Origin: a virus | IMG/VR virus record: IMGVR_UViG_3300027980_000065 | Location: 1-37,262 of that record | Strand: one strand, 5' to 3' | Length of the DNA: 37,262 nucleotides | Shown: in pieces, positions 1 through 37,262 of the stretch | How positions within the stretch are numbered: the stretch's first letter is position 1 | How the letters are laid out: every line of letters starts with the position of its first letter | The notes under the pieces: model-generated | The model's database searches: none | Told to the model about the DNA's origin: nothing | Seen by the model: only the letters and a program-made list of their open reading frames with translations | Program-made: the position numbers and the translations under genes

Positions 1-1
1 G

Positions 2-103
2 CGCAATCAAGGCGCAGAAGATTGGAAGCCGCTCAAAAAGCCATACAAAACAACCCTCGGCGCAATCCGGGGCGGCTATTACGAAGCAAAGGGGCTGAAA
101 TGA
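2..103 (+). CDS. C-terminal end of an unknown protein (partial)
   Basis: The window opens inside an open frame that runs 33 codons to TGA at 101-103 and ends in ...GGYYEAKGLK. The stop overlaps the ATG of the next gene (ATGA at 100-103), the junction style used throughout this genome, which is the main reason to believe the frame is coding. The start lies left of the window. No domain is recognisable in so short a piece. It is presumably the last part of an early plus-strand gene. Confidence 0.6.
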   Translation, partial: RNQGAEDWKPLKKPYKTTLGAIRGGYYEAKGLK

Positions 104-333
104 CACCACAAGACCTGAACAAACGAACGCTGGAAGGTATAAAGCTAAAAGCGAACATCGCAGGGACGCACGACGTTCACGATGTTGAGAATTTCACCGT
201 AGAAACGGACATGCGAACAGGGGAAGCGGTCATAATCCTCGTGTTAGCAGAAGAACCAGACACAACGAGCGCCCGGGATTTTGAGCCACACCCAGCGTTT
301 GAGGACGAAAACGAGTGGCTTTGGGAGAAATAG
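100..333 (+). CDS. Small acidic early protein, unknown function
   Basis: This gene encodes 77 residues. A longer upstream start exists at 22, but that frame would run through the preceding gene, so the ATG at 100, coupled to the upstream stop as ATGA, is preferred. The protein is acidic, with a central strand-like stretch (GEAVIILVLAEE) and a C-terminal end rich in Asp, Glu and Trp. No family is recognised. It lies in a run of small overlapping genes before the first recognisable promoter and is probably transcribed from a promoter outside the window. Such early phage proteins often interfere with host factors, but nothing here shows a specific target. Confidence 0.65.
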   Translation: MTPQDLNKRTLEGIKLKANIAGTHDVHDVENFTVETDMRTGEAVIILVLAEEPDTTSARDFEPHPAFEDENEWLWEK

Positions 334-334
334 A

Positions 335-559
335 GTGACAACATCAGAACTGATACAATTCGCAGTAGAACGCGGCGAAGCGTATGAAAGTCAGGGGGCC
401 GGTAAAGCAAGCAAACGGGACCTGACCTATTACGTGCTGGAAGCCGTACAAGAAGCGATCCACGCAAAGTTCATGGACAACGACGAAGAACTCATAAAGG
501 ACGGAGTTGTGGCGGGAGCGCTTTTCGCAATCTGGACAGAAGGGGTACCAAATGGCTGA
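335..559 (+). CDS. Small early protein, unknown function
   Basis: This gene encodes 74 residues from GTG at 335, one base after the previous stop. The alternative ATG at 281 would overlap the upstream gene by 50 bases and has no better ribosome site. The product is predicted to be mostly helical (for example ELIQFAVERGEAYES and LTYYVLEAVQEAIHAKF) with mixed charge and no Cys or membrane segment. I do not recognise a family. Its stop overlaps the next start by 8 bases, so it is co-translated with its neighbours. Confidence 0.6.
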   Translation: MTTSELIQFAVERGEAYESQGAGKASKRDLTYYVLEAVQEAIHAKFMDNDEELIKDGVVAGALFAIWTEGVPNG

Positions 560-863
560 GAAAGGACCATTCACGCAGGCTTTAGCGTTGCGCATGCAAC
601 GGGCCTGCAAGGGCATCGATTTCATCGGCAACGATGGCAAGCCCTACGAACCAGACTGGGAAGCAGACGCACAGTGGTTTGTCGCTTACCAAATGGCCGA
701 GCAAATGCACAGCGACCACACCGTGAAAGACTGGGCGCATTACGTCCTAAACGGCATGGAGCCGCTAACAGATGAAGACGTGAAGGAGTGGTTTTGGCCC
801 GAAGACGGGGACGTAACTGGCCTTCCATCGGAAGAGGAACTAAGGAAATGGCGACACGGATAA
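552..863 (+). CDS. Early protein of 103 residues, unknown function
   Basis: The chosen start is ATG at 552, inside the end of the previous gene (8-base overlap); the start at 507 would deepen that overlap without a ribosome site. The protein is Trp-rich and acidic towards the C-terminus (DEDVKEWFWPEDGD), with a helical middle that includes WFVAYQMAEQMHSDHTVKDW. No catalytic motif or metal-binding cluster is visible. Its last 16 bases overlap the small membrane protein gene that follows. Function unknown. Confidence 0.6.
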   Translation: MAEKGPFTQALALRMQRACKGIDFIGNDGKPYEPDWEADAQWFVAYQMAEQMHSDHTVKDWAHYVLNGMEPLTDEDVKEWFWPEDGDVTGLPSEEELRKWRHG

Positions 864-1039
864 TCGCAAGAACGGTGGTCGGGGCTTTCTTGATCACCGC
901 ATTCTGCTTCACGTGGGTCGTGTTTGGAGCATTGGCCGTAGAACGTGAAGTGAACGAACCTAAGGGCTGGGAACCACCAGCGATAGAACAGTGCGACATG
1001 GAGCTTTGGGACCGAATCAGGTACAAATGCCCCGAGTAA
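848..1039 (+). CDS. Small single-pass membrane protein
   Basis: This gene encodes 63 residues from ATG at 848, preceded by AGGAACTAAGGAA. Residues about 8-28 form one hydrophobic segment (VVGAFLITAFCFTWVVFGAL) behind a short basic N-terminus (RIIAR), so the N-terminus is probably cytoplasmic. About 35 polar residues follow, with two Cys, outside the membrane or in the periplasm. It could also be a cleaved signal peptide, but no clear cleavage site follows the segment. No family is recognised. It closes the first early operon, and the promoter at 1048-1076 starts directly after its stop. Confidence 0.6.
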   Translation: MATRIIARTVVGAFLITAFCFTWVVFGALAVEREVNEPKGWEPPAIEQCDMELWDRIRYKCPE

Positions 1040-1047
1040 ACGAGTAC

Positions 1048-1076
1048 TTGACAGAGGCCCCCGGGTGTGCTATAAT
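1048..1076 (+). promoter_or_regulatory. Sigma-70 promoter P1, full consensus with extended -10
   Basis: TTGACA at 1048-1053 and TATAAT at 1071-1076 are separated by exactly 17 bp, and TGC precedes the -10 box (extended -10). Both hexamers match the consensus completely. The promoter starts right after the stop of the upstream gene and should begin a transcript near 1083, with AGGAGG at 1093-1098 serving the gene at 1106. It belongs to a family of four near-identical promoters in this window. Confidence 0.92.
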
Positions 1077-1105
1077 GGGGGTCAGTGCCACACAGGAGGA
1101 ACGAA

Positions 1106-1297
1106 ATGGGAACACCAATTAAGCTGAACGACGTGCTGGTGGAAATCGCCACCACAGCAACACAATTCAAAGAACAGGGCAAATGCTGGATTTGCGAGGA
1201 AGAGGCCCTGCCTAAATGCACCACCGAAGCAGGGCGGCGGGAATTTCACATAAGCGGGACCTGCGAAGTCTGCTTTGACGATATGTTTAAGGAGTAA
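1106..1297 (+). CDS. Small zinc-ribbon-like protein
   Basis: This gene encodes 63 residues from ATG at 1106, chosen because a strong AGGAGG lies 7 bases upstream. Two CxxC pairs (CWIC at about residues 27-30 and CEVC near 53-56), plus another Cys between them, suggest a zinc-binding ribbon. An N-terminal helix (DVLVEIATTATQFKEQGK) precedes it. It is the first gene after promoter P1 and so is probably strongly expressed early. Small zinc-ribbon proteins in phages often bind nucleic acid or a host protein, but which applies here cannot be told. Confidence 0.75.
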   Translation: MGTPIKLNDVLVEIATTATQFKEQGKCWICEEEALPKCTTEAGRREFHISGTCEVCFDDMFKE

Positions 1298-1299
1298 CG

Positions 1300-1506
1300 A
1301 TGTCAGGCGAAGCACCCTTAGTTCTGCCCATCAGGGGCTATTTCATCACCATAACCGACCATTCAGACGGTTCAGGTGACATCATTCACGAAAGCGAACT
1401 CAAACTCAACAAATGCGGCGGTGCCCACATTCAGGGCGTTGCCGACCTTGTTATGATCATTGAGGACGCTGTATTCAGTGCGGAGGAGAAGCATGCAGAT
1501 AATTAG
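1300..1506 (+). CDS. Small early protein, unknown function
   Basis: This gene encodes 68 residues from ATG at 1300, with GGAGTAAC upstream overlapping the previous stop. The sequence suggests a small beta-alpha fold: strands around RGYFITITDH and ADLVMIIEDAVF, with His residues scattered in between. There is no membrane segment and no recognised motif. It is co-transcribed from P1 with the zinc-ribbon protein and overlaps the next gene by 14 bases. Confidence 0.65.
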   Translation: MSGEAPLVLPIRGYFITITDHSDGSGDIIHESELKLNKCGGAHIQGVADLVMIIEDAVFSAEEKHADN

Positions 1507-1654
1507 CTGGTTTTGGGAGTATTGGGACGTTTGGCTCCTGTTACTCATTTTTTGGGCCGTAACAGACGGCATTGACAAACTGGAGACGAAGTATGGCAAC
1601 ATCAAAGGGTGGCCCAGCCGGGTCATTACAGCCCACAGACGCCGGAAAGGGTAA
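1493..1654 (+). CDS. Small membrane protein
   Basis: This gene encodes 53 residues from ATG at 1493, behind GGAGAAGC. A strongly hydrophobic, Trp-rich segment covers residues about 4-22 (SWFWEYWDVWLLLLIFWAV), and the C-terminus is basic (HRRRKG), so one membrane pass with the C-terminus inside is likely. No family is recognised. The last 62 bases overlap the start of the next gene in another frame. Possible roles, such as acting on the host membrane or on superinfecting phage, cannot be separated from sequence alone. Confidence 0.6.
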   Translation: MQIISWFWEYWDVWLLLLIFWAVTDGIDKLETKYGNIKGWPSRVITAHRRRKG

Positions 1655-2369
1655 GTGGCACCATAACATCGATGCTAGTGGCATTAGTGAACTAACCGCG
1701 CTAGCAACCGATATAAATAAGGCCGTTGATCAAACGGTCAAGCAAGTCGCCAGAGGGAAAATCAGAGTTGGTAAACTGCTGCGTGAAGCCAGAGCGTTGT
1801 TCGTCGACGATCAGGCGTTTGGCATGTGGCGCAAAGAGAACACGCTGGTACAGAGCAAGCAACATGCGCACTATTTGATGCAGGTTGCAGAGCGGTTTGG
1901 CGACGCGCCCAAGCTCATAGAAGGAGCGAACTACAGCGTTATGCAGGAACTGGTGTTGGCTGACCAAGCTGACATCGAATGGGTCGAGAAGCGAATTGAA
2001 GAGGGTGACCCACCAACAGTGCAGGAGGTCCGTTCTAAAGTGAACGAAGGCAAGGCACTCAAGGGCACAAGCAAGAAGGGTACCCAAACCCAGCCCGCCG
2101 GTAAGCCGCTCAGTCCGAACGTCGCGATAAACAGCATCGTACCAATGTCCCTAACCATGCGCATCAAAACCGTGGTGCAGCAGGGAATCAAGGGCATCGA
2201 GGGCGATTTGATTATCCTCGGAATGGACCCAGACCCACAGTGCCCTTGCCACAAGGAAGTGTTGTTTGCGGTGAGGGATTACTGGCAAGAAGAGGCCCAA
2301 CATGAGGACGAAATAAGGGCCGTAGTGGACTCATTCAATCGAGTCTATGAGGAGTTCAAGAACTGGTAG
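1593..2369 (+). CDS. DUF3102-like protein, possible DNA-binding role
   Basis: This gene encodes 258 residues from ATG at 1593, preceded by GGAGACGAAGT. Residues about 50-105 (RGKIRVGKLLREARALF, then FGMWRKE, then HAHYLMQVAERFGD) match the general pattern of DUF3102-type proteins found on phages and plasmids: a helix with an iGelLxeAk core followed by a helix-turn-helix-like pair. The middle, around residues 150-180, is Lys/Thr/Pro-rich and probably unstructured. The C-terminal part has a CPCH motif and helical segments. It is the last gene transcribed from P1 and is followed directly by promoter P2. DNA binding is inferred from the helix-turn-helix-like segment and the family's company, not from a proven function. 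Confidence 0.7.
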   Translation: MATSKGGPAGSLQPTDAGKGKWHHNIDASGISELTALATDINKAVDQTVKQVARGKIRVGKLLREARALFVDDQAFGMWRKENTLVQSKQHAHYLMQVAERFGDAPKLIEGANYSVMQELVLADQADIEWVEKRIEEGDPPTVQEVRSKVNEGKALKGTSKKGTQTQPAGKPLSPNVAINSIVPMSLTMRIKTVVQQGIKGIEGDLIILGMDPDPQCPCHKEVLFAVRDYWQEEAQHEDEIRAVVDSFNRVYEEFKNW

Positions 2370-2382
2370 AGTAAACAGGTAC

Positions 2383-2411
2383 TTGACAGGAGGCCCCAGA
2401 TGTGGTATACT
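2383..2411 (+). promoter_or_regulatory. Sigma-70 promoter P2
   Basis: TTGACA at 2383-2388 and TATACT at 2406-2411 are spaced by 17 bp, with TGG before the -10 box. Flanking bases match the other copies (GTACTTGACAG in front, TGTGGTATACTGG behind). It lies just after the stop at 2369, and its transcript would start near 2418, about 37 bases before the ATG at 2455. Confidence 0.92.
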
Positions 2412-2454
2412 GGGGTCTCTAGTCCACCCACGCCAGAAGTAAGGAGAATTACAA

Positions 2455-2937
2455 ATGGCAAATGCAAAAGAAGACGAAGGCACCAAAGAGGTCCGGATCA
2501 AACCCGATCTGGAGAAGTACGTAAACGGCGTAAGCGGCTCTGGCAAAAAGACCAAGAACTGCGGTGACGCGATTGCCGAGGCACTGGACGGGTTCACCGT
2601 CGAGGAAATCCGGGCGGTCGCAAGCAAGATGACCGACACCACGCAGAAGGACTTGGAAGCCAAGTACGAGCACCTGAACGTCGGCATGCAGATCATGAAT
2701 CTGCGCAATCGCATCCGTGGCGCGGTCAACAAGCTTGACAAGGCGCACGAAGCGGACAACGCAGTACCGGCTGGCTTGGTCCAGTTGGGCTACGAAGTCG
2801 AGAAGGGTCAGGCGGCAGTTGCCAAACGGCGCGCAGCCGCTGCAAAGGCCAAAGAAGACCGGGAAGCCAAGGCAGCGAAAAACGCCGAGGCTAAGGCAGC
2901 CAAGCCTGCCAAGGGCAAGGGCAAGAAAGCCGCGTAA
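2455..2937 (+). CDS. Basic protein with Lys/Ala-rich histone-like tail
   Basis: This gene encodes 160 residues from ATG at 2455, with AAGGAGAA 7-8 bases upstream. The first 110 residues are mixed and mostly helical. From about residue 120 on, the sequence becomes almost purely Lys, Ala, Arg and Glu (for example KRRAAAAKAKEDREAKAAK and KGKGKKAA), resembling histone H1-like bacterial tails. It is the first gene behind promoter P2 and ends directly against the GTG of the SNF2 helicase (TAAGTG). A nucleic-acid-binding, helicase-assisting or nucleoid-acting role is inferred from the tail and the position; no family is recognised for the N-terminal part. Confidence 0.75.
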   Translation: MANAKEDEGTKEVRIKPDLEKYVNGVSGSGKKTKNCGDAIAEALDGFTVEEIRAVASKMTDTTQKDLEAKYEHLNVGMQIMNLRNRIRGAVNKLDKAHEADNAVPAGLVQLGYEVEKGQAAVAKRRAAAAKAKEDREAKAAKNAEAKAAKPAKGKGKKAA

Positions 2938-4404
2938 GTGGCCAAAGCTCTGCAGTACAAATCCCCTCCAATGGGCCACCAAGTTGTGGCCCTGCGGAGG
3001 GCATGGCCTAAAAATGAATTTGCCTTCTTCCATGAAATGGGGACAGGCAAAACCTACGAGGCCATAAACCTAGCCGCAGCCCGTTACATAAACGGGCAAA
3101 TCGATGGGCTAGTCATAATCTGCGACACCCCAATTAAGAACGTTTGGTACACGGGCGATGGAACGTGGCTGGACGAAGAGGGCAAACTACAAGGCTCAGA
3201 AATCGAGAAGTGGTGCCCTGTTGATTATTCGTGCTGGGTCTTTGAATCTGGCGATCACCCACATAAGTGGATGCGGGAAAAGAAAGATGAACTCAAAATT
3301 CTCGTTGTCGGAGTTGAAGCCCTATCAATTACAAATGGTAGAGCTTATCAAGCAATCGAGTACTTCCAACGTTTCCATACGATTATGTCCGTTGTTGACG
3401 AATCGAGCAGCATCAAGAATTGGAAGGCTAAACGTACTGAGAATGTTGTTGAAGTCGGGGGATGGAGTGAATATCGCCTCATTCTTACCGGCACACCAAT
3501 TACGCAGGGACTTGAGGACCTATTTGGGCAGTTCCTTTTCCTTAACGCCAAGATTATCGATTGTAAAAACTACTTCGTCTTTCGCAACAAATACTGCGTC
3601 ATGGGGGGTTTTCAGGGTAAGAAGGTACTAGGCTACCAGTTCCAAGAACACTTGATGGACAAAGTTCGCCCCTACGTGGACTATGTTACCAAGGAAGAGT
3701 GCATGGACTTACCAGAGCAACTCTACCCTGAACCCATAATAGTCAGACCCACGGAAGAACAGACGCGGGTAATGAAACAGTTAAAGACCGAGTTCGCCAT
3801 GGAAGATGAAGGCAAAGAACTCACGATTAGCACAGTTCTGGAGCGAACTCTGCGCTATCAACAGGTCATAGGGGGCACGTTCCCCTTCGACGACGATGAA
3901 ACCGGGGGCTACGACACCAAGGCGATCAGTGGCAAGAATCCTAAGCTGGACGCGCTAGAAGCATACGTGGGTCAGCTAAGGCCCGATGCTAAGATGATCA
4001 TTTGGGCGCGGTTCGTGCCCGAAATCAGGTACATTATTGCTCGCTTACTGGAGGGATTCGATGAAGACGTAATCACAGAGTTCTACGGCGCTAATGATGC
4101 AGAACAGCGCAAAGCAAATAATCGGCGTTTCCAAGAAGACCCACGGTGCCGGTTTATTGTAAGCAATCAGGTAGTGGGCGGGAAGGGACAAACTTGGACC
4201 GCTGCCACATACAATTTCTACTACAGTAACACTTTCTCGTACCAAGACCGGTACCAATCAGAAAGCCGATCGCACCGTAAGGGGCAGGAATTCCCGGTGG
4301 TGTATCAAGATTGTGAAATGGCCGTGCCAGAGGACAAAATGATCTTGCGCGCCGTTCGGAGGAAACGAGACTTGGCAATGGAGGTTGAGGAAGCTCTGTC
4401 ATAA
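2938..4404 (+). CDS. SNF2/SF2-type DNA helicase or translocase
   Basis: This gene encodes 488 residues from GTG at 2938, immediately after the previous stop. SF2 motifs appear in order: Walker A MGTGKT (Lys38), a Walker B variant VVDESSS (Asp154, Glu155) where SNF2 proteins usually have DEAH, then LTGTPI (motif III), and near the C-terminus RSHRKGQ (444-450), the SNF2-type motif VI usually written RxHRxGQ. Such proteins use ATP to move along duplex DNA; in podoviruses they sit in the replication or early region and may aid replication, recombination or removal of bound proteins. No nuclease or chromatin domain is fused. It shares promoter P2 with the basic protein upstream and is the last gene before P3. 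Confidence 0.93.
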   Translation: MAKALQYKSPPMGHQVVALRRAWPKNEFAFFHEMGTGKTYEAINLAAARYINGQIDGLVIICDTPIKNVWYTGDGTWLDEEGKLQGSEIEKWCPVDYSCWVFESGDHPHKWMREKKDELKILVVGVEALSITNGRAYQAIEYFQRFHTIMSVVDESSSIKNWKAKRTENVVEVGGWSEYRLILTGTPITQGLEDLFGQFLFLNAKIIDCKNYFVFRNKYCVMGGFQGKKVLGYQFQEHLMDKVRPYVDYVTKEECMDLPEQLYPEPIIVRPTEEQTRVMKQLKTEFAMEDEGKELTISTVLERTLRYQQVIGGTFPFDDDETGGYDTKAISGKNPKLDALEAYVGQLRPDAKMIIWARFVPEIRYIIARLLEGFDEDVITEFYGANDAEQRKANNRRFQEDPRCRFIVSNQVVGGKGQTWTAATYNFYYSNTFSYQDRYQSESRSHRKGQEFPVVYQDCEMAVPEDKMILRAVRRKRDLAMEVEEALS

Positions 4405-4412
4405 ACAGATAC

Positions 4413-4441
4413 TTGACAGACAGCGCCGGGTGTGGTATACT
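4413..4441 (+). promoter_or_regulatory. Sigma-70 promoter P3
   Basis: TTGACA at 4413-4418 and TATACT at 4436-4441 are separated by 17 bp, with TGG before the -10 box. It lies 8 bases after the helicase stop, in the same setting as P1 and P2. The leader that follows contains GGGG-CCA-GCCC-C, a small possible hairpin, and AGGAG before the ATG at 4487. No other promoter of this family is found before the Z cassette, so P3 is the best candidate to drive it. Confidence 0.92.
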
Positions 4442-4486
4442 GGTGGACCGGTGGGGGCCAGCCCCGCCATAACACAGGAGATTAAG

Positions 4487-4942
4487 ATGTCTGAAGCAGA
4501 ACTAGAGGCCATGCGATCGCATTGCGCCAACTTTTCGTACAACCAGCTAGTCGCAATGATGCTGGAACTTCAATCGCAACACAAGCAGATGAAGGAGCAA
4601 ACCTCCCGAGCTTGGGATGCGGTCTGCATGCTAACCCGGCAGATAATCCCGGAGCGCATGGACAACGACCAAATCCAAAACATCACGGTAATCCTACCTG
4701 ATGGCAGTAAGAAACAGCTCTTAGTTATCGATCAGGTGTCTGTGAAGACCCCGCCCGAAAACAAGGCTGACCTTTGGGAGTGGCTACGCGAACACGACGC
4801 GGAAGCCCTGATCACTGAAACGGTCAACTCCTCAACCTTAGCGGCCTATGTAAGACAGCAGATGAAGGCTGGCGATGAATACCCCGTCGACCTCTGCGAT
4901 GTTAGCTCTTACTCGACCGCATCCCTCCGTAAGGCGTCGTAA
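4487..4942 (+). CDS. Replication-region protein, unknown function
   Basis: This gene encodes 151 residues from ATG at 4487, behind ACAGGAGATTAAG; the longer frame from 4385 would run back through promoter P3 and is rejected. The first 55 residues look like a long helix or coiled coil (LVAMMLELQSQHKQMKEQ). The C-terminal 60 residues (from about DLWEWLREHDAEALI) form a separate, probably alpha-helical unit ending in SYSTASLRKAS. I do not recognise a family. Being first behind P3 and directly before genes for replication and DNA modification suggests a DNA-metabolism role, by context only. Confidence 0.75.
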   Translation: MSEAELEAMRSHCANFSYNQLVAMMLELQSQHKQMKEQTSRAWDAVCMLTRQIIPERMDNDQIQNITVILPDGSKKQLLVIDQVSVKTPPENKADLWEWLREHDAEALITETVNSSTLAAYVRQQMKAGDEYPVDLCDVSSYSTASLRKAS

Positions 4943-5021
4943 GACTCCTGTGTGCCGGTTATGGTCCCTCCCGGTTCGGCAATAGGGCCTGATTCTAAGT
5001 AAATAGGAAAGGAGAAAGAAA

Positions 5022-5792
5022 GTGGCAAAGTCAAAAGCAGTAACAGTAGCAGACCAGACCGCATTGGCGGAACGCCCCAGTTACATGGGGGAAGAAAGTC
5101 GCGGGTCAGAAGAGGTGACCATTCAGGACATCACGATCCCGCGATTGTCAATGGTGCAGGACTTGAGTCCTCAGCGTAAGAAAAACAACGCCGAGTACAT
5201 TGAGGGCTGCGAAGAGGGTATGCTGTTCAACACAGTCACCAATCAGCTTTACGCTGAACCGGTGCTGTTTGTACCAGTGTACTTCCGGCTGGAGTGGTTG
5301 ATATGGAAGCATCGGGATGCCGGTGGTGGTTTGCAGGGCGTTCACGCTACCCAAGAAGAGGCCGTAAGAGCCGTTGGGGAGCATCCGCTCGCAGGGCAAA
5401 TGACCGAGAAAAATGAGCCGGTCCTCGAAGTTCAGGATACAGCGCAGCACTTTGGGCTGTTGCTGGACCCCAACTCACCCGCCGAAGACCCACGTGCTAC
5501 TGAGATTGTTGTGTCAATGTCGAAGAGCCAGTTGAAGCCGAGCCGACAGCTTAACAGCCAAGTCCGCATCGCCGGGGGCGACCGTTTTGAACGGTACTAC
5601 CGGTTGAGCGCGGCGCAGGTTGACGGGGCAAGAGGCGAGTACTACAACTGGAAAGTCGAGCAACTCGGCTTCGTCAGTGAGGCAATCTTCGCGCAAGCGG
5701 AGGCCTTGTACGAGTCCGTAGTCTCTGGCAAACGCGACGTAGAGCGCGACGCGGCAACTACCCAAGAAGAGGTAGACGACGACAACATGTAG
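5022..5792 (+). CDS. Conserved-type phage protein, possibly single-strand DNA binding
   Basis: This gene encodes 256 residues from GTG at 5022, with a strong AAAGGAGAAAG 5-8 bases upstream. The N-terminal part carries IPRLSMVQDLSPQ and EYIEGCEEGMLFNTVTNQLY, a pattern I associate with a family of 200-260-residue podovirus proteins encoded next to replication genes and sometimes annotated as putative ssDNA-binding proteins. The rest is beta-rich (VLFVPVYFRLEWLIW and HFGLLLD). The C-terminus is acidic (EEVDDDNM), as in many ssDNA-binding proteins where the tail recruits partners. The tail and location are seen directly; the binding role is inferred. A perfect palindrome follows 7 bases after its stop. 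Confidence 0.75.
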   Translation: MAKSKAVTVADQTALAERPSYMGEESRGSEEVTIQDITIPRLSMVQDLSPQRKKNNAEYIEGCEEGMLFNTVTNQLYAEPVLFVPVYFRLEWLIWKHRDAGGGLQGVHATQEEAVRAVGEHPLAGQMTEKNEPVLEVQDTAQHFGLLLDPNSPAEDPRATEIVVSMSKSQLKPSRQLNSQVRIAGGDRFERYYRLSAAQVDGARGEYYNWKVEQLGFVSEAIFAQAEALYESVVSGKRDVERDAATTQEEVDDDNM

Positions 5793-5799
5793 GCAGTTT

Positions 5800-5821
5800 G
5801 GGGTCCCGATATCGGGACCCC
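5800..5821 (+). repeat. Perfect 22-base palindrome, copy 1
   Basis: The 11 bases GGGGTCCCGAT are followed directly by their exact reverse complement, giving an 11-bp stem as RNA or a symmetric duplex site as DNA. The identical 22 bases occur at 33159-33180. Here the following bases are ACTTTACTC, with no real T-run, so as a terminator this copy would be weak. The ATG of the SSB-like gene lies 24 bases downstream. Confidence 0.9.
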
Positions 5822-5844
5822 ACTTTACTCACAGGAGCTAGAAG

Positions 5845-6105
5845 ATGGCAGATTTCGTGCACAAAGAGTGTGGTGGGTCCCTTTTCCGCAACAATTACAA
5901 GGAAAAGCCCAATCAACCCGATCATAAGGGTGACTGCAAAATCGAGGGCGTTGACTATTGGATCAGCGCTTGGATCAACGACGGTAAGAACGGCAAGTAT
6001 TTCGGCCTCAAGTTCGAGAAGAAAGAGGACAAGTACCAGACCGGGGAAGGGCATGGCAATCCGCCACCGGCCCCCGAGGATTTAGACGACGACATACCGT
6101 TCTAG
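5845..6105 (+). CDS. Small SSB-like protein with DDDIPF tail
   Basis: This gene encodes 86 residues from ATG at 5845, behind CAGGAGCT. The core around residues 25-60 (GDCKIEGVDYWISAW, then KNGKYFGLKFEKKE) is a short strand-rich pattern typical of small OB-like or DUF736-like phage proteins. A Pro-rich linker (NPPPAPED) then leads to LDDDIPF at the very C-terminus. An acidic end finishing in DDDIPF is the hallmark of bacterial SSB tails, which recruit replication and repair enzymes. The stop overlaps the GTG of the DNA polymerase (TAGTG), placing it as replication partner. It is much shorter than E. coli SSB; ssDNA binding is inferred from the tail and context. Confidence 0.75.
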   Translation: MADFVHKECGGSLFRNNYKEKPNQPDHKGDCKIEGVDYWISAWINDGKNGKYFGLKFEKKEDKYQTGEGHGNPPPAPEDLDDDIPF

Positions 6106-7958
6106 TGTACCCAGACCTCCGTAAATACCCGTACTTTGCGTACGATACGGAGACAACAGGGTTACGCTATCCAGTACATAAGGCATTTGCCTGCTCCATA
6201 GCTGCCCCTGATGGCAACTCGTGGTACTACGATTTCCGGCGTCAGCCGAAGGCCGTTAACTGGCTGAATGACACCTTCCGCACTCTTGATGCGAATTCCC
6301 GGGTCATTTGCCATAACGCGCCCTTTGATGCTTGCATGTCGGCTGGCGCTGGGATTCATATACCACTTGCACTCCTAGATGATACGGTAATCCGGGCATG
6401 CCTCATTAACGAACATGAGGCGTCCGTATTCCCTTGGAATAAGAAGCGCAAACCCGGGGGATACAGCCTCGATTACCTGTGCCGCAAGTACCTGAAACGC
6501 GGCAAGCTGGACATCGACGTTGCGAACATAGCCGACCTTCCGTATGAAGAGGCTAAGGATTATGCCGTAGAGGATGCAATCCTTACCCTGTTGTTATGGG
6601 AGTACCAGAAGACTGAGATACACCGAATGGGCCTCTACAAGATAGAGGAGTTGGAACGCAGGACGATGCCGGTAATCATCGAATCCCAGATGAATGGAAT
6701 CCGGGTCGACCTTGACCAGACCGAACAGGCGATGGCGGCAATGACACCGCACATCAACGGGTTGAAAAGTGAACTTAACACCCTCGCCGGGTGGGATTTT
6801 AACGTCAACTCACCGAAGCAGATGATTAAGCTGTTTGACCCGACCAAGACCGAATCAGGCTGGTGGGTCGGACGCAACAGGATCGGGACCACCGATAAGG
6901 GTGCGCCCTCGTTCAAGAAGGAGTACCTTGAAGAACTTGCCGAATTTGACCCACGTGCCCGTATGGTTACGAATATACGATCCGCGCTTAAGACGCGGGA
7001 CACGTTTCTGGCGAAGCACATCTTGGAGCATGCAATCGGAGACCGAGTTTATCCAACTATCAATCAAACAGTTCGCGAAACTGGTGGGACCAAATGGGGT
7101 CGACTATCTTACGTCGAACCAGCCATGCAGCAAATCCCTAGTCGCGATAAGGTCACGGCAGCAATCGTTAAACCTTGCTTTCTCCCGGATGATGGGCAGG
7201 TCTGGCTCGATTATGACCTTGCCTCTTTCGAAGTACGAGTCTTCGCTGCATTAGTCGGCATGTACAACGACTATCTGGTGCGAATGTACCAGAAGAATCC
7301 AACACTGGACTTCCACCAAATGGTGGCTGACCTAACCGGCCTGATCCGTAACGCAGAGTACGGGGGCCAACCTAACGCCAAGCAACTCAATCTAAGCATG
7401 ATCTTCTCTCAGGGTGCTGGTGCAACAGCCCAAAAGATGGGCATGGAGACCGAAGATGCCAAGTTCACCGACGAATGGGGAGACGAAATCAAGTACCAAC
7501 GAGCAGGTAACGATGCATATCGAATTATCGATTTGTACCATAGCAAAGTCCGGGGAGTTAGAAAGCTCGCTGAAACGGCTCGAAAGATTGCAGAAAAGCG
7601 CGGCTATCTTCGGACAAAATTTGGAAGGCATATCCGCTTTCCTAAGCGATATAAAAGTTACAAGGCATCCGGCATCCTCATCCAAGCCACTAGTGCTGAT
7701 ATCAACAAAGAGAATTGGTGCATTATTGACGAGGCTTTGGATGGACGAGGACGAATAGTCCTTAACACACACGATAGTTACAGCATGTCGGTCGACGTTG
7801 ATCACGTTGAGGACCTGCTGGGCGACGTAAAGGGAGCAGTTGAGCGGGAGTTTTTGGGTGTCCCGTTGCTGTTAGATTTCAACGGAGTAGGGCGGAACTG
7901 GTGGGCTGCCTTGAAAAATGAGGGGATAGATAATGTTACTGCCTCTGCAGGACATTAG
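6105..7958 (+). CDS. dpoZ: Family A DNA polymerase of a Z-genome phage (DpoZ-like)
   Basis: This gene encodes 617 residues from GTG at 6105, overlapping the previous TAG. The N-terminal 3'-5' exonuclease is intact: DTE (Asp14, Glu16), HNAPFD (Asp75) and YAVED (Tyr153, Asp157). The polymerase part has motif A DYDLASFEVR (Asp369), a motif B region around Lys426 (NAKQLNLSMIF) and motif C THDSY (Asp557). Compared with Pol I, motif A lacks SQIE, the R of R-x3-K in motif B appears to be Gln, and the Glu after HD is Ser. In phiVC8-type phages this enzyme (DpoZ) prefers dZTP over dATP; the assignment here rests on the fold plus linkage to purZ, mazZ and datZ. Its last 26 bases overlap the primase-helicase gene. 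Confidence 0.93.
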   Translation: MYPDLRKYPYFAYDTETTGLRYPVHKAFACSIAAPDGNSWYYDFRRQPKAVNWLNDTFRTLDANSRVICHNAPFDACMSAGAGIHIPLALLDDTVIRACLINEHEASVFPWNKKRKPGGYSLDYLCRKYLKRGKLDIDVANIADLPYEEAKDYAVEDAILTLLLWEYQKTEIHRMGLYKIEELERRTMPVIIESQMNGIRVDLDQTEQAMAAMTPHINGLKSELNTLAGWDFNVNSPKQMIKLFDPTKTESGWWVGRNRIGTTDKGAPSFKKEYLEELAEFDPRARMVTNIRSALKTRDTFLAKHILEHAIGDRVYPTINQTVRETGGTKWGRLSYVEPAMQQIPSRDKVTAAIVKPCFLPDDGQVWLDYDLASFEVRVFAALVGMYNDYLVRMYQKNPTLDFHQMVADLTGLIRNAEYGGQPNAKQLNLSMIFSQGAGATAQKMGMETEDAKFTDEWGDEIKYQRAGNDAYRIIDLYHSKVRGVRKLAETARKIAEKRGYLRTKFGRHIRFPKRYKSYKASGILIQATSADINKENWCIIDEALDGRGRIVLNTHDSYSMSVDVDHVEDLLGDVKGAVEREFLGVPLLLDFNGVGRNWWAALKNEGIDNVTASAGH

Positions 7959-10107
7959 GGATATTGATCGGATAGACGACTTCGAAACGAAGATGCACAT
8001 GGCCGCAAGACTGTATGCTGAGCAAGGAATACCGGTAGTACCCCTAAGAGCGAACAGCAAGATTTTGCCCGAGAAGAAGACGGGCGTTAACTATTTTTCC
8101 GGATCGACCAAGCCGAAGACCATGGACAAGTGGTTTGGGGAGAAAGGTCGGTACCGGGGGTGGAATATTGGGCTGGTCTGTGGTCAAGAGCTTTTTGTGA
8201 TTGACCTCGACTTACACGGGCGCGAGAACGGGATCGAGAATTGGGAGGCGTTCCGGGAAGGCCGGGAGCTAGGATGCCCGGTGGCCAAGACCCCGACCGG
8301 GGGCCGACACTTAGTCCTCCGCTGGCGGGGCAACCTGACCTCTTCCTCCGGGAAGCTGGCTCGCGGCGTGGACACACGCGGGGGCGACGGTAGCCCCCGA
8401 TCGCACGTCGTAGCATGGCCCTCGCGCACAGAAGACGGGGACTATAGTTGGGTTGAGGGCGGGGAGATACCTGAAACCCCACAGTGGATCAGCGACGCGC
8501 TTGGGGTCCCATGGTCGTCCAAACCGGGGCGGGGTAACGAGGAGGTCGGAGAACAAGATGAAGAGTGGAAATACGAGCTGCATCAAGTTGCAGCCATGCT
8601 GGACCATGTTGACCCCGACATTCTATCGTACGAAGAATGGCTATTTGTGGGACAAGCGATCAACAGTCAACACCCTGACCCAGATGGACTCCAACTTTGG
8701 GACACGTGGTCTGCTAATGGTGAGCGTTATGTACAGGGCGAATGCGAAAAGCGCTGGACTGGGTTCAATCCCGGAGGAACCATTCGAATGGGGTCGCTTA
8801 TCTATTTCGCGAAACAGGGCGGATACGACACAACTGCTGATCCGGCTAGAACGGGTGACTTTGAAGAGCTAGTAAACAAGATGAATGAGGACAATGCCAT
8901 CCTGCTGACCGGGGGCAAGGTCCGGATTGTGCACCGGGACGAACGGGGCGGAATTCACATAATGGGGACACAGGACTTCAATACCCTGATGTACAACCGA
9001 ACGATCACAATCCCCAACGCCAAGAAGCGAACCACTGAGGCCGACATTTGGATGGGCCACCCAATGCGCCGGGAGTGCATTATGGGCATGGGCTTCTTCC
9101 CCAATGAGCAGTTCTGGCACGATGGATACGTCAACATGTGGCAGGGCTGGGGGGTCAATCCTAAGGAGGGGGATTGGACCATGTTCGAGAATCACATCAA
9201 GGACATCTTGTGCGGGGGCGACGAAGAGCTAAATTGCTTTGTCCTCGATTGGGTGGCCGATATCTTGCAGGACCCGATGAATCCGAAGGGTACTGCAATA
9301 GTGATGCATGGCAAGGAAGGTACCGGCAAGGGCACCTTCTGCGAAATGGTCGGTAAGATCATGGGCAAGCAGCACTATAAACACGTGACCAATGACCGAC
9401 ATTTGACTGGTAACTTCAACTACCACCTAATGGACGGGCTATTGGTATTCGCAGACGAGGTAGTTTACGGTGGAAGCAGATCAACAGCAGGTATCCTTAA
9501 GTCCATGGTTACGGAGAAACAGCTCGTTTGTGAGCGAAAGGGCGTGGACAGTTTCATGTATGACAATAGGGCGCGGCTTGCTGTGGCCAGTAATGAGGAC
9601 TGGTTTATCCCCGCAGGTCCAGAGTCAAGACGATGGTTGGTACTGGAAGTCTCCGACAAGTACGCGAATAAGAGGAGCTACTTCGATGCCCTCTACACTC
9701 AAATGGAATCGGGTGGGTATGAAGCTATGATGCACGACTTACTGGCGAGGAAGATCACCAGTAACCTATCCAAGGCCATCGAGACGAAAGGCCTCGAGCA
9801 ACAACGTGCAATATACCGATCCACAGGCGATGCGGTTGACCAATGGATGGACCGGTGCATTGCCAAGCAAGATTTGGGGGTCCCCGATGAAGGACAAGGG
9901 GGCTGGCCGGATGATGTTGATAGAATGGACTTGTATGACGCTTTCGATAGTTGGGCGGATAACAAGAAAATAAGAACTAAGGGCGTAGCCCATTTTTACA
10001 AGAAGGTAGAGAGTTATGGTTTCGTTAAGCACCGTCCAAGAACGAAGGGCGTCCGAAAGTGGCGCTATAAAGTCCCACCACATGACAAGTTTGATACCGA
10101 AGGTTGA
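7933..10107 (+). CDS. PrimPol-SF3 helicase (bifunctional primase/helicase)
   Basis: This gene encodes 724 residues from ATG at 7933, behind GAGGGGATAG inside the polymerase gene. The N-terminal third is an archaeo-eukaryotic primase/polymerase domain: VIDLD (Asp91, Asp93), TGGRH (His126) and a third motif near HVVAWPS. A PriCT-2-like linker follows (WLFVGQAINSQHPD to IYFAKQGGYD). The C-terminal part is a D5-type SF3 helicase with Walker A GKEGTGKGT (Lys466), Walker B VFADEVV and motif C VASNED. It should both unwind DNA and lay down primers at the fork. Being joined to the polymerase and purZ suggests a shared replication module; it too must act on Z-containing template. Confidence 0.93.
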   Translation: MLLPLQDIRDIDRIDDFETKMHMAARLYAEQGIPVVPLRANSKILPEKKTGVNYFSGSTKPKTMDKWFGEKGRYRGWNIGLVCGQELFVIDLDLHGRENGIENWEAFREGRELGCPVAKTPTGGRHLVLRWRGNLTSSSGKLARGVDTRGGDGSPRSHVVAWPSRTEDGDYSWVEGGEIPETPQWISDALGVPWSSKPGRGNEEVGEQDEEWKYELHQVAAMLDHVDPDILSYEEWLFVGQAINSQHPDPDGLQLWDTWSANGERYVQGECEKRWTGFNPGGTIRMGSLIYFAKQGGYDTTADPARTGDFEELVNKMNEDNAILLTGGKVRIVHRDERGGIHIMGTQDFNTLMYNRTITIPNAKKRTTEADIWMGHPMRRECIMGMGFFPNEQFWHDGYVNMWQGWGVNPKEGDWTMFENHIKDILCGGDEELNCFVLDWVADILQDPMNPKGTAIVMHGKEGTGKGTFCEMVGKIMGKQHYKHVTNDRHLTGNFNYHLMDGLLVFADEVVYGGSRSTAGILKSMVTEKQLVCERKGVDSFMYDNRARLAVASNEDWFIPAGPESRRWLVLEVSDKYANKRSYFDALYTQMESGGYEAMMHDLLARKITSNLSKAIETKGLEQQRAIYRSTGDAVDQWMDRCIAKQDLGVPDEGQGGWPDDVDRMDLYDAFDSWADNKKIRTKGVAHFYKKVESYGFVKHRPRTKGVRKWRYKVPPHDKFDTEG

Positions 10108-11062
10108 CCTAGTATTAGACCTGCAGTTCGGGTCGACCGGCAAGGGGCTTATATGCGGGTATCTGGCTGAGGTCGGGGATTATGACACCGTAGTGTCGGC
10201 CAATATGCCGAATGCGGGGCATACCTACATTACAGCGCAGGGCGTTAAGTACATGACCAAGGTGCTGCCAGCCAGCTTCTGTGGGTCCAAGATCAAGCAA
10301 GTGTTGATCGGCCCCGGGGCGGTGTTTAGTCTGCGCCGGTTGCAGGAGGAAATGCTCTGGCTCCGGTCAGATCAGGCATTGCGCATCCACCCGAACGCCG
10401 TGGTCTTGAGCGACGAGCATGTTAAAGCCGAGCAAGGCCTGACCCACATAGCCTCGACAAGGCAGGGGTCCGCCGCCGCAATGTGTGATAAGATGTGGCG
10501 GGACAAGCCCATCACGGCCAAACAGGTGCTTAAGGGTACGAAGTGGGAGTACCTTGTCGCCAGTCACGAAGAATGGATAATCCGCTTGGAGGCATCGAGC
10601 GGTATACTTGCAGAAGGGTCGCAGGGATACAGTCTGGGGATCAACACCCAATTCTATCCCTACACCACCAGCCGCGATTGTGGACCTGCGGCCTTTCTCT
10701 CTAATTTGGGTATCCCCATCGGGATGCTTGATATGGTAATCGGCACCTGCCGAACCCTGCCAATCCGTGTCGGGGGGACAAGTGGTGATTGCTATGCGGA
10801 TCAGGAGGAGTTGTCTTGGGAGGAGTTGGGCCTAGAACCCGAGAGAACTACTGTCACCAACCGCATTCGCCGCATCTATACTTACAGTAGGATGCAAATC
10901 GAGGAGGCTTGTTGGTGGTGCCAACCTGATCTAGTCTTCCTCAACTTCGCCAACTATGTCGAACATGACCGGGTAGCAGAGATTGTTGCCCACATCGACG
11001 ACTTCAGCAACGTACGGTGGGTCGGATTTGGACCCACGTATCACGACGTAGGGTTAATATGA
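10082..11062 (+). CDS. purZ: PurZ, succinoaminodeoxyadenylate synthetase
   Basis: This gene encodes 326 residues. The start is ATG at 10082 (MTSLIPKV), 26 bases inside the helicase gene; a start at 10016 would add residues not seen in the family. PurZ joins dGMP to aspartate using a nucleoside triphosphate, giving the precursor that host PurB converts to dZMP. It is a PurA relative: P-loop-like GSTGKG at 17-22, NAGHT with the conserved His47, EGSQGYSLGIN, a YPYTTS segment and a PIRVGG segment. In PurA the loop is GDEGKGK and its Asp is the general base; here that position is Ser18, the known mark of PurZ, whose dGMP substrate has a 2-amino group. The protein is also shorter than PurA. It ends in ATGA with mazZ. 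Confidence 0.95.
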   Translation: MTSLIPKVDLVLDLQFGSTGKGLICGYLAEVGDYDTVVSANMPNAGHTYITAQGVKYMTKVLPASFCGSKIKQVLIGPGAVFSLRRLQEEMLWLRSDQALRIHPNAVVLSDEHVKAEQGLTHIASTRQGSAAAMCDKMWRDKPITAKQVLKGTKWEYLVASHEEWIIRLEASSGILAEGSQGYSLGINTQFYPYTTSRDCGPAAFLSNLGIPIGMLDMVIGTCRTLPIRVGGTSGDCYADQEELSWEELGLEPERTTVTNRIRRIYTYSRMQIEEACWWCQPDLVFLNFANYVEHDRVAEIVAHIDDFSNVRWVGFGPTYHDVGLI

Positions 11063-11373
11063 CAGACTTTAACGTAAACGAGCTAAGGGTGGTAACCCGG
11101 GCCATATGGAAGTGGGCCAATACAATCATGCCGGAACGTACGCCAGCGGACGCGATCAAGAAGCTTTCGATGGAAGAAGTGCCGGAATTATGGAGGTCGC
11201 TAAAAGAAGATGGCGAAGTGGACGAAGGCGAAATAGCCGATGTCCTTATACTTGCCCTCGACATCTGCGAAATGTCGGGTATCGACCCCCTAACCGCAAT
11301 CCACAACAAGATGGCCGTTAACATCGGTCGTACGTGGAAATTTGAACATGGGGTATTACAACATGAAGATTAA
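11059..11373 (+). CDS. mazZ: MazZ, dGTP/dATP pyrophosphohydrolase (MazG/DUF550-like)
   Basis: This gene encodes 104 residues from ATG at 11059, which overlaps the purZ stop as ATGA; the earlier ATG at 11017 would lie well inside purZ. The all-alpha NTP pyrophosphatase motif is present: EEVPE (Glu39, Glu40, Glu43) and EIADV (Glu58, Asp61), the ExxE...ExxD residues that bind magnesium. In Z-genome phages MazZ hydrolyses dGTP, and also dATP, to the monophosphate, thereby supplying PurZ with dGMP. The neighbour order purZ-mazZ-datZ supports this exact role rather than a general housekeeping MazG. Substrate choice is inferred from context. Confidence 0.9.
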   Translation: MTDFNVNELRVVTRAIWKWANTIMPERTPADAIKKLSMEEVPELWRSLKEDGEVDEGEIADVLILALDICEMSGIDPLTAIHNKMAVNIGRTWKFEHGVLQHED

Positions 11374-11863
11374 CGACATACTCCGGGCATCGGGGGTTAC
11401 CCGGTGGCACATAGTCCGGACCGTTCGCCCCCAGAGCCTAGCGGAGCATACGTTCGACGTAGTGTTCATTGCCCGGGCGATCGCCAAGATTGCCGGGGTC
11501 GACGACTACGAGATTATCAAGGCTGCTCTTCTGCATGATCTTGATGAGATTATCACTGGGGACATACCAACCCCCACCAAGAAGAGGGCAAGGGACAATG
11601 GCTGGGAGCTTAACGACCTCTATGAGAAAGTCACAGGGCGGGAACTTAGTGAGGATGAATCCCTCATTATCCAGCTGGCCGATAAAATGGCGGATTTGTA
11701 CTGGCTCTGGTTGCATGCGCTCGGCCCCCACTCTAATCAGGTCTATGAGCAAATGGCCGAGCAGTTCAATGGGGATATTCGCGGTGAGGGGATACCAGAC
11801 AACATTAGGGAAGCCGTGCTTGATGTTCAAGTGCAGGTGCTATCTGAGGATTTCTTGATATGA
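11363..11863 (+). CDS. datZ: DatZ, HD-domain dATP triphosphohydrolase
   Basis: This gene encodes 166 residues from ATG at 11363 (MKINDILRASG), overlapping mazZ by 11 bases; a start at 11342 is less likely. It is a YfbR-like HD phosphohydrolase: SLAEHTF (His29), LLHDLDE (His58, Asp59) and LADKMAD (Asp107) give the H...HD...D metal site, and GDIPTPTKK is a YfbR-family signature. In phages S-2L and phiVC8 this enzyme strips dATP to deoxyadenosine, so that adenine is not built into the genome. The segment TRWHIVRTVRP near the N-terminus lies where the family's base pocket is formed. It ends in ATGA with the nuclease gene. Confidence 0.93.
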   Translation: MKINDILRASGVTRWHIVRTVRPQSLAEHTFDVVFIARAIAKIAGVDDYEIIKAALLHDLDEIITGDIPTPTKKRARDNGWELNDLYEKVTGRELSEDESLIIQLADKMADLYWLWLHALGPHSNQVYEQMAEQFNGDIRGEGIPDNIREAVLDVQVQVLSEDFLI

Positions 11864-12363
11864 GCAATCGCGGCGAAGCACAGATGTGGAAATATCTACG
11901 TCCCAAGCTGAAACCCTTCGGCCACTTTGAGAGGATAGAAAGTCATGAAACAGCTGTCGGAACTCCTGATGTCGAATATTGTATCGGAGGATATACGAAC
12001 CGTATTGAACTCAAATTTTCAAATAGTGAAAAGAGGGGACTTCGACTCCGCCCTGCACAGGCCGGATGGTTCAGAAAGAGAGTTAAAGCTGGAGGTCAGC
12101 CGTGGTTGCTGGCACAAGCTATCGTGCGGAAGAAACGGGGGTACGTTCTGGTTGCGGGTACGGACGTACCTGCCCTTGTGCACACAACTCGAATTGCCGA
12201 TTGGCTCGAAGCCGGGATAATGGTGTGGGAGGACAAGATAGACATCGAAGAACTGATCCAATTCCTGAGTACTTACTTGATCGTGGAGTCACCTACATCA
12301 AGTGGTGCCGAGGAACCCGAACCCTCCGGATTGATACTACCTTCCGGGATACAGACACCTTAG
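11860..12363 (+). CDS. VRR-NUC family nuclease
   Basis: This gene encodes 167 residues from ATG at 11860 (ATGA with datZ). It has the PD-(D/E)xK signature of VRR-NUC proteins: an early Glu6, GTPDVEY (Asp37), RIELKF (Glu50, Lys52) and Gln67 in LRPAQAGW. These standalone nucleases are common in phage replication modules and may cut branched or flapped DNA. Being coupled to datZ makes it the last gene of the Z cassette transcript. The last 27 residues (from about IVESPTS) are low in structure and overlap another open frame at 12225-12548 that looks coding. The true end of the nuclease could therefore differ if a frameshift occurs. Confidence 0.85.
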   Translation: MSNRGEAQMWKYLRPKLKPFGHFERIESHETAVGTPDVEYCIGGYTNRIELKFSNSEKRGLRLRPAQAGWFRKRVKAGGQPWLLAQAIVRKKRGYVLVAGTDVPALVHTTRIADWLEAGIMVWEDKIDIEELIQFLSTYLIVESPTSSGAEEPEPSGLILPSGIQTP

Positions 12364-12548
12364 CAGAGGTTCTTTACGGGGATTGGATCAAAGGTAAGGA
12401 CCCCTGCATCGTCTTACACGCGATGGACATGGGGTCCTTTACCACCCATTTTGCGGGAGCATTGACTCAGGGAGAATATTGTTCTAGCGGGATTTCTTCT
12501 TACGTCTTCGACCTGATGTGGCGCGTTTCCCCTTGCTGTGGGAGATAA
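12225..12548 (+). CDS. Doubtful alternate-frame small protein
   Basis: In the frame 1 base back from the nuclease, an open frame continues past its stop to TAA at 12546-12548, with GTG at 12225 as one possible start (107 residues). From about 12270 to 12490 its translation looks protein-like (for example GVTYIKWCRGTRTLRIDTTF, VLYGDWIKGKDPCIVLHAM), while the end overlaps the minus-strand basic protein gene by 65 bases. No ribosome site supports the GTG. It could be a real small gene, a frameshift extension of the nuclease, or a decayed gene. The overlap with an inverted repeat at 12393-12443 argues for caution. Confidence 0.3.
   Translation: MGGQDRHRRTDPIPEYLLDRGVTYIKWCRGTRTLRIDTTFRDTDTLAEVLYGDWIKGKDPCIVLHAMDMGSFTTHFAGALTQGEYCSSGISSYVFDLMWRVSPCCGR
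12393..12443. terminator. Inverted repeat between converging transcripts
   Basis: GGTAAGGACCCC at 12393-12404 pairs with GGGGTCCTTTACC at 12431-12443 (one extra T bulged), and inside the loop CATCG at 12407-12411 pairs with CGATG at 12421-12425. It sits after the last plus-strand gene (stop 12363) and before the end of the minus-strand arm (stop 12484), the expected place for a two-way terminator. There is no good T-run on either side, so the role is inferred; it may instead be part of the doubtful coding frame at 12225-12548. Confidence 0.4.
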
Positions 12549-12639
12549 ACTTCTTGGCCGCTTTCTTCGAAACCTTCTTGGATTTCCCCGCTGCTGCAGC
12601 GTACATTAGCCGCCGCTGTTTGGCAGATTTGAATGGCAT
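12484..12639 (-). CDS. 51-residue highly basic protein
   Basis: ATG at 12639 overlaps the TAA of the holin-like gene as TAATG, and the frame ends at TAG 12484-12486. The product starts MPFKSAKQRRLMYAAAAGKS and ends RRRKKKSR, with almost half of its residues Lys or Arg. Tiny basic proteins beginning MPFKSxxQRRxM are frequent in phage genomes near structural genes, but their job is not established; they could bind DNA in the virion or nucleic acid in the cell. It is the last gene of the minus-strand arm. Confidence 0.75.
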   Translation of the reverse strand: MPFKSAKQRRLMYAAAAGKSKKVSKKAAKKFISHSKGKRATSGRRRKKKSR

Positions 12640-13040
12640 TATTTCGCCTTACCCTTAACCTTCTCGACAGTACGCATGGTTCCAAGCAAACCTAACATAC
12701 CGAGAGTCAGTTGCATAATGGTTTGGTGGGGCAATTCCGGCCCCGGTTGACCCGTAATCCACTGAATCCACGGGTTGATCAGTACCATATTCAGTACCCC
12801 CATCCCGCAAACCCAACCGATCCACGGTCGCCACCCCGCCACAAATCTGGACCTGTGCTGGGCCTCGATTTTGTTGAGTTCCCCTTGCATCATATCAGGG
12901 GCTTGAGCGATCCGCATTCGTACCTCTTGGTGGGTCAGCTTTTCGTCCTTGCTGGTGAAAATGTTGTCGACGATGTTCCCCACGGCTGTCACCCCGGCGA
13001 TTGCATCGTCAGCGCCGAATATCTTGCTAAGTATGCCCAT
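12639..13040 (-). CDS. Holin of the 3TM superfamily
   Basis: This gene encodes 133 residues from ATG at 13040 (MGILSKIFGADD), behind GAGGATCAAG; the start at 13052 lacks this spacing. A soluble helical first half (residues about 20-70) is followed by AGWRPWIGWVCGMGVLNMVL and a second hydrophobic stretch LTLGMLGLLGTMRTVEKVKG. The WRP-W-G-WVC and LRTVEKVKG-type ending are typical of the 3TM holin family of phages and gene-transfer agents. Holins open the inner membrane at the set time of lysis. The neighbours are a DUF5675 protein and other possible lysis genes. Family by pattern is firm; timing role follows from the family. Confidence 0.85.
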   Translation of the reverse strand: MGILSKIFGADDAIAGVTAVGNIVDNIFTSKDEKLTHQEVRMRIAQAPDMMQGELNKIEAQHRSRFVAGWRPWIGWVCGMGVLNMVLINPWIQWITGQPGPELPHQTIMQLTLGMLGLLGTMRTVEKVKGKAK

Positions 13041-13482
13041 CTTGATCCTCAATCGTTATAGAGATTTCCTCAAGGGCGAGTGCCCCAAGGATTGCCTCAT
13101 ACAGTCGAGTGTAAGCTGCCACTGAACTTTGGACAGACCCACGCTCGGTCACGTTCTGTACTTGGCCATCGCCCACTAGGATGCAACCCTCTGAGTGGTC
13201 GTCATTGTTGCCGGTGTGAATGTACACGAATTTAAAATCCGGTACGTCCCGTAGCCACAACATCCCCATGTGGAAATCGAACCTCTTGGCGTAGCGTTGT
13301 GTCATACCCCCTTCATCACGGAGGGTTATTTTATATGTGCCCGGTGGAATTCTGGTCTCACCCGGAACCTTGGGCACGTTGTACTGATCTTCTAGCGTAT
13401 AGCAGAAGAATTTGCCGTTGACACGTAAGATGCCCAGCGTAGCTTCATCGCCCCCACTGAACCGGGTGAGTCTTAGTTCCAT
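13027..13482 (-). CDS. DUF5675 family protein, possible cell-wall enzyme
   Basis: This gene encodes 151 residues from ATG at 13482 (TAATG with the upstream gene). The domain fills nearly the whole protein: an N-terminal strand pair with TLGILRVNGKFFCYTLED, then PGETRIPPGTYKI, then YIHTGNNDDHSEGCILVG, where His89 and Cys100 are spaced as in an HxGN...GC motif. This is the DUF5675 pattern, and the ending resembles the His/Cys active site of YkuD-type L,D-transpeptidases. No other endolysin is visible in the window, and the gene lies between two membrane-protein genes of a lysis block, so a peptidoglycan-acting role is a reasonable inference but not shown. Confidence 0.85.
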   Translation of the reverse strand: MELRLTRFSGGDEATLGILRVNGKFFCYTLEDQYNVPKVPGETRIPPGTYKITLRDEGGMTQRYAKRFDFHMGMLWLRDVPDFKFVYIHTGNNDDHSEGCILVGDGQVQNVTERGSVQSSVAAYTRLYEAILGALALEEISITIEDQDGHT

Positions 13483-13784
13483 TATCGGTTAGCCTCGTTT
13501 TGGAGGTACTCCATAAAGATTTCTTCGAATCTTTGTTGGTTTTCAATGGCGGTATCCGCCTTGTCGTCAATTCCGTCGACCGTCGCCTTAATAGCGGCCA
13601 CGTCGGTTGTTAATTGGGTAGTGTCGGGGATCACAATTTCGGGTATATCTTCCAGCTGGGCCTTAACCTCAGTGCTGATCCAAAATTGGGCAGCCATGCC
13701 TATGATCGTAAGGACTAGTCCACCGCCAATGATGGAACCTCCGACCCACATAGCTACCTGTTTACTCTTCTGGGTCATTGTCAC
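13482..13784 (-). CDS. Single-pass membrane protein with coiled-coil tail (lysis-region)
   Basis: This gene encodes 100 residues. GTG at 13784 has GGAG 7 bases upstream and is preferred over the ATG at 13778. Residues about 10-33 are hydrophobic (MWVGGSIIGGGLVLTIIGM), followed by an acidic, helical tail (QLEDIPEIV, then heptad-like TTDVAAIKATVDGIDDKAD) ending LQNEANR. The shape, an N-terminal anchor with an external coiled coil, is that of an inner-membrane spanin (Rz-like) or a tethered holin partner. No sequence family is recognised. It overlaps the secreted protein gene upstream by 23 bases, which would suit a spanin pair, but that protein lacks a lipobox. Confidence 0.7.
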   Translation of the reverse strand: MTMTQKSKQVAMWVGGSIIGGGLVLTIIGMAAQFWISTEVKAQLEDIPEIVIPDTTQLTTDVAAIKATVDGIDDKADTAIENQQRFEEIFMEYLQNEANR

Positions 13785-14394
13785 TTAACTTCTCCATAGT
13801 CTGTTGTGCGTACTCACGGCGCTTCTTTGCCGCCGCCGCATTGCCCCGTTCCATTCTGGCGAGTCTTTGTTCAAGGTTTTCGTATTCTTCTGTGTGTTGC
13901 TCTATCCGGGTCTGCACAATACTGGCCACGTCCGGGCACGGACCCCCGCATTCCGATACCTCTCCGGCCTCATCGGGACGGTATCCCGGCTCATCGGGAC
14001 CGGGGGTCGGTACGGTGGTAGCTATCCCCCCATCCCCGCCCGGGAGAGTATTTTCTAATACGCAGTCTTCACCGGGTCCGAATAGGTCCGCAATCTCGGG
14101 TATCTGACAACGTAGACGGGCCGCAACATTGTGCAACCCACGTGCATCGTAGACTTCCGCTGCACACCACTTGTTGAGGACCAGCTTCTGCTTCCCGACA
14201 AGGATGGTATCCCAAGCCGTAGACCCCATGCACTGGTTAATATCCACGTCGAAGGAACTGCGACCAAACCCAATGGCTTTAGACCCGTCGACAACGGTAT
14301 CCCCGCCTATGACTTTAACCTCTTGCTCGATGTCAGTTCCGCTGGCAAACAGGGGTCCCGACATCAGGACCCCTAATAGTAGTAAGTGTCTCAT
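13762..14394 (-). CDS. Secreted phage protein with signal peptide
   Basis: This gene encodes 210 residues from ATG at 14394 (ATGA with the upstream gene); the longer frame from 14475 would bury the signal peptide. Residues 1-18 form a classical signal sequence (MRHLLLLGVLMSGPLFASG) without a lipobox Cys. A Cys-containing domain follows (four Cys between about residues 48 and 92, likely disulphides), then a Pro/Gly linker TVPTPGPDEPG, a CGGPC motif, and a Glu/Arg-rich coiled coil to the end. It is expected in the periplasm. The place, in the lysis block, hints at an outer-membrane or spanin-like partner, but no family is recognised. Confidence 0.7.
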   Translation of the reverse strand: MRHLLLLGVLMSGPLFASGTDIEQEVKVIGGDTVVDGSKAIGFGRSSFDVDINQCMGSTAWDTILVGKQKLVLNKWCAAEVYDARGLHNVAARLRCQIPEIADLFGPGEDCVLENTLPGGDGGIATTVPTPGPDEPGYRPDEAGEVSECGGPCPDVASIVQTRIEQHTEEYENLEQRLARMERGNAAAAKKRREYAQQTMEKLSDNDPEE

Positions 14395-14663
14395 ATGTGG
14401 GTATTGAAGTAGCGTAACATGGGTCCGCGCCTTCCCTCTCCGCCTTGTTTTGCTGGGAGCAGGACATTGGCCCAACGGCCCTGTGTAGCCTGCGTTATGT
14501 TAAACCAGTCGACGTGGCAGTTCAATTCGTCTGCTGGGGTACGATAAGGGGGTATGGCAGTTACCCGGATGATGTAAGTATCACCTGCATGAACGTGGTC
14601 CATTTCGGCATACGGAAATTGGCCTGTTCCATCTAGCCCTAAATTGTCGTGCCGTACCGCCAT
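14391..14663 (-). CDS. Small tail/structural-region protein, unknown
   Basis: This gene encodes 90 residues from ATG at 14663, overlapping the previous stop (TGATG). The translation is strand-rich with Tyr, Trp and Asn (TYIIRVTAIPPYRTP, then CHVDWFNITQATQGRW), soluble and without signal or membrane segment. No family is recognised. It sits after the second tail fibre and the 146-residue gene, so a minor tail component is plausible from order alone. Confidence 0.6.
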   Translation of the reverse strand: MAVRHDNLGLDGTGQFPYAEMDHVHAGDTYIIRVTAIPPYRTPADELNCHVDWFNITQATQGRWANVLLPAKQGGEGRRGPMLRYFNTHI

Positions 14664-15103
14664 CAGAAGTCCTCCCGGTCGGCGGAGAGTTGATAAATGC
14701 CATCGTCTTGCAGGGTGGACCCATCGTCGACTTCAACGGTAAACGTCGAAGTTTGACCGCCAAATGTCGGGCTGTTATCAATCTGTCGCCACTGATAATC
14801 GCCTATCGATACGTTGCGCCACGTATTCTCGGTTTGCGACGATAGGTTCAAAGCGTCCCCGGCAAGGTTAGTAAACCGACACCGGTAAGAACCGGGGGAT
14901 GCGCTAACAGGTCGAACCCAATTAGTCGCGGGTACTAGTTGGGTCCTTACCCCAAAGTTAAGTGCCCTCGTAACTGTGCCATCGATTTCAAGCCACAGAT
15001 CGGCGGTTGCTTGTGACATGAAGGCAAAAGCATTTATAGTGCCACCGCTTACGGTGACAACCGCCCCACCTGCGCCAAATGCTCCACCCTTAGCCAATAG
15101 CAT
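14663..15103 (-). CDS. Beta-rich protein downstream of tail fibre 2
   Basis: This gene encodes 146 residues from ATG at 15103, sharing TAATG with the stop of the fibre gene. The N-terminus is Gly/Ala-rich and weakly hydrophobic (GGAFGAGGAVVTVSGG); the rest looks like a beta-sandwich (DLWLEIDGTVTRALNFGV, then YRCRFTNLAGDALNLSS, then STFTVEVDDGSTL). This resembles small immunoglobulin-like or fibre-associated proteins of phage tails, but no named family is recognised. Translational coupling to the fibre suggests that it works in the same tail part. Confidence 0.65.
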   Translation of the reverse strand: MLLAKGGAFGAGGAVVTVSGGTINAFAFMSQATADLWLEIDGTVTRALNFGVRTQLVPATNWVRPVSASPGSYRCRFTNLAGDALNLSSQTENTWRNVSIGDYQWRQIDNSPTFGGQTSTFTVEVDDGSTLQDDGIYQLSADREDF

Positions 15104-16785
15104 TAAGAATAATCCAGTTGAGACGATCCCTGCCAGTTAACACCGTTATCCGCTGTCCATAGGTGAACAACATCTATGTCGTTAACCGTGGTCGACAGAG
15201 TTGGGGCTGTTCCACCCGGCCACCTTACACTTCCCGGCCAGATAGGTTGAAAAGCTGGTGATCCCTGCCGGAACTCAATGACCATTTCCATGTAGTAACC
15301 GGTACCTGCTGCCGGGGCTGTCAACACAACGTTAAAGTTACCAGTGGCTCCCGCATCATCAATATCAATAATACAGGCGTTAGTCTGGTTGACATCGACT
15401 GTGACTGAGTTGGCTATAATCGAAAACTGGAGGCGCGGAATACGGTAACTGTCCCCAAACTCCACCGTTCCGGTGAAAAGATGATCAGCGGCAACTGCAA
15501 TATACTCAATGTCATTGCTAGCCGACGCACCCCGAATGTAGCTTGATATCGAATCACCGTACCGGTAGAAGGCGAGTCGGGCGCTTGAAGGGATATTGAT
15601 GCTGCCGCCATCGATATTGATGCCTTTGTCAAATGAGAAGACTTCAATATTGCCGGTCGAGGTAAACACCATAGCCTCTGCCGGGGCCATTGTAGTAGAC
15701 TCGATCTGCATGGCAGCGTAATCAGTATCAACAGAATCAAACAGCCTGATTTGTATGCCATCTTGGATGTGCCACTCGTCTACACCTGATCCAAGCAATC
15801 GGAAGATGTTAAGGGTGTCCATCAAGAAGGTAGCGAATTCGGTGTCGGCGGGACTTGCCATCCGAAGGAATGCCCCATCCCGTAACAGGATGCCACTACT
15901 AAGATTGGCTATCGTGAAGAAGTTGCCATCGATTGTAAGATCGGCACTACCGCCAATGGTATCAACACCCGACCCGACCGCAATCTGGTTATTGGCAATG
16001 GACCCACCTATGGTTCCGCCACCGCCAGCAGCTGCAAAGGTGATATTGCCAAACCCGTCGGTCGTTAGGACTTCACCCGCCCCGCCATCAGCGGCAGGGA
16101 ATAGGTAAGGAGTATTCTCCCATCCCATTAGGGTGTTATTCCAGCGGAGAAGGTTGCCTTCTGCTACGCCATCCGGAACAGTACCCGAGGGAGCAACATA
16201 ATCGATGATGTCGGCAATTACGTGGGTATGACCCGGGGAAGTGCCGGTGGTGATAAGCAGGTTGTTGGCTGCAATGGCCGCTGCATTAACAGCATCCCCT
16301 GCAATTCTTGCAGCGTCATTGGCGGCATCCCCCGCAATTCTTGCAGCGGTTTCTGCATCGATGTTCGCTTGCAGGATAACGTCTGCCGCCGCACGATCAA
16401 TAACCTCTTGATCGATCTGGGCTTGCAGATTCATGTCCGCCACATCGATGTAAGTGACCTGATCTTGCAGGATCATGGTCAGCTTATCAAGCGCACCCTC
16501 GTGCGATTCTGAATCGAATGGGTCGTACCGGGTGTAATTCAGCTCTTGCGAGGCGGGTACTGCCCGTTCGATCCGGATTAGCTCCTGATCAGGCGGGGGC
16601 ACAGTGTAAGACACCGAACCCCCGGGGCTAGCATCCTGATCAAGATTTAACGTAATGACATCAAAGTTAACAAGATAGTTAACAATGACCCACGACGTAT
16701 CATCCGCCCTAAACGTAAAGTTAAACGACGTTTGTATCCCATCCGCCGTATACTCAACGAAACTGGGCGTATTTTGGACTGTCAT
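15103..16785 (-). CDS. Tail fibre 2 with T7 gp17-like anchor
   Basis: This gene encodes 560 residues from ATG at 16785, behind AAGGATC. Residues about 1-115 (FNFTFRADDTSWVIVNYL, then ELNYTRYDPFDSESHEGALD) match the N-terminal virion-attachment domain of T7-type fibres and are paralogous to the start of the 1348-residue fibre. A coiled coil follows (residues about 130-180, with repeated AARIAGDA), then beta-rich shaft sequence, and a C-terminal tip ending with WPGSVRWPGGTAPTLS and DNGVNWQGS, the typical end of phage receptor-binding fibres. It should form a trimer bound to the tail and recognise a host surface structure. Having the same anchor as fibre 1 implies that both compete for, or share, one docking site. 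Confidence 0.9.
   Translation of the reverse strand: MTVQNTPSFVEYTADGIQTSFNFTFRADDTSWVIVNYLVNFDVITLNLDQDASPGGSVSYTVPPPDQELIRIERAVPASQELNYTRYDPFDSESHEGALDKLTMILQDQVTYIDVADMNLQAQIDQEVIDRAAADVILQANIDAETAARIAGDAANDAARIAGDAVNAAAIAANNLLITTGTSPGHTHVIADIIDYVAPSGTVPDGVAEGNLLRWNNTLMGWENTPYLFPAADGGAGEVLTTDGFGNITFAAAGGGGTIGGSIANNQIAVGSGVDTIGGSADLTIDGNFFTIANLSSGILLRDGAFLRMASPADTEFATFLMDTLNIFRLLGSGVDEWHIQDGIQIRLFDSVDTDYAAMQIESTTMAPAEAMVFTSTGNIEVFSFDKGINIDGGSINIPSSARLAFYRYGDSISSYIRGASASNDIEYIAVAADHLFTGTVEFGDSYRIPRLQFSIIANSVTVDVNQTNACIIDIDDAGATGNFNVVLTAPAAGTGYYMEMVIEFRQGSPAFQPIWPGSVRWPGGTAPTLSTTVNDIDVVHLWTADNGVNWQGSSQLDYS
16292..16347 (-). repeat. 33-bp tandem repeat in fibre 2 coiled coil
   Basis: GCATCCCCT/C followed by GCAATTCTTGCAGC occurs at 16292-16314 and again at 16325-16347, a period of 33 bases (11 codons). 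It encodes AARIAGDA-type heptad/hendecad repeats in the coiled-coil neck of the fibre. Such repeats can change copy number and so alter neck length. Confidence 0.75.
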
Positions 16786-16794
16786 AGCCGATCC

Positions 16795-17106
16795 TTAGTG
16801 ACGTTGCTCCAGAAGGTCCTCGACAGCGCCAACCACGGCAACACCGTACATGTCACCAACTAGTGCTTTCAGCAGAGTAATTTCCTCTGCCTCAAGCTCA
16901 ACTTCCCCAATGTCCTTAACCCCGATCTTCTGGAGGACACGGTAGACTTTGAGCTTTGCCTCGCCATCTGCGTACTTCTGAGGGGACGCGTTTACACACG
17001 CCATGGATAAAGTTTCCCCGAGGGTTACTGGCGAATCGTCCGTTTCGGACTTCTTGATCGAATCTCCATTGAAACCGATCAAGGGTGCTTGCATATCATA
17101 GTTCAT
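16795..17106 (-). CDS. Small protein between the two tail fibres, unknown
   Basis: This gene encodes 103 residues from ATG at 17106, with AAGGAAA upstream. After a polar N-terminus (QAPLIGFNGDSIKKSE) it is mainly alpha-helical (LSMACVNASPQKYADGEAKLKVYRVL, split by polar turns, then EVELEAEEITLLKALVGD). No catalytic or metal motif is visible. Position between the fibres suggests an assembly helper or minor tail protein, from order alone. Its stop lies 9 bases before the start of fibre 2. Confidence 0.65.
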   Translation of the reverse strand: MNYDMQAPLIGFNGDSIKKSETDDSPVTLGETLSMACVNASPQKYADGEAKLKVYRVLQKIGVKDIGEVELEAEEITLLKALVGDMYGVAVVGAVEDLLEQRH

Positions 17107-17119
17107 GCTATTTTCCTTA

Positions 17120-17371
17120 TTATGGGTTTAAAATTGCGTCAATTGCCGCTATCCTTGCTACTAAATCGTCAAGCTGCTGACGAAGTATCGGACGTTGGTC
17201 CCTTAACATCCGGATTTCTCTTCTGAGTGCCTTTCTCTCCATCTGTGTTGCGTTAGTGATGTTATCCCAGTGGTCGAGGATAAATTCCATACCGATTTCA
17301 ACACCGGCTGTCTCGGCCTCGTCCGCCAGATATGCCAGTATATCAGATCGCTGGTCCGCTGTCAAGGGCAT
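17120..17371 (-). CDS. Small coiled-coil protein after tail fibre 1
   Basis: This gene encodes 83 residues from ATG at 17371, behind AGGAGACTTTC. The second half is a clear amphipathic helix (MERKALRREIRMLRDQRP, then QQLDDLVARIAAIDAIL) with heptad spacing, likely a coiled coil. The first half carries LTADQRSDILAYLADEAE. It is not recognised as a family. It could be a fibre chaperone or a neck component; only its place between the fibre genes supports that. Confidence 0.65.
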   Translation of the reverse strand: MPLTADQRSDILAYLADEAETAGVEIGMEFILDHWDNITNATQMERKALRREIRMLRDQRPILRQQLDDLVARIAAIDAILNP

Positions 17372-17380
17372 GAAAGTCTC

Positions 17381-20300
17381 CTATTGTTCCTGAATGTGGA
17401 ACCAAGTTGCGCTTCCTTGGTCGTCGTACCAGAAGCGTATTGATTCCCTCGGACCCACAGCGACACCGGCTGCGCCGACCATATCAAGTCGGTTGGCTGC
17501 GAGGCTGAGTACGTCCAAGTGGGTGAAAGTTATGGTATCTGCAGATGCGTTGTAAATCGTTACGACTTCACCGATCTGCGCAAATCCAAAGGCCGAGTCA
17601 ATGCCCGTAACGTTGTAAGGCCCAGACCCGTCAGTAGTAAGAATAACGTAGGCACGTTGGTTGTTGTTCGCCGCTAGCTGCCAGTTGTTTACGCTGGCGG
17701 TAAGCTGTGCAGGTTGTTCGCTGCCGTGGTTCATCCTGCCATCGACCCGGGCGCGACCTAGAACCCGGAGAGCCTGTGTACGGGTAGCCCCGAACGAAGG
17801 CATCGCCTGAACGAAGAGATTCGATATGTCACTAATCGTGCCGCCGTTCAGAATGACCGCAGGGCTGTTGATCTTGAACGCCTGTAGGTCGGATACCGCT
17901 TGGCCGTTAACATCAATCGACCCACTGGCGGTCCACAATACATCGGAGTACTCGCCTCCAATCTGGACCTGCCGTAGGTTAGGACCGGCAAACTGGACAA
18001 ACCAGTTATTGGAATTAGGGGTCGGGACCGTTACGCCGAACGCGATGGCATTGACGTTAAACTGTAGCCCAATATCAGCGCCGCCACCGTTGTCCTGCTG
18101 GAATGCCCAAACATCGGATGCATCTGGTCGCAAGTATAGTGGGTTACTGGTCACCCCGAAGAATGAACTGAACGCAAGTGCCGCCTGTGCCGAGTTGTAG
18201 AACAGGAAAACATCGCTTGAGTCACCATACCTAGTACCGGCTGAATCGTTGAACAGGATATCACCAGCCCCGAAGTCGGAGTCAGCCCCGCCCAAGTTCT
18301 GGATCAGCCAGTTGCTTGCAGAGTTGGTTAACGACGACCGGACTACTGCCCTTACACCACTGGTGCTGAGGGTCATATTGTTATAGTCAAGGCCGATGAT
18401 GTTGTCGCACTCTTCCGTTCCCAGCGATTGGCCAAATAGAGCCTGTGCCGGGTTAAGCATGTGGACGCCACGGATGGTTCCAAAATCGGCTGTGGCTCCC
18501 GCGTTATTGGTATTCCAAAGCGGACCCACTGTGAGGCCGTTTATGTTGTTAATCCGTAGATTATCGCCGCCGCCCACCGCCCGAAGGATCGGGGCAAAGC
18601 TCAGGGCACGATAGTTGGTGACGGTTACGGCCCCACCGCCATTGTTCTGATAAGCATGCTGCGCGGCGTAAACGAAGCACTGAGCCGGGGCAATACCGGC
18701 AGTCGTCGTTAAGAATGTGTCCCGACCAAAGAAGGTGGTTGTGACCGCAAATCCCGGGTTAACCGTCCATTCCAGAACGTTGTGGGTATCGAGCGCCGAC
18801 AGGATAAATAGGGCATTATTGACGGTGATGTTCGCCGCCAAGTCCATGAAGGCGGTAATGATGCCCCCGGATGCCGCAATCGTAGGATTCCACTGGAAGG
18901 CTGCATTAGCCGTACCACTGGTCCAATCAAAAGTAGATCGAACAGCCGAGTTCGTAAGGATCGTACCCCGGGCTGGATCGGAAGTTGCCTCGAGCGACAT
19001 TACATCGTTCGCTGCCAATCCGCCAATGATATCTTGTATGCCAGCCCGACCCACTCCGTCTAGGACGTATTGGGTGTGGTCGTCGTCTGCTAGACCGGCA
19101 ATGCTCCCATGGTCTATGCTGCCTTCGGTGAAATGAATTGTACCGTCAGCAATGTGAGTATCAATAGCAGCGTGGCTATTGACACCAATATTCGAAATCG
19201 CCGTATGGTCGATTGATGCTTCCAGAAAATGGACAGTCGAATCTGCAATATGTGTATCAATCTGCGCATGGGTATTCACTCCAATGTTGATCAGGAGCAA
19301 GTGATCATTAGTACCACCTGCCCCCGCGCCAATGGATGCAACAAACGCCATCGAGGCATTGTTAGTGAAGGGTGTTCCTTGTGTGTTAACCGATGCGATC
19401 GGGAACGTATAAACGTCCGCGTTCTTGACCGGTATACCAATCTCTACTACGACATTCTGGCCAGATGTGTCCGTAACCTGTAGATAGATTACGTCCCCAT
19501 CGGCCAATAGGTCGAGGAAGTTGGTCATGTCCGCGCTGTTGTCGTTAATCTCATTAACGTACAAGTTCGTCGCCAGCGCTGGGTCAGCGTTATTGAATTG
19601 CAACCGCCCCGCTGCCGGGAAAGCATCAGTCGCAACGCGATAGCGCCATATACCAAATCCGGTAATACCGAAGTTTAGATCGCTTTGGGTCAGTACCCGC
19701 TCAAGTCCGGTGCCGGTTAGCTGGTTGTCGACCAGTAGTCCGCCCTGAATTACAGGGTCCACCGTTTCAGTAACCTGTAGCCCATTCCAATAGGTCATTA
19801 CACCTAAGTCTGGATTGGCGCGGAATAGGTACTGTAATGTGCCGCCAGAGTTTTCCCCACGTAGTGCAAGTTGTCCGCCATGTGCACGGTTGATGATCTC
19901 AAGCCGTTCGTCGTTGGGGAAGCCTATGCTGGCATAGTCGTTGAAGTCAGCGGAGCGAATCCGTATGTAGCCCTCAACGATATCTGGGTTGGTCGGGTCG
20001 CCCGGGCCAACGGTAGAGAAGTTGTAAATGCCGGACAGATTATCAAACTCGTTGCACTCTTCCAAACTGAACCCGCCCAGTTGCAGGTTGCCCGTCCAGA
20101 CCAGAGTACCGTTGTAATACTGCGGGTGATCATCGTCCGCAAGACCGGTTAGCGCCCCGTGGTCTGTTACACCGCCCGGGGTTTCAGGGACCCACAGATT
20201 GTTGTTCCTTACGTACGACGTTGCGTCCGCAGGAGCGTCAGCAAAGTGGATCGTAGCGTCCACAATATGCGCATCAATCTGAACGTGGGTATTTACCCCA

Positions 20301-21427
20301 ATGCTGGTTAACGCCGTGTGGTCCGTAACTCCGGAGAAGACTTGGTTCCAGAGGTTGTTTCGACGGGCATAATCGTTCCCGTCAGCTGGAGCATCTGCAA
20401 AGTGGATAGAGGCATCCGCAATATGCGAGTTAAACGTGACGATGGCCGCGTCGATTTGTGCGTGGGTGTTGACACCTACGTTGGCAATGACTGTATGATC
20501 AATCGCAGTCTGGACAAAATGGACAGTTGCATCAGCAATATGAGAATCAATAACACCGTGGGAGTTAATCCCGATGTTAGCAATTGCCGTATGATCGATG
20601 CTGGCTTCACTAAAATGTATTGTCCCGTCCGCGATGTGAGTATCGATTTGAACATGGGTATTTACTCCTATGTTGGATAAGAGGGTGTGGTCGCTTATCA
20701 CGACCGGGATTTCACTTACATATGCAAGTGTCTCCGCGTCCTGCATAACACGGCCAGTAAACCCGATGAACCGGGCATTGGCCAAGTTGGGGGTAGTAAT
20801 GTCGAAGTCAGTCAGGCTGGTGGTAGCAAGGTCCGCCCAGCGCAGGTTACTGGCATTCAGGAACCGGAAGAAGTTGCCACTAATGCTGGACGCATTCGCC
20901 TCAAAGGAAACATTACCGACAAACGACGACGGGGCATCAACACGGAACGTGCCGCCCAGATACCTTACCTGTGCAGCGGTGTCTACCCAATTGCCAGCCC
21001 CATCATCCCAATAGATCATCGACCCGTCGACTTTCGTCGCGAAGTCAACGTTGTCCAGATCGTCGAAATCCTGCTGCCAGCCCGTGGTTACAAAATACTG
21101 GATATCCTGAATCTGCATGGTGAGCTTGTCGAGAGCGTCTTCATGCGATTCCGAGTCAAATGGGTCATATCTTGTGTAGTCCAGTTCCTGAGTATTGGCC
21201 GTATCCCGGGCAATCGTCAGTTCCTGCGCAAGGGGCGGAGCCACGGTGTATTCTGCTGTACCGCCCGGGTTGTTGTCCTGATCGGCGTTGAGGATGAACT
21301 GGTCGAAGTTCGTAAGGAAATCGACCGTCAGCCACGCAACATCGTCCGCCCGGAAAGTGAACGGGAAGGATACTTGCGCACCTGTACCTACGTGGGTAAC
21401 GCTAGGTGTAGTATCTTGGACTGTCAT
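17381..21427 (-). CDS. Tail fibre 1, very long, with His-rich repeats
   Basis: This gene encodes 1348 residues from ATG at 21427 (ATGA with the internal virion protein gene). Residues about 1-115 are the T7 gp17-type anchor (FPFTFRADDVAWLTVDFL, then ELDYTRYDPFDSESHED). From about 240 to 435, and again from about 705 to 790, it has repeats of the form IDHTAIxNIGVNTHxQID...HIADxTIHF, each block ending with GLADDDHxQY. The rest is beta-rich, and the C-terminal 110 residues end in a compact domain (FWYDDQGSATWFHIQEQ). It should form the trimeric main host-binding fibre. It is more than twice the size of T7 gp17, mostly because of the repeats and the long middle part. Confidence 0.9.
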   Translation of the reverse strand: MTVQDTTPSVTHVGTGAQVSFPFTFRADDVAWLTVDFLTNFDQFILNADQDNNPGGTAEYTVAPPLAQELTIARDTANTQELDYTRYDPFDSESHEDALDKLTMQIQDIQYFVTTGWQQDFDDLDNVDFATKVDGSMIYWDDGAGNWVDTAAQVRYLGGTFRVDAPSSFVGNVSFEANASSISGNFFRFLNASNLRWADLATTSLTDFDITTPNLANARFIGFTGRVMQDAETLAYVSEIPVVISDHTLLSNIGVNTHVQIDTHIADGTIHFSEASIDHTAIANIGINSHGVIDSHIADATVHFVQTAIDHTVIANVGVNTHAQIDAAIVTFNSHIADASIHFADAPADGNDYARRNNLWNQVFSGVTDHTALTSIGVNTHVQIDAHIVDATIHFADAPADATSYVRNNNLWVPETPGGVTDHGALTGLADDDHPQYYNGTLVWTGNLQLGGFSLEECNEFDNLSGIYNFSTVGPGDPTNPDIVEGYIRIRSADFNDYASIGFPNDERLEIINRAHGGQLALRGENSGGTLQYLFRANPDLGVMTYWNGLQVTETVDPVIQGGLLVDNQLTGTGLERVLTQSDLNFGITGFGIWRYRVATDAFPAAGRLQFNNADPALATNLYVNEINDNSADMTNFLDLLADGDVIYLQVTDTSGQNVVVEIGIPVKNADVYTFPIASVNTQGTPFTNNASMAFVASIGAGAGGTNDHLLLINIGVNTHAQIDTHIADSTVHFLEASIDHTAISNIGVNSHAAIDTHIADGTIHFTEGSIDHGSIAGLADDDHTQYVLDGVGRAGIQDIIGGLAANDVMSLEATSDPARGTILTNSAVRSTFDWTSGTANAAFQWNPTIAASGGIITAFMDLAANITVNNALFILSALDTHNVLEWTVNPGFAVTTTFFGRDTFLTTTAGIAPAQCFVYAAQHAYQNNGGGAVTVTNYRALSFAPILRAVGGGDNLRINNINGLTVGPLWNTNNAGATADFGTIRGVHMLNPAQALFGQSLGTEECDNIIGLDYNNMTLSTSGVRAVVRSSLTNSASNWLIQNLGGADSDFGAGDILFNDSAGTRYGDSSDVFLFYNSAQAALAFSSFFGVTSNPLYLRPDASDVWAFQQDNGGGADIGLQFNVNAIAFGVTVPTPNSNNWFVQFAGPNLRQVQIGGEYSDVLWTASGSIDVNGQAVSDLQAFKINSPAVILNGGTISDISNLFVQAMPSFGATRTQALRVLGRARVDGRMNHGSEQPAQLTASVNNWQLAANNNQRAYVILTTDGSGPYNVTGIDSAFGFAQIGEVVTIYNASADTITFTHLDVLSLAANRLDMVGAAGVAVGPRESIRFWYDDQGSATWFHIQEQ
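19062..19308 (-). repeat. His-rich repeat block B in tail fibre 1
   Basis: Two full copies of the NIGVNTH...QIDTHIADxTxHF unit plus a final DHGSIAGLADDDHTQY cap lie here. They are closely related, at DNA and protein level, to block A at 20121-20702, which suggests block duplication within the gene. The unit is about 32-33 codons. Confidence 0.8.
20121..20702 (-). repeat. His-rich repeat block A in tail fibre 1
   Basis: Four units with the core NIGVNTHxQID and HIADxTIHF (with variants) and a final DHGALTGLADDDHPQY cap are encoded here. Two of the units carry an insertion with ADAPADxxxYxRxNNLW. The regularly spaced His residues could bind metal in the fibre trimer, as in some other phage fibres, but this is inferred. 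Confidence 0.8.
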
Positions 21428-24400
21428 GGTTTAAAGAACTCCGGACCTTCGACGGGCTTCTTGATCATGTACTGTTTCTCTTCCTCAGTTAGCTCGTAGC
21501 CTTCCCTGCGGACAGCCTCTCGCAACTGGATATATGTGTCAACACTGACGGGGTGCTGGATAAGGTATGGCACTTCCGTACCATCCGGCCCTATGCGCTT
21601 GTAGGTGTTATTCTCTCCACTGTGTTCGATCAGGAAGTTCAGCATTTCCAGCCTACCGAACTTGCTTCCCATACCGAGCGCCTGTCGTAAAGCAAAATCA
21701 CCGTCCGAGCCGGGGCCAATCTGGCCATTTTCCACCAGCGAACGCCAATAGTCAGTGCCCATTAGGGTATCTACCGCAAATTTGCGGTTCTTGCCCATTA
21801 GCTTCTGGTATTCGTCGTAAACATACCCTTGGCCATTGTCCATAGCAAACAGATCGATTGCATCCCCTTGACCCCTAGGCCATGCTATGGTCTTGTTGGG
21901 TACGGATACCGGAATTCTTGAGTAGGCCAGAGCCATTGATGCCGGGTCGTTATCACTGGGGTCCTTGACATTGAACGGGAGTAGTGCCCGAACGTAGGCA
22001 TTACCAAAGTAATCCTTAGGGTCTGCCTTCCAATCGCGTGAGGGCGGCAAATCTTCCGAACTGCCAAGTCCGACATCGAGGAAATTAGGGGTCGCATTCA
22101 TCATCTGCTTGTGCATCTGGTCCAGTAGATTGACACTGGTAGTGCTACGCTGCAATTCATCCGCTGGGCGACGCAAGTCACGCAGAAGATTGGGTACGAA
22201 TACCGAGGTAATCATACTGGACGAAGCCGATCGGATTCGGGCCTCTTCCTTCGACGATATGGCAGTTACTACGTCCATGGCCGTTGACAAGTAGGACTCG
22301 TCAAGGATCATATCGGCAGTATACAATAGACCTGCGCCGACCCACTCCATAGCAGGTTTATCCTGCTGCTGGGTCATAGCATAGTAGTCAAATACCGATG
22401 CTATGGTGGACAGGGATTGCCCAGCCGGGGCTGCGCGGTCCATTGCCACCCAATTGCCGTGGATCATGACAGAGTTTGGCTGCCATCCTGCGGCTTCCCA
22501 CACCTTGCGTTCTTCCCAGTTGGTCGGGCCAGTGCCCGTAATTTGACCGTTCTGGTGCATTTCCGCCACGACCAACCACAGCCCTGCAGCGATGGTAAGA
22601 CGGGCCAGAGCCTCCTGACTTTCCTGCGCCGTACCGTTCATAATGGAGTGGTAGGTTTTGGATGGGGTCAGTGCCTGTTGCACACCGATCATTTCCATCG
22701 AGTAGCTCAGCAAGTTCGCCGGGGTACGTACAAATGGGATGATCATGTTAACCGATAGATGCTTGTTCTGCATCTTGGCCGCAGATTCCGCCAGCGTAGA
22801 CAATATACCCCCGTATATGTTGGGGTCATTGGTGTAGGTCTGCTTCTGCGCAAATTCCCGGGCTACACGCTCAGCTTGCCCACCCATTTCAGCGGGATTA
22901 TCGACGTAATGCTGATACCGTTCTTGGTAGTCCTTGCCAGCATGTACTTCGTCGTACCGAGCCTTGATACTGGCCAGTTCGTGTATCTTGGAATTATAGT
23001 ACTGATTCTTGAAGAAGGCATCACCCGCCTCAAGTGCCCGCACCGGGGTGGTTAGCGTCTTGCCAAGACGAGTCTCGGGTACGTTGATCACATTATACCG
23101 TAGGCCGAGTTCGTTCCAGACCTTACCCTCACCGATATCGCGGCCCATCAAAATTTCTTTGGCCAACATCCAACTGTCACGTGCACCGGAATAGTGGCCC
23201 CGCCATTCAGCAACCAGCTGTTGCCTCGTTATACGGTCAGCCGGGTCGGGTGCAGCCCCATACCGATTCCTTACCTTCTCAGGGAAGGGCTTCATCAACT
23301 GTTCCCACGCCAATTCACGGGCGTACTGGAAATTGTTGATGCCCATCTTCACCGGGCTAACCATCAAGTGCTGGTATACACCCGAAGCGGAGTTACCGAT
23401 AAAGTTGAACGCATGGGTACGCCAACTCGACAGCATCATGTTATACCGAATGTTCAGTAACATCGCCCCTGTCGGATTGCCCCATATGCTCTTACTAAGG
23501 TTAGTAAGGGTCTCAACCTGTCCTTTCTTACCCCGGGTATGCCGTTGTGCAGCGAACTCGGACATCATGGTAATGGCCCGCTCCGTGTTGGCACGGCCAC
23601 CCTGTATACCAATAGAGTCCATCAGGGACTGATTAAAGTCATACACCCCACTAACAGGCTTAGATCGCAGGATGTTCAGCTGACGGGCAGCGTTACCCGA
23701 TACGCCGTAAAACGTGTCCCGGGTGGCAACAAATATGGAGTGGGCGTTATTGAACCGCGCCAGATCACTATCAAGTAGCCGACCCTCGTTCCGCAACTTG
23801 GACTCTAGCTGTCTAGCCATGTCCATTATACCATTTGCCTGCTTCTCGTAGATGTTCCGGAGTGCGAGCAATTCGTGTGGTGCCCAACCGCTGTAGATCG
23901 GCTTATTGATCAGAGGAGTAATGCCAATCTCTTCGAGACTTTCGGCCAGAGCCTGCTGCTCTTTGTGGGTCGTCTCAACCTTCTGCAGCCTATGGGCAGG
24001 GTCCAACGCCCGCTCGTTCATTTCAATGATCTTAGCGGCAGTACTGCCAAACGGGTCCAACTCCATCGGGCCAGCTTTGCGTGGGGCCGGAGCCTTGTCG
24101 ACGACTTCGAAGTCCTTGCGCCGAACGTTCGACTCTTGGCCAAGCTGGTTACGTAGCTTATACCAGCCATTCTTGGTACGACCCACTATCTCGTGGTGAT
24201 CGCCCATCTTGTCCACGACTCGACTTCCCGGGCGACCCTCAGTGCGAATGACAATATCGCCCTTCTCCAGTTCCTGCATTTCGTAGACCTTTTGGGCCAA
24301 CTTCTGCGTTTCTGGATCGGAGATTTGGAGCCTGTCGGCTGCTTGAGCTGCTGGCTTACCGGCTTTTGGCTCCGGGAAAGTTAGTACGTTCCCGGTCAGC

Positions 24401-26040
24401 GTATCGGCAAATGCAGCCATTTCTTCGTTGCCGCCACGGACAACAATGTACTCAGATATATCAATCTGATCGTCCGGGGCATTAGGGAAGGCATCGCCCT
24501 CGACCTTTACCCCGGCTGCGTCAGCCGCATCTTGAATCTTGCTGATCTGGGCATCGTTCAATCCCGCCAGATCAAATAGCAGGTCACCCTGCTCGCCAAG
24601 GGTGATTTTGTATCCACCCTGCTCGATTGTCCTGATGGTATTCGGGTCTTGGCCGGTGAAGTACCTTTCAGCCGCCTTTTTTCGCTGGGCCAATTCGTAC
24701 GCAGCATTCTCGGCATTGACATCTTCGATGATCTTGATCATCTTCTTGAAGTCCATGCTGCCATCTTCCAGCCGGGGAATCTTACCATCGTCGCCCAGAA
24801 TGCGCATAGCTATCTGGGCATCAAGGTCCCTCTTACCCGTACCTTCCGTTGCCCTGCTGGAAGCTTCGAGCATTTGCATCAATTCTTTCTCACCAAGTTC
24901 CTGCCCGGTTCTTTCGTCAAGGAAAACGTCCCGGGCCTTAATCTCGGCCTTGTAATCATTAATGGCCTGAAGAAGCTTATCCGCCTTTCGGCCAGCCCAA
25001 GCACCACCGGCTCCGCCAAGGAGTGTACCTAATCCTACACCCATGCCAGTTGCTATACCAGCCCTGCCGTAGTCAATGTCCTCCCTAGCCCCGGCTTCCT
25101 GCTCAACATTCTGCACAGTAAGGTCAAACCCACCGGCAATAGCACCACCTTCAATAGCGCCAGCCGTTGCGCCGATGATTGCGCCCTGCAGCCATTTCTT
25201 GAGGCCGGTCTTGGCTACGGTCTTGGATGCACCCTTGGCCACAACGCTACCAACCCCAAGTCCGAGGTAAGTAGTGGGGTCAGTGGCAATCTCACCCAAC
25301 GCACCCGCAAAGTCCATTGCCGACCCGTCCGAATGGTCATACATATTGGACAGGTTCAGGAAGGCTAGGGCCACCTTGGGGTCTGCATCCTCACCCGTAA
25401 GCCTCTGTGCCCATTGCATCGTGTTCATCACGTTCCAATTGAACCCGGATAGCTCATTGCGCGCCCACTCACCAAGCTCTTCGTCGGTAAGTGGGTCTGG
25501 GCGCATTCCGGTACCCTCATACTGCGGGGCATTCCATATGCTATCCTTGTTCAGGAAATCGTGCACGACACGGGCATTGTCTATCCACTCCTTGGAGCGG
25601 GACATCTGGTAGGTGGAAGGCTCTTCGTAATTCTCGGCAGCAGCCTCTTCCGGTGGTACCCACATGCCCTCAACTAACTTCAGAGCAGTTGGGTCCTGAG
25701 GGGGTGCTATAAGGTCCGAGAGAGTCGGGCCATCGCCCCCGCCTTCCGATGTATCTCCGGGCGCATCGGGACCACCTTCCTCGGCATCGGGACCGGGGGT
25801 CGGTACCTCTATATCGGGTACGCCTTCCTCGCCGCCCGTGGACACGGAGACACGCCCCTGTTGAGCGGCCTCCTCAGTTACCTGAGACTGAATGAATAGG
25901 TTATAAGCGTCACCGTCGCTTGTATCCGGGGGCAAGGCCTCCTTCCACAAGTCATACTGCTCCGCAAGGCCAGCAGCCTCAAGCCTAGCACGACGTATTT
26001 GCCGTGCCTCTTCTTGTACCCGATCGCCAGCACTACTCAT
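21424..26040 (-). CDS. Large internal virion (ejection) protein, T7 gp16-like position
   Basis: This gene encodes 1538 residues. ATG at 26040 (MSSAGDRVQEEA) overlaps the previous TAG by 8 bases; the longer frame from 26115 lies inside the upstream gene. The N-terminal 200 residues are acidic with a Pro/Gly linker (EVPTPGPDAEEGGPD). Residues about 270-375 contain Gly/Ala-rich hydrophobic segments (GAIIGATAGAIEGG and GMGVGLGTLLGGAGGAWAG), typical of proteins ejected into the cell envelope. The middle and end are long and helical. By size, place after the other core genes and composition it is the largest ejection protein. I see no clear transglycosylase motif, unlike T7 gp16. Confidence 0.85.
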   Translation of the reverse strand: MSSAGDRVQEEARQIRRARLEAAGLAEQYDLWKEALPPDTSDGDAYNLFIQSQVTEEAAQQGRVSVSTGGEEGVPDIEVPTPGPDAEEGGPDAPGDTSEGGGDGPTLSDLIAPPQDPTALKLVEGMWVPPEEAAAENYEEPSTYQMSRSKEWIDNARVVHDFLNKDSIWNAPQYEGTGMRPDPLTDEELGEWARNELSGFNWNVMNTMQWAQRLTGEDADPKVALAFLNLSNMYDHSDGSAMDFAGALGEIATDPTTYLGLGVGSVVAKGASKTVAKTGLKKWLQGAIIGATAGAIEGGAIAGGFDLTVQNVEQEAGAREDIDYGRAGIATGMGVGLGTLLGGAGGAWAGRKADKLLQAINDYKAEIKARDVFLDERTGQELGEKELMQMLEASSRATEGTGKRDLDAQIAMRILGDDGKIPRLEDGSMDFKKMIKIIEDVNAENAAYELAQRKKAAERYFTGQDPNTIRTIEQGGYKITLGEQGDLLFDLAGLNDAQISKIQDAADAAGVKVEGDAFPNAPDDQIDISEYIVVRGGNEEMAAFADTLTGNVLTFPEPKAGKPAAQAADRLQISDPETQKLAQKVYEMQELEKGDIVIRTEGRPGSRVVDKMGDHHEIVGRTKNGWYKLRNQLGQESNVRRKDFEVVDKAPAPRKAGPMELDPFGSTAAKIIEMNERALDPAHRLQKVETTHKEQQALAESLEEIGITPLINKPIYSGWAPHELLALRNIYEKQANGIMDMARQLESKLRNEGRLLDSDLARFNNAHSIFVATRDTFYGVSGNAARQLNILRSKPVSGVYDFNQSLMDSIGIQGGRANTERAITMMSEFAAQRHTRGKKGQVETLTNLSKSIWGNPTGAMLLNIRYNMMLSSWRTHAFNFIGNSASGVYQHLMVSPVKMGINNFQYARELAWEQLMKPFPEKVRNRYGAAPDPADRITRQQLVAEWRGHYSGARDSWMLAKEILMGRDIGEGKVWNELGLRYNVINVPETRLGKTLTTPVRALEAGDAFFKNQYYNSKIHELASIKARYDEVHAGKDYQERYQHYVDNPAEMGGQAERVAREFAQKQTYTNDPNIYGGILSTLAESAAKMQNKHLSVNMIIPFVRTPANLLSYSMEMIGVQQALTPSKTYHSIMNGTAQESQEALARLTIAAGLWLVVAEMHQNGQITGTGPTNWEERKVWEAAGWQPNSVMIHGNWVAMDRAAPAGQSLSTIASVFDYYAMTQQQDKPAMEWVGAGLLYTADMILDESYLSTAMDVVTAISSKEEARIRSASSSMITSVFVPNLLRDLRRPADELQRSTTSVNLLDQMHKQMMNATPNFLDVGLGSSEDLPPSRDWKADPKDYFGNAYVRALLPFNVKDPSDNDPASMALAYSRIPVSVPNKTIAWPRGQGDAIDLFAMDNGQGYVYDEYQKLMGKNRKFAVDTLMGTDYWRSLVENGQIGPGSDGDFALRQALGMGSKFGRLEMLNFLIEHSGENNTYKRIGPDGTEVPYLIQHPVSVDTYIQLREAVRREGYELTEEEKQYMIKKPVEGPEFFKP

Positions 26041-27790
26041 TTGGTATTGCCTGTTGGAATTGTCTGTATAGGGGATCGTCCGGTTCCAGCATAAGTGCAC
26101 CGCCAGCTGGGGCAATGCCCCTACCCCGGTAATACTGGTCGAATAAGGACGACACTTCGTTGTACCTTGCTGCTCCCATCGACTCCGCGTTGTCGTTCAA
26201 CCACAGAACGAAATTCTCCTGCTGCGCCTGAGTAAACTCAAGCTCTCTAGCAGAGACTTGGTTCATGAACGGCTTGGCAGCAGGTACATTCTGCAAGAAG
26301 GCACCGTTGACCCCATTCACGAAATTCCGTGGGTCATATGCATCCTTGTTGGCTTCGAAGAAATCGACCGGCTTGGCATCAACACCGTACGAGTCCATGT
26401 AATTGTCCAGTGCGTTCTTGAACGCGACCGCCGCATCAACCTGATTCTGGTCGCCGCCAAATGCTGTGACGATCTGACCCTCAAAGTCAAGCTTGGATCG
26501 GGTCCAGAGTAAGACGTTCTGGAAAGCGTTCTTGTACTCTTCGTTCTCCACCGCTAGCTTAACTGCCCTATCGACCTCTGCACTCAGGGTAAACGCATCC
26601 TGACCGGTGATTTGTGGCGGTACGCCAGTGGGTGTGCCTTGGGGTGTTAGGCCCATGGACCCACGGGTGATGATAAGCTTCAGCAGCTTGGCTTTGTCCG
26701 TTACCCGGAGATTGTCCCGGCCACCCGTGTACTGCAGCCGCTGTATTTCGCCCCGGTACCGGCTTAGCGTCCACTGGTCGCTGGCTCTTGTAGTACCACC
26801 CTTGTTCAACGAGTTGATAAAGGTCCACCCGGCTTCGCGGGTAATCTGCTGCGACTGAACGGCTCTGGCCACGTCCATTTCATTCACGTCCACATCGGGA
26901 TTATGGTAGTCCATGAACATACTGTCAGCATTGGTGTCCTGCCGAATCCTGTCCTCGGCCAAGTAATCCCTGCGCCTTGCGTCCATCTGGGACGACATAG
27001 TGCGCATTTGTTCCGGGGACATGCGATTACCATCGGTCCACATGTCCTCCTCAATTTGGTCAATTTCGTCGGCACTTTGAGCGTCGAGGATGGCATTATG
27101 TACATCCATCTGGTCGATCGATGGCCCAAGAGCGGCGAGTTGCTTCTCGGCCCAAACCGGGTCCGCACCAAGGAGAACTTGACGGGACAGAATCTCCCGA
27201 GCTTGTGATTCTCTTACTTCCGTGGGCGCGTCGCTCGCGAGCGTTTCCTCTATAGCGCGCTCAGCTTGCGCCTGAGAATAAGCCCTGCTGCGCACAATGT
27301 TGGCGGCGGCAATCTGCCCTGTCCCCGGAGCGACATAACGCTCATTCATTTCGCCAATGAACTTCTCCTTGGCTTTGGCAGAAGTGATAGTGCCAGCGTA
27401 ATGGTCAATAATCTCCTTAGTCCGATTTTCCCACAGTTCGTCCGCAACATCATGCGTAAACATCTTGATGTCGGTGGTTACTTCTCTTTCGCCATTTTCG
27501 GTAGTAGAGATTTGTATCTCACCTAAGGCGTCGTCTCCGACCCAATCAGCGTCGACAGTGTTCTCGTTAACCAGAATAGCTTTAAGCTCACTGATTTCCT
27601 TGGCTGCTTGGCCGGTGGCTTCATCGACCTCAGACACAAGTTTTTCATTCATGATCGAGGCAAATAGGCCCACAGCCGCGCCAAAAGCTCCAGCCGTTTG
27701 CCTACCCAGCTTAGCCTTATCAGGCTGCGGGATATTGCCTAGGGCATACTCGCCTACTGGCTGTTGCACTATTCCCGGTAGTTTAGCCAC
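26033..27790 (-). CDS. Internal virion protein, T7 gp15-like position
   Basis: This gene encodes 585 residues from GTG at 27790, overlapping the upstream TAG (TAGTG). The N-terminus has a weakly hydrophobic segment (AGAFGAAVGLFASIM), followed by a long helical, Gln/Glu/Arg-rich body (for example AAKEISELKAILV, RAYSQAQAERAIEETLA). No enzyme motif is visible. Its size, place between the small core protein and the giant ejection protein, and coupling to both match the middle internal core protein of T7-like virions, which helps span the envelope during DNA entry. The role is inferred from order. Confidence 0.8.
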   Translation of the reverse strand: MAKLPGIVQQPVGEYALGNIPQPDKAKLGRQTAGAFGAAVGLFASIMNEKLVSEVDEATGQAAKEISELKAILVNENTVDADWVGDDALGEIQISTTENGEREVTTDIKMFTHDVADELWENRTKEIIDHYAGTITSAKAKEKFIGEMNERYVAPGTGQIAAANIVRSRAYSQAQAERAIEETLASDAPTEVRESQAREILSRQVLLGADPVWAEKQLAALGPSIDQMDVHNAILDAQSADEIDQIEEDMWTDGNRMSPEQMRTMSSQMDARRRDYLAEDRIRQDTNADSMFMDYHNPDVDVNEMDVARAVQSQQITREAGWTFINSLNKGGTTRASDQWTLSRYRGEIQRLQYTGGRDNLRVTDKAKLLKLIITRGSMGLTPQGTPTGVPPQITGQDAFTLSAEVDRAVKLAVENEEYKNAFQNVLLWTRSKLDFEGQIVTAFGGDQNQVDAAVAFKNALDNYMDSYGVDAKPVDFFEANKDAYDPRNFVNGVNGAFLQNVPAAKPFMNQVSARELEFTQAQQENFVLWLNDNAESMGAARYNEVSSLFDQYYRGRGIAPAGGALMLEPDDPLYRQFQQAIPNE

Positions 27791-28188
27791 TAGCCCATCC
27801 CATAAATCGAAGCACCCAAATTGATGCTATCTTTAACCAAGTCCATCTGCCTGCCCTTGCGCTCCAAGGCAGATTGCTGCAATCCGAGCCTTCTGGCCGT
27901 TACAGCATAGTGCTTCATCCAAGTTAGTTCTTTCTTGAACTCGGATGTCATTACGTTCATGTAACCCTGAGGAGTTGAGCTAGGGGTGTGGCGAACGCCA
28001 GCAGTTTCGCTAAGCGCTTTGGCAGCACCTTTGGTCTGTTCCTGCGTAAACGCACGACGACGAATCTTCTCAAGGTTGTCCTTATATTGAAGATCGATTC
28101 GTTCTTTGTCAATTCGGCGTTGCTCGTCACTCATGGAATTACCAATTCCAAAGTTCATGATGCCAGCCCATGCCGCTAATGCACCCAT
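27790..28188 (-). CDS. Small internal virion protein, T7 gp14-like position
   Basis: This gene encodes 132 residues from ATG at 28188 (TAATG with the adaptor gene). A short hydrophobic start (MGALAAWAGIMNFGIG) is followed by a basic, helical coiled-coil part (DEQRRIDKERIDLQYKD, then RRLGLQQSALERKGRQM) and a weakly hydrophobic end (INLGASIYGMG). This shape, hydrophobic ends with a helical middle, is that of the smallest ejection protein of podoviruses, which inserts in the outer membrane. The role is inferred from order and shape; no direct sequence match is claimed. Confidence 0.75.
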   Translation of the reverse strand: MGALAAWAGIMNFGIGNSMSDEQRRIDKERIDLQYKDNLEKIRRRAFTQEQTKGAAKALSETAGVRHTPSSTPQGYMNVMTSEFKKELTWMKHYAVTARRLGLQQSALERKGRQMDLVKDSINLGASIYGMG

Positions 28189-28781
28189 TATCTTGTCCTC
28201 GCTCCCGTCAGCCTGTTACTTCTCATGACCTCTGTTCTGCCCTGTGATCCGTCAGAAGCCGTAGCTTCCTGCAATTTGTCACCGTACAACACGTCCATCT
28301 TGTCGAACAGCTTTAGGTTCTCCGTCAGTGCAATGCAGGTATCCGTGGCCAACTTGGCCGCGATCGCCTGAGCAAATGGCACAGAGAAGAAAGTTGTATT
28401 CGTCTGCCGGAAGATGAAGTGGCACCAGATTTGATCCTGATTGGCAATAATGTGATTACCTTCACGGACCCACCCGGGCGCGTTCTGGAACGTACCAGAT
28501 TGCGACGCAACGTTGGGGCGGTATACCCTGAATACCCGTAATACATCATTGGGTATGAGGAATTGTCTGCCACCACCGAATGCCGGGAGTGCCGCTAATG
28601 GGGCCAGTGTCTCACGACGAAGAGCGAACGTCCAAGCATGCTCAGCCAGCACTTTATCCCGCGCAAACGGGTAGTTGGCTTTCATGATCTTAGCCTCGTT
28701 CTGGTTATCGTTCAACGAGTTGATCAACCGCTGCCCAAGCCACGTCAGGGCCAGATTAGCAATTTCTGTTTCTGTGGCCAT
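28188..28781 (-). CDS. Tail adaptor, T7 gp11-like tail tubular protein A
   Basis: This gene encodes 197 residues from ATG at 28781 (TAATG). The pattern MATETEIANLALTWLG...INSL followed by EAKIMKANYPFARDKVLAEHAWTF (in two steps) and LAPLAALPAFGGGRQFLIPND is the standard signature of tail tubular protein A: helices that attach to the portal ring and a beta-barrel part. Twelve copies are expected between portal and nozzle. The usual length of the family is about 190-200 residues, so it is complete. Its neighbour upstream is the nozzle protein, with which it forms the tail. Confidence 0.93.
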   Translation of the reverse strand: MATETEIANLALTWLGQRLINSLNDNQNEAKIMKANYPFARDKVLAEHAWTFALRRETLAPLAALPAFGGGRQFLIPNDVLRVFRVYRPNVASQSGTFQNAPGWVREGNHIIANQDQIWCHFIFRQTNTTFFSVPFAQAIAAKLATDTCIALTENLKLFDKMDVLYGDKLQEATASDGSQGRTEVMRSNRLTGARTR

Positions 28782-31318
28782 TAGATTTCACTTCCCCTCA
28801 GCTTGCCAAATATGGCCAGTACCTCTGATTGTAGTGGCCTATCCTGCTTGATGTTCAATTGGCCCTGATCATCCGAGCCAAGTTCCGTGTACTCCACATC
28901 GCTTGTCACGATCGGTTCACCGGTTCCCATTGGGCTGGCCGGGGTGCGATCTTGCGGTACCTCGTCATTGACCAAGGGTATAGCGGAGTTATTCAACCGC
29001 AAAACGACCTCGTTCCAACGACGCTTCTGCACCTGTGCCGTTCCCCGGGCAGATGAACCCTCGTACGGCAACAGTTCAAATTCATTGTCATAGAATAGGC
29101 CGACATACACAGTGTCCCCACTCTCCACCCAATTCTCGAGGGGACTTGAAAACCCAGCAATAACGGTAGTATTGGGGTGTACTGTATAGGTTACTGTGCC
29201 TTCCAATGGGTCCACATGCTTAACGATCGTGTTAACGCTCTGATCTGTCAGTTCGTCAACATCGTCGTACCGCAGGATTCCATCCAAGAACACGTCATAG
29301 GGTGTACGTTCTGACCATGAATCCAGCGCAACTGGTGGGGCCATCGGGTCGTCAAAGGCCAACACTTCATGGCCTACCTTCTGCGTACCCGCGAAGCCGG
29401 TACGATTAACAATCATCCATAGCTTAGCCCCAGCGGACGTATTGATCTTGGTGATGTCCATGATCTGATTTGTCGGCTGGTTAACGTTGTCCTGCTGGTT
29501 AAGTAGACCCGGTTGGGTGTCGTCCCCATAGGTACGATTACCATTATACGCGGTGACGTACTTCCACCAGCCAATAACGTTCTCTGGGTAGAAGAACGTT
29601 GCCATAGCCATAGTGCCATCAGCCAACAGGAAACATGCTTGATAGGCCGGTTCGTCGAGGAAGACCATTCGACGTACTGGACTCCCGAATAGCTCTTGGG
29701 CCAACAGGCTCAGTTCGTTGCCATCCCAACCGTAATTTGTGCCACCTTCGTCGTTGAACGTCCGCAGCCTTGTCCGGCTGTTGGACGTGTAAACCATGTC
29801 CCGGCCAATTACTACTGGTTGTACGCAAGTTGACCCCCAATCCGTTTGTTTCGGGAATGCGAAGTCGTCATGGGCGATTACGCCCTGTACCGAATTGCCT
29901 ACAACCTCCGAGATATCGGTGTTGACCACCAATTCCTTACGACTAGTGAGGGTCTGGACATTACCAGACGACGACAACGGAAACAATAGTGGGTCGTCCT
30001 TGGACGCTGGGGCAGCACCATTGAAATCTTGATAGTTGCCCGAACGCGAAGCCCACAGTGTAGCAGGCTCATTGGGCGTAGCCCCCAACCAGAGTCGACC
30101 CTCGTGAATTGCACCGCAACTCGGGAAATTGCCCGCTACCCAAACATTGGGGGTAGGTGCCACATATACCGAAGGTAGTGTAATCGTTGACAACGCCTCA
30201 AACGTCCACTCGCCATTGGCAAGGCGGAGACGCATTGTTTCCACTTCCGGGTGGAAGAAGTACATAACTGCCTCACCCGGGTCCATAGCAAACTGGAGAC
30301 ATTCCAATTGGTCCGCCGAATAAGGCGATACAAACTCAACTGCTGAACCGGACCCACCTGCGAGAGGGGCAATCCAACTAATCGGATCGCCTCTGCCAAG
30401 TTGCAGCTGCATAACGTCGTCATGACAGCCAACCGTGGTGATGTCCAAGAACGGTGACGCATTCGGCCATGCGTACCCTATGGTAAAGTACAGTGAGTTA
30501 TTACCACCACCCGGGGTGAAGTTAATCGTAACCTCGTTATCGGTGGTGAATGGACCAATTGGAATATCTGTGGTGAATACGTTAGACGCACCCTTGGTCG
30601 TGCCGATGTTTACTCGGATAACCGGGTCTGACCACGGCGCACCGCCTAATACTGACTCTTCGTCATTGTAGATGCGTTGATTGTAGGTAAACTTGAATTC
30701 ATTGACCAATAATTCCGACCCTGCCGGGAGGGTGATAATGCCAACAGCCGTGTTTCCGATTGACGGGCCACGCCAACCACCGGGGCTATTGTGCAGATGC
30801 CCGAACAACAGGATACCATTTGCACCGTTGTAGATTGTGGCAATCGAGCCTGAGCAGGTATCATCTTGGGGTATGCCCGGGTCAGTACCTGCAGTATACT
30901 CCGTTTCAACGGTATCCCATTCAGAGCTTTGCACCGGGGCGCTGGTCACGTTATCGAACAGGGGATCGGATACCAAGTTACCGGTATTACCGCCTGTGAT
31001 TACCTCACCCGTGACCGAGTTGCGTACAACAATGTCGGTATCGCCAACCTCGACGATAACATCCTCATCCAACCCGCGTTGGAACGTAAATGCCCGGATG
31101 CCTTGAACCCCGGCCTGACCTGATGGCCAATTATCGGGGTCCACCGCCTCGATGAATTTCGAACCTTGGCGCAACCGGATGGGTCCCTGTACAAGAGGTT
31201 GCCAGTTCAAGGCCTCGGCTAGACCGGTCTTGTACGCGTTGCTCGAAACCCGTCCTCGGATACGCTTGCCGATAAATCCGGATTGGAAGGAATCTTGTAT
31301 GGGCGATGGTCGTGGCAT
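28781..31318 (-). CDS. Tail nozzle protein (tail tubular protein B type)
   Basis: This gene encodes 845 residues from ATG at 31318 (TAATG). The start MPRPSPIQDSFQSGFIGKRI and the next segment with NWQPLVQGPIRLRQGSKF are typical of podovirus nozzle proteins, where the first residues hold on to the adaptor ring and the phrase L-x-GP-x-x-RxGs-xF begins the propeller. Most of the chain is beta-rich with Trp and Gly turns, such as ASRSGNYQDFNGA, as in beta-propeller nozzles. It should form a hexameric tube closing the tail. The length is usual for this class, and its gene is directly before the adaptor. Confidence 0.9.
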   Translation of the reverse strand: MPRPSPIQDSFQSGFIGKRIRGRVSSNAYKTGLAEALNWQPLVQGPIRLRQGSKFIEAVDPDNWPSGQAGVQGIRAFTFQRGLDEDVIVEVGDTDIVVRNSVTGEVITGGNTGNLVSDPLFDNVTSAPVQSSEWDTVETEYTAGTDPGIPQDDTCSGSIATIYNGANGILLFGHLHNSPGGWRGPSIGNTAVGIITLPAGSELLVNEFKFTYNQRIYNDEESVLGGAPWSDPVIRVNIGTTKGASNVFTTDIPIGPFTTDNEVTINFTPGGGNNSLYFTIGYAWPNASPFLDITTVGCHDDVMQLQLGRGDPISWIAPLAGGSGSAVEFVSPYSADQLECLQFAMDPGEAVMYFFHPEVETMRLRLANGEWTFEALSTITLPSVYVAPTPNVWVAGNFPSCGAIHEGRLWLGATPNEPATLWASRSGNYQDFNGAAPASKDDPLLFPLSSSGNVQTLTSRKELVVNTDISEVVGNSVQGVIAHDDFAFPKQTDWGSTCVQPVVIGRDMVYTSNSRTRLRTFNDEGGTNYGWDGNELSLLAQELFGSPVRRMVFLDEPAYQACFLLADGTMAMATFFYPENVIGWWKYVTAYNGNRTYGDDTQPGLLNQQDNVNQPTNQIMDITKINTSAGAKLWMIVNRTGFAGTQKVGHEVLAFDDPMAPPVALDSWSERTPYDVFLDGILRYDDVDELTDQSVNTIVKHVDPLEGTVTYTVHPNTTVIAGFSSPLENWVESGDTVYVGLFYDNEFELLPYEGSSARGTAQVQKRRWNEVVLRLNNSAIPLVNDEVPQDRTPASPMGTGEPIVTSDVEYTELGSDDQGQLNIKQDRPLQSEVLAIFGKLRGSEI

Positions 31319-32343
31319 TACAGGGTAATCCTCAACCTCGTGCCATAGTAGCTAACAACCTCAAAGCCCGAAGACTCTGGGATTTCCGTCTGGTCTGTAC
31401 CGAAGCCCGTTGCCTCGGCAGGATTAGCATCCGCCACGTGATAGTTAACACAATACCAACTTGACCGAGTACCGCCCGGGTTACCGGATAGCCCATCAAA
31501 GGCACCCAACGCAATAACACCAGATTCAGTGGTGTTGGGTAGTGCGGCCACAACCGCGTCATAGTTGTCGGTAACGCCGGTAGCTGGTATTACTACATTG
31601 GTAGACTTCAACGAATGTACGATACTCAACGACTGATCGTTGTTATACTGTGCAAACCCTGAAGTTGGCCATGCTGTGCCGCCGCCTGAGTCATTGTTCG
31701 CCAAGAAGCCGCCAGCAGCAAGAGCCACTGATGTATACGGTCCTGCCGACAAATCAAATGCCGACATAACCGCAAGGGCTGCCGATGTGCCTGATAAGGC
31801 CGCCATGGTGAAATTATCATTCGCATCGCCGGTAGCAATACGCCATGCGATTACATGGTTACCATCAGCAATACTTGTGGTCCATGGCCCCGGATTCTCA
31901 GTTGGGTGTGCCGCTGCTGTAAAGAACGTACCGATAGCATTGACCACTAGTAGATCGCCAACTTGACGACCAGCCGGGAAGCCCAACAAGGTCGGGCCAG
32001 CACCGGTTGGGGATTCGTAGGTCGGACCCACTGAGCGGAGGGTAACAAACCCTGCGCCGCCACCACCACTTGGAACGCCACCGGCCAACCAGAAGGCTAG
32101 CCACGCGTCGTTAAGGTGGGGTTGCAGAAATCCCTCGGCTACGAGGAACGCCTTGGCCATATCATTGTGGTGGCCCGGGGCTATACCCTGTGCAATGAAG
32201 AACGAATACCAGAGGTCGTTAAGGCTAACGCCCGTACCACCATTCGCCAACAGATACGCCCGCAACATATCGTTAGTTGTGGGCGGGGCACCGGGTACAA
32301 GTACCCGTAGCGCGTCAAAACGCGCATCGGTAAGAGTAGGCAT
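31318..32343 (-). CDS. Structural protein with N-terminal LND repeats
   Basis: This gene encodes 341 residues. ATG at 32343 with AGGGGGT upstream is preferred to the TTG one codon earlier. Residues about 20-92 contain four repeats of about 21-23 residues with the core ND-(4-5)-AFxLAxG (NDMLRAYLLANGG, NDLWYSFFIAQGI, NDMAKAFLVAEGF, NDAWLAFWLAGGV). A Gly-run then leads to a beta-rich domain (LLVVNAIGTFFTAA, VIAWRIATGDAND, then SSWYCVNYHVAD). Such LND repeats are seen in phage particle proteins where they may act as a docking or neck module. Its place between head and nozzle genes suggests a neck, whisker or decoration protein. Confidence 0.8.
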   Translation of the reverse strand: MPTLTDARFDALRVLVPGAPPTTNDMLRAYLLANGGTGVSLNDLWYSFFIAQGIAPGHHNDMAKAFLVAEGFLQPHLNDAWLAFWLAGGVPSGGGGAGFVTLRSVGPTYESPTGAGPTLLGFPAGRQVGDLLVVNAIGTFFTAAAHPTENPGPWTTSIADGNHVIAWRIATGDANDNFTMAALSGTSAALAVMSAFDLSAGPYTSVALAAGGFLANNDSGGGTAWPTSGFAQYNNDQSLSIVHSLKSTNVVIPATGVTDNYDAVVAALPNTTESGVIALGAFDGLSGNPGGTRSSWYCVNYHVADANPAEATGFGTDQTEIPESSGFEVVSYYGTRLRITL

Positions 32344-32367
32344 CAATACCCCCTAGAGGACTTGAGG

Positions 32368-32703
32368 CTACTCTTCCTCTTCAGCTTCGACCTCTTCGGC
32401 TGCTTCTTCTTCGGGGATTTCAGCATCGATTTCTTCGGTCGAGATTTTTGCTTCGCCACTTTGCGGGTCCTCGTATTTGGCCAATCGTGCAGCCAGTTCT
32501 GCATTCTGGAGACGCATTGCGTTGACCTCTGGATTGTTCTCCGTGGCCAAATGCCTCTCTTCACGCCCGTCCAGATGCGCCAATATCTTCTCCAAGGATT
32601 GATCCGTCATTTGGATCGTCTTGGCGATGATGTTTGCAGGAGTGCCCTCCTTATGCATCTTCTTAATTCTGGCGAATTGCCTTGCGTTTGCTCCGACTCT
32701 CAT
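32368..32703 (-). CDS. Small protein with HTH-like start and acidic tail
   Basis: This gene encodes 111 residues from ATG at 32703, behind AAGGAGAACTCC. Residues 10-45 are basic and helical, with a helix-turn-helix-like pattern (IKKMHKEGTPANIIAKTI then MTDQSLEKILAHL). Then a helical stretch (RLQNAELAARLAKYED) leads to a strongly acidic tail (EEIDAEIPEEEAAEEVEAE). It is not recognised as a family. It may be a virion or assembly factor that mimics nucleic acid, or a DNA-binding regulator inside the structural operon; neither is shown. Confidence 0.65.
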   Translation of the reverse strand: MRVGANARQFARIKKMHKEGTPANIIAKTIQMTDQSLEKILAHLDGREERHLATENNPEVNAMRLQNAELAARLAKYEDPQSGEAKISTEEIDAEIPEEEAAEEVEAEEEE

Positions 32704-32725
32704 GGAGTTCTCCTTATAGTGAGCG

Positions 32726-33139
32726 TTAGTTGAGTTTCAGGATACGCTCCTGAAACAACTCAATCAGCGACTTGAAAAACGCCGACAGATTGGTTGAATT
32801 CCCATCCGGATAGAAACTGTTACCATAGCCGATAACAACCTCGTCCTCCGTTAGAGCAGGGATGGCCGCTACGTCCGTAACAGCATACCCGGTCTTGCCC
32901 GGGGGAGTGCCGGTGGCCAGATTGAGGCCATTGACACCGGTTGGAAACTGGTTTTCACGCAGAAGCTCTACCAATTCCTCAAGCGCTGTAACAACACGCT
33001 GATTGTTGGTGTCTTTCACGTTGGTACCGACAAAAATGCCGATTTCACCCGCGCCAAGAGTCAGAGTAGCGGCAGCTTCCGTGGTGACCACAAAGCTGGG
33101 CTTCGACTCAGCAATACTGGCAGCTGTAATCTTGTCCAC
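32726..33139 (-). CDS. Possible head decoration or fibre protein
   Basis: This gene encodes 137 residues. The start is GTG at 33139 with AGGAG 6 bases upstream, directly behind the terminator hairpin; the longer frame from 33253 would run back through the terminator into the capsid gene and is rejected. The sequence has a short N-terminal strand region (FVVTTEAAATLTLGAGEIGIF), split helices (VVTALEELVELLREN) and a C-terminal helix (FFKSLIELFQERILKLN). No family is recognised with confidence; a short protein directly after the capsid gene is typically a decoration or head-fibre protein. Confidence 0.7.
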   Translation of the reverse strand: MDKITAASIAESKPSFVVTTEAAATLTLGAGEIGIFVGTNVKDTNNQRVVTALEELVELLRENQFPTGVNGLNLATGTPPGKTGYAVTDVAAIPALTEDEVVIGYGNSFYPDGNSTNLSAFFKSLIELFQERILKLN

Positions 33140-33152
33140 TTGATTCTCCTGT

Positions 33153-33180
33153 AAAAAAGGGGTCCCGATATCGGGACCCC
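33153..33180 (-). terminator. Terminator after capsid gene, palindrome copy 2
   Basis: On the minus strand the perfect palindrome (GGGGTCCCGAT and its reverse complement, 33180 to 33159) is followed by six T residues (33158-33153). This is a clean intrinsic terminator with an 11-bp stem. It lies 26 bases after the capsid stop and 20 bases before the next start codon, so it should reduce, not stop, expression of the later genes. A smaller hairpin ACTTC-4-GAAGT (33188-33201) lies just before it. Confidence 0.88.
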
Positions 33181-33206
33181 AACTCACACTTCGCCAGAAG
33201 TACGGG

Positions 33207-34091
33207 TTAAATCGTGTCTGCCAGCTGCAGGTTAACGATATGCTCGTCCTCAACGCGTACTGCGCCGATTGTCATGAACGAGTAGATGCGCCATGCAAAG
33301 CTGATAGACGGGTCTTCAGCGATCCGCGACGTTACATCCCGATCAACCATGAGACCGAGTGCCTTGCCTGTCATGGCGAAGCAATCAATATCGGTGCCGG
33401 GGGCGGTTGGGTGGTTCAACCGTGTGGAGACAATCCACTGGTATCCCATCCAATTGTCAATGTAGCCCATTTCCGCGAGGGCCTTGACGTAGACGTAATC
33501 GCCTGATGTGGCTTCCGTCAGCTGCAGGAGCTTGCGCGCCTGAACTGGACCGATAACCATACATTTCGGCTCGTCCGGGTCGATGTCGTTGTCAAGGAAC
33601 TTCTCAGTTACCTGCGTCACGAGATCGAAGTTGAGGCTGGTGTCGTAAACGTCGACGGTTACACCGAAGACCTTTTGCGCATCCGGGAAGGGATTTGCGA
33701 CACCCAGCCCATCAAGGGCTGTGCCTGTTGCGGCGGCGATGATTTCATCGTCGTACGCTCGTTTCATTGCATAGCCTTGCGACTGCGCGAGATTCGAGTT
33801 TGGATCGATGATCATCTGTACGATATCTTCTTGCTCGGTGGAATCACCGGTATCGTACGTTACTGGGACTGAAACCCTACGGCTCCACGGCCAGTCTTGA
33901 ACTGGGGTGGGCTGCAGGCGTGTCGCCTTGACTTGCGCTTCCCGAGTGCCTAACCGTTCCCAGTTATGCTCCTCAGAATTGACGCCACGCTCCATAACCT
34001 TGCTACGGAGCCTAGATGGCCTCTGTTGCGCTAGGTGGCGAAGAATGCTTTCGTATGTGGATACAAAAACATTATCGACTGTATTAACCAT
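33207..34091 (-). CDS. Major capsid protein
   Basis: This gene encodes 294 residues from ATG at 34091, with GTAGGAGCCAATA upstream. The N-terminal arm (YESILRHLAQQRPSRLR) is helical and polar, as in HK97-fold capsid proteins; then come domains with the typical flow DTGDSTEQEDIVQMIIDP, RAYDDEIIAAATGTA, FDLVTQVTEKFLDNDIDPDEP (in parts), PVQARKLLQL and a C-terminal RIYSFMTIGAVRVEDEHIV. This fits the podovirus capsid group seen beside Bbp19-like proteins. It has its own promoter at 34235-34264, a leader of about 135 bases and a following terminator, as expected for the most abundant virion protein. Confidence 0.92.
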   Translation of the reverse strand: MVNTVDNVFVSTYESILRHLAQQRPSRLRSKVMERGVNSEEHNWERLGTREAQVKATRLQPTPVQDWPWSRRVSVPVTYDTGDSTEQEDIVQMIIDPNSNLAQSQGYAMKRAYDDEIIAAATGTALDGLGVANPFPDAQKVFGVTVDVYDTSLNFDLVTQVTEKFLDNDIDPDEPKCMVIGPVQARKLLQLTEATSGDYVYVKALAEMGYIDNWMGYQWIVSTRLNHPTAPGTDIDCFAMTGKALGLMVDRDVTSRIAEDPSISFAWRIYSFMTIGAVRVEDEHIVNLQLADTI

Positions 34092-34161
34092 TATTGGCTC
34101 CTACGCACGTTAAAAGAAAAGTGAACGCTTGGAGCTACCCGGTAATCCGGACCCTCAGCTT

Positions 34162-34178
34162 AGGGGAATCCGTCCCCT
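34162..34178 (-). other. Hairpin in the capsid mRNA leader
   Basis: AGGGGA and TCCCCT pair around a five-base loop, forming a 6-bp hairpin in the leader between the capsid promoter and its ATG. There is no T-run, so it is not a terminator. It may stabilise the 5' end or affect ribosome access. The full leader, about 34092-34228, also contains two copies of GGGTAGCTC. Confidence 0.5.
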
Positions 34179-34223
34179 CAACCGGAGCGCCTCAGGACCC
34201 TTGCGAGCTACCCGTCGGCTTTC

Positions 34224-34508
34224 TCATTCCCGGGAGTATACCACATCCGATGGGGGTCTGTCAAGTATTTCTAAGTATCTTTCCCAGTTCGCCTCAATCA
34301 ACTTACACCACTTCTCCTGCTCGGTGGCAGGTCTCTTGGGGTTTAGGCGACAGAAATCCGGCCTGTCCTCGTAGATTGAGCACAGGTTATCCTCGGTTAG
34401 GTGCTTGCAGGCCCCATCACCCCGGTCTAGCTCAGGGTGATTGAGGCCCGCCATTTTGCAACAGGCCCCGCAGGACCAGCACTTAAACGGCTCCGGCTGC
34501 TGCGGCAC
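34224..34508 (-). CDS. YkgJ-like cysteine-cluster protein
   Basis: This gene encodes 94 residues from GTG at 34508, 26 bases inside the scaffold gene and without a clear Shine-Dalgarno site, so the start is less sure. CWSCGACCK (CxxCxxCC) near the N-terminus, LTEDNLCSIYEDRPDFCR in the middle and a C-terminal WCKLIEANWERY fit the YkgJ family, whose Cys residues hold zinc or an iron-sulfur cluster. The family's function is not established. It is odd to find it between the scaffold and capsid genes. Its last part carries the capsid promoter on the same strand. The protein could serve virion assembly or be a separate accessory gene. Confidence 0.85.
   Translation of the reverse strand: MPQQPEPFKCWSCGACCKMAGLNHPELDRGDGACKHLTEDNLCSIYEDRPDFCRLNPKRPATEQEKWCKLIEANWERYLEILDRPPSDVVYSRE
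34235..34264 (-). promoter_or_regulatory. Sigma-70 promoter P4 before the capsid gene
   Basis: Read on the minus strand, TTGACA (34264-34259) and TATACT (34240-34235) are spaced by 18 bp, with TGG before the -10 box and ATACTTGACAGAC around the -35 box, as in the plus-strand copies. The start would be near 34228. It overlaps the end of the YkgJ-like gene, so it is an internal promoter of the structural arm. It is the only member of this family facing left in the window. Confidence 0.88.
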
Positions 34509-35298
34509 GGTTAAGGTCTACAACCCTCTGGACGTATTCCTTGTGCTGCGGATGGGCGGAATCCCAATAAGGACCTTTGAGGTCGCCCATGATTTCCGAA
34601 ACCCGGGCTTTCGCCTCGGCAGGGGTAACACGGGTGGTGAACTCGTCCTTGTTGAAATTGATCCCTTCGGTACCGAGTTGCTCCCCAATGTTATGGAGCC
34701 ACTTGAGGGTGGTGGCGTCCAATTTCCCTTCGGCCCCAAGCTCCATCAATTGAGCAGGCGCCTCGGTTCCTTTCAGGACAGCATCGACCTTCTGGACATT
34801 GTCCTCGTAGACAATACCCCACTCCTGCTTGAGTGCCCGTATGCCATCAGTGAAGGCCTGACTTGCAGCCTCCTGCTGGGCCACGGTAAACTCATGCATA
34901 CCCGTAGCCAATGACATATACTGGCTCTTAGTCAGCCCGATTTCATGGGCAACAGCGGCAAAATCCGCCATCTTGGTTGCGTCGACCCCTTCCGGGTGGT
35001 CATACCCTGTTGCATCCTCCGGTCGCCCCATCTTGTTGAATAGGGTGTTCATGACATCCGGGTTATCCGGATCGGGGGTGGGTATAAGGGTAGGTACCTT
35101 AGTGGTCAGCTTCTCGTGAAAAGCTTTCCAAGCATCTTCCCCGGCTTCCGGACCCGGGACACGGATCGAGTTGCCGATATGAGACTGAGCGTCAAGGAAT
35201 GACTGGGCAAGCCCACCTACATCCTTGATGTCAGCGAGGCCCTTGTGGTCCTTTAGCTCGTCGGAGAGACTATCCCTCCAATTCGGTTCGTCTGGCAT
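34483..35298 (-). CDS. Capsid scaffolding protein
   Basis: This gene encodes 271 residues from ATG at 35298, overlapping the Bbp19-like gene by 29 bases. It is acidic at the start (WRDSLSDELKDHKGLAD), helical (FAAVAHEIGLTKSQYM, then VAQQEAASQAFTDGIRAL), and ends with an Arg/His-containing segment followed by AAAAGAV. This profile and the place directly before the capsid gene match the scaffold proteins of T7-like podoviruses. Scaffolds direct capsid assembly and leave or are destroyed before DNA packing. A Pro-rich stretch (TLIPTPDPDNPDV) at about 70-83 resembles linkers in two other proteins of this phage. Confidence 0.9.
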   Translation of the reverse strand: MPDEPNWRDSLSDELKDHKGLADIKDVGGLAQSFLDAQSHIGNSIRVPGPEAGEDAWKAFHEKLTTKVPTLIPTPDPDNPDVMNTLFNKMGRPEDATGYDHPEGVDATKMADFAAVAHEIGLTKSQYMSLATGMHEFTVAQQEAASQAFTDGIRALKQEWGIVYEDNVQKVDAVLKGTEAPAQLMELGAEGKLDATTLKWLHNIGEQLGTEGINFNKDEFTTRVTPAEAKARVSEIMGDLKGPYWDSAHPQHKEYVQRVVDLNRAAAAGAV

Positions 35299-35530
35299 TT
35301 TCTTTATACCTTATCATCTGGCGAATGTAGATCACAACATCGCGTTTGCCGCAGTTGTAGTTTGTCTTCGCGTCCGTTTCCCCGATTATCACGTCGGGGT
35401 TAAATTCCTCCTCAAGCGCTTCGAGAACCTTCACTCCTAATGGCGAAGTGAATAACTTGTGAAAGTTCCCGGCCTTCTTGTTGAGGGCCTCTATTGCAGC
35501 TTCTTTAGGCCGCTTGTTGTCCTCCGCCAC
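35270..35530 (-). CDS. Bbp19-like phage protein
   Basis: This gene encodes 86 residues from GTG at 35530, behind AGGAGGTAACAG, a very strong ribosome site inside the portal gene. FHKLFTSPLGVKVLEALEEEF and the ending NCGKRDVVIYIRQMI (in parts) match the Bbp19 pattern first named in Bordetella phage BPP-1: a helix with F-x-x-L-F-x-x-P-x-G-x-x-VL, then an FNPG/CGKR-D-V-V-x-Y-I motif. These proteins are found near portal and scaffold genes in many podoviruses; their exact job in head assembly is not established. Confidence 0.8.
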   Translation of the reverse strand: MAEDNKRPKEAAIEALNKKAGNFHKLFTSPLGVKVLEALEEEFNPDVIIGETDAKTNYNCGKRDVVIYIRQMIRYKENARRTELEG

Positions 35531-37172
35531 CTGTTACCTCCTGTAGCGCGGCCTCGCCTTTAGCGAGTGCCTCATTGCCTTTGCCGATTTGTTCGTCTTC
35601 GACCCCTTGCTGCATCTTGGCCTGTGCGTCCTGCTTCTTCTTGCGCTCCTTCTTGATTTCCGCATCGGAATTCATGAGCTTCGCGGGGACACCTTCCAGT
35701 GAGCCAAGTTCTTTACCAATTGCATCCCAATTCGGGATGTCAAGAACCTCTGGTACAATTTCTCCGAGTTCGGCAAGCGAGGCGACCCAACGTGAGACAC
35801 CTTGAGCGATATCTGCTCGCTGCGCTCGTACAAGCGGCCCTGTATAGATAATGTCAAGTTCGCCGTTACCTTCGTCCGTGATGGCTGCAGGGAGTTCACC
35901 AAACTGTCCGGCTCGATAAAGGATGTTAAAAGTCCTCTGTACGAGTGGGTCCAGATAATCCGATTGAAGTCGTCCAAGTGTAGGTCCCAGTAACCTTTGC
36001 ATAAGTTCATAGCGCGTTTGTACCTCGGTCGCGGTCATTGCCGGACTTTCTTTTAACTCCAGCTGATCCACGTAAAAGATCGACCTGATGCTCTGCTTCA
36101 ACTGCTCGCGCTGGAGTTGCGAGACATCGAAGCGCGCACCGGACTCGTAAGGTTCCATCGAGTCCATGGTGCGCACAACGGTCAGGCCAGCAGGTTCCAA
36201 GTCCAAGTCGGACAGTAGGCCCCGCTCTGTTACTTTTGTCGGAGGGTCGACTACCTTCTCTGTTGACTTAAGGATAAGTTCCACGAGTTGATTGATAGTC
36301 AGTATATCCGGAAGGGCTATCATTGCTGGGCCGTGGCCCCACATGGACTTGGAAGTCTTTCGCCAACGGGGGATAAAGGCAGGGTTCTCATAATACCCTC
36401 CCTCTTCCCCCAACTCGAAAGCGTCCTTATGCAGGACGTGTTTCATTCCCCATGGCCGCTCTTTGGGTGCGAGCGTTTTGGAGACATTAGCGTTCTTCTT
36501 GTCTTCCCGTGGGTATATGCACAGGATTACAGCGAGTTTCTTGTCCATGCTCTGGGCGTTACCTACTTGCTTCTGCATGGCCTCGGGTAATGCTTCTATC
36601 CCGAATTTGGTGGCAATCTGGTCAACCGTCCACATATACCTTCGGTAGCTCCGATTGGCCTGCCCGGTATGGTCTTGCTCAAACCACGTCTCTTCGACCG
36701 GGACGGATTGGAAGTTCAGCTTTTGGAACTTGCCGTTCTTCTCTTCGACCTCTTCGATAATCATCGAGGTACCGTATGATACCAAGTCGATATATGTCTC
36801 GTTGGCCTCCAGATTGAAATTGGAGTCCTGCAGCCCCAAGAAGCACTTGTGGGCGGCTGCTTCAAGCCACGCTCGAGATTCCTTATCGTCGTTCAGGACT
36901 TCGGAACGAAAGGCCAACTCGAACCAACGAATAGCGGGGCTAGTAAGAGAGCCGTGTATACTAGCAGCAAGAGTACCAGCAGCGTCAACCGCAGTCGAGT
37001 CGAAGATTTCACGGTTGTCTCTCCACGTGACAGCATGTTCCGACGATATGTCGCGGAAGAAGTCACCACGGAATGGTACAACCAGCTTGTTGATAACGTC
37101 CCACACGTCTTCAACGGTCTTCCGTTGTGACACGAGGGTATCAAATCGTTTTACAATGTCTTTACCGTCCAT
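35505..37172 (-). CDS. Portal (head-tail connector) protein
   Basis: This gene encodes 555 residues from ATG at 37172. The N-terminus (KRFDTLVSQRKTVEDVWDVI, then LVVPFRGDFF) and the middle (GTLAASIHGSLTSPAIRWFE, then MTATEVQTRYELMQRLLGP) are classic for the podovirus head-to-tail connecting protein family. The last 50 residues are charged and repetitive (KKERKKKQDAQAKMQ, then Gly/Gln-rich), a usual tail for this family. Twelve copies form the ring through which DNA enters and leaves, and the packaging motor binds to it. The length is normal for the family. Confidence 0.95.
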   Translation of the reverse strand: MDGKDIVKRFDTLVSQRKTVEDVWDVINKLVVPFRGDFFRDISSEHAVTWRDNREIFDSTAVDAAGTLAASIHGSLTSPAIRWFELAFRSEVLNDDKESRAWLEAAAHKCFLGLQDSNFNLEANETYIDLVSYGTSMIIEEVEEKNGKFQKLNFQSVPVEETWFEQDHTGQANRSYRRYMWTVDQIATKFGIEALPEAMQKQVGNAQSMDKKLAVILCIYPREDKKNANVSKTLAPKERPWGMKHVLHKDAFELGEEGGYYENPAFIPRWRKTSKSMWGHGPAMIALPDILTINQLVELILKSTEKVVDPPTKVTERGLLSDLDLEPAGLTVVRTMDSMEPYESGARFDVSQLQREQLKQSIRSIFYVDQLELKESPAMTATEVQTRYELMQRLLGPTLGRLQSDYLDPLVQRTFNILYRAGQFGELPAAITDEGNGELDIIYTGPLVRAQRADIAQGVSRWVASLAELGEIVPEVLDIPNWDAIGKELGSLEGVPAKLMNSDAEIKKERKKKQDAQAKMQQGVEDEQIGKGNEALAKGEAALQEVTGGGGQQAA

Positions 37173-37260
37173 TTCTTAGGCTTCCGTCGTCGTTGAACAT
37201 CCAAGGGTATATATCCATTGCACTCTGGCGACGTGATTTAGCTGATTTTCCGATCGACCT
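37162..37260 (-). CDS. End of an upstream minus-strand gene (partial)
   Basis: An open frame enters from the right edge and ends at TAA 37164-37162, reading RQSAMDIYPWMFNDDGSLRN near its end. It overlaps the portal start by 11 bases, the compact junction usual here. The other two minus-strand frames contain a stop too (one at once, one just before portal), so this frame is chosen for its protein-like ending. In related phages the large terminase gene is often near portal, but the piece is too short to identify. Confidence 0.5.
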   Translation of the reverse strand, partial: RSIGKSAKSRRQSAMDIYPWMFNDDGSLRNGR

Positions 37261-37262
37261 CT

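Follow-up and report, generated by a model that had tools for sequence, protein, structure and literature searches.

Does this stretch of viral DNA encode a complete route for replacing adenine (A) by 2-aminoadenine (Z), and is it the route of the known Z phages? In the published pathway dGTP is cut to dGMP, dGMP is joined with aspartate to form dSMP, dATP is removed and a Z-selective polymerase is employed. The DNA analysed, hereafter the window, is the entire IMG/VR record IMGVR_UViG_3300027980_000065 (37,262 bases). With a probability of roughly 0.9 we take it to come from an uncultured podovirus, phiVC8/ZP6-like, that builds its DNA with 2-aminoadenine and has its genes for replication and base replacement in one operon.

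Gene order and setting of the operon

The original prediction had placed five overlapping genes between 6105 and 11863, encoding a family A polymerase, a PrimPol-helicase, PurZ, MazZ and DatZ. The + strand does contain the five open frames, the two end positions are correct, and the identities hold at the level of profile, residues and structure (Table 1). The five genes belong to a gapless row of seven consecutive genes (+ strand, 5845-12363), which begins with a gene for a single-strand DNA binding protein-like product and ends with the phrog_2165 gene; the latter is annotated as DNA helicase in phiVC8 and as nuclease in ZP6. Refined start codons (ATG at 10082 for PurZ, 11059 for MazZ and 11363 for DatZ) were chosen from the junctions and from relatives. 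The overlaps measure 26 bases (DpoZ/PrimPol), 26 (PrimPol/PurZ), 4 (PurZ/MazZ, ATGA), 11 (MazZ/DatZ) and 4 (DatZ/next gene, ATGA). The predicted coupling by ATGA and short overlaps is real, but nothing here supports the fixed protein ratios that had been read from it; overlaps of this kind are typical of phage operons.

The run is probably transcribed from the last strong promoter-like site upstream of the cassette (Table 1). Besides this site only two others, at 1048 and 2383 on the same strand, scored above 9/12. All three (1048-1076, 2383-2411 and 4413-4441, + strand) are near-perfect sigma-70-like promoters with TG before the second hexamer, and they precede early genes and replication genes; the remaining promoter-like matches are at background level. 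Near the Z operon lies also a protein (4385-4942) matching the Pfam family named after Pam3 phage gp33 (DUF7307), as does the gp34-like gene of Table 1. The cassette-relative place of the latter is taken by hypothetical genes in phiVC8, ZP6 and BUCT555.

The structural genes are on the strand opposite to the cassette. Tail tubular-type proteins, a podovirus-type head-tail adaptor/portal and an internal virion protein bear out the assignment to a podovirus. No terminase was recognised in the 37,262-base record, whose end falls just past the portal gene, and in G007, a relative of 40.8 kb, an apparent terminase (called by eye) that is split across the contig ends comes after the portal. The window is therefore a fragment, a few kilobases short of complete. 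A search for tRNA genes found none. Related prophages offered no clue to the host, the search returning only three distant, uninformative metagenome-assembled contigs.

Table 1. Features of the window that bear on the Z operon and on the virion type
Feature	Position	Strand	Evidence
Sigma-70-like promoter	4413..4441	+	TTGACA-17-TATACT, TG preceding second hexamer; 11/12 matches
Pam3 gp34-like protein	5022..5792	+	PF23977/phrog_2402
Small single-strand DNA binding protein-like gene	5845..6105	+	phrog_18154, 2.2e-14; TAGTG junction with DpoZ
DpoZ, family A DNA polymerase with 3'-5' exonuclease domain, phiVC8-like	6105..7958	+	NCBIfam DpoZ_1
PrimPol (AEP) with PriCT_2 and helicase domain	7933..10107	+	PF09250 1.5e-20, PF08707 5e-17, PF19263 5.8e-24
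PurZ, predicted dGMP:aspartate ligase	10082..11062	+	phrog_1211 5.6e-76
MazZ, type MazZ-1 (S-2L-like), predicted (d)GTP pyrophosphohydrolase	11059..11373	+	7ody 3.6e-12
DatZ, HD-domain, predicted dATP triphosphohydrolase	11363..11863	+	phrog_7076 2e-31; 6zpa 1.7e-12
phrog_2165 gene, nuclease-like, closes the run in the phage family	11860..12363	+	2.9e-21
Two tail tubular-type proteins, podovirus structural module	28188..31318	-	phrog_394 3.3e-42, phrog_376 2e-75
Portal / head-tail adaptor	35505..37172	-	podovirus-type; 54% identical to Vibrio phages, VP2/VP5 group

A lineage of related contigs

The window belongs to a lineage of 13 IMG/VR contigs (support 100 in the PurZ tree), in which PurZ is 66-84% identical to that of the window and the cassette is conserved. 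Among phage isolates, tblastn detected at most 53% identity for PurZ and about 50.5% for DpoZ, and no isolate exceeded about 55% protein identity for the proteins searched. A PurZ protein (48% identical) is also encoded at 9884-10987 of a 119,931-base viral contig (L038). No DpoZ was found in that contig, and MazZ, DatZ and PrimPol were absent within 10 kb of its PurZ gene.

PurZ, MazZ and DatZ have most key residues of characterised Z enzymes

Gene identities, key residues, gene order and the polymerase fold were established directly. The reference residues for DpoZ, PurZ, MazZ and DatZ were those named in PMC8342488, PMC8065100 and PMC8599892. In PurZ, Ser18 replaces the catalytic Asp13 of PurA and aligns with Ser14 of phiVC8 and Ser23 of S-2L PurZ. 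The pocket residues (S-2L N49, A50, T132, R146, Q190, V241, T273-T276 and N/Q308) are all kept, position 308 being Asn as in phiVC8. Two positions differ (G130 to Ala, C204 to Thr), both variable among known PurZ proteins. The closest solved structure by sequence is phiVC8 PurZ (6fm1), and the E-value of this match (7e-104) excludes chance. Against the NCBIfam model NF038379 the protein scored 296.1 bits over the whole model, the cut-off being 300. Most active-site residues of PurZ are invariant in 12 lineage members at 66-84% identity.

The four metal-binding acids of MazZ-1 (E35, E38, E50, D53) correspond to E40, E43, E58 and D61 of the window protein, and the guanine-contacting I56 and D60, together with R83, to I64, D68 and R91. 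S-2L MazZ (7ody) is the closest solved structure by sequence. From the kinship with phiVC8 one would have expected MazZ-2, but this type was rejected, residues and matches being those of MazZ-1. Lineage members have the MazZ-1-like form, three of them matching a simple motif only partly. Among the matches listed, all phage records that matched the window MazZ also matched PurZ.

DatZ is closest, among solved structures, to S-2L DatZ (6zpa) by sequence. Its metal ligands (H34, H66, D67, D119) and the residues contacting base and sugar (W20, I22, P79) are all identical. Of the phosphate-binding positions R19 and K81 are retained and K116 is Gln; position 116 also varies in other relatives. Within the lineage it is occupied by Gln or His in nine of ten DatZ proteins, and the variation extends outside the lineage.

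The window PrimPol is 45% identical to the phiVC8 protein annotated as 'DNA primase'. PrimPol has no known specificity for Z.

DpoZ lacks part of an exonuclease element

The polymerase scored 696.3 bits against NCBIfam NF038380 and passed the cut-off of 500. When its AlphaFold model (mean pLDDT 89.7) was compared by Foldseek, phiVC8 DpoZ was the top match (7pbk, TM-score 0.88). The three insertions round the polymerase site and the residues L455, F459 and G548 are present in the window protein and in its relatives. The stretch preceding motif A (residues 328-333) reads GTKWGR in the window, as it does in seven relatives of the lineage, and GTKTGR in L015; most phiVC8-like DpoZ proteins have GTGTGR.

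The exonuclease domain is different. About 18 residues are gone between helices E and F, leaving helix E1 absent and E2 shortened. The corresponding helices of phiVC8 DpoZ are A145-F155 (E1) and R161-R170 (E2) (PMC8599892). An AlphaFold control on phiVC8 DpoZ recovered both (147-155 and 161-170); in the model of the window protein the sole helix of this region is 139-144, that is, no E1 and an E2 of six residues. The loss was found in all nine available DpoZ proteins of the lineage and in none of 28 other phiVC8-like rows of the DpoZ tree, from which the deletion columns had been left out. It arose once, by a single change on the tree (branch support 100). The unique features of phiVC8 DpoZ have been described as conserved in its clade (PMC8599892); having lost the E1/E2 element, the window lineage is an exception. 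We did not use the extended element as a defining criterion for membership of the DpoZ clade.

Residues of the E1/E2 element matter for proofreading in phiVC8 DpoZ (PMC8599892). The E2 double substitution R161A/M165A lowers exonuclease activity and raises the preference for Z over A, with mid-points for dATP/dZTP of 342/1.9 µM compared with 449/15.6 µM for the wild type, and exonuclease-dead mutants retain Z preference (PMC8599892).

DatZ is missing in three relatives

In three of the 13 lineage members (L009, L014 and L018) DatZ is absent from its usual place after MazZ. In its place they encode a 73-residue DUF7220 protein (11313-11531, 11316-11534 and 6410-6628, respectively), which occurs in none of the DatZ-bearing loci compared. 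Searches with the lineage DatZ and with PF12917 found no DatZ elsewhere in the three contigs. The L014 contig is a near-complete genome of 40.8 kb, so that truncation alone does not account for its lack of DatZ; those of L009 and L018 are shorter. The unmatched genes scanned in the near-complete DatZ-less genome gave no convincing Pfam match to an alternative dATP-removing enzyme, only DUF7220. On the tree, presence and absence of DatZ need three changes. In Vibrio phage VP2 (L022, 11215-11804) DatZ appears as two overlapping frames, possibly through a frameshift or a sequencing error.

The two losses may be connected. Loss of E1 and most of E2 might, like R161A/M165A in phiVC8 DpoZ, give the polymerase a higher intrinsic selectivity for Z over A and so make DatZ dispensable, hence its replacement by DUF7220 in three members; A would then be controlled by the polymerase and no longer through the nucleotide pool. 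Comparison of DatZ loss within and outside the armless lineage (3/13 vs 0/28, Fisher p = 0.027, kinship uncorrected and the outside count approximate) is suggestive only. Since the association is uncorrected for kinship and the deletion does not equal the R161A/M165A substitutions, we treat the idea as a lead only and think it will probably turn out wrong. The polymerase variant is worth an assay: nature has deleted from the window DpoZ an element with an implicated role in proofreading, and the protein could serve to test directly why such polymerases prefer Z. Whether dATP removal is needed at all is a question raised by the relatives without DatZ.

The proposed pathway and its alternatives

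From these genes we infer the reactions and the Z content of the virion DNA. MazZ would cut dGTP to dGMP, and PurZ would use (d)ATP to condense dGMP with aspartate, giving dSMP. The host's PurB and kinases would carry dSMP on to dZTP, while DatZ would remove dATP. DpoZ would copy the genome, primed by the PrimPol-helicase, and prefer Z opposite T; in this lineage it would do so without the extended E1/E2 element of phiVC8 DpoZ. Neither PurB nor the kinases were recognised in the record, so these steps fall to the host, as had been predicted; in S-2L and phiVC8 the host likewise performs them.

Homology gives good support to the Z-genome reading, as the order of the cassette equals that of phiVC8, ZP6 and BUCT555. 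It is further supported by the profiles, by the active-site and specificity residues of four enzymes, by characterised Z proteins as best solved-structure matches, by the conserved cassette in relatives and by the strong promoter-like sequence that precedes the run. Weighing against it are the PurZ score just below the cut-off (296 bits), the Gln at Lys116 of DatZ and the missing part of the DpoZ exonuclease element. The last two would fit enzymes that work yet replace A by Z only partially, an armless DpoZ proofreading or discriminating poorly beside a weakened DatZ; the three relatives without DatZ point the same way. We regard this as unlikely, since exonuclease-dead phiVC8 DpoZ keeps its Z preference and R161A/M165A even raises it (PMC8599892), the polymerase-domain signatures are all kept, and position 116 of DatZ is variable outside the lineage too.

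That DatZ was lost in relatives might also suggest a relic cassette whose owner no longer makes Z-DNA. With five intact frames in the window and PurZ active-site residues that are mostly invariant over 12 members (66-84% identity), such decay is very improbable. We give even less credence to an ordinary PurA-like enzyme that supplies AMP precursors in a phage with normal DNA. PurZ and PurA do share a superfamily, but a PurA-like function was rejected on the Ser at the catalytic Asp position and on the structure ranking, in which phiVC8 PurZ is far ahead of any PurA; the PurZ pocket residues and the neighbouring MazZ, DatZ and DpoZ genes speak against it as well. Replacement of A by Z stays the preferred reading, and the cassette may be called complete as predicted: it has an enzyme for each step of the published route, with the specificity residues, and arranges them in the order of characterised Z phages.

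Comparison with known Z phages

The Z-DNA gene system itself is already known; with this cassette the Z-DNA phages gain a lineage of uncultured podoviruses. The prediction had equated its route with that of S-2L and phiVC8. The exact set matches neither, S-2L being without DpoZ and phiVC8 having MazZ-2.

The Vibrio phage phiVC8 (Enhodamvirus, with VP2 and VP5) is a podovirus like the window and has the same order: helicase, then, further on, polymerase, primase, PurZ, MazZ, DatZ and the phrog_2165 gene. Its PurZ, DpoZ and PrimPol are 55%, 51% and 45% identical to those of the window. It differs in its MazZ-2 (22% identity to the window MazZ) and in the full E1/E2 element of DpoZ. The same two differences separate the Alteromonas phage ZP6 (Mareflavirus), a podovirus that shares the run (PurZ 51%, DpoZ 51%), whose major capsid protein is the closest found to that of the window (51%). 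Cyanophage S-2L has the purZ, mazZ and datZ cluster in common, its MazZ, a MazZ-1, being 42% identical; lacking DpoZ, it has PrimPol as its only polymerase (PMC8065100).

A phiVC8-like DpoZ combined with an S-2L-type MazZ matches the gene set of the Stenotrophomonas phage BUCT555. This phage has DpoZ, primase, PurZ, a DUF550-type MazZ and DatZ in the order and with the coupling of the window. Its MazZ, as in the window, is assigned to MazZ-1, so that this type inside a phiVC8-like podovirus has a counterpart there. BUCT555 differs in keeping E1/E2 in DpoZ and in its PrimPol, which is just 29% identical.
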